The position numbers and the translations under genes were made by a program. Positions 1-64,000 of a stretch of DNA of 64,000 bases are shown in pieces. Under the pieces are notes generated by a model. That model was not told the DNA's origin and ran no database searches. It worked only from the letters and a program-made list of their open reading frames with translations. How positions within the stretch are numbered: the first letter of the stretch is position 1; each line of letters begins with the position of its first letter. The stretch comes from Bacteroidota bacterium (lineage in GTDB: Bacteria > Bacteroidota > Bacteroidia > JACCXN01), in contig JACCXN010000038.1 of assembly GCA_013696965.1 (NCBI GenBank), forward strand, positions 1 through 64,000, read 5' to 3'.

Positions 1-150
1 AAAAATTCCAAGATCCCTTCTGGCAAAATCAAGTTTGCCAAGCTGTGGTTTTCATCTCTTTGCACGTAGAATATTTTTTGCAAAGAAATGATTTTTGTTC
101 ATTCCCCCCAACTTTTCCGCTTGATCCTAAAAAAGGCTAATAGAAAAGGA
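1..150. other. Window edge without a recognisable gene
   Basis: No convincing reading frame is visible here. Two short inverted repeats are present: TGGCAAA (21-27) with TTTGCCA (34-40), and CTTTGCA (58-64) with TGCAAAG (79-85). They could form small hairpins, but neither has the T-run of an intrinsic terminator. The region may be the tail of a feature lying outside the window. Confidence 0.3.
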
Positions 151-152
151 AC

Positions 153-182
153 AAAAAAAAATCCGGCATTAAACCGGATTTT
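153..182 (-). terminator. Intrinsic terminator of rpsT
   Basis: A perfect 9-bp stem, AAAATCCGG (158-166) and CCGGATTTT (174-182), encloses a 7-base loop. Read on the minus strand it is followed by a run of T residues (the A-run at 153-160 on the plus strand). It lies 21 bases past the rpsT stop codon, as expected for a Rho-independent terminator. Confidence 0.85.
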
Positions 183-203
183 AAATTAAAAGTTTTTTAA
201 GAA

Positions 204-455
204 TTAAAGAGCTGAAACTTTTCTAGTCAATTTTGATTTCAAATTCGCGGCTTTATTTTTATGGATAATGTTTCTCTTAGCCAATTTATCAATCATAGAA
301 ATAACTTTTGGAAGTTTTTCTGATGCTTCTTTTTTATCAGTAGAAAGTCTAACAACTTTAATAGCGTTACGAGTTGTCTTCGCCTGATATCTATTTCTTA
401 TTCTTTTCGCATCGTTTGCCCGGATTCTTTTAATTGCCGATTTGTGATTTGCCAT
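204..455 (-). CDS. rpsT: 30S ribosomal protein S20
   Basis: This 83-residue, very basic protein begins [14 protein letters not shown], the family's conserved N-terminus, and has the lysine- and arginine-rich helical composition of bacterial S20. S20 binds 16S rRNA early in assembly of the small subunit. Length and start match the family (about 83-88 residues). The gene is a single transcription unit: a strong TAnnTTTG promoter lies 28 bases upstream and an intrinsic terminator follows. No Shine-Dalgarno sequence is visible, which is usual in Bacteroidota. The assignment is secure. Confidence 0.97.
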
Positions 456-482
456 TTTAAATATTTTATTTTTTTAGGATTG

Positions 483-512
483 CAAATATATTGAATATTT
501 TCATTACAACAA
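483..512 (-). promoter_or_regulatory. Bacteroidota-type promoter of rpsT
   Basis: On the minus strand TATATTTG (plus 483-490) matches the -7 consensus TAnnTTTG exactly. TTGTTG (plus 507-512) lies 16-19 bases upstream as the -33 box. The predicted transcription start falls about 20 bases before the rpsT ATG. This is the clearest promoter in the window and supports assignment to Bacteroidota. Confidence 0.8.
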
Positions 513-531
513 ATCTATAACGCATATTTTT

Positions 532-1404
532 TTAAACTATTACCTCTTCCTGCTTGTAAACTGGGAATAAATCCTTGATTTTATAAACGTCATCTCTTGA
601 AAGTATATGTACAATAAGGTTTTTTACCCGAAAAGGAACACCATCGGGCACTGAATCAAGGTTAGAATCTATAATTTCTTTTATATCAATTATGGTAACA
701 ATTCCAGAGCCTATTACATGAAGTTCCTGTTCTGGCGTAATTAGAATTGCAGTATCATCTCCAATTCCAACACCTGTTGCCTTTTGTTTACATGCAGCTT
801 GTGTCAATCGTCCAAACCGGCCACGGGAGTCAAAATGAGTGTCAATTATTACATTTTTTATGAAAGACAGGCCTCTGGATATTTCAACTTCTCCCATGTA
901 AAATCCTTCCATTGCACTCCCTCTGGAAATCATATAATCTGCCAGTGCCATTGCACCTGAACTTGTTCCTGCAATTAAAAAGTCCTCGTTCATGTATTTT
1001 TCAACAAGCATTCTGTTAAATTCCGAATTACACAAATAATCTCCTATTCTAACCTGATCGCCTCCTGTAATAAATACAGCATCTAATTTTTCGAGCAACC
1101 TAAGGTTTTGGGTTTTATTTGCTTCATCCTTAGAACGTATATCAAGTATTTCAGTTCTATGACATCCTAATTCATGAAAAACATCCCTGAAGTCCGCGGC
1201 AGTTCTCATAGGAGAACTTGAAGAGGTGGTAATAATCCCAATTAATGAATTTTTTCCATCCCTGCATTCTTCAATCATCCTTTTTAATATTTCTTCAGAT
1301 ATGAATTCAGGATTGTTTTCTTGAACAAAATCCAAAGGTTCTAAGCTTGAATGTTCATTGCCACCAATCGCAAGCAATTTTCCTTTTGGCCTACTTCTTT
1401 TCAT
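532..1404 (-). CDS. cphB: Cyanophycinase (peptidase family S51)
   Basis: This 290-residue cytoplasmic protein has no signal peptide. It carries the S51 hallmarks: a glycine-rich start (KGKLLAIGG, 8-15), a TGGDQ loop at 113-117, the nucleophile motif GTSSGAMA with Ser149, and a DTHFDSRGRFGRL segment at 188-200 that contributes the catalytic histidine. Cyanophycinase is an exopeptidase that releases beta-Asp-Arg dipeptides from the storage polymer cyanophycin, and the length is typical. No cyanophycin synthetase (cphA) or isoaspartyl dipeptidase gene is visible nearby. The enzyme may therefore work with a distant cphA, or degrade polymer made by others. A peptidase E-like relative is less likely because of the length and the DTHFDSRGR motif. 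Confidence 0.9.
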   Translation of the reverse strand: MKRSRPKGKLLAIGGNEHSSLEPLDFVQENNPEFISEEILKRMIEECRDGKNSLIGIITTSSSSPMRTAADFRDVFHELGCHRTEILDIRSKDEANKTQNLRLLEKLDAVFITGGDQVRIGDYLCNSEFNRMLVEKYMNEDFLIAGTSSGAMALADYMISRGSAMEGFYMGEVEISRGLSFIKNVIIDTHFDSRGRFGRLTQAACKQKATGVGIGDDTAILITPEQELHVIGSGIVTIIDIKEIIDSNLDSVPDGVPFRVKNLIVHILSRDDVYKIKDLFPVYKQEEVIV

Positions 1405-1876
1405 TCTTAATAAAAATTAACATTTATAGTATTAATTCGATAGTCTAATATCTAACACCTTACAAAACACCTGCCTTTTACAACTTTTGTTTTATAGGGT
1501 AAAAAAACACTTTTAAAAGAGGGATTCTAATAGATTTTTCCTGTTTTGGCATAAAAATTCCACGTATGATAAAATCAGGAAAAATATGTATAGGACCAAA
1601 AGAATGAGATAAATGGTATTGAAGTATAGTTGCAAGGATACTTAGACCTGCATTGTTCTTTCACCATGCTAGCCTTTGGCTATTTCTATTTGTTTAGAAA
1701 GTAAGATTACTTTTGAACTGAAGGATGGTAATTAATATCCTGTTGCTTGAGGAAATTAATAATTGTACTTGTTGTGTTGAGGGTATTGAAGTAATTGAGG
1801 CAATTTAAAAGACCTCAAACTTATACTTTTTCAAACTCTTTTAATCCATTTTTACTTTCAGTTTATTGTGAAAGTT
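1405..1876. other. 472-base intergenic region
   Basis: No reading frame, tRNA or rRNA was recognised. The one structure seen is an imperfect inverted repeat, ATTTTTCCTG (1534-1543) with CAGGAAAAAT (1576-1585). It extends by four A-T pairs after a single bulge and encloses about 28 bases. There is no T-run, so it is not an obvious terminator. The rest is AT-rich and featureless to the eye. Confidence 0.5.
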
Positions 1877-2599
1877 TTATTGTAGTTTAAACTTAATAGG
1901 TAATTTAAACCAGACTTCTACAGGACTGTTATATTGAATTCCTGGATTCCAATCAGGCATTATTTTTATCACACGTAGCGCTTCCTGATCCAGTTCCTTA
2001 TTAATACTTTTAGCTATATGAACATTAATTACTCTACCATCTTCTGTAAGTAAGAATATTACATTAACTATTCCAACAATATTATTTGATTTAGCATTTT
2101 CTGGATAAACTAAGTTTGATCTTAAAAAATCAAACAAAGCCTTTTCCCCTCCTACAAAAGAAGGCATTTGATTAGCCAGATTAATATCTAAGAGGAAAGA
2201 ACCATCTTCATTCCAATATTCTGATTTAATAACAGTGCCTTTGTTAAATGTAACAATACCACTTAAATTCCCACTTTTTAAATAAAACTTCCATTCCCCA
2301 TGTCTTCTATTCTTTTTATAGCTTCCTTTTCTACTGATAAGATTATTATTAAAATAATATATAGACTCTGAATCTTTTTCTTTTAATTTTTTGGAATTAT
2401 AGGTTTTAACAGAATAAATATCACCATTTTGATAAAACATTTTACTGTGAAATGGTTTTTTTGAAGTGTAATTGACTTGATAGTATGAGTGAGATTGCTC
2501 ATTGGTTATTTGGAATTTATAATCATAATAAACAGTATCCTGTGCTATTGATCCAAAACCAGAAAAAAGCATACAAGTATTACAAACAAAATATTTCAT
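1877..2599 (-). CDS. Exported protein with YwqK-type repeat and TonB C-terminal domain
   Basis: This 240-residue protein has an N-terminal hydrophobic stretch ending in SIAQ at residue 20, probably a signal peptide. The middle (about 95-150) has MORN/YwqK-like text such as RHGEWKFYLKSGN. Residues about 155-240 resemble a TonB C-terminal domain (VYPENAKSNNIVG, then VNVIFLLTEDGRV and the ALRVIK helix). Proteins of this layout are common in Bacteroidota and usually lack the TonB membrane anchor and proline-rich stalk, so a periplasmic accessory role is more likely than true energy transduction. It appears monocistronic. The family assignment is good; the function is unknown. Confidence 0.8.
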   Translation of the reverse strand: MKYFVCNTCMLFSGFGSIAQDTVYYDYKFQITNEQSHSYYQVNYTSKKPFHSKMFYQNGDIYSVKTYNSKKLKEKDSESIYYFNNNLISRKGSYKKNRRHGEWKFYLKSGNLSGIVTFNKGTVIKSEYWNEDGSFLLDINLANQMPSFVGGEKALFDFLRSNLVYPENAKSNNIVGIVNVIFLLTEDGRVINVHIAKSINKELDQEALRVIKIMPDWNPGIQYNSPVEVWFKLPIKFKLQ

Positions 2600-2635
2600 A
2601 TATCATTGGCAGATTAAATGTAATGCTGCACAAAG

Positions 2636-2668
2636 CAAAAGTAAAATAAATAAGTAAGAATAAACAAA
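2636..2668 (-). promoter_or_regulatory. Probable promoter of the TonB-C protein gene
   Basis: On the minus strand TACTTTTG (plus 2636-2643) fits the -7 consensus TAnnTTTG, and TTTG (plus 2665-2668) lies 21 bases upstream as a -33 element. The start codon is 36 bases downstream of the -7 box. AT-rich DNA gives chance matches, so confidence is moderate. Confidence 0.45.
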
Positions 2669-2830
2669 AACCTCCATGTTCCAAAACATTAATTTGAGGT
2701 AAGTAGTGCCTTGAGGAAATTGCTCTTTTGATGCATTTTTATTTTTTTGGATGGGAATCACGAATGTCCTAACAAAAAAGTTGCTAATTGAAAAAGGCTA
2801 AATATGTTAATGTATAAAAACTAAATTTCC

Positions 2831-3214
2831 TTATTCTGTTTCAAAACCGGCCTCTTTCCAGGCTGGTATTCCTTTTATAAGGTTATAAACTTGTGTAAAA
2901 TTGTTCTCTTTCATTTGTTTCATTGCCTTTGTGCTTCTATTTGCTGAAGCACAGTATAAAAAAAGTGGCATATCATTAGAGAATTGTTTCACAATTTGCT
3001 GTAAAAAATCCTCATTGTAATAGTTGATGTTGACAGCACCTGGTATGTGTCCGGTACTGAATTCCTCAGGTGTTCTAATATCAATAACCACCCCGTTTTT
3101 TTCATTTATCAAGCGGGAAAATTCCTTGGCATCAATATTTCCAGGTTCTTGAGCAATTGAGCATCCTGAAGTTAGTATTACCAGGAGAAATATAAAATTT
3201 AGTGTTAGTCTCAT
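2831..3214 (-). CDS. Rhodanese-domain lipoprotein
   Basis: This 127-residue protein starts with a lipoprotein signal (MRLTLNFIFLLVILTSGC) whose lipobox cysteine is Cys18, so it should be anchored in the envelope. The rest is one rhodanese domain (about 26-125), with the DIRTPEEFSTGHIPGA signature and active loop CASANRS with Cys88 as the persulfide-carrying residue. It follows the trxA and persulfide dioxygenase genes on the same strand, 140 bases behind trxA, and probably handles sulfane sulfur outside the cytoplasm. An 8-bp palindrome lies 33 bases upstream, so it may also be transcribed on its own. The fold is certain; the sulfur donor and acceptor are not known. Confidence 0.9.
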   Translation of the reverse strand: MRLTLNFIFLLVILTSGCSIAQEPGNIDAKEFSRLINEKNGVVIDIRTPEEFSTGHIPGAVNINYYNEDFLQQIVKQFSNDMPLFLYCASANRSTKAMKQMKENNFTQVYNLIKGIPAWKEAGFETE

Positions 3215-3246
3215 TTTTGCTTTTATTTGATTATGAATTAATCTGT

Positions 3247-3265
3247 ATCATTTATTTTAAATGAT
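3247..3265. promoter_or_regulatory. Palindrome upstream of the rhodanese lipoprotein gene
   Basis: ATCATTTA (3247-3254) and TAAATGAT (3258-3265) form a perfect 8-bp inverted repeat with a 3-base centre. It sits 33 bases before the start codon of the rhodanese lipoprotein. It could be an operator or a hairpin in the intergenic leader; the sequence alone does not decide. Confidence 0.35.
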
Positions 3266-3354
3266 TCGTTTTTTGTTGTTTTCTCCCAAAAAAGAGTGTA
3301 GATAAAGAGTCTTTTAAGGCTTTTAATCCTGTACATTTAAAATTTTCTCTGCCC

Positions 3355-3651
3355 TTAAATATTTTGATTGATAATTTGTTCCAATTGATTTGCAGGAACT
3401 ACGCCTGATTGCCGCCATAAAACTTTTCCATTTTTAAACAAAATCAATGTTGGTACTCCTTGTACCTGGTATTTTTGAGCTGCTTGCGGATTTTTATCTA
3501 CGTCCACCTTTATGATTTTTGCCTTTTCTTCAATTTTCCCGGCTAATTCTTTAAGAATTGGGGCCATCATTTTGCATGGACCGCACCATTCAGCATGAAA
3601 ATCTACTAAAACCGGTTTTTCTCCTTCTATTAATTCCTGAAATTTTCCCAT
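3355..3651 (-). CDS. trxA: Thioredoxin
   Basis: This 98-residue protein is a single thioredoxin domain with the active site WCGPC (Cys23, Cys26), the downstream [11 protein letters not shown] segment and the cis-proline loop VQGVPTL. It has no signal peptide, so it is cytoplasmic. It lies 41 bases behind the persulfide dioxygenase/rhodanese gene and is probably co-transcribed, where it could reduce protein persulfides or recycle the rhodanese cysteine. Length is slightly below the usual 105-110 residues but all fold elements are present. It may be one of several thioredoxins in the genome. Confidence 0.93.
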
Positions 3652-3692
3652 TTTATTAAGGATTAGATAAATGATTAAAATATAACAAATCC

Positions 3693-5096
3693 TTACAATG
3701 AACGCATAGGATTTCCTTCAGGCAGTGCAAGTTTAGTACCTAATTCCTTTATCTTAGCCATTCCGCCCAATACATTGGTTAAATTTTCATAACCCATCTT
3801 TTTAAGCAGAGATACTGCAATCATTGAACGATAACCTCCTGCACAATGCACGAAATAATGTTTTTGTTTATCCAGTTTATCCAAATTTTCATTTAATACA
3901 CTTAGATCAATTAATTGCGCCCCTGGAATTACACCACTTGCATGTTCCCCTGGCTTCCTTACGTCTAATACGGCCTCTCCCGCTTTTGCTTTTTTCACAA
4001 ATTCTTCTGCCTCAAAACTTTCCACAGTATCTGTTTTTTTTCCTGCCCCTGTCCAGGCTTGCATCCCATCTTTTAAATATCCGCTCACATTTTCATATCC
4101 AACTCTTGCCAATCTTAAAACAGCTTCTTGTTCTTTGCCTTTACTTGCAATTAACAACAAAGGATTTTTTGGATCAAGCAAAGCACCAACCCAGGGTCCG
4201 TATTGCCCATTAAGGCCAATATTTATTGAACCAGGGATAAAACCCAATTCAAATTCTTCTGGATTTCGGGTATCTAAAACCTGAACATTTTGGATTTTCA
4301 TTGCCTTTTCAAAATCCTCAACTGTAAGTTCATTTGTATTTTTTTCCATTACCTCATCAATGCTTTGATAGCCTTTTTGGTTAATGGCAGCATCATGGAA
4401 AAAGTACTTTGGCGGTGCAGATAATCCTTCTGTTACTGCCTTAATAAACTCCTGTTTAGACATTTCCTGCAATGCGTAATTAAATTTCTTTTGGTGACCT
4501 ATAGTGCTGAAAGTTTCTTTTCCTATATTTTTTCCACAAGCTGAACCTGCCCCATGAGCGGGATAAACAATTGTTTCATCGGCTAATGTTTTGATTTTAT
4601 TGTTTAAAGAATCATACAGCATTCCGGCAAGATCATACTGTGTTAAATCGCTTTTTACAGCCAAATCTGGCCTGCCTACATCTCCTACAAAAAGGGTGTC
4701 TCCTGTAAATACAGCATATTCCTTATTGTCTTGATCTAAAAGTAAATAACTTGCTGATTCGGGAGTGTGGCCTGGAGTATGAAGTACTTTAATGGTGAGA
4801 TCACCTAAAGTAAATTTTTCATTGTCTTTTGCAATATATGCATCGTAATCAGGCTTGGCCTTTGGACCGTAAACGATAGTTGAATTTGTTTTTCTTGCCA
4901 AATCAATATGGCCCGAAACAAAATCAGCATGAAAATGAGTTTCAAATACATATTTAATTTTTGCATTTCTTGCTTTTGCCAAGTCCATGTATGGTTCTGT
5001 TTCCCTTAAAGGGTCAATAATTGCAGCTTCTCCATTGGATTCAATATAATATGCTGCTTCTGCAAGACAAGTTGTGTAAAGTTGTTGGATGTACAT
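3693..5096 (-). CDS. CstB-like persulfide dioxygenase fused to two rhodanese domains
   Basis: This 467-residue cytoplasmic protein starts with an ETHE1-type metallo-beta-lactamase domain (1 to about 245) carrying THFHAD (His54, His56, Asp58), TPGH (His110), GDTLF (Asp133) and PAHGAG (His181). These supply the mononuclear iron site of persulfide dioxygenases. Two rhodanese domains follow. The first (about 265-350) reads IASKGKE (316-322) where the active loop should be and has no cysteine, so it looks catalytically dead. The second (about 370-455) has CAGGYRS with Cys418. This order, with a dead middle and live terminal rhodanese, resembles CstB of Staphylococcus, which converts sulfide-derived persulfide to thiosulfate. 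It sits 28 bases behind an ArsR-type repressor gene and ahead of trxA. Confidence 0.9.
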
Positions 5097-5124
5097 AGTA
5101 TTAATTTATTTTTTATGTTTTTTG

Positions 5125-5424
5125 TTAGGATTGACATTTTTTTAAACAATGTAAAATTTCTGAAAGGCAATTGTGCTTTAAATAGTACAGGCAATGTTTA
5201 CCATCTCTAATTGAAACAACAACTCCTTTGTTTTTTAAAATCCCTAAATGATGTGATACTACAGCCTGCTCAAGTCCCAATTGCCCATAAATATCAGTAA
5301 CTGATACTTTTTCTCCCATTTCAAGAAGGCTTAATATAGCCAATCGTGTAGGATGAGCAATAGATTTTAGCATTTCTGCTGCCATCTCAAATTCAGTGCT
5401 ATTTATTTTATTAATTGTTTTCAT
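5125..5424 (-). CDS. ArsR-family (winged-helix) repressor
   Basis: This 99-residue protein has the ArsR/SmtB winged-helix fold: AHPTRLAILSLL (helix 2, about 23-34), the recognition helix LEQAVVSHHLGILKNKGVV (51-69) and a beta wing DGKHCLYYL. It lacks the ELCVCDL metal site of arsenic sensors. Instead it has cysteines late in the chain (Cys78, Cys86, Cys93, Cys97), the last three in and after the C-terminal helix. It leads the persulfide dioxygenase-thioredoxin cluster and so most likely represses it until sulfide, persulfide or a metal is sensed. The arrangement differs from BigR/SqrR, which pair a cysteine in helix 2 with one in helix 5. The inducer is an inference from context. Confidence 0.9.
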   Translation of the reverse strand: MKTINKINSTEFEMAAEMLKSIAHPTRLAILSLLEMGEKVSVTDIYGQLGLEQAVVSHHLGILKNKGVVVSIRDGKHCLYYLKHNCLSEILHCLKKCQS

Positions 5425-5426
5425 TC

Positions 5427-5461
5427 ATATATACTTATCTATATATTTATATACGAAGGTA
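5427..5461 (-). promoter_or_regulatory. Promoter and AT-rich operator candidate of the sulfur operon
   Basis: Just before the repressor's start codon the plus strand reads TATATACTTATC followed directly by TATATATTTATA, a 12-base near-direct repeat within 5427-5454. Next to it, minus-strand TACCTTCG (plus 5454-5461) fits the -7 consensus with one mismatch. The repeat lies between the -7 box and the ATG, a natural place for an autorepressor to bind. Confidence 0.5.
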
Positions 5462-5583
5462 AATAAATATTATTGAAAAAAAAGCAAATGTAAAAATCAA
5501 TGGAATAAAATTTGGCTGCTCGGCTGATAGAAAACTTGCAAAGCCGCATGAAACGATAAAAACAATTTAACAATTTTTGTTAC

Positions 5584-8421
5584 TTAAAAAACTACCACTT
5601 TTGTAATTTCCTGTTGTTGATTTTGATTAACAACAATTAGGGTATAAATTCCTTTTTGAAAACCCTTCATATTAATGTTTGCTTGCTTTGAATTAACAAT
5701 ATCAAATAATAGCAGCTCCTGCCCCATTAAATTATAAATAATGCATGTGTAATTACCATTTCTGGTTAATTGTATATTCAACAATTCAAGCGTAGGATTT
5801 GGATAAACTTGTAAAGAAAAATCAGGGCCAGGAATTTTCTTTTCTTGTTCATTGGCCATGTTTAAATTTGAATAAAAAGGCAAAATAATTTGTGAAGGCT
5901 TATCGGGAGAGAAATATACTTTTTGAGTGGCTTTACGCGGAAACATTTCTGTTCCATTAAAAACATAGGGTTTTCCATCCTTGGGCTCCCTTCTAAAAAA
6001 TGCACCATTTTCAATTGGAAGATTTGGATTTGATTGATATCTAGGCCAGTTACTGCTGCTTATTAAAACCTTTAGTTTATGGTTAAAGCCAAAACAATAA
6101 GCAATAGGGAGCAAATTAAATTCGAGTTCATAAATTTCACCACTATTAATATTGGTATAAGGAAGAGTGATATTTTCATTTGCCTGGGCTAAGGATTTGG
6201 CATAATCCCTGGCCCTTGCATTTATGGCACCTTCAACAACAAAATATTCTCTTCCATCAGGGTACACATCAATAATACGTACAAAAAAGTCGGTATCAGT
6301 AGGGCCAAAACTTGATCCATGAGGAAGTGAACTAATGTATATTTTTGCTTTAGGTATTCCTACAATGGTAAGCGTGTCTTGAAAAAGCGTAGTTTCAAAG
6401 TGCAATACATCCGGTCTATCCATAGTATGGAGTGCTAATTCAGGATCATTGTAATTCATAGGCCCTGCATTTTCCCTATCTTTCTTTGGTGTTAATATAT
6501 CCAGATTTCCTCCTCCAACAGTATAAACAGGAGAATCTGGATCATGAACATAGCTATTAGGTATTTCCTCAGCCTTGGGAATGTTCAAATCTAAACTTCC
6601 ATCACCATGCAAATAAAGGGTATAATCGCTTACACCTTGAGTTAATGGAAAGTGATCAGAACTCACCCAATAATTCCCTACATAATTATTTTGAATAATT
6701 CCATCGTTTATTGGCCCTGGAATATAAAATCGCACATTTGGAATTTGTGCAAAATCCACAAAAGGAACAACAGGATCACTAAATAATTTACTTCCGGGAG
6801 GCTGAAAACTATCGATAGGAATATTAAATTCATAAAAAAAGGTATTGCCATCTATTTGTATTTCAATAGGAAAAGCCGCTAGTCCTTTTTGTCCTGTAAT
6901 AAAATTTAAAAAGTCTGAATAACTCAGGTAATAATCCTTGGATGGAACACTAAAACTGTAATTACCGATATTCTGCCAAGTTTTGCTTTTTGGAATCAGA
7001 ACCTTGGGTTCACCTATAAAATTAGTTGAATCATAATTGAGAAGGTACCTTAACCAACTTGCCACCTCCCCTTTAAATACCTCTGCAATGTTTTCAATAC
7101 TAGCGATTTCCATTTTTCCTGCAATACTAAGATCAAACACACTTTTTGGGAAAACCTGGTCTGTAACAGTATCCCTTCCAATGGTGCCATGAGTCCACGG
7201 GCCAATAATGATTTTTTGATGAGATTGGGTTTTTAAACTGGTGTGATTCATAATGTTGTTGTAGGTATTTATTTGACCGTCAATAAAAATATCCCACCAT
7301 CCTGTTAGATGATAGACAGGGAGTTCCATATTAGTATACCTATTAAACTGACCATCAAGGGCCGATTCTCCATTATTATCAACGGGAGCATAACTTGCAT
7401 CCATATCACTGCGGTTTTGATAATTCGGGTATATGGCAGAATACCCATTTTCATCTGGAATTGTAGAAAACTGGTCAATAGCCAGGTTAATAATATCCTC
7501 CGAAGAAAGCATACCATAATCGAAATTTGAATGAATAGCATTTTGAATATCAGTATCGTCAGGATTAATATTACCCATAATTTTCATTTGATTCTCAATC
7601 CATCCTGCCATTAGTCCTCTTCTAAAAACACCATTGTGTTGCACTGTAGAATTAAAATATTCAGCCGTGGCAACAATAGGAATTAGGCCTTTCAGCCCAT
7701 CAAGCGCTGTATTATTCTTTATGGATGATGCAGCTTGATATTGTGTATTCCCCAAGGCTGATCCGCCAAACATTGCTATACTTCCATTGTAAATTAGTTC
7801 TTCGGATTCATCTATTCCATCTTTATCTAAATCATACTTTTTCAACAAACTATCCATAATAAAGAGTATGGAATTTTTTCCATCTTCATGAAAAAGGCAA
7901 TTATTTTGATCAGTAAGTGATGTTACATCTAAAATATGTGATTGATTCGGATGATAGCTATCCTTTTTCCATCCATCACTGTACATAGGAAAATAGACAC
8001 CCTGGGATTGATACCTTCCTCTTAAATCTTGTAAAACATAAGCATATCCTAATATATTCATTGCCAATGCAATTAAATCATTAGATCCTTTATTGTAGGG
8101 TGTTCTGGTAAATACCAAGGGTAATCTGTATTTATTGAAATTAGCATGCCCGTTTAATGAGTCATAAACAAACAATTGCAATCCTTTTGGGATAATTTGT
8201 AAATTATAAGAAGATCCTAAAAAATTCAGGTCGATGGTTAAACTATCAGAGGTAATGGGAAGGTAAACATCTGTCATTAGCTGTACCCCATCCGGCATTG
8301 TAAATGGAACAGTTGTAAGTGTGGTAAATTCAGATATTAAATCCAATTTTCCATTGTTATTTGATTGTGTAAAACCAATTAAGCAGGAGCAGGAGAAAAT
8401 TAAAGCGAAAAAACATTTCAT
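5584..8421 (-). CDS. Secreted CocE/NonD (X-Pro dipeptidyl-peptidase S15) family hydrolase, T9SS cargo
   Basis: This 945-residue protein has a signal peptide ending near residue 19 (IGFTQ). The N-terminal alpha/beta-hydrolase part (about 35-440) has S15/CocE landmarks: PLVFTRTPYNKG, LQDLRGRYQSQG, a nucleophile elbow GGSALG with Ser221, GWWDIF with Asp377 and GPWTHG with His411. The elbow is GGSALG rather than the usual GxSYxG. A beta-rich X-Pro C-terminal domain follows (about 530-840), and residues about 865-945 are a T9SS type A sorting domain. The protein is therefore probably exported through the outer membrane and cuts acyl or peptide bonds; the true substrate is unknown. Its 5' leader is tandemly duplicated. 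The closest T9SS neighbour is the divergent glycoside-hydrolase-like gene. Confidence 0.88.
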   Translation of the reverse strand: MKCFFALIFSCSCLIGFTQSNNNGKLDLISEFTTLTTVPFTMPDGVQLMTDVYLPITSDSLTIDLNFLGSSYNLQIIPKGLQLFVYDSLNGHANFNKYRLPLVFTRTPYNKGSNDLIALAMNILGYAYVLQDLRGRYQSQGVYFPMYSDGWKKDSYHPNQSHILDVTSLTDQNNCLFHEDGKNSILFIMDSLLKKYDLDKDGIDESEELIYNGSIAMFGGSALGNTQYQAASSIKNNTALDGLKGLIPIVATAEYFNSTVQHNGVFRRGLMAGWIENQMKIMGNINPDDTDIQNAIHSNFDYGMLSSEDIINLAIDQFSTIPDENGYSAIYPNYQNRSDMDASYAPVDNNGESALDGQFNRYTNMELPVYHLTGWWDIFIDGQINTYNNIMNHTSLKTQSHQKIIIGPWTHGTIGRDTVTDQVFPKSVFDLSIAGKMEIASIENIAEVFKGEVASWLRYLLNYDSTNFIGEPKVLIPKSKTWQNIGNYSFSVPSKDYYLSYSDFLNFITGQKGLAAFPIEIQIDGNTFFYEFNIPIDSFQPPGSKLFSDPVVPFVDFAQIPNVRFYIPGPINDGIIQNNYVGNYWVSSDHFPLTQGVSDYTLYLHGDGSLDLNIPKAEEIPNSYVHDPDSPVYTVGGGNLDILTPKKDRENAGPMNYNDPELALHTMDRPDVLHFETTLFQDTLTIVGIPKAKIYISSLPHGSSFGPTDTDFFVRIIDVYPDGREYFVVEGAINARARDYAKSLAQANENITLPYTNINSGEIYELEFNLLPIAYCFGFNHKLKVLISSSNWPRYQSNPNLPIENGAFFRREPKDGKPYVFNGTEMFPRKATQKVYFSPDKPSQIILPFYSNLNMANEQEKKIPGPDFSLQVYPNPTLELLNIQLTRNGNYTCIIYNLMGQELLLFDIVNSKQANINMKGFQKGIYTLIVVNQNQQQEITKVVVF

Positions 8422-8606
8422 ATGTAGATAATTTGTTTTTTAAAGGTCATATGGTATAGCCAGGTTATCTTCATTAGTGTTTGTGCACTGTTCGGTGCAT
8501 GGCTATTTCATATGTAGATAATTTGTTTTTTAACGGTCATCCCGATTTCGGGATAGCCATGTTATATTCATTAGCGTTTGTGAACGGTTCGTGCATGACT
8601 ATTTCA
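8415..8606. repeat. Tandem duplication of the hydrolase gene leader, including its start codon
   Basis: Unit 1 (8415-8504, 90 bases) and unit 2 (8505-8600, 96 bases) are near-identical direct repeats, and a third seed follows at 8601-8606. Unit 2 differs mainly by containing the hairpin ATCCCGA-TT-TCGGGAT (8539-8554). Each unit ends, read on the minus strand, in ATGAAAT. In the gene-proximal copy this is the true start (ATG AAA TGT). In the two upstream copies (8503-8511 and 8599-8607) it is ATG AAA TAG, a two-codon open frame. Confidence 0.85.
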
Positions 8607-9156
8607 TAATCCTATTTTTCAATAATTAATGCTTAAGTCCTAAAGTTAATCAATTTTGATCATAAATATATTTACATTAAGGCTTTGATTATAAGTAGTT
8701 TTAAACATTTCTAACCAATTTCCTTTAGATTAGTTCGACTTAACAAATGCAAAAAATATATTTCCAAATGAAATTGAAGATTAGGTCCAGGAAAACATTT
8801 TCTTAATTTCCTTTCGCATTGTTTTTTTTACCAAATAACGTGGGCTGAAATCCAATATTTAATTTTCCCGGAAACAAAATAACTATTTAAGGTTTTATAG
8901 GTTAATAGAAATTGATCAGGGCAATTGGAAAAAATAGGCACGAGCTTTTTTTTATATTTTTTTTGCATACAATCCAATAATAACAACACTTTATAGTTAT
9001 TAGCTACTGGAAACGCCTATTATTAAAGCATTACAAACAACTGTAACACGAGTATTACAATAAACAATGGCAGTACAACTGAATTCATTGTTGTTAAATT
9101 TTCTATTTGCTTGAATCCATAATTTAATTATTAATTTTTCTTGTAACTAAAAAGCT
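8607..9156. other. Divergent intergenic region between two T9SS cargo genes
   Basis: This is AT-rich DNA with long T and A runs and no reading frame longer than a few dozen codons. It must hold the promoters of the minus-strand hydrolase and the plus-strand glycoside-hydrolase-like gene. No clear TAnnTTTG box with a well-placed -33 element was found. Nothing else is recognisable. Confidence 0.5.
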
Positions 9157-10863
9157 ATGAAAACAAAAACTATTTACTCAGTTCTTACCATTATTGCGCT
9201 ATTTATTCTTTCACAGGATACCTTCTCACAAGCTATCTCACCTTATTTTTTTGGTCAGAATTGCTGGATGCCAGATTCAATAGGCAGCAAGAAGTTTGGG
9301 GGTCAGCTTCACAATAAATGGCAGGAAATCAAGCAAAGTAATGCACAATTAATTCGTTTTGGGGGAATTGGCCCTGATGATAATAAACCTACAAATTATC
9401 AATATATTAAAATGATTGATTCGATAAGAATGAATGGAATGGAACCAATAATACAGGTTCCCTATTTTAATGGAAAATACACTGCATCCCAGGCAGCAGC
9501 AATAGTAGAGTATATAAATATTACTAAGGGAAAAAAAATTAAATTCTGGATTATTGGAAATGAACCGGATCATGTCTATAAATTTACAAGTTCTTCTCAA
9601 GTAGCACCATATATAAGATCTTTTTCCTCTGCGATGAAAGCAAAAGATCCCTCAATAAAAATTATCGGTCCTGAAACAGCATGGTATAATACAAATATTA
9701 TCAATGGATTAACTTCACCAGGAGGTCCTGATGATATAACAGGAAAAGATGCTGCTGGAAGGTATTATATAGATGTTATTTCATTTCATACTTATCCTTT
9801 TAATGGCACCCAGACACGTGATGAAGTTATTTCCAACCTTACTGTTCCAGGAAATTTTCAGGATCGTCTCTCGTCTCTTAACTCCAGAATAATAAATTGT
9901 AATACTGCGCATGGAAGAACTGGTGATAATGCATTAATAACAGCAGTTACAGAGGCTAATATAAATTTCAAAAACAGCGATACAGACAATTTAAATGGAG
10001 TTGGTGCCAATAGTTTTATCGGGGGCCAGTTTTGGGTTGAAATGATGGGGATTGGATTAAAGAAAAATCTTGGTTTTTTTAATTTCTGGAGTGTTGTTGA
10101 AGGAAATACACAAGCCTTAAATATTGGTTATTTAGATAGAAACAACGGTAACAAAAAGCCTAGCTACCATCATTTTAAATTAATGGCAGGAAACTTCAAA
10201 GGAAATTATTGTAATGCCACAGACAATAAGGGCAATATAAAGGTTTTTGGAAGTAAAGATACAACTCAAATAGCTGTAATTATATTAAATCAAAGCCAGA
10301 GCAGCAATTATGATTTTAAACTTCGTTTAAATACAGCTGATGTTTCCGGTAACAACAATTTAAAAATCAATGTTAATGCTGATTTAGATATTGAATACGA
10401 TGATATAATCGAAAACCAATCTACAATTTTATTGGTGTTTGATAAAGCCGGAAACATTAAAAAAAAGTGTGAGTACAAACTAAATGGACATGCAAATGCT
10501 AACCTTCCTCCCGCTTGCACTAATTATTCCGACCCGGTTACTCAATTAAAGACAATTGAAAAAAATGAAGATCCCGAAAAAATCAATGGTGAAAAATTAA
10601 TGGATTTTAAGGTTTATCCAAACCCTGCTAATAACAATTTTACTATTAATTTTAATGATGGTGAAAACTCCAAAAATTCTGTAGTGTTAAAGATGATTGA
10701 TCAGGTAGGCAGAGTTGTACTTAATGAAAAATTTACTTTAATTGATGGGCATTTAAATAAACAAATAGAAATAAATGATTATTCAATTGCCACTGGGGTT
10801 TATTCAATCCAAATTGAATCAGATAAAAATGTTTACAGTACTAGAATAATCCTGACAGAATAA
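9157..10863 (+). CDS. Secreted glycoside-hydrolase-like TIM-barrel protein, T9SS cargo
   Basis: This 568-residue protein has a signal peptide (1 to about 25, ending FSQ). Residues about 30-345 look like a clan GH-A TIM barrel: IRFGGIGPD (67-74), IIQVPYFNG, a probable acid/base in WIIGNEPD (Glu136), DVISFHTYPF (206-215) and a candidate nucleophile in ITAVTEANI (Glu267). A small beta domain (about 360-430) follows, of the kind that caps arabinofuranosidase- or GH39/GH30-like barrels, and then a T9SS type A sorting domain (about 482-568) starting at DFKVYPNPA. I cannot assign the exact GH family or the sugar. No polysaccharide-utilisation genes (SusC/SusD) are nearby, so it seems to be an isolated secreted enzyme. 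Confidence 0.8.
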   Translation: MKTKTIYSVLTIIALFILSQDTFSQAISPYFFGQNCWMPDSIGSKKFGGQLHNKWQEIKQSNAQLIRFGGIGPDDNKPTNYQYIKMIDSIRMNGMEPIIQVPYFNGKYTASQAAAIVEYINITKGKKIKFWIIGNEPDHVYKFTSSSQVAPYIRSFSSAMKAKDPSIKIIGPETAWYNTNIINGLTSPGGPDDITGKDAAGRYYIDVISFHTYPFNGTQTRDEVISNLTVPGNFQDRLSSLNSRIINCNTAHGRTGDNALITAVTEANINFKNSDTDNLNGVGANSFIGGQFWVEMMGIGLKKNLGFFNFWSVVEGNTQALNIGYLDRNNGNKKPSYHHFKLMAGNFKGNYCNATDNKGNIKVFGSKDTTQIAVIILNQSQSSNYDFKLRLNTADVSGNNNLKINVNADLDIEYDDIIENQSTILLVFDKAGNIKKKCEYKLNGHANANLPPACTNYSDPVTQLKTIEKNEDPEKINGEKLMDFKVYPNPANNNFTINFNDGENSKNSVVLKMIDQVGRVVLNEKFTLIDGHLNKQIEINDYSIATGVYSIQIESDKNVYSTRIILTE

Positions 10864-10916
10864 TAATTACATTAACTTGAGTTCAATTATTAAATAGCAA
10901 ACCTGTAACTGATACT

Positions 10917-11062
10917 GATTCCTCATTAGCTGCGCTTCATTTCCAGAATGACAGTTATTAGCCTTAAAAGAGGTTAAGGGTTAAATGGCTGTTTTACCGC
11001 CATTTAACCCTTAACCCCTCATAGAATAAAATTCCTGTCATTCCGACCAAAGGGAGGAATAT
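10917..11062. repeat. Paired REP-like elements flanking a long hairpin
   Basis: Two copies of a REP-like motif face each other. The left reads GATTCCTC...AGAATGACAG (10917-10954) and the right reads CTGTCATTCCGACC...GGAGGAATATCT (about 11035-11064). The whole block could fold back with the 18-bp hairpin at 10972-11016 in its centre. It lies just behind the glycoside-hydrolase-like gene. Elements of this 'TCATTCC...GGAATCT' type are dispersed repeats in many bacterial genomes. Confidence 0.6.
10972..11016. terminator. 18-bp perfect hairpin, possible terminator
   Basis: GGTTAAGGGTTAAATGGC (10972-10989) pairs perfectly with its complement at 10999-11016 around a 9-base loop. It lies 109 bases past the stop codon of the glycoside-hydrolase-like gene. 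There is no T-run, so it may stabilise the mRNA end or belong to the REP-like element rather than act as an intrinsic terminator. Confidence 0.55.
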
Positions 11063-11084
11063 CTACAATGCACAAAAAAAATCA

Positions 11085-11360
11085 AAACAGGACCAGGATA
11101 AATCCCCGTCATTCCAAACAGCGTGATAACAAATTGCACGAAAAATAATTATAATCGAATTTAGTTAAGTGAGAAAACTCTGACAAATTGCACGAAACAT
11201 AATTATATTCGAACTCAGGTTATTACTATATAAAATCCAAACAGGACCAGGATATATCCCCGTCATTCTAGACAGCGTGAGGAATCTCTGACAAATTGCA
11301 CGAAATATTATTATAATCGAACTTAGTTATTACTATACAAAATCAAACAGGATCAGAATA
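11085..11360. repeat. Degenerate tandem repeat of about 107 bases
   Basis: Two motifs alternate. P (AAACAGGACCAGGATA) starts at 11085, 11239 and 11345, the last with two changes. Q (ACAAATTGCACGAAA then ATAATTATAATCGAA-like) starts at 11129, 11183 and 11291. P2-P3 is 106 bases and Q2-Q3 is 108, while Q1-Q2 is only 54 because a P is missing. Two P copies are followed by CCGTCATTC and ACAGCGTGA, REP-like text. The array lies between the glycoside-hydrolase-like gene and the convergent end of the CotH array. Confidence 0.75.
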
Positions 11361-11577
11361 TTGGCTTGTTTGTTTATATTAAACTGCATGAAATTTTTAA
11401 ACGAAAAGTAACGAATCCTATTTTTTTCTTACTTTTTATGAAATTCATTACCATTTTTTATTGTTAATAGGAATAGAAAGTTAATTTGATGAATAACACA
11501 ATTAGGAGTTTTATTATTAATTAATACACTTTGATGCTTTAATAAGGAAAATTTGCTTTGTTAATTCTATTGAAGCT

Positions 11578-14550
11578 TTAATAAAAAATAATTTTTTTTG
11601 AAATAAATGATTTTTTATCACATATTTTAATAAAATACATTCCAGGTGAAAAATTATCTCGGTCAATACGTATTTCGTATTCGGCTAGTGAATTCATTCT
11701 TTTAATCTCATTGCCCATATAATCATACATTGAAAAAGATAAATCACTAAGATCGCCATGAGTTAATATGATTTTTATTTTAATAAAGTCAAAGGATGGA
11801 TTAGGTCCAATTTCCACTTGGAATGAATTTAACAATTCATTTTGTAAAATTCCTGTTGAACATTCTGGATTGTATTGTTTACCTGGTGAGCCGCCAAAAC
11901 AGCCTGCAAACCAGTTGGAGGGAAGGTCAAGGCTGACTAATGGATCTTTTAACTCCAATGTTTTCCCCATGCCGTCAGCTTCCATGGGCCAGGGGCTTGC
12001 ATCACTATAATTCACCGATAATACCATCTTGTAATTATAGTCTAACAAACTAATTTTTTCACCGCTATTGGAGAGGTTAAAGGGAATCTGACTTGTATAT
12101 TTTGCTACAAAGGGATATTGGCTAACAAATTTTTGGGTATCGCAACTAAAAACAGCATATCCATTAGGGGGTATTATTGTTCCAAAAGGAATTTGATATA
12201 AATTAGACCTATTTCCATTATCGATATACCAACCTGTAAGGTTTACTGAAACATTTCCATAATTGTGTAATTCTAACCAGTCTCCTGCATCGCTCTCTAT
12301 GGAAGAATTGTAATTAATTTCACTGAAAGTAACTTTAACATCTTTTGAAGAGCCTGTAAAATATGCTATAAATTTATCATCAGAACTTATATTTAATAAA
12401 ATGGATTCCTGATATAAATCTGAAATAATTGAATTACTTCCCCAATATTCAAAAGTAAAACCTGGGTTTGCAATTGCAGTGATTGTAACTGGAACGCCAT
12501 TAAAATAAACTCCTGTCCAGGGTAGGCTATCTGGTATCACAGTATTAATATTTATCCTTCCTGCTTCTAAAGGAGAGCAAATTAAAGTAACATTTACCTG
12601 ATTTTTAAGTGCAAACTCATTTTGAATGTGTTGTCTTGCAATGGGTAACCTTTGTTTATTGAATTCCAACATTTCATCTATTTCATATAGCCATTTAGTA
12701 TAAGTGCCATCCCATTTTTCAAAATGACGATGCATAAAAGGATCTAATTCATCCCGCATTTCAAATGCAATCTTTTCCATATTAACTGGTTGAAATGTTG
12801 TATTCATAATATCTGCATATCGGTTTACAAAATAATTCATGAATACTGTGTTTTTTAGTAATGCCCTTAACATGTCAGAATGAACATTAGGGCCAATAGG
12901 ATTATGAACCATGGCCAGGTTGTTAACTCCAACCTCACGCCTTTTTCCACCTAATCCTTTATCCAGATCAAAATGAGCATACCGCCATTTACCTGAGTTT
13001 TGCGAACGCCACAATCTTATATTGTTACAAGGGCTAGTGTTATCAATCCAATCGTCATTTCCATAGTAAATTTGACTTGCCATGTAATCAACAAAGTTCT
13101 TAACATCAAGAGCTTGGGAAACATTTTCAATAAAATCAGCACTTTTATGGTCTGCGCTCTTAATTTTTGTAGCCATTTTTAAAAAATCCTCGTTACTACC
13201 AGCCTGGGCCCAAATTTTAGTACCTCTGTGTTTTAAAACATCCACAAGGTCAGCATCAACTTTATGATTACTTTCTAAATAATGTTCATCCTGTCGCTCC
13301 CTCATATCATAAACCCCCCAATATTCTCCATTCAAAAAAACTATTACTGGTTCGTATTCGATTATATCAACATTGGTATTTTTAAGGATTCTATGCATAA
13401 ATGCATCTCGAATACGAGAGGCATCATATTCCTGGCCGCCATTACGTAAATTGATACTTTTAAAGGTCTTAATAAAACTTTTTTCTCTAAAGAGTGGATA
13501 TTCAATTGGGCCTTGTCCTAATTTTTTCTTGGTAACAATTCTGAAACTTCGTTGTGCAAAAGCCCTTGAACGTCCGCCATGTATTTGTAACTCTGCTTGC
13601 AACTCGAATTGTTTAATGTTTTTATTATCGAAATATTCCACATGGCATAATTTATCCCACGATTTCCAAAAATTTGCACCATAATATGGAAATTTAGGTG
13701 ATGCATCTGGTCCCATTACATACATCCCGATTTTATTATCCCAAAGGTCTTCGGGGTTTATTGAAATTGAGAATATGGGCAAGTTAAGTTCATTCTCATT
13801 TATAAAATAAGTGCTTTTTACCGTTTTACTGGGAAGCTTATTTACACTGCTGTAACATTTAGCCGAAATAATTTTTGTTGAATTTATAAGTAATTCTGAC
13901 GAATATAAGCTTGATGTACTGGTTGGAAATCCACCATCAAGGGTATACCTAATGATGGCTGTTGGTGAAGGGGTAAAAAGTTCAACAACCTGGTTAAATG
14001 AATAAAACCCGGAATTTAACGAAATTATGGGATCCGGTTCATATCCTTCATAACATTGGGAATTATTATTTGATAGGTTTGGAGATGGGTTATTAAAAAG
14101 GCACCATACATCACTTCCATCCGGATTTCTACCGAAAGAATTGTTATTTTGCAACATTCCTAAATAATAGTTATCTACAATATTGCCATCATCGCTAAGT
14201 ATTATATTCTCCCCATTTGAGGAAAGCTTAAAATTAGTATGGAGAAAATTCTCATCCAAAATATCTTTACCGGATGCGAATATTATTTTATATGAATTTG
14301 CATCTATAGAAATATCAGGAAAAAACCATTTGTCTGGTTTGCCTGGATCATCACTAAGTGAATAATTTAACAGACTCACGGGAAAAGGGTTATTATTGTA
14401 GATTTCTATCCAATCATTAAATTCATTTGTTTCATCTCCAATAATGGAACCATTGGCATTGGAAACTTCATTTATCACTATTTGAGCTTTTAAATAATTT
14501 GATAAACAAAACATCAGGAAAAACACAAAAAATAAAAACGGTTTTTTCAT
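11578..14550 (-). CDS. CotH-kinase-like secreted protein 1 (array copy 1), T9SS cargo
   Basis: This 990-residue protein is built as: signal peptide (1 to about 23, LKAQ), lamin-tail domain (24-165), chitobiase/hexosaminidase-type C-terminal beta domain (about 172-250), CotH domain (about 257-640), InlB-like repeat (652-735, GFTFEYWG), second lamin-tail domain (738-885) and T9SS type A sorting domain (907-990). The CotH part shows HGGRSR (324-329), NLRNGG (367-372), NGEYWGVYDMRERQDE (407-422) and the acidic pair FDLD (Asp528, Asp530). CotH proteins are atypical secreted kinases, known from Bacillus spore coats, where such acidic residues bind metal. With copy 4 it shares a 12-residue GPDAS...GANFWK insertion (280-296). 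The substrate is unknown. Confidence 0.9.
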   Translation of the reverse strand: MKKPFLFFVFFLMFCLSNYLKAQIVINEVSNANGSIIGDETNEFNDWIEIYNNNPFPVSLLNYSLSDDPGKPDKWFFPDISIDANSYKIIFASGKDILDENFLHTNFKLSSNGENIILSDDGNIVDNYYLGMLQNNNSFGRNPDGSDVWCLFNNPSPNLSNNNSQCYEGYEPDPIISLNSGFYSFNQVVELFTPSPTAIIRYTLDGGFPTSTSSLYSSELLINSTKIISAKCYSSVNKLPSKTVKSTYFINENELNLPIFSISINPEDLWDNKIGMYVMGPDASPKFPYYGANFWKSWDKLCHVEYFDNKNIKQFELQAELQIHGGRSRAFAQRSFRIVTKKKLGQGPIEYPLFREKSFIKTFKSINLRNGGQEYDASRIRDAFMHRILKNTNVDIIEYEPVIVFLNGEYWGVYDMRERQDEHYLESNHKVDADLVDVLKHRGTKIWAQAGSNEDFLKMATKIKSADHKSADFIENVSQALDVKNFVDYMASQIYYGNDDWIDNTSPCNNIRLWRSQNSGKWRYAHFDLDKGLGGKRREVGVNNLAMVHNPIGPNVHSDMLRALLKNTVFMNYFVNRYADIMNTTFQPVNMEKIAFEMRDELDPFMHRHFEKWDGTYTKWLYEIDEMLEFNKQRLPIARQHIQNEFALKNQVNVTLICSPLEAGRININTVIPDSLPWTGVYFNGVPVTITAIANPGFTFEYWGSNSIISDLYQESILLNISSDDKFIAYFTGSSKDVKVTFSEINYNSSIESDAGDWLELHNYGNVSVNLTGWYIDNGNRSNLYQIPFGTIIPPNGYAVFSCDTQKFVSQYPFVAKYTSQIPFNLSNSGEKISLLDYNYKMVLSVNYSDASPWPMEADGMGKTLELKDPLVSLDLPSNWFAGCFGGSPGKQYNPECSTGILQNELLNSFQVEIGPNPSFDFIKIKIILTHGDLSDLSFSMYDYMGNEIKRMNSLAEYEIRIDRDNFSPGMYFIKICDKKSFISKKIIFY

Positions 14551-14631
14551 TTAAATAAATTAAAAAGTCAGAAGAAAAAAATGTTTTTCATTTCTAAAAA
14601 AAAATGAATTATTTATTAAATTATAATAAAA

Positions 14632-14640
14632 ATGTTGCCA
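14632..14640 (-). promoter_or_regulatory. Shared upstream element of the CotH array (copy 1)
   Basis: Minus-strand TGGCAACAT, followed by T-rich and A-rich DNA, ends 81 bases before the start of CotH copy 1. The same element in the form TGGCAATAT stands before copies 2 and 4. It may be part of a promoter or an activator site. Confidence 0.5.
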
Positions 14641-14809
14641 TTTCAATACATGCACTTATTTCTTTAGGAATCAACCAAGAATAATTTATCGTTCTATTAT
14701 TTTTAATACATTGAATTAATTTTGATGTATTATTTTCCACAAAGTGTGCATTAATCGGATTGGCTATATACTACTAATAATAGTGTCAAAAAGCTTAGTG
14801 CTTATTTTA

Positions 14810-17746
14810 TTATTGGAAAATAATTTTTTCTGTAATAAAATGAGTAGAATTTCCAGTTTTCACAATATAAATTCCAGGGACAAAATCTTTCCGGTCAAGC
14901 ACTAATTCATTATTTTCCAAGGATTTTATTTTTTTAACTTCTTTTCCGGTAAAGTCATACATTGAAAAAGATAAATCACTTAGAATTTCTTTATCCAAAA
15001 TAATCTTAATTACAATTAGGTCATCGGAAGGATTTGGTCCAATTTCCAAATGAAAATGGTTGTTTATGACTTTTTCAAGGATTCCTGTCAGGCATTCTGC
15101 ATTATAGCCAACTCCAGGTGATCCTCCAAAGCATCCTGCAAACCAATTTGAACCAACATCCAGACTTTCCATTGGATCTTTTAATTCCAATGTTCGCCCT
15201 TTACCATCACATTCATTTGGCCATGGGCTAGCATCACTATAGGTTACCGATACAACGGGTTTGTAATCATAGTCCAACAAACTAATTGTTTCACTACTAT
15301 TGGAAAGATTAAATGGAAGTTGACTTGTAAAAATTGTAACAAAGGGATGTTGGCTTACAAATTTTTGAGTATCACAACTAAAAACAGCATATCCATTAGG
15401 GGGTATTATTGTTCCGAAAGGAATTTGATATAAATTAGCCATATTCCCGTTATTAATATACCATCCTGTTAGGTTTACAGGTAATTCTCCATAATTATGC
15501 AATTCCAACCAGTCACCAGCATCATTCTCAAATGCTGAATGGTAATTTATTTCACTGAAAGTAATTTTAGGCTCAATGGCAGAACCCTTAAAATAGGCTG
15601 TAAAAATATCGTCAGAACTGATATTTAATGTAATTTTTTCATTTGGATCCACACTTGAAATATTTTTGTTTACTCCCCAATAATCAAAAGTAAAACCAGG
15701 ATTTGGAATAGCAGTAATAGTTACTGGAACACCATCATAATAAACCCCATTCCAGGGAATAGATTTAGGTATAATTGAATTGATCTTTATCCTTCCTGCA
15801 TTATAAGGTGAAACAACTAAATTTAACTCCACCTGCTTCACCAGGTTAAACTCCGTTTGAATATGGTTTCGAACGTGATCTCCTCTGGCACTAAACCAAT
15901 TTAGCATATTGTCAACTGAATTATTCCATGCATTGTAACTCCCTCCCCACCTCTCCTGATGTCTTTGCATGGATGAGCTAATCGAATCGCGCATGGGGTA
16001 AGCAACTTTTATTAAACTATCATATTGGAAAACAGTATTCATAAGATCTGCAAACCTATTTACAAAATAGTACTTAAATTCCTGGTTATTTAACATTGAA
16101 CTAAACATTTCAGAATGAATATTGTAATTAGGCGGATTTATTATTCCTGAAAGATTATTCGAGCTAGCCGAGATTCCAAATATTCCACTTGTCATATCCA
16201 AATCCCAAAAAACATATCTCCATTTTCCACCTGGTAATTGGGAATGCCAAAGCTTTATATTGTTGCTACCCCCACTTGGCTTTATCCAATCATTGTTATG
16301 ATAATAAATTTCCGCAATGAAATAATCAACATAGTTTTCAATGTCAATCATTTTCCCAACATTGTTATAAAAAGTAGAACTCTTTGCCTCGGTAGTTTTT
16401 ATATAGTTGTGCATGCTGTAAAATGATGTATCCGATCCTGAAAGAACCCTAATACTTCCTTTATGGGTTAATAAATCAACCTTTTCTGCTGGAACCCCAT
16501 AATTGCTTTCAATGTATTTTTCATCCTGCTTTTCCCTTATTTCATATTCTCCCCAATATTCGCCATTTAAAAAAACAATGGCAGGCTCATATCCCATTGT
16601 ACCTACATTTTCGTTTTTCATTACCTTTTGTAAAAATGCATCTCTAAATCGGGTATAATTATAATCTGTGCCTCCATTTCGTAAATTAAAAGATTCAAAC
16701 CAAGTTACCTTCGGTTTTTCAGGTATCAAAGGGAAATTAAGCACAGAGGTTCCATATTTTTTTCGACATTTTATTCTAAAACTCTTTTGTGGTTTAGCCC
16801 TTGAGAAACCTCCATGTATTTTAATCCCCGCATCCAGTTCAAACTGTTTAACTTTTTGTTTATCAAAATACTCTACATGACATAACTTTTCCCAATCCTG
16901 TTTAAAATTCATATAAATTCCAGTACTGTTGTCAAACAAATCCTTGGGATTCATTGTTATAGAAAATACGGGAAGATCAAAGCTGTTCTCATCAATGAAA
17001 TAAGTTCGTTTTATAACTTTGCTCGGAAGCCTGTTACCACTGCTATAACAAACAGAGGAAATTATACTGGTCTTATTTGCATTAATTGGATTGGCATAAG
17101 TACTCGATGAATTAGAGGGAAAACTACCATCTACACTATACTTTACTATCCCCGAAGGCGAGGGAGTATACAATTCAATTGTTTGACTACTGGGATAAAA
17201 ACCAGCATTCAAAGAAAATGCAGGTTCAGGCTCATACCCCTCATAACAAGCAGAATTGGTATTGGTAGCACCAGGAGAGGGAGTATTAAACAAACATAAA
17301 TTTGTTCCTCCATCAGGACTTCTCCCCGAAGAATGATTGTATTGTAAATGACCTATTTCAAAATTATCAACAATGTTTCCATCATCATCACTAAATATAA
17401 TTTTTTCTCCAGTTGATTTGAGCTTAAAATTAGTGTGAAGGTATTTTCCATTTTTTATATCCTTTCCCGAAGCAAAAATAATTTTATACGAAAGTGGTTC
17501 TATTATAAAATCAGGGAAAGTCCATTTATCAAACTTGTTTATATTATCTGAAAGTGTATAGTTTAATAAATTAACAGGAAGGGAAGATGAATTATAAATT
17601 TCAATCCAATCATTGTTCTCCCCGCTTTCATCCATTAAAATGGAACCATTTGCATTGGAAATTTCATTTATTATTACTTGACTATACAAAGTTTTTTGGA
17701 TGACAAGAACTAAAACAAAAGTCAACAAAAAGAAATATTTTTTCAT
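14810..17746 (-). CDS. CotH-kinase-like secreted protein 2 (array copy 2), T9SS cargo
   Basis: This copy has 978 residues from the ATG at 17746. An in-frame ATG at 17875 would add 43 residues, but only the 17746 start gives the MKKYFF...YSQ signal peptide seen in its paralogues, and the longer form would run through the shared upstream element. Domains follow copy 1: lamin-tail (24-165), chitobiase-type beta domain (172-250), CotH (258-630), InlB-like repeat (about 640-720), lamin-tail (728-875), T9SS sorting domain (about 895-978). Key motifs are HGGFSR (311-316), NLRNGG (354-359), NGEYWGEYEIREKQDE (394-409) and WDLD (Asp515, Asp517). It lacks the GANFWK insertion. It shares a 64-base stretch with a single mismatch with copy 1. 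Confidence 0.9.
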   Translation of the reverse strand: MKKYFFLLTFVLVLVIQKTLYSQVIINEISNANGSILMDESGENNDWIEIYNSSSLPVNLLNYTLSDNINKFDKWTFPDFIIEPLSYKIIFASGKDIKNGKYLHTNFKLKSTGEKIIFSDDDGNIVDNFEIGHLQYNHSSGRSPDGGTNLCLFNTPSPGATNTNSACYEGYEPEPAFSLNAGFYPSSQTIELYTPSPSGIVKYSVDGSFPSNSSSTYANPINANKTSIISSVCYSSGNRLPSKVIKRTYFIDENSFDLPVFSITMNPKDLFDNSTGIYMNFKQDWEKLCHVEYFDKQKVKQFELDAGIKIHGGFSRAKPQKSFRIKCRKKYGTSVLNFPLIPEKPKVTWFESFNLRNGGTDYNYTRFRDAFLQKVMKNENVGTMGYEPAIVFLNGEYWGEYEIREKQDEKYIESNYGVPAEKVDLLTHKGSIRVLSGSDTSFYSMHNYIKTTEAKSSTFYNNVGKMIDIENYVDYFIAEIYYHNNDWIKPSGGSNNIKLWHSQLPGGKWRYVFWDLDMTSGIFGISASSNNLSGIINPPNYNIHSEMFSSMLNNQEFKYYFVNRFADLMNTVFQYDSLIKVAYPMRDSISSSMQRHQERWGGSYNAWNNSVDNMLNWFSARGDHVRNHIQTEFNLVKQVELNLVVSPYNAGRIKINSIIPKSIPWNGVYYDGVPVTITAIPNPGFTFDYWGVNKNISSVDPNEKITLNISSDDIFTAYFKGSAIEPKITFSEINYHSAFENDAGDWLELHNYGELPVNLTGWYINNGNMANLYQIPFGTIIPPNGYAVFSCDTQKFVSQHPFVTIFTSQLPFNLSNSSETISLLDYDYKPVVSVTYSDASPWPNECDGKGRTLELKDPMESLDVGSNWFAGCFGGSPGVGYNAECLTGILEKVINNHFHLEIGPNPSDDLIVIKIILDKEILSDLSFSMYDFTGKEVKKIKSLENNELVLDRKDFVPGIYIVKTGNSTHFITEKIIFQ

Positions 17747-18156
17747 AAAAACTGAATCATTAGAATTTGAAAAACAACTTAAATTGCTTTCTAATTTCAT
17801 ATAATAATATTGCCACAAAAATCCTTCTGTATTTTTGAGATTTGGAATTCCAAAAAGCCCACCATAAAATGTCACTGAAATTATTTAGAAAGCAAATTAA
17901 TATGCAAACTGAGGAATTTATTCACTCTATAGAAATTTGATTATTTAGCTTTGGGAACTGTTCTGTTTTCATCATTTATTGTATGCAATAGTTGCATTAA
18001 ATTGAAAAGAAACAAAGAGTTTAGACTGAAGGGTTAATAAGCTTCAAATAAATACACTAAAAGTATTTTTAATAAAGTAAGGAAGAAAAAGGATGAAAAC
18101 TAAGACTGAACTAGGGTTATAGTATTTATTGAATTTTCTCCAATTTAATCTCCCTT
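17747..18156. other. Intergenic region between CotH copies 2 and 3
   Basis: This 410-base, AT-rich stretch holds the upstream element of copy 2 at 17807-17815. Nothing else is recognisable: no hairpin with a T-run and no plausible gene. The in-frame extension of copy 2 to 17875 lies here and is judged untranslated. Confidence 0.5.
17807..17815 (-). promoter_or_regulatory. Shared upstream element of the CotH array (copy 2)
   Basis: Minus-strand TGGCAATAT, followed by TATTATATGA, ends 60 bases before the preferred start of CotH copy 2. It matches the elements before copies 1 and 4 at eight or nine of nine positions. Confidence 0.5.
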
Positions 18157-21087
18157 TTACATATATATAATTTTTTTCGCTATAAAACCCTTGCCATTAC
18201 TCACTTTTATAAAATAAATTCCATCAAGAAGACCTTCTCGAGGTACAATCAACTTGGTGGTAGGAGTAAATTTAATTTGTTTTATTTTAACTCCAAACAT
18301 ATCATACAACTCAAATAGGAATTCATTCGTTTCGCTTGTATCCATTTCAACTGTTATTGAACCACTTGCAGGATTTGGGGAAATTGTAAGTGCTGACAAT
18401 TCTTGCTCCACCTCGTCAACAATTGTAAGGCATTGAGCATTATAAGCTATTCCTGGAGAACCACCAATACATCCCGCAAACCAATTGGATGATAAATCCA
18501 GATTAATTAGTGGATCCTTCAACTCTAATGTTCTTCCCATTCCATCAGCTTCCTTAGGCCAAGGAGGTGAATCGAGATACGTAACTGAGATTACTGGTTT
18601 ATAATCGTAATTTAATAAGCTTATCTGTTCGCTGCTGTTGGCTAAATTAAAAGGAAGCTGTTCTTTAACAACTGCCACGAAAGGATGTTGGCTAACAAAT
18701 TTTTGAGTATCACAACTAAAAACAATATGGCCATTAACAGGCACAATTGTTCCAAAGGGAATTTGATATAAATTTGAATTATTTCCATTTTTTAAATACC
18801 AACCAGTAATGTTTAGGGCAATGTCTCCATAATTGTTTACTTCCAGCCAATCTCCTGCATCATTTGCTGAAGATGAATGGTAATTTATTTCACTGAAAGT
18901 AATTTTAGGCTCAGCAGCTAAACCTGTAAAATAAGCAGTAAATGTATCATCCGCACCTATATTTACAGTAAAGGCTTCATTAAAAACAGGATTGGAAACA
19001 CTTTGGTTAATTCCCCATTTTTCAAAAGTAAAACCGGGGTTTGGAATAGCTGTTATTGTTACAGGCACTCCATTGTAATAAACGCCCTTCCAGGGAAGGC
19101 TGTCAGGAATAATCGTACTTATCTTGATTCTCCCCGAATTTGGAGGAGAAGTAGTTAAAGTAATATTTACCTGTCCTTTTAAACTAAATTCATCATTTAA
19201 ATGTTTTCTTGCATAGGGCATTCTTCTTTTATGCCAATTCACCATTTTATCTACTGAATAGTGCCACCACGCATAATCCTTCCCCCATTTATCCTGGTGT
19301 CTTTCCATAGAGGAAGCTATGGAATCTCGCATATCGTATGCAACTTTTTTTATATTTTCTAATTGAAAAGCAGTATTCATTAAATCAGCATATCTGTTAA
19401 CAAAATAGTTTCTAAATTCAGTATTTTGACTTAAATACCTAAAGATATCTGAATGAACATTAGGCTCCATGGGATTTCTAACCATTGCCAAATTATTTAC
19501 CCTATCAGTTGGTTTATCATATAACCCCGATCCCATATCTAAATCCCAAAACATATATTTCCATTTAGAATCCGGCTTTTTTTCCCTGTATAATCTAATA
19601 TTATTGGCTGGGGCAGTATTGTCAATCCAATCACGGTTTGAATAGTATATTCCTGCAATAAAATAATCTGTAAAGTTTTCCAAATCCAGTGTTTGATTGG
19701 CTAATTTATAAAAATCCGATTTTTGATGACTGATGGATGAAATGTAATCATGCATAACATAAAATTCATCAACAGAACCTGCTTGAGCCCTAACAAAATC
19801 TCCTTTATGATACAGCAGATCTACCTGGTCCTCGGGAATTCCGTAATTCTTTAATAGATGTTGTGTGTTTTGTTGTTCTCTAATTTCATATTGTCCCCAA
19901 TATTCTCCATTTAAAAATACTATGGCTGGTTCATATCCCATTCTATCTACAGGTGAGTCCTTTAAAACTCTTTGCATAAAAGCATCCCTAATTCTACAAT
20001 AACTATAATCTCCACCACCATTGCGTAAATTAAACCTTTTGTAGGATTTTATATGAGGTTTCTCAGGAATTAAGGGATATTCAAGCCATGATGTTCCATA
20101 TTCTTTTCGAGTAAGGATCCTGAAACTCTTTTGAGCTTGTATTTTTGAATAATTCCCCTGAATTTTTATTCCCGCTGATAATTCAAATTGCTTGACTTTT
20201 TGTTTATCAAAATATTCTATATAACATTGTTTTTCCCAATCCTGTTCGTAGTTGGTATAAATCCCTATATTATCATCAAATAAATCATCTGGAGCCATAG
20301 TAATTGAAAATACTGGCAAATCAAAACTACTATCATTAATAAAGTAAGTTCGTTTTACTACGCTACTCGGGAGCCTGTTGCCACTGCTATAACAAATAGC
20401 GGATACAACTGTAGTCTTATCTGCACTTATAGGCAATGAATAGGTAGTCGAGGAATTAGAAGGAACATTTCCATCTAATCTATATTTAATTATTCCAGTC
20501 TGAGAAGGTGTATATAACTCTACTGTTTGACTAGATGGGTAAAACCCTGCATTTATTGAAAATACTGGAGCTGGCTCATAACCATCATAACAAGAAGAAT
20601 TGTTATTGCTAGCAGCCGGAGTAGGAGTATTAAACAAACAAATTTGTGTTGCTCCATCTGGTTTTCTTCCAAAAGAATGATTGTATTGCAGCTGCCCTAT
20701 TTCAAAAAAATCAATAATATTTCCATCATCATCACTTAAAATTATTTTTTCTCCTGTTGATTTAAGTTTAAAATTGGTATGGAGATATTGTCCGGATTTG
20801 ATGTCCATTCCAGATGCAAAAACAACTAGATAAGAAAGTGGTTGTATAGTAATTTCAGGGAAAGTCCATTTATCAAGTTTCTTTGTATTATCGGTAACTG
20901 AATGGCCTCGTAAATTATATGGCTGGGTTGAGGAATTATATAATTCAATCCAATCATAACTTTCATCGCTTTTGTCAATTAAAATGCAACCATTTGCATT
21001 GGAAATTTCATTTATTACTATTTGGCTGTACGAAGAATTCGTTAAAAATAAATTTAAAAATAAAGCGAAGAAAAGGAGTTTTTTCAT
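18157..21087 (-). CDS. CotH-kinase-like secreted protein 3 (array copy 3), divergent, T9SS cargo
   Basis: This 976-residue protein has the array layout: signal peptide (1-22, SSYSQ), lamin-tail (23-165), chitobiase-type beta domain (172-250), CotH (258-630), InlB-like repeat (640-722), lamin-tail (728-875) and T9SS sorting domain (about 895-976). NLRNGG (353-358), NGEYWG (393-398) and WDLD (Asp515, Asp517) are kept. Residues shared by the other copies are changed: HGG becomes QGN (310-312) and the QD of the REKQDE motif becomes QN (Asn407), followed by TQHLLKN instead of the usual EKYIESN-like text. This copy may have lost or altered activity. Unlike its sisters, it has no TGGCAAYAT element upstream. 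The short-form loop (NYEQDWEK) matches copy 2. Confidence 0.9.
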   Translation of the reverse strand: MKKLLFFALFLNLFLTNSSYSQIVINEISNANGCILIDKSDESYDWIELYNSSTQPYNLRGHSVTDNTKKLDKWTFPEITIQPLSYLVVFASGMDIKSGQYLHTNFKLKSTGEKIILSDDDGNIIDFFEIGQLQYNHSFGRKPDGATQICLFNTPTPAASNNNSSCYDGYEPAPVFSINAGFYPSSQTVELYTPSQTGIIKYRLDGNVPSNSSTTYSLPISADKTTVVSAICYSSGNRLPSSVVKRTYFINDSSFDLPVFSITMAPDDLFDDNIGIYTNYEQDWEKQCYIEYFDKQKVKQFELSAGIKIQGNYSKIQAQKSFRILTRKEYGTSWLEYPLIPEKPHIKSYKRFNLRNGGGDYSYCRIRDAFMQRVLKDSPVDRMGYEPAIVFLNGEYWGQYEIREQQNTQHLLKNYGIPEDQVDLLYHKGDFVRAQAGSVDEFYVMHDYISSISHQKSDFYKLANQTLDLENFTDYFIAGIYYSNRDWIDNTAPANNIRLYREKKPDSKWKYMFWDLDMGSGLYDKPTDRVNNLAMVRNPMEPNVHSDIFRYLSQNTEFRNYFVNRYADLMNTAFQLENIKKVAYDMRDSIASSMERHQDKWGKDYAWWHYSVDKMVNWHKRRMPYARKHLNDEFSLKGQVNITLTTSPPNSGRIKISTIIPDSLPWKGVYYNGVPVTITAIPNPGFTFEKWGINQSVSNPVFNEAFTVNIGADDTFTAYFTGLAAEPKITFSEINYHSSSANDAGDWLEVNNYGDIALNITGWYLKNGNNSNLYQIPFGTIVPVNGHIVFSCDTQKFVSQHPFVAVVKEQLPFNLANSSEQISLLNYDYKPVISVTYLDSPPWPKEADGMGRTLELKDPLINLDLSSNWFAGCIGGSPGIAYNAQCLTIVDEVEQELSALTISPNPASGSITVEMDTSETNEFLFELYDMFGVKIKQIKFTPTTKLIVPREGLLDGIYFIKVSNGKGFIAKKIIYM

Positions 21088-21261
21088 TAAATATGTTTTT
21101 TTACTGTTTTTAATCCAAAATTTATTGTTTTCAAATCTCTTTATAGATCAAGAAACGATCTACACATACTGTCTTTTCCTCTACCATTATATTAAGAAGT
21201 AATTTGGAGCTAAATATGACTTAGGATAACATTGTTTTGATTTTCCTGACTTAAACTTTCA

Positions 21262-24228
21262 TTATTGATAGATAATTTTTTTTGTTGTGAATCCTTTACT
21301 ATTACCTACTTTAATAATATATATTCCAGCTGCAAGTCCATCTCGATCTACAATTATTCTTTTATTATTAGAAAATAGTACTTGTTTGATTTTTACTCCA
21401 AATAAATCATACATTTCAAAATGTAAGTCTTGGCTATCATTTGATAGAAATTCAACGGTAATGGAACCCGTTGCCGGATTAGGAGCAATTTTTAAAGGTG
21501 TGGATTGAGCCACTTCATCAACAGCTGTAATACAGGCCGAATTGTATGCTATTCCCGGAGACCCTCCAATACAACCTGCAAACCAATTGGAGGCCAAATT
21601 AAGATCGGATGAGGGTTCTTTTAACTCCAATGTTCTGCCTAACCCATTCGCTTCTCTGGGCCAAGGAAAGTCATAACTATACGAAACTGATAAACATATA
21701 CTGTGATCGTATTTAGACAGTGTGATTAAATCACCGCTGCTTTTAAAATCAAAAGGTAGCTGACCAATAAAATTTTTTACGTAAGGGAAATTCGCTACAA
21801 ATTTTTTAGTATCACAACTAAAAACAATGTAACCATTTGAAGGTATCATAGTTCCAAATGGAATTTCAAATTTTCTGGAACTGTTTTTATCCTTTATGTA
21901 CCAACCCGACAGATTTACTGAAACAGTACCAAAATTATGTAATTCTATCCAATCCCCAGCGTCAGTGTTTGGATTGGAGTTGTAATTTACTTCACTCCAT
22001 GTTAGTTTTGGTTCAACCGCTGAACCTGTAAAATGAGCTATAAATGTATCATCTGTACTTATATTTAGTGTTATTGACTCATTAATATCGGGATTTGCAA
22101 TATTTCCATTGATGCCCCAATTCTCAAAAGTAAAACCAGGATTGGGAATTGCTGTTAGGGTTACTGGTACACCATTATAATAAACACCTTTCCAGGGAAG
22201 ACTATCTGGAATAATAGTACTTATCCTTATTCTTCCTGCATTAGGAGGGAAAGTTTCTAAGCTTACCATTACTTGTGAAGGAAGGTTAAACTGACTTTGA
22301 ACAAAGCCCCTTTGAAGATCGAGTCTTTTAAAATGCCAGTTTACCATTTGATCAACATCCTTTAACCATTTTTCGTAATTTCCTGGCCATTTCACTTTAT
22401 GCCGGGGCATTGATGTTCGAATTGAATCACGCATTGCATAAGCAGTTTCTTTTATATTTTTATATTGAAAAACTGTATTCATTAGATCTGCATACCTATT
22501 TATAAAATAAATGTTGAATTGACTGTTTTTAAGTAATTTGCCTAAAATATCGGAATGTTGGTTTGGGTCGTTTGGGCTTATAACAGCAGGTAAATTGTTA
22601 ATAGTTGGAGCATAACCATATAGTCCTGATGCTTGATCAATATCCCAAAAAACATAGCGCCATTTTCCATCTGGATTTGTTTGTCTCCATAGTTTGATAT
22701 TATTACTAACAGTAGTATGGTCAATCCAATCATTATTAGAATAATAGGTTTGGGCAATAAAATAATCTGCGAAATTTTCAAGATCAAGCATTTGTTCCAC
22801 TTTAGGATAGAATGTTGAACTTTGAGGATCTGAAGTATTTATGAAATTGTGCATTGAATTGAATCCATCCAATGTTCCTGAAAGCGCTCTTAAATAACCT
22901 TTATGAGTAAGTAAGTCCAAATGATCCTCAGGTACTCCAAAATTATTTTCTATATATTTTGCATCCTGCTGTTCTCTTATCTCATATTCTCCCCAATACT
23001 CCCCATTCAAAAAAACCAAAGCTGGTTCGTAACCCATTATGTCAACATGGCAATCTTTCATAATTCTTTGCATAAATGCATCTCTAAAACGAGTGTAACT
23101 ATAATCCTGACCTCCATTGCGCAGGTTAAAAGACTTAAAAACACCTATCACAGACTTTTCAGGTATCAAGGGGTAATTTAGTACTGTTGTTCCATATTCA
23201 GACTTACATTTAATCCTAAGACTTTTTTGGCCTTCTCCCCTTGAGTAACCACCATGAATAGATACTCCTGCATTCATTTCAAATTGTTTAACTTTTTGTT
23301 TATCAAAATATTCAACATGACATAATTTTTCCCAATCTTTCCAAAAATTTGCACCTTTATAAGGATATGTTGTTGATGCACCTGGTCCCATTGCATATAT
23401 TCCTGTGTTATAATCCCATAAGTCAGAGGGATCTAAAGTGATGGAAAATATAGGAAGATCACAATTTGTTTCATTAATAAAATACGATCTTTTTATTGTA
23501 TTACTTGGCAAGCGATTACTACTACTGTAACATTTTGCCGAAACAATTTTTGTTGAATTTATAACTAGGGCCGAAGAATAAATACTTGCTGATCCCGATG
23601 GAAATCCTCCATCTAATTCATATCGAATAATTCCTGTGGATGATGGAGTATAGAGTTCAACTATTTGAGAGGCTGAATAAAATCCTGAGTTTAATGAAAT
23701 AACAGGATCGGGTTCATAACCATCATAACAGGGTGAATTATTGTTGGTTTTCCCTGGACTTGGAATATCAAAAAGACACCATTTTTCTCCTCCATCTGGC
23801 TTTCTTCCAACCCCATGGTTGTTTTGAAGTTCTCCTAAACTATAATAATCTATAATATTTTCATTTGCATCACTTAGTATTATTTCTTCCCCGGTTTTTG
23901 ATAATTTAAAGTTTGAGTGAAGATAATTATTGACTAGTGTATCCTCTCCTGATGCATAAACAATTCTAAAGGAGTAGGGTTCTAAAACAATGTTAGGAAA
24001 AAGCCATTTTTTAGGTTTTTTTGGATTGTCAGAAAGTGAATAATTTAATAAATTTACGCTTTGAGAGCCAGAATTAAATATTTCAATCCAATCGTGTGTT
24101 TCTTGCTTTTCATCCAAAAGAAGTGAACCATTGGAATTTGAAATTTCATTTATCACAACCTGGCTATAAACCACATTTGTGATAATAAATAAAAACAAAA
24201 AAGCTATTGTACAAAACGTTTTTTTCAT
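21262..24228 (-). CDS. CotH-kinase-like secreted protein 4 (array copy 4), T9SS cargo
   Basis: This 988-residue protein is the first in transcription order. Domains: signal peptide (1 to about 23, YSQ), lamin-tail (24-165), chitobiase-type beta domain (172-252), CotH (260-645), InlB-like repeat (about 652-735), lamin-tail (740-890) and T9SS sorting domain (about 910-988). Motifs are HGGYSR (325-330), NLRNGG (368-373), NGEYWGEYEIREQQDA (408-423) and WDID (Asp529, Asp531). It carries the GPGAS...GANFWK insertion (281-297) found otherwise only in copy 1. Its C-terminal domain resembles that of copy 3 (DLFGVKIKQV beside DMFGVKIKQI), so it looks like a mosaic. The lamin-tail and beta domains probably bind other surface molecules. 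Confidence 0.9.
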   Translation of the reverse strand: MKKTFCTIAFLFLFIITNVVYSQVVINEISNSNGSLLLDEKQETHDWIEIFNSGSQSVNLLNYSLSDNPKKPKKWLFPNIVLEPYSFRIVYASGEDTLVNNYLHSNFKLSKTGEEIILSDANENIIDYYSLGELQNNHGVGRKPDGGEKWCLFDIPSPGKTNNNSPCYDGYEPDPVISLNSGFYSASQIVELYTPSSTGIIRYELDGGFPSGSASIYSSALVINSTKIVSAKCYSSSNRLPSNTIKRSYFINETNCDLPIFSITLDPSDLWDYNTGIYAMGPGASTTYPYKGANFWKDWEKLCHVEYFDKQKVKQFEMNAGVSIHGGYSRGEGQKSLRIKCKSEYGTTVLNYPLIPEKSVIGVFKSFNLRNGGQDYSYTRFRDAFMQRIMKDCHVDIMGYEPALVFLNGEYWGEYEIREQQDAKYIENNFGVPEDHLDLLTHKGYLRALSGTLDGFNSMHNFINTSDPQSSTFYPKVEQMLDLENFADYFIAQTYYSNNDWIDHTTVSNNIKLWRQTNPDGKWRYVFWDIDQASGLYGYAPTINNLPAVISPNDPNQHSDILGKLLKNSQFNIYFINRYADLMNTVFQYKNIKETAYAMRDSIRTSMPRHKVKWPGNYEKWLKDVDQMVNWHFKRLDLQRGFVQSQFNLPSQVMVSLETFPPNAGRIRISTIIPDSLPWKGVYYNGVPVTLTAIPNPGFTFENWGINGNIANPDINESITLNISTDDTFIAHFTGSAVEPKLTWSEVNYNSNPNTDAGDWIELHNFGTVSVNLSGWYIKDKNSSRKFEIPFGTMIPSNGYIVFSCDTKKFVANFPYVKNFIGQLPFDFKSSGDLITLSKYDHSICLSVSYSYDFPWPREANGLGRTLELKEPSSDLNLASNWFAGCIGGSPGIAYNSACITAVDEVAQSTPLKIAPNPATGSITVEFLSNDSQDLHFEMYDLFGVKIKQVLFSNNKRIIVDRDGLAAGIYIIKVGNSKGFTTKKIIYQ

Positions 24229-24672
24229 CTCTTTTTTAAATTTTTTAATACTCTTTATTTCCTTTTTTCATAAATCTTGTTATTATTTCTTATAAAATAT
24301 ATTGCCATTTCTTTAAACTCATTCATTTTCATTGTTCCCTCTTTGCAAATACTTTGATTTTAACCCTCTAACAAATGAATCAACTCCTCTTTAATATCTT
24401 TCTTAAATTCTAATGAAGCATTTATTCTACATTTTGAGAAATTACCATTATAAATGATTTTAGTGCTATGTTTAATTCAAATCAAAGGATTAATGAACAA
24501 AGTAAACTTCTTTGTTTTTGTCCCATAAATCAAAATATTTACCTTCGCTACCATCATACATTTCATTTGAATTTTTTATTTTTAGTTTTTACATTTGTTT
24601 TAGCAGGTATATCCACATTTATTAAAATTTTATTGTAACTTGAATTAAATTATAAACAACTAACATTTTATT
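24229..24672. other. Divergent intergenic region
   Basis: This 444-base AT-rich region separates the CotH array from the plus-strand phosphohexomutase gene. It holds the upstream element of CotH copy 4 (24299-24307). No clear promoter for the plus-strand gene, no reading frame and no RNA gene were recognised. Confidence 0.5.
24299..24307 (-). promoter_or_regulatory. Shared upstream element of the CotH array (copy 4)
   Basis: Minus-strand TGGCAATAT, followed by ATTTTATAAG, ends 70 bases before the start of CotH copy 4. As the first gene of the array in transcription order, this copy is the most likely to carry a functional promoter; the downstream TATATTTTAT also resembles a -7 box. Confidence 0.5.
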
Positions 24673-26409
24673 ATGAATTCATTAGAGGAATCAGTTCTTG
24701 AAAAGGTAAATATTTGGATAAATGGAAATTATGACGAAAGTGTAAAAAAGGAACTTCATAATTTATTAAATCAAAAAGCATTTACAACCTTAACCGATGC
24801 TTTTTACAAAGATCTTGAATTTGGAACCGGTGGTTTAAGAGGTATTATTGGAACTGGAACTAATCGCATAAATCAATATACCTTAGGAATGGCAACCCAG
24901 GGCTTGAGCAATTACCTTAAAAAGATTTATCCTAATGAACAGATTAAAGTTGTAATTGCACACGATAACCGAAACAATGCAGAATATTTTGCTCGAATTA
25001 CAGCAGAAGTATTTTCTGCCAATGATATTTTTGTTTACTTTTTTGATGCCTTAAGGCCTACTCCTGAATTATCTTTTGCTATAAGGGAATTAGGATGCCA
25101 TAGTGGAATTATGCTTACTGCTTCACATAATCCTAAAGAATACAGCGGATATAAAGCCTATTGGAAGGATGGCGGCCAACTTATTTATCCCCATGATAAT
25201 AGGGTAATTGAGGAAGTAACACGAATTAAAAGCGTGGATGAAGTTAAATTCACAGGAAAGGATTCTCTTATACAAACAATTGGAAAAGAAATGGACATGC
25301 TTTACATTAAGGCAATTAAAGCATTGTCAATATCACAGGAGGCCATCAAAAGGCAAGAAAATCTAAAAATAGTTTTTTCTCCAATTCACGGCACTGGCGT
25401 CAAACTTGTTCCCGATGCACTAAAGGCATTTGGATTTAAGAATGTAATTCTTGTGGAAGAACAATGTGTTGTTGATGGAAACTTCCCTACTGTTATATAT
25501 CCAAACCCGGAAGAAAAGGAAGCACTTACTATGGCCCTTAATAAAGCAAAAGAAACTGATGCTGACCTTGTAATGGCTACAGATCCGGATGCTGATCGGG
25601 TTGGTATTGCCATTAAAAACAATAAAAATGAATTTATTTTATTGAATGGAAATCAAACAGGTTGCTTATTGGTGCAATACATGCTTAATGTCTGGGAAAA
25701 AAATGGTAAGCTTAAAGGCAATGAATATATTGTGAAAACTATTGTTACTTCCTATTTGATGGATAAAATTGCCGAGTCAAAAAAAGTAGAATGTTACAAT
25801 GTACTTACAGGATTTAAATTCATTGGTGAATTGATTAGCGAACTTGAAAATATAAAAACATTTATTGTCGGTGGTGAAGAAAGTTATGGTTATCTTATTG
25901 GGGAGCACGCTCGTGACAAAGATGCAGTAATTGCCTGTGCAATGATTGCAGAAATGGCAGCTTATTACAAGGATAATTCAAGCAGTTTATTTGAAGCCCT
26001 TCTTGATATGTACAAGGAGTATGGATTTTACCAGGAAAAATTAATTTCAGTAACACTCAAAGGACAAAGTGGGGCTATGGAAATTCAGAAAATGATGGAC
26101 AGATTTAGAAATAATCCTCCTCTTACTCTAGGGAATTCAAAAGTTGTGGTAATTAAGGATTACGAAAAAAGCTTAGAAACTCAGGTTATTACCAACCAGA
26201 AAAAGAGCATTGATTTACCAAAATCAAATGTATTGCAATTAATTACTGAAGATGGAAGCATTGTTTCTGCGCGCCCCTCTGGGACTGAACCAAAAATTAA
26301 ATTTTATTGTAGCGTAAATACTCCTTTCCCTGACAAAGGGCTTTATACACAAATTTCTGAACAATTAAATAAAAAAATAGACACAATAATTGGGGATTTG
26401 AAAATTTGA
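24673..26409 (+). CDS. Phospho-sugar mutase (phosphoglucomutase/phosphomannomutase)
   Basis: This 578-residue protein of the alpha-D-phosphohexomutase superfamily has the GTGGLRG start loop (51-57), the phosphoserine loop TASHNP with Ser151, the magnesium loop DPDADR, the sugar-binding GGEESYGYL and the C-terminal phosphate-binding RPSGTEPKIK. The length of about 575-580 residues fits the large bacterial PGM/PMM subgroup that interconverts hexose 1- and 6-phosphates. It is cytoplasmic and appears monocistronic. Exact sugar preference (glucose or mannose) cannot be read from the sequence. A second, 472-residue family member lies at 41.9-43.3 kb. Confidence 0.93.
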   Translation: MNSLEESVLEKVNIWINGNYDESVKKELHNLLNQKAFTTLTDAFYKDLEFGTGGLRGIIGTGTNRINQYTLGMATQGLSNYLKKIYPNEQIKVVIAHDNRNNAEYFARITAEVFSANDIFVYFFDALRPTPELSFAIRELGCHSGIMLTASHNPKEYSGYKAYWKDGGQLIYPHDNRVIEEVTRIKSVDEVKFTGKDSLIQTIGKEMDMLYIKAIKALSISQEAIKRQENLKIVFSPIHGTGVKLVPDALKAFGFKNVILVEEQCVVDGNFPTVIYPNPEEKEALTMALNKAKETDADLVMATDPDADRVGIAIKNNKNEFILLNGNQTGCLLVQYMLNVWEKNGKLKGNEYIVKTIVTSYLMDKIAESKKVECYNVLTGFKFIGELISELENIKTFIVGGEESYGYLIGEHARDKDAVIACAMIAEMAAYYKDNSSSLFEALLDMYKEYGFYQEKLISVTLKGQSGAMEIQKMMDRFRNNPPLTLGNSKVVVIKDYEKSLETQVITNQKKSIDLPKSNVLQLITEDGSIVSARPSGTEPKIKFYCSVNTPFPDKGLYTQISEQLNKKIDTIIGDLKI

Positions 26410-26463
26410 AATTTCATGGATTACAAAAAAAAAATAACATTAACTTAGGCAAGGTAATTTGAG

Positions 26464-26934
26464 TTAATATTCAATTTTTTCTGTATTGTTTCTCCAATCA
26501 ATAAAAGCTTGAATCGCTTCCTCTGCAAGCAATTGTTTGAATTTTAATTTACGGGAATCCATAGGAATGGCCAGTTCATTGTAAATAAAATCATCATCAA
26601 AAAGTATTTCAGCTGCATCTTGTTTTGTATTTCCATAATACACTGCCTTAGGTCTTGCCCAATAAATAGCGCCCAGGCACATCGGACAAGGTTCACAACT
26701 TGTGTATATATCACAATCCTCCAATTGAAAACTTTCCAGATTTTTACAAGCCTCCCTTATTGCTACCATTTCTGCATGAGCAGTAGGATCATTTGTTGAG
26801 GAAACAAGATTTCTCCCCCTGGCAATTATTTTACCATCCTTTACTATTACCGCTCCAAAGGGTCCGCCCTCACCTGATTTTACATTATCAAGAGATAGCT
26901 TAATAGCTTCGCGCATAAATTTTTCTTCCGACAT
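26464..26934 (-). CDS. guaD: Guanine deaminase
   Basis: From the ATG at 26934 this is a 156-residue cytidine-deaminase-fold protein, the same length as Bacillus subtilis GuaD. Zinc ligands are in TAHAE (His53, with catalytic Glu55) and TSCEPCPMC (Cys83, Cys86). GGPFGAVIVKDG, LGAIYWARPKAVYYG and the C-terminal FIDWRNN segment are GuaD-like rather than TadA-like. The enzyme turns guanine into xanthine for purine salvage. An in-frame ATG at 27006 would add 24 residues and overlap the upstream transporter gene, so the shorter start is preferred. It probably forms an operon with the transporter and ribD. Confidence 0.9.
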   Translation of the reverse strand: MSEEKFMREAIKLSLDNVKSGEGGPFGAVIVKDGKIIARGRNLVSSTNDPTAHAEMVAIREACKNLESFQLEDCDIYTSCEPCPMCLGAIYWARPKAVYYGNTKQDAAEILFDDDFIYNELAIPMDSRKLKFKQLLAEEAIQAFIDWRNNTEKIEY

Positions 26935-26992
26935 AACGTATAAAATTTCATTTGAAAAAGTAATTAATTCATTCTGCTTACCTTCAATAAGT

Positions 26993-27952
26993 TTAAGAAA
27001 AAGCAATAAGTATTATGGCCATAAGGCAAACAACCACCCCGGTTTTATTTAAATTTGATAAATATTCCTTAAAAAAAACAAAGGAAGTAATTGTTGATAA
27101 TGAAACTATTCCAATATTATTAATTGTGAAAACAACTGAGCTCTCAAGGTTTCCAATTTTTAATGATTCCAGAAAAAAATACAAGGATGTATAATTAAAA
27201 AAACCAAGTATTAATCCCCATAATAAATTTTTAATTGAAAAGATTTTGGGAGAAAGAATGATTTTTCCAATAAGGATAAGCCCTCCTGCAATTCCAGCAA
27301 CGGAAAATACGGTAGGAATAAAATCCAGGGATGCTCCTGTATCCCTTAAATAAAATTTTTCAGTATAATTAATATAAGTGTCAAGTAGCCCACTGCCTAT
27401 AAAAAGGGCAATAGGCATGTATAAATACTTTTTATCAACACCCTCATTTTTTTCATTTAAATAATTCTTTTCCCTATGAAAAAGATCAAATCCAGAAACT
27501 TTTTTTCCCTTATTGCTTTCCACCTCATCCTCTGAATAAGCTCTTTGTTTACTTGTTGCCATTAAAACTCCTAGCAGTGCCAAAACAATACCGGAAATTT
27601 TTAAAAAAGTTATGGTATCATCATAAAGAAAAAAAGCAAAAATAACAGGAATAATTACTGACATTTTATTGGCAACCGTAGAAACAGAAATCCCAACCTT
27701 TTGGGCAGTTATGGCAATGAGGTAAAATAGGGAAATGAAGGTAATTCCAATTACAACTGCATTTGGAAACCAAATGGATTGTGTTATATGCTCTAAAGAT
27801 AGTCCTGCACCCATCACCGTAAAACCAAGAACAGCAGCTGTTATATAATTGAAAACAATAACCTGGAAAGTATTGGCATTAAATTTATCAATGAGTTTAA
27901 AAATCAACATCATTGCAGTAAATGAAATAATGCTTAATAAAAGATAGGTCAT
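26993..27952 (-). CDS. DMT/EamA-family membrane transporter
   Basis: This 319-residue protein has about ten hydrophobic segments in two halves, the pattern of EamA transporters. They are split by a charged loop of about 40 residues (about 137-177, SKQRAYSEDEVESNKGKK and onward). Its start codon overlaps the ribD stop in an ATGA junction, so it is co-transcribed with ribD and probably translationally coupled. The substrate cannot be predicted; the neighbourhood (riboflavin synthesis, guanine salvage) hints at a purine- or flavin-related metabolite but does not show it. Confidence 0.85.
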   Translation of the reverse strand: MTYLLLSIISFTAMMLIFKLIDKFNANTFQVIVFNYITAAVLGFTVMGAGLSLEHITQSIWFPNAVVIGITFISLFYLIAITAQKVGISVSTVANKMSVIIPVIFAFFLYDDTITFLKISGIVLALLGVLMATSKQRAYSEDEVESNKGKKVSGFDLFHREKNYLNEKNEGVDKKYLYMPIALFIGSGLLDTYINYTEKFYLRDTGASLDFIPTVFSVAGIAGGLILIGKIILSPKIFSIKNLLWGLILGFFNYTSLYFFLESLKIGNLESSVVFTINNIGIVSLSTITSFVFFKEYLSNLNKTGVVVCLMAIILIAFS

Positions 27953-29004
27953 TGTGAATTGATGTTTCTAAAACAATATAAATCATCTGTTTGAATAACA
28001 TCTTTAGAACATATTTTCATGTTGATTAATTCAGGAGCTTTTATACCCTTTTGGAAATTCAAAGGTGAATAGAATACCCTGGCTTCATCCCATAAACCAG
28101 AATTTATAAAAGTTTTCAATAAAACAGCTCCCCCTTCAACAAGCAAGGATTGAATGCCCCTTTGATGAAGTTCAAAACAAACCTCCTTTGGAACATCAAT
28201 AAAATTCAAAATAAAATACTCCAGATTGTTTTTTGATTCTGTTCTTTCTGCTGTAAAAACAAGTGTGGAAACAGATTGATCAAAAAGATGATTATTTAGA
28301 GGCAAGCGCAAACTTTTATCAATAACAATTCGCAATGGATTACTTCCTTTCCAAATCCTTACATTAAGTTTTGGGTTATCATTATTTGCCGTATTCGTTC
28401 CTACCATTATGGCCTGCTCCTCGCTTCTCCATTTATGAACCATAACTTGTGAAAAATCAGAACTTATTTTATTTTGGCCTGGATTTCCAGTTATTCTTGT
28501 CTTATCAATAAATCCATCTATAGTCTGGGCCCATTTTAATATTATGTAGGGCCGCTTTTTTTCATGAAAAGTAAAAAACCTTTTATTCAACTCCCTTGCC
28601 TTTTTTTCAAGTACTCCAACTGAAACTTTACAACCACTATTTCTTAATTTTTCAATTCCCTTTCCTGATACAGCAGAAAATGTATCAATACACCCAATAA
28701 CAACTTCTGGGATATTATAATGAATAAGCAAATCAGCGCAAGGTGGTGTTTTTCCATAATGTGCGCAAGGTTCAAGATTTATATAAACTATGGATTTTTT
28801 TAATATTGATTTATCCTCTACACTGTTTATAGCATTTACTTCTGCGTGCGCTTCCCCAAATTTTCGATGAAAACCCTCACCTATTATTTTACCTTCGAAA
28901 ACAATTACACAACCAACAAGTGGATTAGGAGCAACTTTTCCTGTTCCATTTTTTGCAAGTTCAATGCATCGTTGCATATATATTTCATGTTGACTTTGAA
29001 CCAT
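27949..29004 (-). CDS. ribD: Bifunctional riboflavin biosynthesis deaminase/reductase RibD
   Basis: This 351-residue protein has an N-terminal deaminase domain with HAEVNAI (His53, Glu55) and PCAHYGKTPPC (Cys80, Cys89) as zinc ligands. A C-terminal reductase domain starts near RPYIILKWAQTIDGFI and includes SLLVEGGAVLL. It carries out the second and third steps of riboflavin synthesis from GTP: deamination of the pyrimidine and NADPH reduction of the ribosyl side chain. Both halves look complete. It is the first gene of a minus-strand operon and is divergent from prmC. Other rib genes are not in the window, which is common in Bacteroidota. Confidence 0.95.
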   Translation of the reverse strand: MVQSQHEIYMQRCIELAKNGTGKVAPNPLVGCVIVFEGKIIGEGFHRKFGEAHAEVNAINSVEDKSILKKSIVYINLEPCAHYGKTPPCADLLIHYNIPEVVIGCIDTFSAVSGKGIEKLRNSGCKVSVGVLEKKARELNKRFFTFHEKKRPYIILKWAQTIDGFIDKTRITGNPGQNKISSDFSQVMVHKWRSEEQAIMVGTNTANNDNPKLNVRIWKGSNPLRIVIDKSLRLPLNNHLFDQSVSTLVFTAERTESKNNLEYFILNFIDVPKEVCFELHQRGIQSLLVEGGAVLLKTFINSGLWDEARVFYSPLNFQKGIKAPELINMKICSKDVIQTDDLYCFRNINSQ

Positions 29005-29034
29005 GTTTCAAAAATACATAATTGAAAACATAAA

Positions 29035-29068
29035 TTTGATAATAAACAAATTGTATTGCTTAATTTCG
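29035..29068 (+). promoter_or_regulatory. Probable prmC promoter
   Basis: TAATTTCG (29061-29068) fits the -7 consensus TAnnTTTG with one mismatch, and TTTG (29035-29038) lies 22 bases upstream. The predicted transcript would begin around 29075, shortly before the GTG at 29086. This argues against translation from the upstream TTG at 29056. Confidence 0.4.
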
Positions 29069-29085
29069 CATATTATTTATATTCT

Positions 29086-29952
29086 GTGAAAATTCCATCA
29101 AATAAGATAAGCGCTGTTATTAAATATTTTAAGGAACAACTTAAGGATTATTATCCGTATGATGAAATCCAATCTTTTATTTGGATTTGTTTTAACCATT
29201 ATCTTAATTTATCACCTACGGATTTGATAATTAGCCAGGATAAAACCATGAGTGAATCAGAACTTTTGAAATTCAATTTTGCTGTTAAAGACTTGAAAAA
29301 GAACAAGCCCATTCAATACATTTTAGGCGAAACTGAGTTTTATGGCTTGAAAATTAATGTTGATCCTTCGGTTCTCATTCCTCGCCAGGAAACAGAAGAA
29401 CTTGTAGATTGGATTATTAATGACTTTAAACCTACAAAAGAACATCTAAAAATAATTGATATATGTACCGGAAGTGGTTGCATTGCCATTGCTTTAAATA
29501 AAAATCTTCCGGGTTCAGATGTAAAAGCAGTTGATATCTCGCGAGAGGCAATTAATACAGCTAAAAAAAATGCTGCTTTAAACAATTCAGAAATATCATT
29601 TTTAAATCAGGACGCTTTGTTGGGTATTAAAACCAATGATTATTTTGATATTATTGTTTCAAACCCTCCCTATGTGACTAATTCAGAAAAAAAATTAATG
29701 CATAATAATGTCCTGAGTTATGAGCCGCATCTTGCTTTATTTATTGAAGATAATGATCCCTTAAAATTTTATAAGGCAATTGCTAAATGGGCATTAAATC
29801 ATTTAAACAAAAAAGGAAAGTTATACTTTGAAATAAATGAATTAAAAAGTAGTGAACTTATAAATTTACTTGAGCTACTGGGGTATAAGGAAATTGTGGT
29901 AAAAAAAGATTTGAATGAAAAATTCCGGATGATCCGTTGCATGATAAAATAA
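29086..29952 (+). CDS. prmC: Release factor glutamine methyltransferase PrmC
   Basis: From the GTG at 29086 the protein has 288 residues. The N-terminal helical domain is followed by a Rossmann-fold methyltransferase with DICTGSGCIAIALN (SAM motif I), VDISREA and the diagnostic NPPY at 193-196. PrmC methylates the glutamine of the GGQ motif in release factors RF1 and RF2. A TTG at 29056 would add ten residues but lies inside the probable promoter. The next gene, a TonB-C protein, starts 32 bases later and is probably co-transcribed. Confidence 0.93.
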   Translation: MKIPSNKISAVIKYFKEQLKDYYPYDEIQSFIWICFNHYLNLSPTDLIISQDKTMSESELLKFNFAVKDLKKNKPIQYILGETEFYGLKINVDPSVLIPRQETEELVDWIINDFKPTKEHLKIIDICTGSGCIAIALNKNLPGSDVKAVDISREAINTAKKNAALNNSEISFLNQDALLGIKTNDYFDIIVSNPPYVTNSEKKLMHNNVLSYEPHLALFIEDNDPLKFYKAIAKWALNHLNKKGKLYFEINELKSSELINLLELLGYKEIVVKKDLNEKFRMIRCMIK

Positions 29953-29984
29953 AATTGATAAATTATTCATTAAAAGCAATAAAA

Positions 29985-32812
<2,828 letters not shown>

Positions 32813-32826
32813 TTCCTTTAAAATCA

Positions 32827-33435
32827 ATGCAACATATTCATAATATTCGCAAAAAGATCGGGGAATATTTTTTAAAAATAGAACTTAACCGTTTAAACAG
32901 AAAATCACTTTTTAAAGGTTTTAATTTATCCAATTCCATAGCTGTGCTTTTTAATGCAAGCGATAAAACGGAATTTGAACTGGTTAAAAAATACATTAAA
33001 TACCTAAGGGACAGCAATAAAAAAGTAAAATGCATAGGTTATTTTTACGAGAAAGAAGTACCTGAAATGGTTTATTCTAAAAATGAATTTGATTTTTTTT
33101 CAAAAAAGGACTTAAATTGGCATTTGAAGCCAATGAGCCCTTTTGTTTCCAGTTTTATTGAAGAAGAATATGATATCCTTATTGATTTCAATCTGAAAAA
33201 TGATTTTCCTTTACATTATATTTCCTCACTATCAAAAGCTAAGTTTAAAATAGGTAATTTTACCAATGATTCTACGCTCTACGATTTAATGATAGAAATG
33301 GAAGATGGTAAAGACCTTAAATATTTCATGAAAAATGTGGATCATTATCTTTTACAATTAAATGTAAAATCACCAACAACAGTAGCTGATTCAATTGAAA
33401 ATTCAAATAAAAAAAATAACTCGAATAAAAAATGA
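32827..33435 (+). CDS. DUF6913-like protein of unknown function
   Basis: This 202-residue cytoplasmic protein has no signal peptide or membrane segment. A basic N-terminus is followed by an alpha/beta region (SIAVLFNASDKTEFELVKKYIK; VKCIGYFYEK) and a low-complexity asparagine- and lysine-rich tail (about 187-202). It resembles the DUF6913 family that in Bacteroidota sits between ligA and dapA, though I rely on memory and context for that. Its stop overlaps the dapA start by four bases (ATGA), which implies translational coupling. No function can be proposed. Confidence 0.7.
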   Translation: MQHIHNIRKKIGEYFLKIELNRLNRKSLFKGFNLSNSIAVLFNASDKTEFELVKKYIKYLRDSNKKVKCIGYFYEKEVPEMVYSKNEFDFFSKKDLNWHLKPMSPFVSSFIEEEYDILIDFNLKNDFPLHYISSLSKAKFKIGNFTNDSTLYDLMIEMEDGKDLKYFMKNVDHYLLQLNVKSPTTVADSIENSNKKNNSNKK

Positions 33436-34310
33436 ATAGTCATTTAAAAGGAACAGGAGTAGCCATTGTTACTCCTTTTCATAAGGATTCCAGCATTGAT
33501 TTTAACGCATTGGAAAAGCTTGTAAACCATATTATTAAAGGCGGAGTTGATTATCTGGTTGTTTTGGGAACAACGGGAGAAAGTGTTACCCTGTCAAAGG
33601 ACGAAAAAATTGCAATTGTTAACCATGTTATTGAAATTACAGGCAAACGAGTACCTGTTGTATTAGGATTGGGCGGAAACAATACACAGGAAGTATTGAA
33701 CTGTGTGAAAATGTTTGATTTTGACAATATTGAAGCAATTCTTTCTGTATCTCCCTATTATAACAAACCTATTCAGGAAGGTATTTTCAGACATTATCAA
33801 ATGATTGCTGGTGTTTCTCCCGTTCCTGTAATCTTATATAATGTTCCGGGTAGAACAGGTTCAAACATTACTTCTGAAACTACTTTAAGACTTGCTGAAG
33901 TTCCTAATATAATAGGAATCAAGGAGGCCTCAGGCAATCTTGAACAGGCTATGCATATTATTAATAACCGCCCAAAAGGCTTTTTGGTTATTTCCGGTGA
34001 TGATGCCTTAACCCTACCCCTAATTGCATGTGGGGGCGATGGTGTAATTTCAGTTGTAGCCAATGCATTTCCTAAATTATTTACAAACATGGTTAAAGCC
34101 TCTCTTAAAGGAGATTTTGAATTAGCACGTAAAAACCATTATAAACTTTTAAACTTTACTGAATTCCTGTTTACGGAGGGAAATCCAGGCGGTATAAAAG
34201 CTGCACTAAAGGTATTGGGCATTACCCATGATCACATGCGCCTTCCCTTATACAATGTGAGTAAAAAAACTTTCCAAAATATTGAAAATGAGGTAGTAAA
34301 ATTAAAATAA
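33432..34310 (+). CDS. dapA: 4-hydroxy-tetrahydrodipicolinate synthase
   Basis: This 292-residue TIM-barrel enzyme has GTTGES (46-51), SPYYNKP (108-114), YNVPGRTG with Tyr136, and IGIKEASGN with the Schiff-base lysine Lys164. DapA condenses pyruvate with aspartate semialdehyde in the first committed step to diaminopimelate and lysine. All catalytic residues are present and the length is standard. It is the last gene of the run starting at prmC. The later pathway gene dapF lies 11 kb away. Confidence 0.96.
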   Translation: MNSHLKGTGVAIVTPFHKDSSIDFNALEKLVNHIIKGGVDYLVVLGTTGESVTLSKDEKIAIVNHVIEITGKRVPVVLGLGGNNTQEVLNCVKMFDFDNIEAILSVSPYYNKPIQEGIFRHYQMIAGVSPVPVILYNVPGRTGSNITSETTLRLAEVPNIIGIKEASGNLEQAMHIINNRPKGFLVISGDDALTLPLIACGGDGVISVVANAFPKLFTNMVKASLKGDFELARKNHYKLLNFTEFLFTEGNPGGIKAALKVLGITHDHMRLPLYNVSKKTFQNIENEVVKLK

Positions 34311-34418
34311 GCCCCTAGGTCTCAATGATTTTTGAGAATGAATTTAAATAATTAAATTAGAGTAAAGTAATTTAATATTTAAACATTTTATTTTTAATCA
34401 ACATTTATACCTAAGCTT

Positions 34419-35441
34419 ATGTATACAAAATCTACTCCTCTTTTAATCGTCTTTTTAATGTGGTTAAGTAGCTATTCTTTCGCACAATCAGAAAGAACTG
34501 CAACACATTTGAACATTCCTTTTGAACAAAATATTACTTTAAAGGCAAATAATTCAAGGGCTCAGGGAGATACTCTCTTTCTTTTTGATGGTCAGCAAGT
34601 CTTTATTCGCAATACTCAGGATCAAATGGATTTTGAATTTGAGGTATTTGATGGCGATAGTGTTAGACCAGATCCAGCAATGGTAGCAGATGGTTGGGAT
34701 TCAACATTTATGTTTTTGTATTCCCTGGACCCATTTTACTTTTTACCAGGAGAGATTACAGACACTGCCTTTTTCATGGGCTCTACTTCATGGCTAGAAA
34801 CACCTGGAAAAGTTGACAATTGGTTTTCATTTGGCCCTATTACTATCCCAACAACCGGTGCCACTTTAAATTGGTTTCATTTAATTCCAAGTGTTGACTT
34901 TTCTGATGGTTACAGGATATTTGTTTCAACCACAGGTGTTACACCTTACCAGGATATTGACACAGCCACCGCAATTCCAATATACACCAGACCTGATTGT
35001 GCTCCTGGAGCCTGCCCCAGTGACACACTTTGGACAAACCAATCTGCTAGTTTAGCTAATTATGCCGGAAATAGAATCTGGATTCATTACAACCATAATG
35101 CATTCGATAAATATGTATTGTATTTAGATATGATAAAAATTACTGAAGGTGAAACAGTAAGTTTACCCCTGATTGAGAAAAACATTTCTAATTTTAACAA
35201 TCATCCTAATCCTGTTAAAAATCAAACTACCATTACTTATAGTTTAGAATCTTCATCCCAGGTGGAATTAATTATTTATAATATTGCAGGCAAAGAAATT
35301 ATGAATGTTAAGCAAGGATTTAAAACTAAGGGAAACCACAACATTAATCTTTCAATGGATAAAGTAAATTCTGGTGTTTATTTTTACTCCTTAGTTACTG
35401 AAAACAAAAGGGAAACAAAGAAAATGGTTGTTGTTAAATAG
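34419..35441 (+). CDS. Secreted protein with beta-sandwich domain and T9SS sorting domain
   Basis: This 340-residue protein has a signal peptide (1 to about 23, SFAQ). Residues about 80-250 resemble the choice-of-anchor/cleaved-adhesin jelly roll, with WLETPGKVDNWFSFGPI, LNWFHLIPS, YRIFVSTTG and IWIHYNHNAFDKYVLYLDMIKI. Residues about 262-340 are a T9SS type A sorting domain starting at NHPNPVKNQTT. It is probably attached to or released from the cell surface; binding of glycans or proteins is plausible but not shown. It is monocistronic with a strong terminator after it. Confidence 0.85.
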   Translation: MYTKSTPLLIVFLMWLSSYSFAQSERTATHLNIPFEQNITLKANNSRAQGDTLFLFDGQQVFIRNTQDQMDFEFEVFDGDSVRPDPAMVADGWDSTFMFLYSLDPFYFLPGEITDTAFFMGSTSWLETPGKVDNWFSFGPITIPTTGATLNWFHLIPSVDFSDGYRIFVSTTGVTPYQDIDTATAIPIYTRPDCAPGACPSDTLWTNQSASLANYAGNRIWIHYNHNAFDKYVLYLDMIKITEGETVSLPLIEKNISNFNNHPNPVKNQTTITYSLESSSQVELIIYNIAGKEIMNVKQGFKTKGNHNINLSMDKVNSGVYFYSLVTENKRETKKMVVVK

Positions 35442-35480
35442 GTGTATTTAGTTTACCGGGAAATAATTTTGAACAAATAA

Positions 35481-35516
35481 AAAAGAAAGGCTTTTAAAAT
35501 TTAAAGCCTTTCTTTT
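35481..35516. terminator. Bidirectional intrinsic terminator
   Basis: AAAAGAAAGGCTTT (35481-35494) pairs perfectly with AAAGCCTTTCTTTT (35503-35516) around an 8-base loop. T-runs exist on both strands. It separates the plus-strand T9SS gene from the convergent 3-hydroxyacyl-CoA dehydrogenase gene and probably serves both. Confidence 0.9.
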
Positions 35517-35561
35517 TTATTTTATCCTATCCAATAAATGCTTAGAACTATTCCCGCTTTA

Positions 35562-36470
35562 TCAACCGTTTATAACCAAGTTTTTTCTAAAAGTCCCTGA
35601 AACAATCAAATCCTTGTTATCCTGAGAATAGGAATAAAAGCCCTCACCTGACTTAACACCAAGTTTTCCGGCTGTAACCATGTTTACCAATAAAGGACAA
35701 GGAGCATATTTAGGATTTCCAAAGCCATCTTGTAATACCTTTAAAATAGAAAGGCATACATCAAGCCCAATAAAATCCGCCAGTTGAAGAGGTCCCATTG
35801 GATGGGCCATTCCCAATTTCATTACAGTGTCAATCTCCTCTACCCCTGCAACATTTTCATATAAAGTATAAATAGCTTCATTAATCATAGGCATTAAAAT
35901 TCTATTGGCAACAAAGCCTGGATAATCATTCACTTCAACTGGGGCTTTGCCTAAAGCTTTTGATAATTCAAAAATTTGTGCAGTCACTTCATCTGAAGTA
36001 GCGTATCCACGAATAATTTCAACTAGCTTCATTACAGGAACCGGGTTCATGAAATGCATTCCTATTACTTTATCAGCACGCTTTGTAGCAGCGCCTAATT
36101 TGGTTATAGAAATTGAAGATGTATTACTTGCCAGAATAGTATTTGGACTACAAATTTTATCCAGTTCACTGAAAATATTTAGTTTAAGTTCCATTTTTTC
36201 TGTTGCCGCCTCTATTACAAGATCTGCATGAGCAACTCCCTCATTAAGCTGGGTAAATAATGAAATATTATTTATAGTTGATGCTTTTTCGTTTTCTGTA
36301 ATTTTGCCCTTTGTTACTATTCGGTCAAGATTTTTAGAAATTGTATTCATTGCTTTATCAAGAGAATCTTTTGAAATATCTACAAGGGAAACCTTATATC
36401 CAAATTGAGCGAATGTATGAGCAATTCCATTACCCATTGTACCAGAACCTATTACTGTAATATTCTTCAT
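35562..36470 (-). CDS. hbd: 3-hydroxybutyryl-CoA dehydrogenase
   Basis: From the ATG at 36470 this is a 302-residue protein beginning MKNITVIGSGTMGNG, the Rossmann NAD-binding loop. An ATG at 36479 would add three residues. Family signatures include IEAATEKMELK, SNTSSISIT, GMHFMNPVPVMKLVEI (His139, Glu151) and DYPGFVANRILMPMINEA, followed by the helical C-terminal domain. It oxidises or reduces 3-hydroxyacyl-CoA in fatty-acid degradation, butyrate or polyhydroxybutyrate metabolism. A single-domain form of this length is either Hbd or PaaH; context does not decide. Confidence 0.92.
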   Translation of the reverse strand: MKNITVIGSGTMGNGIAHTFAQFGYKVSLVDISKDSLDKAMNTISKNLDRIVTKGKITENEKASTINNISLFTQLNEGVAHADLVIEAATEKMELKLNIFSELDKICSPNTILASNTSSISITKLGAATKRADKVIGMHFMNPVPVMKLVEIIRGYATSDEVTAQIFELSKALGKAPVEVNDYPGFVANRILMPMINEAIYTLYENVAGVEEIDTVMKLGMAHPMGPLQLADFIGLDVCLSILKVLQDGFGNPKYAPCPLLVNMVTAGKLGVKSGEGFYSYSQDNKDLIVSGTFRKNLVING

Positions 36471-36710
36471 GGAAAACATTTTTTAAAATTTTTAATAATG
36501 CAAATTTATTAAAATATGAGAGAATTTACTTGAAAAATACTTTTAACCTAAACTCATTTTTATAACATAGCGAATGATTTTTGTTTTAGCTATGAGTTAA
36601 TTATTAAAAAATTGAAAGAAATAAAACTTTGAATCAATTTACAACTATATTATTTTAGAAAACACCTGAAATAATAAATGAAAATTGTTTCTTATATTCT
36701 TTAATCGTAA

Positions 36711-36720
36711 TATTGCAATA
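36711..36720. promoter_or_regulatory. Palindrome before the arsR remnant, candidate ArsR operator
   Basis: TATTGCAATA is a perfect 10-base palindrome 12 bases before the arsR start codon. Together with the preceding TAATCGTAA it has the position and AT-rich symmetry of an arsenic-repressor operator overlapping the promoter. Confidence 0.45.
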
Positions 36721-36732
36721 AATGAATTTAAT

Positions 36733-37057
36733 ATGGGATTAACTAAGTCAGAAATGTTCACAATGGAACAAAACCTTATTGCCAATGTTGCTGAAGTGCT
36801 TGGACACCTCGCACGGATTTCTATTTTACAACCTGTTAATTGTTCAAACTTGTATTTGTAATGAATTTGTAGAAGAAATAGGTCTTACGCAACCAACAAT
36901 TTCTCAACATCTAAAAGAACTTAAAAATATAGGATTGATAAATGGAAACATTGAAGGTTCAAGTTATTGTATTGATCCAGTTAAATGGAAAGAAGTAAAA
37001 TCTATATTCACTGCCCTATTCAACAATAAAATTAATTTAATAAATAATTGTAGATAA
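36733..37057 (+). pseudogene. arsR: Frameshifted arsenic repressor ArsR
   Basis: From the ATG at 36733 one frame encodes MGLTKSEMFTMEQNLIANV and onward to ARISILQ (codon 33, ending 36831), then meets a stop. The sequel is in the next frame: NLLIVQTCICNEFVEEIGLTQPTISQHLKELKNIGLI to the stop at 37057. Joined, they give a normal ArsR of about 107 residues with the winged helix and a CxC arsenic-binding pair (TCICNEF). The break lies at about 36829-36832 and needs two lost bases or one gained. The second half has no start of its own, so repression is probably lost. A sequencing error is possible, but acr3 two genes later is broken as well. Confidence 0.8.
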
Positions 37058-37108
37058 AAGTCTCACTAGGTTATTTAATGATTTTAAAGCATTACAAATT
37101 TATACATT

Positions 37109-37534
37109 ATGAAAGTATTAATTCTTTGCACTGGAAATAGTTGCAGAAGCCAAATGGCTCATGGTTTTTTGAAATCTTTTGACAAGCGTATCCAGGTTTT
37201 TTCTGCTGGTACTGAACCTGCAAAAGAAGTGAATCCAAAAGCAGTACTGGCGATGAAAGAAGTAGGAATTGATATAGGCCAAAATATCCCTCACTCTGTA
37301 AATCATTATTTGAACGATTCATTTGATTTTGTAATTACTGTATGTGATAGCGCAAAAGAATCCTGTCCTGTATTTACAGGAAAAGTAAAACAGAATATAC
37401 ACATTGGATTTGACGATCCTTATAATGCTAAAGGTTCTGATGATTTTATTCATTCTGAATTTAGAAGAGTGAGGGATGAGATAAAACAAAGTTTTTATAA
37501 ATTATATGAGGAACAATTAGTACCATTATTGTAA
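37109..37534 (+). CDS. arsC: Thioredoxin-coupled arsenate reductase ArsC (LMW-PTP fold)
   Basis: This 141-residue protein has the phosphatase loop CTGNSCRSQ with Cys7 and Arg13 and a second cysteine pair in TVCDSAKESC (Cys79, Cys86). This three-cysteine relay is typical of plasmid pI258-type, thioredoxin-dependent arsenate reductases; plain tyrosine phosphatases lack the later pair. It reduces arsenate to arsenite for export. The frame is intact, although the repressor before it and the exporter three bases after it are both broken. Without a working exporter the reaction would make arsenite that stays in the cell, unless another arsenite exporter exists elsewhere. Confidence 0.92.
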   Translation: MKVLILCTGNSCRSQMAHGFLKSFDKRIQVFSAGTEPAKEVNPKAVLAMKEVGIDIGQNIPHSVNHYLNDSFDFVITVCDSAKESCPVFTGKVKQNIHIGFDDPYNAKGSDDFIHSEFRRVRDEIKQSFYKLYEEQLVPLL

Positions 37535-37537
37535 AAA

Positions 37538-38546
37538 ATGAGCGAGATAAAAAAAGAAATTGCCTTATTTGAAAAATACCTTACGGTATGGGTGATGTTT
37601 TGCATTGGAGCAGGAATTATTATTGGGCATTTTGCAGGGGAAAGCATGCAAGTATTAAGCAAAATGGAAATTTTCATGGTAAATATTCCTGTAGCAATTT
37701 TAATCTGGCTTATGATCTATCCCATGATGCTAACAATAGATTTTTCAAGTATTAAAAATGTAGGTAAAAAACCAAAGGGTATAATTCTTACTTTAATTGT
37801 AAATTGGCTCATTAAGCCTTTTACTATGGCCTTTTTTGCCTGGATTTTTTTTGTAAAACTTTTTGCAGCCTATATTCAACCCGAATTAGCAGGAGAATAC
37901 ATTGCAGGAGCGATATTACTTGGAGCTGCACCTTGTACTGCAATGGTTTTTGTATGGTCTTATCTCACCAATGGTGACCCAAATTACACATTGGTACAGG
38001 TTTCAGTAAATGATTTGATAATCCTTATTGCCTTTGTTCCAATAGTGGGTTTACTTGCTGGAATTACTGATATAGAAATACCTTTTGACACATTGCTAAC
38101 CAGCCTTGTTGTTTTTGTAGTAATTCCTTTATTAGCAGGCTATTTTACAAGTAAATTGCTTGTTGGTTTAAAAGGTATGCAATGGTTAAAGATGAATTTC
38201 TTCCAAGGTTAAAGCCTGTTTCAGTAATAGCATTATTACTTACATTAATTTTGCTGTTTGCCTTCCAGGGTAATAATATTTTAAATAATCCATTAATTAT
38301 TCTACTAATCGCAGTACCATTTACAATACAAACATATTTTAAGGAAAAAAAAATAAACTTCCTCATTCTATATGTTCTCCAGCTGCAATGATTGGGGCAA
38401 GTAACTTTTTTGAGTTAGCAGTTGCAGTGGCTATTGCATTATTTGGATTACACTCCCCTGCTGCTTTGGTAACAGTTGTAGGAGTTCTGGTGGAAGTCCC
38501 TGTAATGCTTTCCCTGGTGGCCTTTGCCAATAAATGGAAGTATTGA
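37538..38546 (+). pseudogene. acr3: Decayed arsenite efflux permease Acr3
   Basis: Three consecutive frames together spell an Acr3 transporter. The first (37538 to about 38190) covers LTVWVMFCIGAGIIIGHFAG through GAAPCTAMVFVWSYLTNGDP. After the loss of about one base near 38186-38191 the second runs from DEFLPRLKPVSVIALLL to LIAVPFTIQTYF. After a deletion of about a dozen codons plus a frameshift around 38344-38360 the third runs [29 protein letters not shown] to the stop at 38546. The conserved cysteine of GAAPCTAM survives. With two lesions, one removing part of a membrane helix, the exporter is very unlikely to work. Confidence 0.85.
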
Positions 38547-38697
38547 TAGTGATAGTCAAAAAAATTATAAAAATAGTTTTCTACTGGTTTAAAAAACTAT
38601 TTTTACAAAAAATTCCGTTATCCCTTCTTGGTAAATCACATTTCCAATTACAAATAAATTATTATTTCCTTTTATTCTTAACCTGTTTTAGACTTTT

Positions 38698-40458
38698 ATG
38701 AAATTACTATTAAATTATTTAAAACAACATAAATGGCTAATGGTATTAGCATTGGTGCTAGCTGCAATTAATCAACTGTTTTCACTAATTGATCCTTTGA
38801 TTTTTAAGCATATGGTTGATGAATATGCCATAAGTGCTAAAAAGTTTAGCAAAGAAGAATATATAATGGGTATTGGTGGATTAATATTGCTGTCTATGGG
38901 AGCAGCAATGATATCACGTATCGCTAAGAATTTTCAGGATTATTATGTAAATGTTGTAACCCAGAAACTGGGAGCCCAAATATATTCAGATGGGTTAAAA
39001 CATTCCCTGGAATTACCTTATCAGGTTTTTGAGGATCAGCGTAGTGGAGAAACTCTTGGAAAACTTCAAAAAGTAAGAACTGATGTAGAAAAATTAATTT
39101 TTGCTTTTGTAAGCATACTTTTCACCTCATTGGTGGGAGTTATATTTGTAATGATATATGCTATAAAAATTCATTGGTTAATTGCCCCTGTTTATTTTTC
39201 TGCAGTTCCCCTTTTGGGTTTTGTAAGTTCCTATTTAAGCAAACGCATTAAAACCATTCATAAAAAAATTGTTGGCGAAACAACTGCTTTGGCAGGTTCA
39301 ACAACTGAATCACTTAGAAACATTGAATTGGTAAAAAGTCTTGGACTTTCAGAGCAGGAAATTAACCGACTAAATACAACTACAATTAAAATACTAGGAT
39401 TGGAGCTTAAAAAGGTAAGGTATATTAGGAGTATAAGCTTTGTACAGGGAACCTTTGTTAACTTTTTAAGAAGCAGTATTTTATTTTTACTTCTTTACCT
39501 TATTTTTGCCGATAACCTAACTTTAGGACAACTGTTTTCCTTACAGATCTATTCCTTTTTCATATTTGGACCTCTGCAAGAGTTAGGTAATATCATAAGC
39601 ATTTATAGAGAAGCTGAGGTTTCCCTTGAAAATTTTCAAAATATTCTAAATACTCCAAAAGAAGAAAAACCTAAATTACCTGTAGAAATTGAAGGAGTTC
39701 AAACATTAGAATTTAAAAAAGTAAGTTTTAAACACCTAACTGCAGCTACTTATGCGCTTGAAAACATTTCATTTTCAGCTAAAAAAGGAGAAACAATTGC
39801 CTTTGTAGGCCCTTCAGGTTCCGGAAAAACAACCCTTGTAAAATTGCTCGTAGGACTGTATAAACCAAAAGAGGGTGAAATAGAATACAATGGATACAAT
39901 GGAAATGTTATTGACCTTGATCAATTACGCTCTCAAATAGGATTTGTAACACAGGATGCCCAATTGTTTTCAGGAACAATAAAAGAAAACTTATTGTTTG
40001 TTGCCCCTGGTGCTACCCATGAAGAATGTATTGAAGTTTTAAACAAAGCCGCCTGTCAAAGTCTTTTAAACAGAGCCGATAATGGCCTTGACACCATGAT
40101 TGGAGAAGGGGGTGTAAAAGTATCAGGAGGTGAAAAGCAACGACTATCAATAGCTAGAGCGCTCCTACGCAAACCTTCTTTACTCGTGTTTGATGAGGCA
40201 ACCTCCGCCCTTGATTCATTAACAGAAAACGAAATAAATAAAACCATTCGCAATTTATCTGAAAATCAAAACCATGTAACAATAATAATCGCACACAGGT
40301 TAAGTACGGTTATGCATGCCGATAAAATTTTCGCTTTGGAAAGAGGAAATATTATTGAACAAGGAAAACACGAAGATCTACTAATCCAAAAAGGATTATA
40401 TTATGCCATGTGGCGTCAGCAAATAGGTGAAAAACATGAAGTTGTAGGTATAGTTTAA
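38698..40458 (+). CDS. ABC transporter, fused permease and ATPase (exporter type)
   Basis: This 586-residue half-transporter has about six membrane helices (1 to about 310) and a nucleotide-binding domain with Walker A GPSGSGKT (371-378), signature SGGEKQR starting at Ser476, Walker B LLVFDEATSALD and the AHRLSTV switch histidine. The layout is that of MsbA/LmrA-like exporters that work as homodimers and move lipids, peptides or drugs. It starts 151 bases behind the acr3 remnant and ends at a strong terminator, so it is probably its own transcription unit. The substrate is unknown. Confidence 0.93.
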   Translation: MKLLLNYLKQHKWLMVLALVLAAINQLFSLIDPLIFKHMVDEYAISAKKFSKEEYIMGIGGLILLSMGAAMISRIAKNFQDYYVNVVTQKLGAQIYSDGLKHSLELPYQVFEDQRSGETLGKLQKVRTDVEKLIFAFVSILFTSLVGVIFVMIYAIKIHWLIAPVYFSAVPLLGFVSSYLSKRIKTIHKKIVGETTALAGSTTESLRNIELVKSLGLSEQEINRLNTTTIKILGLELKKVRYIRSISFVQGTFVNFLRSSILFLLLYLIFADNLTLGQLFSLQIYSFFIFGPLQELGNIISIYREAEVSLENFQNILNTPKEEKPKLPVEIEGVQTLEFKKVSFKHLTAATYALENISFSAKKGETIAFVGPSGSGKTTLVKLLVGLYKPKEGEIEYNGYNGNVIDLDQLRSQIGFVTQDAQLFSGTIKENLLFVAPGATHEECIEVLNKAACQSLLNRADNGLDTMIGEGGVKVSGGEKQRLSIARALLRKPSLLVFDEATSALDSLTENEINKTIRNLSENQNHVTIIIAHRLSTVMHADKIFALERGNIIEQGKHEDLLIQKGLYYAMWRQQIGEKHEVVGIV

Positions 40459-40461
40459 TAT

Positions 40462-40503
40462 AAAAAAAGAGGCAGGAAATTTAATATTCCTGCCTCTTTT
40501 TTT
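40462..40503 (+). terminator. Intrinsic terminator after the ABC transporter
   Basis: AAAAGAGGCAGGAA (40465-40478) pairs perfectly with TTCCTGCCTCTTTT (40487-40500), extending through further A-T pairs to about 17 bp around an 8-base loop. A T-run follows on the plus strand and the flanking A-run serves the minus strand. The next gene is convergent. Confidence 0.9.
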
Positions 40504-40547
40504 AATCTTTTATTCTAATTAATAGAGCTAAATAACAACTTAAAATA

Positions 40548-41675
40548 TTAAGGCGTTGTAATAATATTACTATCCAAGATTACTGCAGTTTGCGCCAAAG
40601 CCCTGCCATTAAGTGTTGCTCCTGTACCAAGAGTAACGGCAGTTTGAGTCAAAATAACTCCTTGGAATTTAGCTGCTGTCCCAATGGTTACTTCACCTGC
40701 TACTTGCCAAAAAATGTTTTTTGCCAGTGCACCTCCACTTAGTGTAATGTTTACTGAAGAACTTACAGAAAGATCTCCTGAAATCTGAAAAATCCAAACA
40801 TCAGTAGAACTTCCAGAGAGTGTAACACTACTTGGCATAGTAACGGTACTTGTCCATTTATAAAGTCCGGCAGAAAGTGTCTTACCTCCTATATTTCCAG
40901 TTCCCAATTCAGTATAATCTGGTGTTGGACGCCCTGCTGCATCATTATAGGCCGTAATCATATTGGTTACTGCCGTTGTAAGATTATCCGATGTTGGTGT
41001 TACCATATCTGCTGCATATATTTTCCCTGTTACCTGTGCCGATGTAGCATATCCTGTTGCATTTGTTAACGAAAAACCTGTAATGTATGAAGTAGCTGCT
41101 GGACTTAATCCCAAATCTCCTGTTATATCTGAAGTAGGACTATTATTTATTGCTGTTTTTGCAAGTATCACATAATTTCCAGCTGCCCCAAGATTTACTG
41201 CTGTAAGATTTGAACCCGTTCCCGTACCAGGACCTGTACCTGGTGCTGCCTTAGTTGTAAAAATAGATACAAACTTGTTTTCAAGTGGAACATCTGCCGA
41301 ATTTTCAACTCCCGTAGTTATTGTTACCGTATAAGTAGTGTTGGCAGACAATTCATTTGTTGGCTTAAATCGTGCTGTTTTCCCCCAGCATGAAACCGTA
41401 CCTAAAACTACAGTTGTACCATGCTTTAAAATAAAAGTAGAAGCAGTGATGCTTGAAATATCCATTCTGTCACTGAAATTTACTATTATCTCACTGTTTC
41501 TTTCAACTCCGGTTAAGTCGTTAGCCGGACTAATTGAAACTACAGTAGGAGCCTTTGGCAATGGATCATCGGTTTTGTCTTTTTTACATCCAACAACCAG
41601 TATTATTGACAGCAAAGCCAGTATTGGAATTATTCTAAACTTTGATCGGCTAATTAAAACTTTTTGATTTTTCAT
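40548..41675 (-). CDS. Ice-binding-type (DUF3494) lipoprotein with Ig-like domain
   Basis: This 375-residue protein has a lipoprotein signal with Cys30 in the lipobox ILVVGC, followed by KKDKTDDP. Residues about 40-148 form a Big_5-type Ig-like domain (SISPANDLTGVERNSEIIVNFSDRMD, then ANTTYTVTI). After a Gly-Pro-Thr linker (about 150-158), residues about 160-375 match the DUF3494 beta-solenoid: VNLGAAGNYVILAKT, SDITGDLGLSP, GGKTLSAGLYKW, VWIFQISGDL and ILTQTAVTLGTGATLNGRALAQT. DUF3494 proteins bind ice or act as adhesins, and the Ig-plus-DUF3494 form occurs in cold-living Bacteroidota. Anchoring as a lipoprotein suggests attachment of cells to ice or a surface rather than antifreeze release. 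Activity cannot be judged from sequence. Confidence 0.88.
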   Translation of the reverse strand: MKNQKVLISRSKFRIIPILALLSIILVVGCKKDKTDDPLPKAPTVVSISPANDLTGVERNSEIIVNFSDRMDISSITASTFILKHGTTVVLGTVSCWGKTARFKPTNELSANTTYTVTITTGVENSADVPLENKFVSIFTTKAAPGTGPGTGTGSNLTAVNLGAAGNYVILAKTAINNSPTSDITGDLGLSPAATSYITGFSLTNATGYATSAQVTGKIYAADMVTPTSDNLTTAVTNMITAYNDAAGRPTPDYTELGTGNIGGKTLSAGLYKWTSTVTMPSSVTLSGSSTDVWIFQISGDLSVSSSVNITLSGGALAKNIFWQVAGEVTIGTAAKFQGVILTQTAVTLGTGATLNGRALAQTAVILDSNIITTP

Positions 41676-41709
41676 GATTATTTGTTTTAAATTTTTGGTT
41701 TAAAGGGAT

Positions 41710-41724
41710 GTGATAAATTATCAC
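41710..41724. promoter_or_regulatory. Palindrome in the leader of the ice-binding-type gene
   Basis: GTGATAA (41710-41716) and TTATCAC (41718-41724) form a perfect 7-bp inverted repeat around one base, 34 bases before the start codon. A weak -7-like CACCTTTG (minus strand, plus 41729-41736) lies just upstream. The palindrome is well placed as a repressor site or a 5' hairpin. Confidence 0.45.
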
Positions 41725-41824
41725 TTAACAAAGGTGAAGTTTTTGAATTGATCAAGTATTACACAATAAAAATCAAATGTTATATAATTCACATATTATT
41801 CAGGTTATAGTGCAAAAAAAGTAT

Positions 41825-41864
41825 AAAAAAAAGAGCGTTGTAAATGAACAACTCTCTTTTTTTT
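41825..41864 (-). terminator. Intrinsic terminator after the phosphohexomutase gene
   Basis: A stem of A8-GAG (41825-41835) plus GTTG (41837-41840) pairs with CAAC (41849-41852) and CTC-T8 (41854-41864), with one mismatch and an 8-base loop. On the minus strand it lies 31 bases past the phosphohexomutase stop codon, and a T-run follows. Confidence 0.85.
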
Positions 41865-41894
41865 CAACTAATTTTAGAAATTTCCTTTAGTAAT

Positions 41895-43313
41895 TCAAAA
41901 TGTTAAATTTTCCAGCAAATGTTTTTCTACAGTTTTAAGAATTTCAAAAGCCTTTTCCCTGGTTTCTGATTCTGCATAGGTTCTCAATACAGGTTCAGTT
42001 CCTGAAGCCCTTATCATTAACCATTCATCATCGTTGAAAAAATATTTATACCCATCAAGGTTTTCGGTTCTTTCAATTTTATAATTCCCAAAACCTGAGT
42101 AATTGTTGTTGCGGCAATTGTTAACAATTTTGTTTTTTATTTCCTCATTTAAATGAAGATCAGAACGTTCAAAAGCAAATTTACCCGTAATTTCATATAC
42201 TTCCTCAATAAGCTCATTCAAAGATTTTCCTGATTTAGCCATATATTCCCAAATTACCATCCCCATCCAAATTCCATCACGTTCAGGGATATGGCCCTTT
42301 ACTGCAATTCCACCGGATTCCTCTCCTCCTATTAAAACATCTTCTTTTAGCATTATTTCACAAATGTATTTAAACCCGATTTTAACTACTTCAAGTTCCA
42401 AACCATAGTGTTTACACATTTTTTTAATCTTTACAGTTGTTGAAAATGCAGTACACACTTTTCCTTTGAGTCCTTTATATTTTACAAGATAATGAATTAG
42501 TAAAAGGATGATATGATGTGAATCTATAAAATTCCCCTTACTGTCATAAAGACCTATTCTATCAGCATCTCCATCTACTGCAAGTCCACAATCGATGTTT
42601 CCTGCCATTTTTATGGTTTCTGAAAATTCAAGCAGGTTTTTATGAATTGGCTCAGGAGCCTGTCCTTCAAATGAAGGGTTATAATCACAATGAAGAAAAG
42701 TTATGTCTGGAAAAAGCCTGCGCATAACATTTTGCCCGGAGCCAAACATGGCATCGAACGCAAGTTCAAGACCGGAATTCCTTATGGAATCCAAATCAAA
42801 ATTTGCCTCAACATGCTCCACATACATGCTTTCAAGGTCGGTATATTCAATAAGGCCTTTTTTTTGAAAATCCTCAACAGTATAGGTATCAAGTTCTACA
42901 TGATTTTCATCCTTAATTAAATCCTCAATTTCCTGCACTTTTAAAGGTAACAGTGGCCCACCATATCCGCCTTTAAGTTTAAATCCATTATAGGAAGGCG
43001 GATTGTGACTTGCTGTAATAATTATTCCAAGACTGGTTTTTAGTTTATTTGCTCCTAACGATATCATAGGGGTTGACACAAAATCTTTTGCCAGTTTAAC
43101 TTTAACGCCATTTACAGCCATCACAATAGCTGCGGTTTGGGCAAACAACTCTCCTGCAAAGCGGCAATCATGCCCGATTACAACAGATGGATTTTCAAAA
43201 TTCTCATTTAGCCATGTAGCCGTTGCTTGTGTTACTCTCGCCACATTATCTGTGGTGAAATCTTTAGCAATAATTGCCCTCCATCCATCTGTGCCGAATT
43301 TTATCTTAGTCAT
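41895..43313 (-). CDS. Phosphoglucomutase/phosphomannomutase family protein
   Basis: This 472-residue alpha-D-phosphohexomutase has FGTDGWRA (6-13), the phosphoserine loop TASHNPPSYNG with Ser102, the magnesium loop DGDADR, the sugar loop GGEESGG and the C-terminal RASGTEPVLR. It is shorter than, and only distantly related to, the 578-residue enzyme at 24.7 kb. The GEESGG sugar loop fits phosphoglucomutase, phosphomannomutase or phosphoglucosamine mutase; GlmM usually begins differently and is about 445-460 residues. It ends at a strong terminator and lies 69 bases behind mltG on the same strand. Confidence 0.9.
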   Translation of the reverse strand: MTKIKFGTDGWRAIIAKDFTTDNVARVTQATATWLNENFENPSVVIGHDCRFAGELFAQTAAIVMAVNGVKVKLAKDFVSTPMISLGANKLKTSLGIIITASHNPPSYNGFKLKGGYGGPLLPLKVQEIEDLIKDENHVELDTYTVEDFQKKGLIEYTDLESMYVEHVEANFDLDSIRNSGLELAFDAMFGSGQNVMRRLFPDITFLHCDYNPSFEGQAPEPIHKNLLEFSETIKMAGNIDCGLAVDGDADRIGLYDSKGNFIDSHHIILLLIHYLVKYKGLKGKVCTAFSTTVKIKKMCKHYGLELEVVKIGFKYICEIMLKEDVLIGGEESGGIAVKGHIPERDGIWMGMVIWEYMAKSGKSLNELIEEVYEITGKFAFERSDLHLNEEIKNKIVNNCRNNNYSGFGNYKIERTENLDGYKYFFNDDEWLMIRASGTEPVLRTYAESETREKAFEILKTVEKHLLENLTF

Positions 43314-43382
43314 TTGTTTATTTTTATAGATTGAATATTTTTAAAGGAGAAATAAAGTACTGTATGAATATTAAAAAATGAA

Positions 43383-44453
43383 TTACTTCATTATTTTACG
43401 CTTATTTAAGGCCGCTCGATATTTTTGAGCATAAATTCCATGTTGCTCAAGGGTTTTGGAAAAATTATGATAACCCGAAAAATCTTCCTTTGCACACATA
43501 AATATATAATCATTCTTTTTAAAATTTAAAACAGCATCAAGGGAAGTTACTTCCGGAAGATTGATTGGACCAGGTGGCAATCCAGCATTTCTATATGTAT
43601 TATAGGGGGAATTTATTTCTTTATGAATATTCAAAACCCTGTTAATTGAAAAATCGCCATGAGCATAAACGAGTGTTGGATCTGATTCAAGTCGCATTCC
43701 TTTTTTTAGCCTGTTAAGATATAATCCCGCGATAATTGGTTTTTCATCATTGTGCCTTGCTTGCTCAGCCTGAACTATAGAAGCAAGAATTGTAACTTCT
43801 GACTGAGTTAAACCAATTTGCCTTGATTTTGCCTTTCGGTCTTCTGTCCAAAAAGCTTTATATTCCTTGGCCATGCGGTCTAAAAATTGTTCTGCTGATG
43901 TATTCCAATAAAATTCATAGGTATTTGGAATAAATAATGTTAAAGCACTTTCAGGGCCCATTTTATATTTTGTAGCAAGGAAATTTACATCCTCAATCAA
44001 TTTAATCAATGATAATGAATCAGCCTCTATTTGTAAACCTATACGTCCTGCTAGTTGCTCTTTTGTTCGAATTGAATTAAAAGTTAGTTTTATTGGCTCT
44101 TGTTCCCCTGAACGTAATAGATCAATAAGCTTGTTGTTGCTCATACCGGTTTTTATTAAATATTTCCCCGGGTAAACATGATTTCTGTAATTCTTTTGCT
44201 CTGCAAGCCATTCAAAGGAACTTTTATTTATAATATAACCATTTTCATATAATATGTTCACAACATCCTGCATTGAAGAACCTGTGGGAATATATAAATG
44301 TTGTTTTGTTTGTTTTCCTAAAAACACATTGGGTAGGTGTATCATCTTGTACTTGTCATAAGCCCAAAAACCACCTCCCAACATTAATATCAAAAAAACA
44401 GCAATAATAATCTTTATAATAAATGATTTTCCTCCCTTTTTCTTTTTCGCCAT
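43383..44453 (-). CDS. mltG: Endolytic peptidoglycan transglycosylase MltG
   Basis: This 356-residue protein has a lysine-rich N-terminus, one membrane helix (about 12-30), a LysM-like region (LYIPTGSSMQDVVNILYENG) and the YceG catalytic domain with the glutamate of ASIVQAEQ (Glu230), LYLNRLKKGMRLESDPT and YNTYRNAGLPPGPI. MltG cleaves nascent glycan strands and sets their length at the inner membrane. It overlaps no neighbour but follows the GNAT gene by two bases, so it belongs to the dapF operon, a cell-wall theme. Confidence 0.94.
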   Translation of the reverse strand: MAKKKKGGKSFIIKIIIAVFLILMLGGGFWAYDKYKMIHLPNVFLGKQTKQHLYIPTGSSMQDVVNILYENGYIINKSSFEWLAEQKNYRNHVYPGKYLIKTGMSNNKLIDLLRSGEQEPIKLTFNSIRTKEQLAGRIGLQIEADSLSLIKLIEDVNFLATKYKMGPESALTLFIPNTYEFYWNTSAEQFLDRMAKEYKAFWTEDRKAKSRQIGLTQSEVTILASIVQAEQARHNDEKPIIAGLYLNRLKKGMRLESDPTLVYAHGDFSINRVLNIHKEINSPYNTYRNAGLPPGPINLPEVTSLDAVLNFKKNDYIFMCAKEDFSGYHNFSKTLEQHGIYAQKYRAALNKRKIMK

Positions 44454-44455
44454 TT

Positions 44456-44983
44456 CTAATATTGGTTATAATTAATCAACTGCAAAAGATACTCATCATT
44501 AAAGCTATCACTGGTCCTATTCCAGTCTTTTTTAACTCCTACTATTGAAAAATCTTTGGCTAAAAACAATTTTAAACTTTGTTCATTTGATGATTCTATA
44601 TTGCAATACAACTGATGTAAAAACAAAATCGAAAAACAATAATCAACAATAATACCAAGAGCTTCAGAGGCGTAACCCTTTTGCCTTTGACTTTTATCCG
44701 CGATGATAATACCTACTCCAGCCCTCTGATGGAAAGGCTCATAATCAAATAAATCGATAGTGCCAATTGCCTTGTCCTTAAGGCAAATCATAAAACGAAG
44801 CTGCTTATTTAAATAAATATCCTGGGCAGAATTTACATATATTTCTAAAAGGTGCATTGAAAACGGAACAAGTGTATTGCTAACCTTCCACACTTCCGCA
44901 TCATTTTCCCACTCATACAATATTTGGGCATCTTTAGGTTCTAATGCCCTTAAACTTACATTTGCACCTATTAATGAGTTCAT
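44456..44983 (-). CDS. GNAT-family N-acetyltransferase
   Basis: This 175-residue protein matches the RimJ/RimL-like branch of the GNAT fold: VSLRALEPKDAQILYEWEND at the start, AIGTIDLFDYEP, and the acetyl-CoA loop DKSQRQKGYASEAL followed by NIESSNEQSLKLF. It probably acetylates an amino group on a protein or small molecule; the target is unknown. Its start overlaps the preceding stop by four bases (ATGA), so translation is likely coupled within the dapF-mltG operon. Confidence 0.88.
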   Translation of the reverse strand: MNSLIGANVSLRALEPKDAQILYEWENDAEVWKVSNTLVPFSMHLLEIYVNSAQDIYLNKQLRFMICLKDKAIGTIDLFDYEPFHQRAGVGIIIADKSQRQKGYASEALGIIVDYCFSILFLHQLYCNIESSNEQSLKLFLAKDFSIVGVKKDWNRTSDSFNDEYLLQLINYNQY

Positions 44984-45519
44984 TGATCTAAATGTTTAAT
45001 TCTATTACGGACATCAACAATGCTGTACGTTTCAAGTTCAATATTATTGTCTAAAATCCTGCTTTCCATGAACAGTTGATATACATTCAATATACACTTA
45101 TGCTTGTATAATTCGCTTATTAAATGGAAAACAACAGAGGCTTGATTAAAATCAGCCGACAAATTTGCAGAAAAAAAATCTTTTAATGGCGATAAACAGG
45201 TAATATCATCCTTAATTCCTGAATATTTTTGCATTATTCGATCCATTGATTCTTTTGCTGAATTTTGATCCATCTTTAAAACCTTAGGATTAATTTTAAA
45301 AAATAGAGATTGAATTTGTTTTTGGGAAATAGTCTTTAACAATACTTCAACAGGTGTTCCCGCTTGATTTCCTTTGGTAGTTATAGAATAAATTTTTCCT
45401 TCTAATATAAAAATTAAATGGGGAGGAATTCTATCAAGATATACAAGTCCAAGGTAAAAACCTGTATAGAATTGTCTTTTTTCTGGAGATAATATATCAA
45501 AAATAGTAAAAACAGGCAT
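44980..45519 (-). CDS. Conserved-looking protein of unknown function in the dapF operon
   Basis: I do not recognise this 179-residue protein. It has no signal peptide and no transmembrane segment, and a mixed alpha/beta composition. Its position is strict: the start codon overlaps the dapF stop by one base (TAATG) and its stop overlaps the GNAT start by four. This packing shows that it is translated. It may be related to the acetyltransferase or to cell-wall synthesis, but that is only context. Confidence 0.75.
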   Translation of the reverse strand: MPVFTIFDILSPEKRQFYTGFYLGLVYLDRIPPHLIFILEGKIYSITTKGNQAGTPVEVLLKTISQKQIQSLFFKINPKVLKMDQNSAKESMDRIMQKYSGIKDDITCLSPLKDFFSANLSADFNQASVVFHLISELYKHKCILNVYQLFMESRILDNNIELETYSIVDVRNRIKHLDQ

Positions 45520-46316
45520 TAAATATCAATTTTACCGCTAAAAACAAATGTTGCAGGGCCTTCAAGCCAAATATCAGAAAAATTCCCAGAACCTGAATTT
45601 GAAAAATAAACCTTTAAATTTCCACCTGGCACCTTAACATCCACTGATGCTGTATTGGTTATTCTTCCTGAATACATGGCTGCCAAAACTGCTGCTGTAA
45701 CACCTGTGCCACAGGACAAAGTTTCATCCTCAACTCCTCTTTCATAAGTTCTTACTTTGAGTACGTTTTCATTCACTTCAACAAAATTGACATTTATTCC
45801 ATCTTTCAAAAAGGATTCACTATTACGAATTTGCTTACCCATTTTTGTAACATTAATGTTCTCAATGTTTTCTGTAAACATTATATAATGTGGTGAACCA
45901 GTATCCAGGACAAAACAACTATTGAAATCTTTTATCTTTACCACATCAGTCATTTTAAGACTAATTTCCATTTCAATTTCATTCCTTTTTTTTATTTCAA
46001 CTAAATGTTCACCATCTATAGCCCAAAAAAATCCCTTTTGATTAATTATATCAAGGGATGCTGCAAAAGCAGCAATACATCTGCCTCCATTTCCACACAT
46101 TGAACTTTGCCTTCCATCTGCATTAAAATATACCATCTCAAAATCATACCCAGCCTTGTTTTGCAAAAGCATTAGGCCATCGGCTCCAACACCAAATTTT
46201 CTATGGCATAATTTTTCAATAACAGAAATATTGCTGCTTGGAAATGTTAATTGGCGGTTATCAATTAGAATAAAATCGTTGCCTGTACCTTGATATTTTG
46301 AAAAATTAAGAGTCAA
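45519..46316 (-). CDS. dapF: Diaminopimelate epimerase
   Basis: This 265-residue enzyme has both catalytic cysteines, Cys74 in MCGNGGRC and Cys202 in SCGTGVTA, and the N-terminal KYQGTGNDFILID motif. It converts LL- to meso-diaminopimelate for lysine and peptidoglycan. The start overlaps the end of the preceding unknown gene by eleven bases, and a gene of unknown function follows directly. Together with mltG this defines a small cell-wall operon. Confidence 0.96.
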   Translation of the reverse strand: MTLNFSKYQGTGNDFILIDNRQLTFPSSNISVIEKLCHRKFGVGADGLMLLQNKAGYDFEMVYFNADGRQSSMCGNGGRCIAAFAASLDIINQKGFFWAIDGEHLVEIKKRNEIEMEISLKMTDVVKIKDFNSCFVLDTGSPHYIMFTENIENINVTKMGKQIRNSESFLKDGINVNFVEVNENVLKVRTYERGVEDETLSCGTGVTAAVLAAMYSGRITNTASVDVKVPGGNLKVYFSNSGSGNFSDIWLEGPATFVFSGKIDI

Positions 46317-47046
46317 GGTTGAGTAAATTGAGAATTTCAGGATCAGTTACAAGTTCCAAAGATCTAAAATCAGTATTTTTTTGAATTCTATACACTTTAT
46401 CAAAATTCTTTAAAAACAAATTATCACTTAGCTTAATTATTTTAGGGTTTTCCGATTCTTGTAAACCAAAAATCACTAATTTGTTACGACTCATTTTATA
46501 GCCCTTGTAATTGATTGGCGATTTCCAGAACTCAACATTAATGGTACTTAATGCAGGTGGTTCCTTTATTCCACTTGTAATTTGTGCCAGGGAATCCTTG
46601 GCAAATTTAATAGTAACCGGCTTTAAGTTAAGATCAATGAGGTTAATATTTTTTGATGATAACAATTCATCCTTTTTTACAACTATTTGCTCTTCAAAAT
46701 TATCGGGAGAATAATATAATGAGTCTAAATTAGTGGCCAAAAGGTTGGTATCAACAATTGATTGCTTGGTTAAATCGGAAGATTCAGTTCTTTCAAGGGT
46801 TATTGTATCTGAGATATCCTTTGCTAAATTAATCTTTTCTAAAGATTTTTCAACTCTATTCAACTCTTTGTTGTTCCCATTATATGATTTTCCACTTTTA
46901 AAGGTGTCTTTCTCATTTTTTGAGGTCTGCTGGTTAACAATAAAAATATTTTTTCCGCTAAATCCTGATAAAAACCAGAAAATGCCTCCTCCAAGTATTA
47001 TTCCTAATAATACACCAATAATTAAAATAAAAATTCGATTTGCCAT
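46306..47046 (-). CDS. Membrane-anchored protein of unknown function
   Basis: This 246-residue protein has one N-terminal transmembrane helix (about 4-28, with GVLLGIILGGGIFWFL), then a long polar linker rich in Ser, Asn, Lys and Glu (about 30-150), and a small C-terminal domain (about 150-246, VTIKFAKDS, INVEFWKSPINYKGYKMSRNKLVIFG). The layout of anchor, spacer and terminal domain suggests a periplasm-facing tether. It is the first gene of the dapF-mltG operon. No family is recognised. Confidence 0.75.
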   Translation of the reverse strand: MANRIFILIIGVLLGIILGGGIFWFLSGFSGKNIFIVNQQTSKNEKDTFKSGKSYNGNNKELNRVEKSLEKINLAKDISDTITLERTESSDLTKQSIVDTNLLATNLDSLYYSPDNFEEQIVVKKDELLSSKNINLIDLNLKPVTIKFAKDSLAQITSGIKEPPALSTINVEFWKSPINYKGYKMSRNKLVIFGLQESENPKIIKLSDNLFLKNFDKVYRIQKNTDFRSLELVTDPEILNLLNLDS

Positions 47047-47149
47047 TCCCGATTAATAGTCAGAAATTAAAGTTACAAAACTAATTTTAAATAATGACAA
47101 TTATTGATTTTTGACAAAATTAATAATTCGAATTTTTTTTCCCTTAACA

Positions 47150-47157
47150 TAATTTTG
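47150..47157 (+). promoter_or_regulatory. Probable -7 box of htrA
   Basis: TAATTTTG fits the TAnnTTTG consensus and lies 30 bases before the htrA start codon. The -33 element is weak (TTCG near 47127), so this is a moderate call. Confidence 0.4.
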
Positions 47158-47187
47158 AAGGCATAGTTTTTGTTATTGTAGATAGGA

Positions 47188-48690
47188 ATGATTTTTAGTA
47201 AATTAAAAGCAAACAGTCCTATGCGAATCCTAAAAAATACAGCAGGAGCCTTTCTAATTGCCATCATAGGTGGATTTACAGCCCTTGGAATCTCTGAATT
47301 TAAAGAAAACAATTCAAGGCATAAGGAATTATTAACTGACAACAGAACATTTCCTGTAAATTATACACTTCCAGATAAAGCAGCTGCATCAGGGTCTGAT
47401 TTTGTTATGGCTGCAGAAATGACAGTTAATTCTGTGGTTCACGTTACAACAGTTACACAAACCACAACAGAAGAATTTGACCCCTTTGAGTATTTTTTTA
47501 GAGGTGGGGAAATTCAACCTCGACCTCATACTCAGCTTTCTGCTGGCTCAGGAGTTATTATCTCTGATGATGGTTACATTGTAACCAATAACCACGTAAT
47601 AACAAATGCAGATAAAATAGAAGTGGTTTTAAATAACAGGACAACCTATGAGGCAAAAGTAATCGGCACTGACCCTACAACAGATTTAGCCCTTTTAAAA
47701 ATCAAGGCAAAAGATTTACCTTATATTACTTTTGGAAATTCAGACAAAGTTCGTATTGGTGAGTGGGTATTGGCTGTTGGAAATCCTTTTAATTTAACTT
47801 CCACTGTTACTGCTGGAATTGTAAGTGCAAAAGGAAGAAGCATTAACATTTTACAACAAGATGCTGCTAAAGGTATTTTCCCTATTGAATCATTTATTCA
47901 AACTGATGCTGCAGTAAATCCAGGAAACAGCGGAGGGGCCCTGGTAAATATCAATGGTGAACTTGTTGGAATTAATACCGCAATTGCTTCTGGAACAGGA
48001 TTTTTTAGCGGCTACTCTTTTGCAATACCTGTAAATATTGTAAAAAAAGTAAGCAAGGATTTAATTGAATTTGGTGAAGTGCAAAGGGCATTTTTAGGAG
48101 TAAGTATTACTGATATTGATTCCAGATTTGCTCAGGATCATAACCTGAAAGAACTAAAAGGTGTATTTGTAGCAGGTCTTACCGAAGGAGGATCAGCAAT
48201 TGCAGCAGGTATAAAACAAGGTGATGTAATAACCAAAATAGAAGAACGCGATATAAACAGCGTTCCTGAGCTACAGGAACAAATTAGCAAATACCGTCCA
48301 GGAGATAAAATTGAAGTAACAATAATTAGAAACGGAAATGAAAAAATTATTAAAGTCACATTAAAAAGTCTGAATGGTGCAACCTCGGTTTCTAATGATA
48401 AAACAGATTCTAAAGAAAAAACAAGTGCCCTGGGTGCTGTCTTTGCACCTGTAACCAAAACTGAAATGAAAAGATTAAAAATTCAAGGAGGGGCAAAAGT
48501 TGAAAGACTTGGCCCTGGAAAACTTCAGTCAGCAGGTGTTCAGGAAAGCTTTATTATTACTCGTATCGACAAGCAGGAAATTCTCTCACCTGAAGATGTT
48601 ATTTCAGCCCTTGAAAATTTAAAAGGAGGAACATTAATCGAAGGCGTATATCCAAATGGAATGCGCGCTTATTACGGATTCGGATTATAA
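47188..48690 (+). CDS. HtrA/DegP-type serine protease
   Basis: This 500-residue protein has one N-terminal hydrophobic segment (about 15-35), which acts as signal or anchor, a trypsin-like domain with the triad His136 (TNNHVI), Asp166 (TDLALL) and Ser248 (GNSGGAL), and two PDZ domains (about 290-385 and 425-500). Such proteases degrade or refold damaged envelope proteins. An internal ATG at codon 12 (47221) is an alternative start. It is divergent from the dapF operon and upstream of the primary sigma factor gene. Confidence 0.94.
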   Translation: MIFSKLKANSPMRILKNTAGAFLIAIIGGFTALGISEFKENNSRHKELLTDNRTFPVNYTLPDKAAASGSDFVMAAEMTVNSVVHVTTVTQTTTEEFDPFEYFFRGGEIQPRPHTQLSAGSGVIISDDGYIVTNNHVITNADKIEVVLNNRTTYEAKVIGTDPTTDLALLKIKAKDLPYITFGNSDKVRIGEWVLAVGNPFNLTSTVTAGIVSAKGRSINILQQDAAKGIFPIESFIQTDAAVNPGNSGGALVNINGELVGINTAIASGTGFFSGYSFAIPVNIVKKVSKDLIEFGEVQRAFLGVSITDIDSRFAQDHNLKELKGVFVAGLTEGGSAIAAGIKQGDVITKIEERDINSVPELQEQISKYRPGDKIEVTIIRNGNEKIIKVTLKSLNGATSVSNDKTDSKEKTSALGAVFAPVTKTEMKRLKIQGGAKVERLGPGKLQSAGVQESFIITRIDKQEILSPEDVISALENLKGGTLIEGVYPNGMRAYYGFGL

Positions 48691-48918
48691 TGCATATTTT
48701 AAATCTTTTTTTGATAATAATAACTAAAGTCCTTTCGTTAACATACTGCTCTAAGTTTTTTTGCTGTTGGCTTAATTTAGATTTCAAACTTTAATAAAAC
48801 AAAGTCCATTTGTGTTGTTTTTGAGTAAAAAAAAACCTTTCTTTGCAGAAATTTTATCCTATGTAAAATATTTAAATAGTTAAATAGTTTTCTTGTTAAA
48901 ATAAATCCCCCAATCCTC

Positions 48919-49782
48919 ATGAGACAGTTAAAAATTACGAAATCCATTACCAACAGGGAGAGTGCCTCCCTTGATAAATATCTTCAGGAAATTGGGCGTG
49001 AAGAGCTCATTAATGCTGAGGAAGAGGTTAAACTGGCTCAAAGAATTAAAGCTGGAGATCAAGCTGCTCTTGAAAGATTAACAAGAGCTAATTTGCGTTT
49101 TGTTGTTTCTGTTGCTAAACAATATCAAAATCAAGGCTTAAGTTTACCCGATTTAATTAATGAAGGAAATTTAGGTTTGATTAAAGCTGCTCAGCGTTTT
49201 GATGAAACAAGGGGTTTTAAATTCATATCCTACGCTGTTTGGTGGATTCGTCAATCAATTTTACAGGCTCTAGCAGAACAATCAAGAATTGTAAGACTTC
49301 CTCTTAACCAGGTTGGTTCTTTAAACAAAATAAATAAGGCTTTTTCTAAACTTGAACAGGAATTTGAACGTGAACCTAGCGCTGAGGAGCTAGCTTTCAT
49401 TCTTGATATTCCAGAGGATAAAGTTGCCGATACTATGAAAGTATCTGGAAGACATGTTTCCATGGACGCACCGCTTATTCAAGGGGAAGACAGCAGTTTA
49501 TTAGATGTACTTATTAATTCTGATTCTCCAAGAGCTGACACTAGCCTAATGAATGAATCTCTACAAAGAGAAATTGAACGTTCACTTGCAACCTTAACAG
49601 AAAGAGAACGTGATGTAATAAAACTTTTTTTCGGTATCGGGATGAACCATGGATTAACACTCGAAGAAATAGGTGCAAAATTCGACTTAACTCGTGAAAG
49701 AGTAAGACAAATTAAAGAAAAAGCAATCAGAAGATTAAGACACACTTCCAGAAGCAAATTACTAAAAGCTTATCTTGGCTAA
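48919..49782 (+). CDS. rpoD: Primary RNA polymerase sigma factor
   Basis: This 287-residue sigma-70 protein has region 1.2 ([10 protein letters not shown]), region 2 ([48 protein letters not shown]), region 3 (about 125-200) and region 4 with the helix-turn-helix [19 protein letters not shown]. Region 1.1 is absent, the normal state for the main sigma factor of Bacteroidota, which reads the TAnnTTTG promoters seen in this window. The length and start match that group. Its terminator hairpin merges with the promoter region of gap. Confidence 0.95.
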
Positions 49783-49816
49783 TATTTATATTTTTCTTAA
49801 AAAAATCATTGCATTT

Positions 49817-49872
49817 AAAATTGATTAATCTTGATTATTTATTTAATTTAGATTAATCAATTTTTTATTTTT
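49817..49872 (+). terminator. AT-rich 14-bp hairpin after rpoD
   Basis: AAAATTGATTAATC (49817-49830) pairs perfectly with GATTAATCAATTTT (49851-49864) around a 20-base loop, 34 bases past the rpoD stop. It runs into TTTTTTATTTTT. The stem is AT-rich and so weaker than usual. It abuts the gap promoter, so it could act as terminator, operator or both. Confidence 0.55.
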
Positions 49873-49873
49873 G
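49866..49873 (+). promoter_or_regulatory. Probable -7 box of gap
   Basis: TATTTTTG matches TAnnTTTG and lies 34 bases before the gap ATG. It directly follows the 14-bp inverted repeat, whose right arm covers the -33 to -10 interval. Confidence 0.5.
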
Positions 49874-49907
49874 CAATTCTTTAACAATCACCTTTTAATT
49901 TTAAGCT

Positions 49908-51410
49908 ATGACACCAGAAATGTTAGCAGAACAGGAACTACAAAAAGCAAAACATCCACTCAATGGAAAATCCTATGAATCAGAACTCAAAGAATGGATT
50001 GAATTTGAAAAATCTGCAATTGAATTAATAAGTATTGTTGGACAATTATGGTTTGACAAATCTGTTGAACTTATTGTTTTCCGTAACCAGTTAGTGGATA
50101 GAAGTGCGAGTGAAATACTTAACCTGCACCAATATGCCAAAAATATTGTAAAGCAATCCATTAATATTACAGACACTCTGGAGCTTTCTAAAGAATTATT
50201 AAAACTTGATCTGGCTCCATCAAGAATTGATATTGGAAAACTTAATGCCCAGTGGTTAAAGGAAAAAGCAGATTTTAAATCTAAAAGTGATTTTGTTTCC
50301 AATAAACTTACCCAATATATAGGTAAGGATAAAAGGACAATGAAAGCAAAAGATGTTGTTCTTTACGGATTCGGAAGAATTGGACGTCTTGCTGCAAGAG
50401 AATTAATCTCTCAAGCTGGAAAAGGGGAACAGTTAAGATTAAAAGCTATAGTAACAAGGAGTAACACGGATGAGGATATTACCAAAAGAGCTGATCTATT
50501 AAGAGTTGACTCTGTACATGGGCCATTTCCAGGTACAATAATTGAGGATTTTGAAAACAAAGCACTTATTGTTAATGGCCACACAATTAAAATGATTGCC
50601 GCAAACTCTCCTGAATCAACTGATTATGAATCGTATGGAATACATAATGCCCTTATTATTGATAATACAGGTGTATCCAGGGACCGTGAAGGATTAAGCA
50701 AACATTTATTGGCAAAAGGAATTAATCAGGTACTTTTAACAGCCCCTGGACAAGGTGATATTCCAAATGTGGTATACGGAGTGAATCATGAAACGCTTAA
50801 CCTTGAAAAGGAACAAATTTTTTCCGCAGCGTCATGTACAACCAATGCTATAGTCCCTGTTTTACAGGTTATTGAAAATTCTTTAGGTATTGAAAGAGGA
50901 CATATTGAAACCATTCATTCCTATACAAATGATCAAAACTTGTTGGACAATTACCATAAAAAATACAGAAGAGGCCGTTCAGCGGCATTAAATTTAGTAA
51001 TTACTGAAACTGGAGCTGATAAAGCCGTTGCCAAAGTTATTCCTGGTTTAGCTGGAAAACTAACAGGCAATGCTGTAAGGGTACCAACTCCAGATGTATC
51101 TCTTGCTATTTTAAGTTTAACTATTAAAAATACCACAACAAAGGATCAAGTTAATGCACTTTTACGTGATGCAGCATTAAATGGAGAATTAGTTGAACAA
51201 ATTCAATATTCCTATTTCAATGAGTTAGTTTCCACTGACCTTGTAGGAAACCCCTGCGCTGCTATTGTTGATAGCCCTGCTACCATTGTTTCAAAAGATC
51301 AAAAGAATGTTGTTTTGTACGTATGGTATGATAACGAGTATGGCTACACCCGTCAAGTAATGCGTTTAGCCAAACACCTTGCTGATGTTATTCGTTTGAA
51401 ATATTATTAA
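49908..51410 (+). CDS. gap: Glyceraldehyde-3-phosphate dehydrogenase (long form)
   Basis: This 500-residue protein has a helical N-terminal extension (1 to about 145) followed by a complete GAPDH: NAD loop YGFGRIGRLAAR (153-164), catalytic Cys310 in SAASCTTNAIVP, His337 in HSYTNDQ, and YDNEYGYT near the end. The enzyme oxidises glyceraldehyde 3-phosphate in glycolysis or runs in reverse. The extended form of about 480-500 residues is known in Bacteroidota and is not a recent fusion. The extension's role is unclear. The gene ends at a bidirectional terminator. Confidence 0.94.
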   Translation: MTPEMLAEQELQKAKHPLNGKSYESELKEWIEFEKSAIELISIVGQLWFDKSVELIVFRNQLVDRSASEILNLHQYAKNIVKQSINITDTLELSKELLKLDLAPSRIDIGKLNAQWLKEKADFKSKSDFVSNKLTQYIGKDKRTMKAKDVVLYGFGRIGRLAARELISQAGKGEQLRLKAIVTRSNTDEDITKRADLLRVDSVHGPFPGTIIEDFENKALIVNGHTIKMIAANSPESTDYESYGIHNALIIDNTGVSRDREGLSKHLLAKGINQVLLTAPGQGDIPNVVYGVNHETLNLEKEQIFSAASCTTNAIVPVLQVIENSLGIERGHIETIHSYTNDQNLLDNYHKKYRRGRSAALNLVITETGADKAVAKVIPGLAGKLTGNAVRVPTPDVSLAILSLTIKNTTTKDQVNALLRDAALNGELVEQIQYSYFNELVSTDLVGNPCAAIVDSPATIVSKDQKNVVLYVWYDNEYGYTRQVMRLAKHLADVIRLKYY

Positions 51411-51432
51411 TTATTCAGTATACATTTTCAAT

Positions 51433-51463
51433 AAAAAAAGCCATCCTAATGATGGCTTTTTTT
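51433..51463. terminator. Bidirectional terminator between gap and the FAD oxidase gene
   Basis: AAAAAAAGCCATC (51433-51445) pairs perfectly with GATGGCTTTTTTT (51451-51463) around a 5-base loop. The right arm overlaps the stop codon of the convergent FAD-oxidase gene at 51462, so one hairpin serves two genes. Confidence 0.92.
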
Positions 51464-52865
51464 ATTGAAATATTTTTCCTGGATTCAGAATCTCATTGGG
51501 ATCAAATAATTTCTTTATGGATTTTTGAAGCTCTATACTCTTTTTATCAATTGCTATATCCATAAATTCCTTCTGCACCCACCCTATTCCATGTTCTCCG
51601 CTAATTGTTCCTCCCAATTTAACGGTGTATTTAAAAATTTCCCGGATACCTTCTTTTAAATTATTGTTCCAGTCTTCATCGCTTAAATCTCCTTTTATTA
51701 TATTTACATGCAGATTTCCGTCTCCGGCATGTCCGTAACAAACCGATTTAAATCCATATTTATTTCCAATTTCTTTAACTGCTTTTAAAAGCTTGGGCAA
51801 TTCAGCTCTTGGAACAACCGTATCCTCTTCCTTATAAATTGAATTTGCCTTAACTGCCTCTGCTACTCTTCTTCTTAATTTCCATAAGTCATCTTTTTGA
51901 GCAGCAGTTTCAGCAAATAAAATTTCATCACAATCATAATTTACCATTACCTCTGAAATTGCCTCTGCTGTTAAAAAAAGCTGTTCAGGATCATTACCAT
52001 CCACTTCTACCAAAAGATGAGCTTGAACCTCATCTTTAATATTCATATTTACTCCTTCAACATATTTTATTGCCCAATCTATGGCATCTCGTTCCATAAA
52101 TTCAAGTGCTGAAGGGATAATACCTGCTCTGAATACAGCAGAAACCGCCTCACAAGCTTTTTCCGCATTAAAAAATGGAACAAGCATTAATATAGTATGT
52201 TTTGGCAAGGGCAGCAATTTGAAAATTATTTTTGTTACAATTCCCAAAGTCCCCTCACTCCCAATTATCAATTGAGTAAGATTGTAACCTGTTGAATTTT
52301 TAAGAACCCTGGCTCCAGTTACTATTATTTCCCCAGTTGGCAAAACGAGTTCCAGAGACAACACATAATCCCTGGTAACTCCATATTTTACAGCTTTTGG
52401 ACCTCCTGCATTTTCCGCTATATTTCCTCCTAAAAAACAACTTCCCCTACTGGATGGATCAGGGGGATAAAATAATCCCTTCTCCGCCACAGCTTCCTGA
52501 AAGACTTGTGTTATCACTCCTGGCTCAACAATAGCCTGTAGATTGCGCTCATCTATTTCAATAATTTTATTGAATTTCTCCAAAGATAATAAAACACCCC
52601 CAAATACAGGTAAAGCCCCTCCGCTTAAACCAGTGCCAGCCCCCCTTGGTGTTACAGGTATTTTATTCTTGTTGCATATTTTCACTATTTCTGAAATTTC
52701 AATGGCAGTTGAAGGTTTTAATACAACCTCTGGAAAAAAAACCAAGTCTTCTGTTTCATCTTTCCCATACTTTTGAAAAGAATCTTTATCATACAGAATA
52801 TGACCATTACCTACTACGTTTCTTAATTCATCAAGCAAATCGGGTGTTATTTTTTCATATTTCAT
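51462..52865 (-). CDS. FAD-linked oxidase, GlcD/D-lactate dehydrogenase type
   Basis: This 467-residue cytoplasmic enzyme has an N-terminal PCMH-type FAD-binding domain (about 40-215; TPRGAGTGLSGGALP, then DPSSRGSCFLGGNIAENAGG) and a C-terminal FAD-oxidase domain with CYGHAGDGNLHVNI and SGEHGIG. This family oxidises 2-hydroxy acids such as glycolate or D-lactate and passes electrons to the respiratory chain. No GlcE/GlcF partner genes are adjacent. The substrate cannot be told from sequence. Confidence 0.92.
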   Translation of the reverse strand: MKYEKITPDLLDELRNVVGNGHILYDKDSFQKYGKDETEDLVFFPEVVLKPSTAIEISEIVKICNKNKIPVTPRGAGTGLSGGALPVFGGVLLSLEKFNKIIEIDERNLQAIVEPGVITQVFQEAVAEKGLFYPPDPSSRGSCFLGGNIAENAGGPKAVKYGVTRDYVLSLELVLPTGEIIVTGARVLKNSTGYNLTQLIIGSEGTLGIVTKIIFKLLPLPKHTILMLVPFFNAEKACEAVSAVFRAGIIPSALEFMERDAIDWAIKYVEGVNMNIKDEVQAHLLVEVDGNDPEQLFLTAEAISEVMVNYDCDEILFAETAAQKDDLWKLRRRVAEAVKANSIYKEEDTVVPRAELPKLLKAVKEIGNKYGFKSVCYGHAGDGNLHVNIIKGDLSDEDWNNNLKEGIREIFKYTVKLGGTISGEHGIGWVQKEFMDIAIDKKSIELQKSIKKLFDPNEILNPGKIFQ

Positions 52866-52967
52866 AAATGGATAAAATTTTAATTAGTAGAGTTTTTACA
52901 AAAATCCGCAGTAAAATCAATCATAAATGTTATTTTCGGCAAATTAATTTTTGCAAATTTAATCAAT

Positions 52968-55187
52968 ATGGATAGTAAAATGAGAAAAGCTTCTTTTTTA
53001 ACACTGATTATATTAATCCCTTTTTCCATTTTTGCGCAGCAAGTAAAAAAGGATGTAAAACTTGAAGAAATATGGGCATCCCGCATTTTTGCCCAAGAAG
53101 GAGTTTATGGAATTAATTCAATGGAGAATGGTTTACATTATACTACCTTAGACCATGGAGAAAATTACCAGGAGATTAATCAATATTCCTATGAAACTGG
53201 CGAATTAATAGGAAGAATTCTGAAATCAACGGAACTAAAACTTCAGGATAATTCTAAAGTAATTAATATAGAAGATTACCAATTTAGTGCTGATGAAAGT
53301 AAATTATTAATTGCCACTGAAACAGAACAGATTTATAGGCATTCAACTCGTTCAGAGTACTATGTTTATGACATTAGTTCCAAAAAACTTTTTCCCCTAT
53401 CAAATGGAGGAAAACAACAATATGCTTCATTTTCACCTGAATTAAACAATGTTGCTTTTGTAAGAGAAAACAACTTATTTATTAAGAACCTTAAGGATGG
53501 AACTGAAAAACAAGTTACTACTGATGGTGAATTCAATAAAATAATCAATGGTTCAACTGATTGGGTTTATGAAGAAGAATTCAGTTTTAATAAGGCATTC
53601 TTTTGGTCAACCGATGGGAAAAAATTAGCTTATTATAAATTCGATGAAACGGATGTAAAGGAATTTTCAATGACAACTTATAACTCCCTATATCCTTCTG
53701 AATACAAATATAAATATCCAAAAGCCGGAGAGAAAAACGCAGTGGTGGAGATATTTGTATACAACTTAAACAACAATGAGAATAGAAAAATAGACATAGG
53801 AAAGGAAACTGATCAATATATTCCCAGAATCCAATGGACTGCAAATCCTGATGTATTAAGTATTCAACGGTTAAACAGACTTCAGAATAAAATGGAAATA
53901 CTCAATTGCAATCTGGCAACAGTATCCGAGGTTTCCTATAAAACCAATGTAATATTCACCGAAACAAGTAATACCTATATTGATGGAAGCGATGATAAAC
54001 TTTTTTACCTTGAAGACAAAAAGCATTTCATTTGGCTAAGTGAAAAAGACGGATTCAATCATATTTATTTATATGATTTAAAAGGAAAGCTTGTAAATCA
54101 AATCACTAAGGGCAAATGGGATGTGACTAGTTTTTATGGAATAAATGAAAAAAACGGTATTGTTTATTTTCAATCTGCCGAAACATCACCCATGGAAAGA
54201 AACGTTTATTCAATAAATGTTGATGGAAAAGGAAAATCAAAATTATCCATTAATAAAGGCTGGAATGATGCAAGTTTCAGCAAAGGATTTAAAAATTTCA
54301 TCAATGAATATTCTAGCGCCAATACTCCTGAATACATCAGTTTACATGCTGCCAATGGAAAAGAACTAAGAAAATTAAAAGACAATGAAGAGTTAAAAGG
54401 CACATTAGAAAAATTCAATTTCAGCAAAAAAGAATTTTTCAATTTTAATACCTCTGAAAATGTTCAACTGAATTGCTGGATGATAAAGCCTCCAAACTTC
54501 AATTCCAATAATAAATATCCTGTCTTTATTACTATTTATAATGGACCTGGTTCTCAAACTGTTAAAGATCATTTTGATGGATCCAATTACATATGGCATC
54601 AATACCTTGCACAGAAGGGCTACATTGTTGTTTCTGTGGACACCAGAGGTACAGGTGCAAGAGGAGCGGAATTTAAAAACCTTACTTATTTGCAACTTGG
54701 CAAATTCGAAACAATAGACATGATTGAAACTGCAAAGCATCTTGGCACTCTTGATTATATAGATTCTAAGAGAATAGGAGTACAAGGATGGAGTTATGGT
54801 GGATATATGTCATCATTGTGCATTACTAAAGGAGCTGATTATTTCAAGGCTGCTATAGCAGTTGCACCAGTAACCAATTGGCGTTTTTACGATACTATTT
54901 ACACCGAGAGGTATATGAGAACCCCACAGGAGAATGCAAATGGTTATGATGAAAATTCTCCTATAAACCATACTGCCAAACTTAAAGGAAAATACTTGAT
55001 TATTCACGGTACTGCAGATGACAACGTTCATTTTCAAAACACCGTTGAAATGACAACTTCTTTAATTAAAAGCAATAAGCAATTTGATTCTCATATTTAT
55101 CCGGATAAAAATCATGGAATTTATGGAGGTACTACTCGTTTACATCTTTTTGGAAAAATGTCTGACTTCATATTCCAAAATTTATAA
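52968..55187 (+). CDS. Dipeptidyl peptidase IV (S9 family)
   Basis: This 739-residue exported enzyme has a signal peptide ending IFAQQ; a second ATG at 52980 gives the more typical start MRKASF. A beta-propeller domain (about 40-470) includes WVYEEEF, whose glutamates hold the substrate N-terminus. The alpha/beta-hydrolase domain has the nucleophile GWSYGGYMS (Ser609), HGTADDNVHF with the catalytic aspartate, and NHGI (His716). DPP-IV removes X-Pro or X-Ala dipeptides in the periplasm. Two peptide transporter genes follow, giving a cut-and-import unit. Confidence 0.93.
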   Translation: MDSKMRKASFLTLIILIPFSIFAQQVKKDVKLEEIWASRIFAQEGVYGINSMENGLHYTTLDHGENYQEINQYSYETGELIGRILKSTELKLQDNSKVINIEDYQFSADESKLLIATETEQIYRHSTRSEYYVYDISSKKLFPLSNGGKQQYASFSPELNNVAFVRENNLFIKNLKDGTEKQVTTDGEFNKIINGSTDWVYEEEFSFNKAFFWSTDGKKLAYYKFDETDVKEFSMTTYNSLYPSEYKYKYPKAGEKNAVVEIFVYNLNNNENRKIDIGKETDQYIPRIQWTANPDVLSIQRLNRLQNKMEILNCNLATVSEVSYKTNVIFTETSNTYIDGSDDKLFYLEDKKHFIWLSEKDGFNHIYLYDLKGKLVNQITKGKWDVTSFYGINEKNGIVYFQSAETSPMERNVYSINVDGKGKSKLSINKGWNDASFSKGFKNFINEYSSANTPEYISLHAANGKELRKLKDNEELKGTLEKFNFSKKEFFNFNTSENVQLNCWMIKPPNFNSNNKYPVFITIYNGPGSQTVKDHFDGSNYIWHQYLAQKGYIVVSVDTRGTGARGAEFKNLTYLQLGKFETIDMIETAKHLGTLDYIDSKRIGVQGWSYGGYMSSLCITKGADYFKAAIAVAPVTNWRFYDTIYTERYMRTPQENANGYDENSPINHTAKLKGKYLIIHGTADDNVHFQNTVEMTTSLIKSNKQFDSHIYPDKNHGIYGGTTRLHLFGKMSDFIFQNL

Positions 55188-55226
55188 GAATTTATTTTAC
55201 ATAATTTAAATTAATAATTCTATACA

Positions 55227-57158
55227 ATGGCAATTACTTCACCTATGGAAAAACAAAAGGAATTATTCGGACATCCTATTGGACTGTATGTTTTATTCTT
55301 CACTGAGATGTGGGAACGATTCTCTTATTATGGAATGCGTGCAATTCTGGTTTTGTATTTAGTAAGCGCAACTACGGGAGGGAATGCTGGTTTAGGTTGG
55401 ACTTCTGCCGAAGCTCTTGCTCTTTATGGATGGTACACTATGTTAGTATATATTGTTTCCATACCAGGAGGAATTCTGGCTGATAAAGTTTTTGGGCAGA
55501 AAAAAGCAGTATTGATAGGTGGAATTATTTTAGTATTTGGACACGGAATTCTTGCTGTTGAAACAATGTGGGCCTTTTACCTTGGTCTTTCCTTGATAAT
55601 TGCAGGAGTTGGCCTTTTAAAACCAAACATATCTACCATGGTAGGTGGACTATATAAGGAAGGTGATGTAAGAAGGGACAAAGGGTTTACAATTTTTTAT
55701 ATTGGTATTAACTTAGGTGCCTTTTTGTCGAGTTTAATTGTAGGATATGTTGGCGAAAGCATTGGTTGGCATTATGGTTTTGGACTTGCCGGAATTGCAA
55801 TGGCATTTGGATTGGTAGTTTACATGTGGGGGCAAAAGTATTTAATTAATGTGGGTAATCTATTATCCAAAGCTGAACTAAACAATAGTGCTTCAATTGG
55901 AAGTTTGTTAAAAGATCTTTTTTCCTCTCCTTTACAGCTTATGATTTCATCTGTATTGATGCTATTCTCATTGTATTGGGTTTTTGCAGTATCTATTCCT
56001 TATGGTCTGCTTTTCATCTTCCTGACTTTAGTTACAGCTATGATGTTAATGATTTACAAAGATCTTACAACCCAGGTGATGAAGGATAGATATGTTGTAA
56101 TGTTGCTATCTTTTATACTTGTAATTGTATTTTGGGGCGCATTTGAACAGGCCGGAGGTCTTATGAATATTTATGCTTCTGAAAAAACCGACCGAGCATT
56201 GTCTTTTACTTTACCACTAATAGGAAATGAAGTTCCTGCCACTTGGTTTCAATCCTTAAATGCCTTATTTATTATCCTATTCGGTGTTCTAATTGCAAAT
56301 TTCTGGGCTAAGAGAAAATTAAAAAACAAAGAAGCCTCCTCCTTATTTAAAATGGCTATAGGAACCATTATAATGGGCTTAGGCTTTGTATTTATGGCTC
56401 TTGCAGCAAAGGAATACGAATTAAATGGTGTTAAATCGGCCATGTATTGGTTGGCTTTAGCTTATTTATTGCACACAATTGGAGAACTATGTTCTTCCCC
56501 GGTATCCTTATCCTTTATTACTAAAAATGCTCCGGTTAAATACGCATCATTAATGATGGGCGTTTATTTTGCAGCTACTGGACTTGGGAATAAAGTATCA
56601 GGAATTGTGGGTGAAGTCTCTCAAAGTGAACCGGTTAAAATTGAACTAGTTGCCTCCTCGGATTTAAACGAGCCATTTTTAATGAATAAAAAAAACAACA
56701 TTGAAAAAGGCGAAAATTTCAGTTTAAACACTCTTATTTATGCTGAAAACAATCAATTCATTGCCATTGATAGTGAAACCAATGCCCCTGTTTTAAGTGT
56801 TATTGGATTTAAGGAAATAGAAAGAAAACAAGAAATCCTTGACATCCTATTAAATGAAAATGTTACTAAGGAAAATCCTTACCATTTAACATTTAATTTT
56901 ACGCAAAATGAGCAAAGCAGCCAATCCGTAAATACTATTAATTCCTTAAATTATTCCGGAGTTTATTTAATTGATGAGGTTCAAACAAAATTAGAATTCA
57001 GAACCTTTCTTGGAATAACTGTTTTCACTGCTTTATTTGGCTTAATTGTGCTTTTATTACTTAAACCACTCAACAGACTTACTCACGGAGCGGAGGACAA
57101 TGAAACAGAAATGCCAGAGCAGGAACTTTATCAAGTTGCTGATCCATCCATTAATTAA
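55227..57158 (+). CDS. POT-family peptide transporter 1, with large insertion
   Basis: This 643-residue proton-coupled oligopeptide transporter has the hallmark EMWERFSYYGMRA (27-39), GGILADK, the PTR2 motif around FTIFYIGINLGAFLSS, and about 13-14 membrane helices. Between the penultimate and last helix it has about 124 extra, mostly polar residues (about 467-590) that the neighbouring paralogue lacks. The last helix is at 591-613. It lies 39 bases behind dipeptidyl peptidase IV and six bases before the second transporter, so all three are probably one operon for dipeptide import. Confidence 0.93.
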   Translation: MAITSPMEKQKELFGHPIGLYVLFFTEMWERFSYYGMRAILVLYLVSATTGGNAGLGWTSAEALALYGWYTMLVYIVSIPGGILADKVFGQKKAVLIGGIILVFGHGILAVETMWAFYLGLSLIIAGVGLLKPNISTMVGGLYKEGDVRRDKGFTIFYIGINLGAFLSSLIVGYVGESIGWHYGFGLAGIAMAFGLVVYMWGQKYLINVGNLLSKAELNNSASIGSLLKDLFSSPLQLMISSVLMLFSLYWVFAVSIPYGLLFIFLTLVTAMMLMIYKDLTTQVMKDRYVVMLLSFILVIVFWGAFEQAGGLMNIYASEKTDRALSFTLPLIGNEVPATWFQSLNALFIILFGVLIANFWAKRKLKNKEASSLFKMAIGTIIMGLGFVFMALAAKEYELNGVKSAMYWLALAYLLHTIGELCSSPVSLSFITKNAPVKYASLMMGVYFAATGLGNKVSGIVGEVSQSEPVKIELVASSDLNEPFLMNKKNNIEKGENFSLNTLIYAENNQFIAIDSETNAPVLSVIGFKEIERKQEILDILLNENVTKENPYHLTFNFTQNEQSSQSVNTINSLNYSGVYLIDEVQTKLEFRTFLGITVFTALFGLIVLLLLKPLNRLTHGAEDNETEMPEQELYQVADPSIN

Positions 57159-57163
57159 TTCGT

Positions 57164-58915
57164 ATGGTAAAATCCGATTTATCTTCGAATGAAGATTTTT
57201 TTAAAACCAATGTTTTAGGACACCCTGCAGGTCTTTTTGTGCTTTTTTTCACAGAGATGTGGGAACGCTTTTCCTATTATGGAATGCGCGCATTACTTGT
57301 TCTGTTTTTAACTTCCGCTTTATTTGATGAGGGATGGGCATGGCCAAGTGAATCTGCTCTTGCATTATATGGTACTTATACCTCCTTGGTTTATATAACT
57401 CCAATTTTAGGAGGATTTATAGCTGATAAATATATTGGATACAGAAATGCTGTTGTTTGGGGAGCTTTTTTAATGACCCTTGGACATGCATGTATGGCCT
57501 TAAATGCTGAATTTACCTTATATATTGGTTTGTTTTTTCTAATTATTGGCAATGGTTTCTTTAAGCCAAACCTTACCTCTATTATATCTCATATGTATGA
57601 GCACCATCCTGAAAAAAAGGATGGTGCTTACACAATTTTTTACATGGGAGTAAATGCAGGGGCTTTTTTAGGCATTTTATTGTGTGGTTATGTTGGGGAG
57701 CAAATTGGCTGGCACTGGGGTTTTGGCCTTGCAGGAATTTTTATGTTTTTTGGAATGTTACAGTTTTATTTTGCTCAAAAAATTTTCGGTAATGTTGGAA
57801 GCAAACCAAATAAGGATACAAGCAATCTTACTATAAAACAAAGCGTAGACAAATTAAATCCCTTTACATTTACTGATAAAATTTTTATATTTTTTAGTGC
57901 ATTAATTGGTCTGGTTTGGATAATCAATGATCCTTTATCCAAAATTTGGAACAGAAATCTGTTTGATTTTACTTTAGCTGGGATGGACGGATCAAATTTT
58001 ATGATTTTGTTTGCCTTAATTCTGTTTATTATATTATTGGTTTCAAGAATTGTTAGATATGATCCCGTAATCAGGGATAAAATGATTGCAATTTCCATTT
58101 TTGCATTTTTCACTGTTTTCTTTTGGGCAGCTTTTGAACAAGCTGGTGGTTCAATGACGATTTTTGCCAAGGATTACACAAATAGGGTTTTAGATGGTAA
58201 TTCAGCAAATATATTTAGAATTGTAAATTCCTTAATTACAATAATTCCCTTAATCATAATAAATTGGGTACTATACAGACTTTTCAAACAAACATTTGCT
58301 AAATATGCCTTATCAAATATCCTATTAGCCATAAGTTTTTTTATTATTTGGATTACAGTAATTTTTATGCTTTATGATCAGTATTTGCAGAAAGACCTGG
58401 AAGTCCCTGCATCTTGGTTTAGTGTTTTAAACTCTTTGTTTATTATTGTTTTCGCTCCATTGTTTTCAAAACTTTGGGAAAGCAAATACAATCCATCTGT
58501 TGCAGTAAAATATGGTTCCGGACTAATATTGCTAGGAATAGGCTTTTTATCCCTTGCTTATGGCGCCTCTGGTATTCCTATGGGTGCGAAAATAGCATCT
58601 GTTAGTCTTATTTGGCTCGTATTTGCCTATTTATTTCATACTCTTGGAGAATTATGTCTTTCACCTGTGGGGCTTTCCTATTTAAGTAAATTAGTTCCAG
58701 GAAGGATGATTGCCTTTATGTTTGGAATTTGGTATCTTGCAATAGCTATCGGAAATAAATTGGCAGGAACAACAGGTGGTATGATAGATAAAATAACTGC
58801 TGAATATTCTTTAACAGTTTTCTTTTTATTATTCTTTTTTATTCCTGCAGCAGCAGGAATACTTATTATATTGCTACGCCCTTTGTTAAAAAGGCTAATG
58901 CACGGTATATATTAA
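57164..58915 (+). CDS. POT-family peptide transporter 2
   Basis: This 583-residue paralogue of the preceding gene has EMWERFSYYGMRA (31-43), GGFIADKYIG, FTIFYMGVNAGAFLG-like text and AFEQAGGSMTIFA. The last two helices are joined by a short loop (GGMIDKITAEYS) instead of the long insertion seen in the first copy. It starts six bases after its neighbour and is surely co-transcribed. Two such carriers side by side suggest different peptide preferences. The proteins are clearly divergent, so this is an old duplication and not an assembly artefact. Confidence 0.93.
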   Translation: MVKSDLSSNEDFFKTNVLGHPAGLFVLFFTEMWERFSYYGMRALLVLFLTSALFDEGWAWPSESALALYGTYTSLVYITPILGGFIADKYIGYRNAVVWGAFLMTLGHACMALNAEFTLYIGLFFLIIGNGFFKPNLTSIISHMYEHHPEKKDGAYTIFYMGVNAGAFLGILLCGYVGEQIGWHWGFGLAGIFMFFGMLQFYFAQKIFGNVGSKPNKDTSNLTIKQSVDKLNPFTFTDKIFIFFSALIGLVWIINDPLSKIWNRNLFDFTLAGMDGSNFMILFALILFIILLVSRIVRYDPVIRDKMIAISIFAFFTVFFWAAFEQAGGSMTIFAKDYTNRVLDGNSANIFRIVNSLITIIPLIIINWVLYRLFKQTFAKYALSNILLAISFFIIWITVIFMLYDQYLQKDLEVPASWFSVLNSLFIIVFAPLFSKLWESKYNPSVAVKYGSGLILLGIGFLSLAYGASGIPMGAKIASVSLIWLVFAYLFHTLGELCLSPVGLSYLSKLVPGRMIAFMFGIWYLAIAIGNKLAGTTGGMIDKITAEYSLTVFFLLFFFIPAAAGILIILLRPLLKRLMHGIY

Positions 58916-59056
58916 TCAAGTAATTAGCTTAAAAGTGATAAGGTACTAAGTCATGGAATTATAATTGTTTCAAAAATGGATCCAATTAGAAGTTTCACTT
59001 AAATCAAATATTCTACTTTTTTTAAAGTTTTATTTTAATTAAACAGATGTTGGTAC

Positions 59057-59064
59057 TATATTTG
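59057..59064 (+). promoter_or_regulatory. Probable -7 box of the exported thioredoxin gene
   Basis: TATATTTG matches the TAnnTTTG consensus exactly and lies 30 bases before the start codon. The -33 region is T-rich without a clear TTG at the usual distance. Confidence 0.5.
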
Positions 59065-59094
59065 CCTTTATTCAATAATTAATATAAAATCGCT

Positions 59095-59697
59095 ATGAAA
59101 ACTTTTATACAAATACTCCTTTGCTTTTTTCTTATATCATCAATTGCCTTGGCTCAAAAAACCAAAGATGTTGCATCTAAAACAGAAGCAAAAGGAAAAG
59201 AAACTGTTGCAAAAACCATAACCTGGATGAGTTTTGATGAAGCATTTGCAGCAAATAAAAAGAACCCTAAAAAAATAATGATTGACGTTTATACTGATTG
59301 GTGCGGTCCATGCAAAATGATGATGGCTAATACATTTACAAATGCTGTAATCATTGATTATATCAACAAAAATTATTATGCAGTTAAATTCAATGCTGAA
59401 TCTGGAGAACCTGTGAATTTTAAAGATAAAACATACACTAATCCTGGCTTTGATCCTACAAGAGGGGGAAGAAATGCAACACATGAACTTACTCAGGTAA
59501 TTGCCCCTGTAAATGGAAAAATTGCCTACCCGACTATTGTTTATATGGATGAAAACATGAACATACTTACTCCTGTTCAGGGATACTACCAACCTGAACA
59601 GATTGAACCTATATTAAAGTTTTTCGGGGGAAATGTGTATCAAAAGGAAACTTTTGAAGAGTTTCAGAAAAGCTTTGTAAGTGAATTTAAAAAATAA
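59095..59697 (+). CDS. Exported thioredoxin-like protein
   Basis: This 200-residue protein has a signal peptide (1 to about 20, IALAQ), a lysine-rich spacer and a thioredoxin-like domain starting [33 protein letters not shown] with Cys70 and Cys73. The cis-proline loop reads IAYPTIVYMD. It has a long insertion between the helix after the active site and the central strands (about 95-125), typical of DUF255/thioredoxin_7-like secreted proteins. It probably acts on disulfides in the periplasm. Monocistronic. Confidence 0.88.
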   Translation: MKTFIQILLCFFLISSIALAQKTKDVASKTEAKGKETVAKTITWMSFDEAFAANKKNPKKIMIDVYTDWCGPCKMMMANTFTNAVIIDYINKNYYAVKFNAESGEPVNFKDKTYTNPGFDPTRGGRNATHELTQVIAPVNGKIAYPTIVYMDENMNILTPVQGYYQPEQIEPILKFFGGNVYQKETFEEFQKSFVSEFKK

Positions 59698-59729
59698 CTA
59701 TTCCCTACAAAAGGTTACGGTTATACAAT

Positions 59730-60416
59730 TCAAAACAGCAATTCTGGCTGCTCCCCTACCAATTTTACTTTGCAGTCTTTAGGCTTCTTTTTCGGATCAT
59801 AATGGTATCCGGTTATATCAAGTTCAGAGTACTTCTCTTGGATATCTTTATAAAAAGCATGGGCTTTATTTGTTTTATCAAAAGTGATATCACAAAAAAT
59901 ACTTGATTTGCTTATTCCCTTCTTTTCTAACTGATTTATCAGATATTCAGGATTATTAATATCTCCTGAAAAGACTATTTTTTTTGATTTTTCTGAAAAT
60001 ATATAACTATATGTTTGCATGTTTCTAACATGAAAATCTTTCGTATTTATATAATCAGCAAATGCTGTTTCTTTTATATCTATGAAATCAAAATACTTAT
60101 TCGGTGTTTGCAATGAATGACTAAGGTAAGCTTCCAATGTGTTTTTGAATTCTAAATCAGGGAAAACAAGTTTTACAGGGGTGGAAAAAAGTTTACGGTA
60201 AATTAGAAAACTAGATAGGCTTCCTGCATGATCATCATGCAAATGAGTAATAAAAACATAATCGATTTCTTCCGAAATATTCAATTTTCTTAACCTGGGA
60301 AAAACAGAATACCCACAATCAACAAGTATTGTTTTATTATCAATATTAATTATTGCCGAAGAATTTCCATGTTTATAATCAAATGCGCCACCAAAGCCTA
60401 AAAATTTTATGTTCAT
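59730..60416 (-). CDS. MBL-fold metallo-hydrolase (RNase Z-like)
   Basis: This 228-residue protein has the metallo-beta-lactamase metal motif THLHDDHAGS (His58, His60, Asp62, His63), a later FSGDIN aspartate and a C-terminal histidine in GYHYDP. The layout is like small RNase Z-like or ribonuclease-type hydrolases, but it lacks features that would fix the substrate. Its start is six bases from the stop of the FMN reductase gene on the same strand, so the two are co-transcribed. Confidence 0.85.
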   Translation of the reverse strand: MNIKFLGFGGAFDYKHGNSSAIINIDNKTILVDCGYSVFPRLRKLNISEEIDYVFITHLHDDHAGSLSSFLIYRKLFSTPVKLVFPDLEFKNTLEAYLSHSLQTPNKYFDFIDIKETAFADYINTKDFHVRNMQTYSYIFSEKSKKIVFSGDINNPEYLINQLEKKGISKSSIFCDITFDKTNKAHAFYKDIQEKYSELDITGYHYDPKKKPKDCKVKLVGEQPELLF

Positions 60417-60422
60417 AACAGC

Positions 60423-61016
60423 TTAATTAGCATTCAGTTTTACTAGAATTTCTGTTAAATGCTCCCCAATTGCTTCCAATGCATGCTGTTTTTTTTCATC
60501 CCTCAGGATTCCGGTTTCATCAACCTTATCATTTACTTTAGGAACTGCCATTTGATTGGGAAGAACAATTACCTTAATATTACTTAATATGGCACGAAGC
60601 GCAGCAAGTCCTCTTATGCCTCCCAATGCTCCAGGAGAAGCGCTTATTATTGCAGCAACTTTTCCATCAAATGCCGCCAATGGTTTAAAATTTGGAACTG
60701 GCCTTGAAACCCAGTCAATTGCATTTTTAAGAACTCCTGAAACTCCGCTGTTATATTCGGGCGAAGCAATTAAAAATCCATGGTTATGAATCATTAGTTC
60801 AAAAAGTTCTTTCCCTTTCTCTGGTATTCCCTCTTCCTTTTCCAAATCGCCATCATATAAAGGCATCGGATAATCTTTTAAATCAATAACGGTAACTTCT
60901 GCTCCTGCCCTTTTTGCACCTTCAACCGCATATTTTAATATGATTTTATTAAATGAACCCTTTCTCGTGCTTCCCGCAAAAGCTAATATACGTGGCTTTT
61001 CGTTCGTTTTTTTCAA
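60423..61016 (-). CDS. NADPH-dependent FMN reductase family protein
   Basis: This 197-residue flavodoxin-fold protein has the FMN phosphate loop GSTRKGSFNK (15-24) and the family motif SPEYNSGVSGVLKNAIDWVSR. Such enzymes reduce FMN, quinones, azo dyes or chromate with NAD(P)H. It is the first gene of a two-gene minus-strand unit with the MBL hydrolase. The physiological substrate is unknown. Confidence 0.9.
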   Translation of the reverse strand: MKKTNEKPRILAFAGSTRKGSFNKIILKYAVEGAKRAGAEVTVIDLKDYPMPLYDGDLEKEEGIPEKGKELFELMIHNHGFLIASPEYNSGVSGVLKNAIDWVSRPVPNFKPLAAFDGKVAAIISASPGALGGIRGLAALRAILSNIKVIVLPNQMAVPKVNDKVDETGILRDEKKQHALEAIGEHLTEILVKLNAN

Positions 61017-61188
61017 TTTTTTGAATGAATATATTAATAAAACATGATTCCCTTTTTTATTTTCACTTTAATTTACTCCTATTTTTAGGAAATATACGAA
61101 ATATAGGCAATTTGAGTGAAGGTTATGCAGTTTATATACATAGTTTATTTACACTCGTCCTATTTGGCAGTATTAACAACAAATATTA

Positions 61189-61413
61189 ATGAAAAATCAC
61201 ATGCAAATTATCTCTTTATCTAAAACCAATATTGTCAGCCGAAAAAAATTAGAAAATGAAGCATTTCACGTAAATACTTATGATGATAGGGCTAAAATGC
61301 TTCAAAATGTTTTAATTACAAGTCAGAAAATTCAAATAAGGTATTCTTTGAAATCTGCTAAAATTGTATTTAAAAAAGATATTATTGGCAATATTGAAAT
61401 TTGGGTAAAGTAG
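61189..61413 (+). CDS. Possible small protein of unknown function
   Basis: This 74-codon frame opens with ATG and is rich in Lys, Ile and Asn. It has no signal peptide or membrane helix. It has no recognised family and overlaps no other gene, but the AT-rich context makes chance frames common. TATTTGG upstream (about 61157) is at best a weak promoter. I list it as possible only. Confidence 0.35.
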   Translation: MKNHMQIISLSKTNIVSRKKLENEAFHVNTYDDRAKMLQNVLITSQKIQIRYSLKSAKIVFKKDIIGNIEIWVK

Positions 61414-61669
61414 CTCAAAAAACGTTGAGCAGAATAAATTAACAATTGCAAAACATTTCATAAATTCCAATTGTATTTTTCCTTCTCGAATAATCGAAAT
61501 TTAATAACTAATAGGCTTTGACGGAATGCTTATTACCCTATGGTTATGGCAATAAGCCATGAAAGTGGTATTTAGTATAAAGTTATTATACTTTTACTTT
61601 ATAAAGTTCTATTGATGAACTTAACCAACATATTGGAATTTATAAAAGATAATAAAAACTTAAAATTAT
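61414..61669. other. Intergenic stretch before a terminator, no gene seen
   Basis: No reading frame is convincing. The stretch has an imperfect inverted segment, ATGGTTATGGCAATAAGCCAT (61549-61562 in part), and ends in a GC-rich hairpin with a T-run. It could encode a small RNA terminated there, but I do not recognise any known RNA family. Confidence 0.3.
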
Positions 61670-61704
61670 AGTGCCCGGGGCTATTTACCCCGGACTCTTT
61701 TTTT
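61670..61704 (+). terminator. GC-rich hairpin with T-run
   Basis: CCGGGG (61675-61680) pairs with CCCCGG (61688-61693) around a 7-base loop, AGT/ACT extends the stem past a small bulge, and CTTTTTTTAT follows. This is a standard Rho-independent terminator. It lies only 15 bases before the DUF423 gene, whose possible -7 box TATATTTG (61704-61711) begins at its end. Confidence 0.8.
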
Positions 61705-61718
61705 ATATTTGTCTTCTT

Positions 61719-62114
61719 ATGCCAAAAAGCACAATAATAATAGCAGGGATTTCTGCTGCAATTTCCGTCATCTTAGGTGCTATGGGTGCGCATGCATTAA
61801 AAGATATATTACATCCTGATCTTTTAAATAGCTTTGAAACCGGTGTACAATATCAGTTTTATCATTCTCTTGCTTTAATAGGTGTTGCCTCTTTACAATT
61901 CAATTATCAAAGTAAATTTTTCAGTTTTGCCAGCTGGTCTTTTATAATAGGAATTATTTTGTTTTCAGGTTCTATTTACCTGCTTACTTTAAGGGAATTA
62001 TTAAATATGCCGGGTTTAAGAATACTTGGCCCAGTAACTCCATTTGGTGGCATTAGTTTAATTCTTGGCTGGATATTTTTAACACTTTCCGGATTTGAAA
62101 TCAAAAAAAAATAA
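61719..62114 (+). CDS. DUF423 small membrane protein
   Basis: From the ATG at 61719 this is a 131-residue protein with four hydrophobic helices and the family motifs AISVILGAMGAHALKD, FETGVQYQFYHSLALIG and TPFGGISLILGWIFL. A start at 61671 would add 16 residues encoded by the terminator hairpin, so it was rejected. DUF423 proteins are inner-membrane proteins of unknown function. It precedes the M32 carboxypeptidase by 14 bases, so both are probably co-transcribed. Confidence 0.92.
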   Translation: MPKSTIIIAGISAAISVILGAMGAHALKDILHPDLLNSFETGVQYQFYHSLALIGVASLQFNYQSKFFSFASWSFIIGIILFSGSIYLLTLRELLNMPGLRILGPVTPFGGISLILGWIFLTLSGFEIKKK

Positions 62115-62128
62115 TTATAAAAAAATTC

Positions 62129-63616
62129 ATGAGCTACAAAAAGTATCATTTATTTATGCGGAAAATTGCAGATGTACACCTTGCCTCTGCTGTTCTTCAT
62201 TGGGATCAGGAAACTTATATGCCTGCCAATGGTGCATTATATAGGGCACAACAATTGTCAACTCTGGCAGGCATTGCACATGATCTAGCAGTAAAGGATG
62301 ATTTAGGTGAACTTTTACAGAATCTTAACAAAGATTCATCCCTTTCCCTGGAAGAAACAAAGAATGTAAAGGAATCTTTAAAGGAATACGAAAAAAGAAA
62401 AAAATACAGTACGGAATTTGTTGAGAAAATGAGCATTACCGTTTCTGAGGCTTTTCAAGCTTGGCAAAAAGCGAAAAAAAACAATGATTTTGATTTTTAT
62501 GCTCCCTTTCTGGAAAGGATAGTTGATTTAAAAAGACAGGAATGTGCTATTATTGGATTTACTGATCACCCCTATGATGCCCTTCTTGATGAATTTGAAC
62601 CAGGAGCTACAACCAAAGATCTTGAAAAATTATTTGAACAGGTAAAAGGCCAGCTTGTTGATTTTGTAAAAAAAATTTCCTCAAAACCACAAAATGAAGA
62701 TTCTTTTATGTTCAAACATTTTGATGGGGACAAACAATGGGATTTTAGTTTGCACCTGCTAAAACAAATTGGATACGACTTTGACTCTGGAAGACAAGAC
62801 AAATCTTCTCATCCATTTACCATCCATTTTAACCCCCTTGATGTAAGGGTTACAACAAGAGTTAATGAAAATGATGTAAACGAAATAATTTGGAGTACAA
62901 TTCATGAAGGCGGTCATGCACTGTATGAACAGGGTTTAAATCATGAAAATTATGGCTTACCCTCCGGAGAATATGTTTCACTGGGAATTCATGAATCTCA
63001 ATCCCGTTTATATGAAAATAATGTAGGAAGAAGCTTGCCTTATTGGAAATCTAATTTTGATAAGCTCCAGCAATATTTCCCTGAAAATCTCAAAAACACG
63101 ACTGTTGAAGATTTTTATAAGGCCATGAATATTGTAAAACCTTCGCTTATCAGAACTAGTGCTGATGAACTTACTTATCATTTTCATGTAATAATTCGAT
63201 TTGAACTTGAAAAAGCATTAATTGAAGGTAGCATACAAGTAAAAGACCTTCCAAGATTATGGAATGAAAAGTATAAGGCATATCTTGGAATTGATGTACC
63301 TGATAATACAAAAGGAGTATTACAGGATGTTCATTGGTCTCATGGTAGTTTTGGTTATTTCCCTACTTATTCAATTGGAAGTTTTTATGCTGCACAATTT
63401 TTTGCCAAGGCAAAACAGGATATTCCAAACCTAGAATTGCAAATTGAACAAGGAAATATGCTGGAATTATTAAAATGGTTACGTGAAAATATACATAAAC
63501 ATGGAAAATTTTATACAGCCGAAGAATTATGTATTAAAGTTACAGGAAAAAAACTTAACTTTAATTATTTTATGGAATATGCAACAAACAAATACACCAA
63601 CTTATATAAATTGTAA
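62129..63616 (+). CDS. Metallocarboxypeptidase, M32 family
   Basis: This 495-residue protein is a mostly helical cytoplasmic peptidase with the zinc motif HEGGH (His259, Glu260, His263) in STIHEGGHALYEQG, followed by the family motif HESQSRLYENNVGRS that supplies the third ligand, and IRTSADELTYHFHV. M32 enzymes such as Taq carboxypeptidase remove residues from peptide C-termini. It could finish breakdown of peptides imported by the POT carriers. The stop codon directly abuts the next ATG (TAAATG). Confidence 0.94.
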   Translation: MSYKKYHLFMRKIADVHLASAVLHWDQETYMPANGALYRAQQLSTLAGIAHDLAVKDDLGELLQNLNKDSSLSLEETKNVKESLKEYEKRKKYSTEFVEKMSITVSEAFQAWQKAKKNNDFDFYAPFLERIVDLKRQECAIIGFTDHPYDALLDEFEPGATTKDLEKLFEQVKGQLVDFVKKISSKPQNEDSFMFKHFDGDKQWDFSLHLLKQIGYDFDSGRQDKSSHPFTIHFNPLDVRVTTRVNENDVNEIIWSTIHEGGHALYEQGLNHENYGLPSGEYVSLGIHESQSRLYENNVGRSLPYWKSNFDKLQQYFPENLKNTTVEDFYKAMNIVKPSLIRTSADELTYHFHVIIRFELEKALIEGSIQVKDLPRLWNEKYKAYLGIDVPDNTKGVLQDVHWSHGSFGYFPTYSIGSFYAAQFFAKAKQDIPNLELQIEQGNMLELLKWLRENIHKHGKFYTAEELCIKVTGKKLNFNYFMEYATNKYTNLYKL

Positions 63617-64000
63617 ATGAAAACTCTTTTGATTATTATACTTATTACTGCGATCTCCTCATGTAAGACAAATAATAAAAACAATGCAAATACAGGAAGC
63701 ACAACAACAGAAAATGTTTCAGTTTCAGAAAACAGTGCAGAACAAAAGATTGAGAAGTATGAAACGATTGAAATTAAAGAACCGGAAAAGCTTATTAAAC
63801 CACAAATGGATAAAAAACCAGCCATAAAACAAGGTGATGGAACTTATTCACTTGTAATTTCCTTTTATAGCAAAGGGGAAGGCATTGATTTTAAAACTCA
63901 GGAGCAATATGCAAATTTTCTTGAAAAAAACAACCAAGGGATAGCATATGAGGAGGCAAGGTGGGGACGCGAGGGCGAAGTTGATTATTGTATCAATTTA
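63617..64000 (+). CDS. Lipoprotein, 5' part only
   Basis: The first 128 codons are in the window. The protein starts MKTLLIIILITAISSC, a lipoprotein signal with Cys16, followed by a Ser-, Thr- and Asn-rich spacer and a domain with GTYSLVISFYSKGEGIDFKTQ. The ATG begins immediately after the stop of the M32 gene, so translation is probably coupled. The family is not recognised. The gene runs off the window. Confidence 0.75.
   Translation, partial: MKTLLIIILITAISSCKTNNKNNANTGSTTTENVSVSENSAEQKIEKYETIEIKEPEKLIKPQMDKKPAIKQGDGTYSLVISFYSKGEGIDFKTQEQYANFLEKNNQGIAYEEARWGREGEVDYCINL

Follow-up and report, generated by a model that had tools for sequence, protein, structure and literature searches.

A tandem array of four CotH-domain genes with type A T9SS tails in a Bacteroidota genome: local expansion within a common family of secreted proteins

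The window considered here, that is, the whole stretch of DNA analysed, comprises 64,000 nucleotides from a Bacteroidota bacterium (assembly GCA_013696965.1, contig JACCXN010000038.1, positions 1 to 64,000). It contains four adjoining genes on the minus strand that encode large proteins of one architecture (Table 1). The original prediction of four neighbouring genes of 976–990 codons was correct, provided that the second copy is read from an ATG, and so was the domain order described for their products. According to Pfam, this order is the same in all four proteins: LTD, CHB_HEX_C_1/Fn3_assoc (CHB), CotH, Flg_new_2 (an InlB-like repeat), a second LTD, and Por_Secre_tail. The sole domain in the array under its cut-off is the InlB-like repeat of copy 1 (18.2 bits vs. 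23.6). At the protein level, copies 2, 3, and 4 are 58, 54, and 54% identical to copy 1. The reading frame of copy 2 as listed begins with a GTG at 17875 (14810–17875, 1021 aa); judging by the conserved MKK start of the putative signal peptide, the true start is probably the ATG at 17746, with the GTG left unused.

Table 1. Genes of the CotH array in the window, with the segments encoding the CotH domain
Gene	Architecture	Length (aa)	Position	Strand	CotH domain DNA
Copy 1	LTD-CHB-CotH-InlB-LTD-T9SS(A)	990	11578–14550	-	12646–13590
Copy 2	as copy 1	978	14810–17746	-	15878–16825
Copy 3	as copy 1	976	18157–21087	-	19216–20169
Copy 4	as copy 1	988	21262–24228	-	22321–23265

The genes are separated by gaps of 259, 410, and 174 bases, so that a tight operon is not evident. 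Terminator-like sites between the copies are fewer than the shuffle expectation, promoter-like sites in the array are at this expectation, and a scan of the four upstream regions for the −33/−7 Bacteroidota motif gave no match. Neither Rfam RNAs at 9–27 kb nor tandem DNA repeats that could explain the array were found. The surroundings of the array consist of a gene for a T9SS protein, one for an S15 peptidase, and genes of metabolism; neither a VTC or DUF4956 gene nor an evident substrate gene adjoins it. In contrast to the CotB-CotG-CotH spore-coat module of Bacillus, there are no CotB/CotG-like repeat substrate genes in the neighbourhood. A T9SS-secreted protein of 568 aa, encoded at 9157–10863 (plus strand), has the tail as its one Pfam match and looks glycoside hydrolase-like by eye, and a secreted S15-type peptidase (CocE/NonD; 5584–8421, minus strand) also bears a type A T9SS tail.

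The CotH identity of the central domain, which had been proposed before any profile search, is now well established. PF08757 scores 115–147 bits in all four copies (cut-off 23.8; E 1e-33 to 1e-42). The copy 3 domain, modelled from an alignment of 85 diverse CotH domains (mean pLDDT 96.6), has its best PDB matches in Bacillus cereus CotH with AMP/Mg (5jda, TM 0.75/0.78, E 1.2e-15) and in its apo form (5jd9, TM 0.75, E about 1e-15), and the next match after CotH is the Golgi casein kinase 4kqa with a borderline E of 4e-3. The structure 5jd9 was matched in a profile search by sequence as well (E 1.3e-19). Although identity to the Bacillus spore-coat kinase is only 15%, the fold is common to both, and the positions that align between them are the pair of catalytic aspartates, a Glu, an Asn, and an NG-x3-G motif. 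In copy 3, D486 and D515 coincide, in the profile alignment, with two aspartates of the 5jd9 chain that are 23 residues apart (counted by eye). In B. subtilis CotH, substitution of D228 and D251 inactivates the kinase (PMC7821199), and it is on the strength of the profile alignment and the same 23-residue spacing that D486 and D515 were equated with this pair. The catalytic aspartates of Bacillus CotH thus appear to be matched by D500 and D528 in copy 1 and by D486 and D515 in copy 3. Both aspartate columns are 99% conserved among the 85 domains and invariant across the four array copies. At the same time, R99 and D112 of the domain (R355 and D368 of copy 3), which are conserved within the subfamily, lack a counterpart in Bacillus CotH 5jd9, indicating that the active site is not identical. 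In the full-length model of copy 3 (pLDDT 90, pTM 0.74), beta-rich modules flank the CotH domain on both sides; several additional domains and secretion by the T9SS distinguish the array proteins from the Bacillus enzyme.

Export of the array proteins by the T9SS, as originally proposed, is supported by the type A tail (Por_Secre_tail/TIGR04183), which exceeds the Pfam and NCBIfam cut-offs in all four copies, and by the presence of SprA in the same genome (2698 bits). The N-termini, inspected by eye, resemble signal peptides in having a conserved MKK, a hydrophobic stretch, and SQ or AQ, and the model of copy 3 has a helix at this end. The genome contains 148 matches to type A tails. Two other tandem arrays of type A cargo have been noticed in it, one of five genes for proteins of 484–694 aa (L146, G000:C72, 2144–10714) and one of three genes for proteins of about 700 aa each (L145, G000:C91, 3603–10192). 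Thus, this genome amplifies T9SS cargo genes in tandem repeatedly, and not only those for CotH proteins.

In a tree of CotH domains with 142 rows, the array forms one clade (SH-aLRT 96), whose sister is a single gene for an 819-aa protein on contig C7 of a distant relative (G354). Two genomes of the same family (81 and 86% complete) lack the array and have one CotH gene each. The domains of the four copies, however, do not tell one history: quartet support is for 14|23 in the first LTD and CHB, for 13|24 in the C-terminal half of CotH, and for 12|34 in the tail, a conflict (chi2 106.7) that was reached in none of 1000 site permutations and with which domain trees including outgroups agree. The grouping at the N-terminal end is in line with a stretch of 14 residues that copies 1 and 4 share with the relatives and that copies 2 and 3 lack. 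Judged from these comparisons, the four copies are mosaics, with recombination among array members taking place at or near domain borders. It was initially suggested that single-copy orthologues in close relatives might expose the array as an assembly duplicate. The relatives are in part of this kind, but no assembly duplicate is shown thereby, and divergence at about 40% or more of residues together with the conflicting domain histories identifies the copies as true paralogues. Although the genome is a draft of 106 contigs, an origin of the four genes from one gene by an assembly or binning artefact has a negligible probability: all copies lie on one contig, are about 54–61% identical, differ in their indels, and have mosaic domain histories. 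Assembly duplication was rejected on this divergence and mosaicism.

The expectation that secreted multi-copy CotH proteins are unusual in Bacteroidota has not been borne out. CotH is present in 230 of the 395 Bacteroidia genomes sampled, and near-full-length relatives of the array proteins (E <= 1e-60, at most two candidates scored per genome) in at least 141, i.e., in over half and over a third of the sample, respectively. Tandem or near pairs of CotH genes recur (G022:C7, G020:C99, G045:C2, G096:C395, and G354:C6; contigs L027, L039, and L064), and there is a probable triple at G373:C86. Among the matches listed, the number of CotH genes reaches 14 in one Bacteroidia genome, and no other run of four was found, the array being the longest among those. 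Proteins of the LTD-CHB-CotH type are not confined to Bacteroidota: Bacillota of the rumen and gut frequently have them, and they are also present in Kiritimatiellota, Sumerlaeota, and others. The view of the array as an undescribed system is likewise not supported, since the family is common and proteins combining LTD and CotH are already known from cellulosomes. The Clostridium thermocellum protein Cthe_0239 (LTD-LTD-Fn3-CotH; PMC6083626) is likewise a secreted combination of LTD, Fn3-type, and CotH domains, but it belongs to the cellulosome, whereas the array proteins are exported by the T9SS. Also similar are the Bacteroidota T9SS proteins of the LTD-CHB-CotH-InlB(-LTD) type, which have the same core domain order and a T9SS tail (full-length profile scores of about 700–900 bits). 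In contrast to the array, they are mostly encoded by single or paired genes, such as that for the 819-aa protein mentioned above and those for proteins of about 1030–1080 aa beside VTC in G022, G334, and G354, and several sit in VTC-DUF4956 operons. Most relatives carry about 190 residues inserted within the first LTD (e.g., residues 106–299 of L109), which are absent from the array. In the literature on CotH together with the T9SS or Bacteroidetes, no paper was found that gives these proteins a function in the phylum. The array thus represents a local, lineage-specific expansion of a common family of secreted proteins.

As to function, the explanation that we favour, with modest confidence, is that the array encodes T9SS-exported, surface-displayed atypical kinases of the CotH type, which phosphorylate surface or matrix proteins or glycans and whose modules are shuffled by recombination; catalysis, surface retention, and the substrate class are what we infer here. 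The proteins would be exported by Sec, use the T9SS to cross the outer membrane, and remain attached to the cell surface, where the beta-rich flanking modules (LTD, CHB/Fn3-like, and InlB-like) would bring the kinase domain up to polymers of the envelope or matrix. Glycans or proteins of the surface or matrix would be phosphorylated by this domain, and recombination between the copies would shuffle the modules and diversify the protein set.

ATP is scarce outside the cell, so that a kinase at the surface faces a genuine difficulty in finding a phosphate donor. This scarcity speaks for a different role, one we regard as rather unlikely, in which the proteins would serve chiefly for adhesion or as scaffolds of the matrix, with CotH as a binding module of vestigial kinase activity. 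Beta-rich modules of the binding type make up most of each protein, shuffling among paralogues is typical of surface binding proteins, and a comparable domain set resides in the cellulosome in the form of Cthe_0239. Moreover, a binding role has been proposed for the CotH invasins of Mucorales, which are GRP78 ligands (PMC9973265), and cellulosomal CotH modules would be a further parallel. However, catalytic-type residues are retained in all four copies, even though identity of the CotH domains drops to 49–61%; a pure scaffold would need no such residues, and their retention therefore counts against this role.

A clue to the biological context of the family comes from the relatives of the array. 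At 7 or 8 of the 20 relative loci examined, the LTD-CotH gene is accompanied by a recurring set consisting of a VTC polyphosphate polymerase, a DUF4956 membrane protein, a DUF2490 outer-membrane-type protein, and a small lipoprotein; no recurring secreted substrate gene was found beside the nearest relatives, only this set. VTC genes adjoin CotH in many Bacillota loci too. Among the 395 Bacteroidia genomes, CotH is present in 181 of the 187 that bear VTC (odds ratio 98, ignoring kinship), and at least 33 VTC-CotH pairs within 4.5 kb were hand-picked in 30 genomes among the matches listed. In Gram-positive bacteria, CotH, a polyphosphate polymerase, and DUF4956 have been described as accessories of Pel exopolysaccharide loci (PMC7112168); the relatives of the array share these VTC and DUF4956 partners, whereas the array itself is apart from them. 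This linkage places the CotH family in envelope or matrix biology.

In the CotH-domain tree, the array is placed beside the VTC-linked clade, not within it. Its genome has eight CotH genes, four of which are the array members, and three VTC genes, on contigs C35, C91, and C93, none being on the contig of the array. The VTC gene of C93 is accompanied by another CotH gene and an O-antigen ligase gene, in a cluster (L010, G000:C93, 5644–14916) that comprises DUF4956, VTC, CotH (580 aa), O-antigen ligase, an SGNH-like protein, a divergent CotH of 862 aa in which several conserved residues are lost, and a metallophosphoesterase. On C20 (L011, G000:C20, 7897–11519), an LTD-CHB-CotH-InlB protein with a type B (CHU_C) T9SS tail is followed by a PorP/SprF gene. 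The lipoprotein-VTC-DUF4956-DUF2490 sets of C35 (L143, G000:C35:43000-60000, 6841–10004) and C91 (L144, G000:C91:99000-117000, 7482–11102) are without cotH; relatives of these operons carry cotH, and the lipoprotein there appears to have a duplicated domain. The array may serve the cotH-less operons of C35 and C91 in trans.

The same linkage could be taken to mean that, in a VTC/DUF4956 polyphosphate context, the target of the CotH domain is not a protein but a glycan or exopolymer, which it would phosphorylate or modify in some other way. The neighbours of CotH in both phyla and in the Pel loci, its presence in nearly all VTC-bearing genomes, and the C93 cluster with its O-antigen ligase are in line with such chemistry, which we nevertheless consider improbable. 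Linkage is association, not chemistry, and the array is unlinked to VTC genes. Furthermore, the only characterised CotH substrates to our knowledge, CotB and CotG, are both proteins.

One long shot deserves mention, namely, that the array might be the kinase half, detached and amplified, of a system that phosphorylates the surface and is linked to polyphosphate. In it, the VTC/DUF4956 operons of this genome, including the two without cotH, would make or export the phosphate donor or product. If true, the use of this donor or product outside the cell by a recombining panel of T9SS-displayed CotH kinases would solve the shortage of extracellular ATP. The VTC-DUF4956 linkage, although outside the window, is the best new lead and provides a concrete partner hypothesis, for which a genome that has VTC operons devoid of cotH and, unlinked to them, a cotH array offers a good test case, the array itself providing four natural variants of one architecture.
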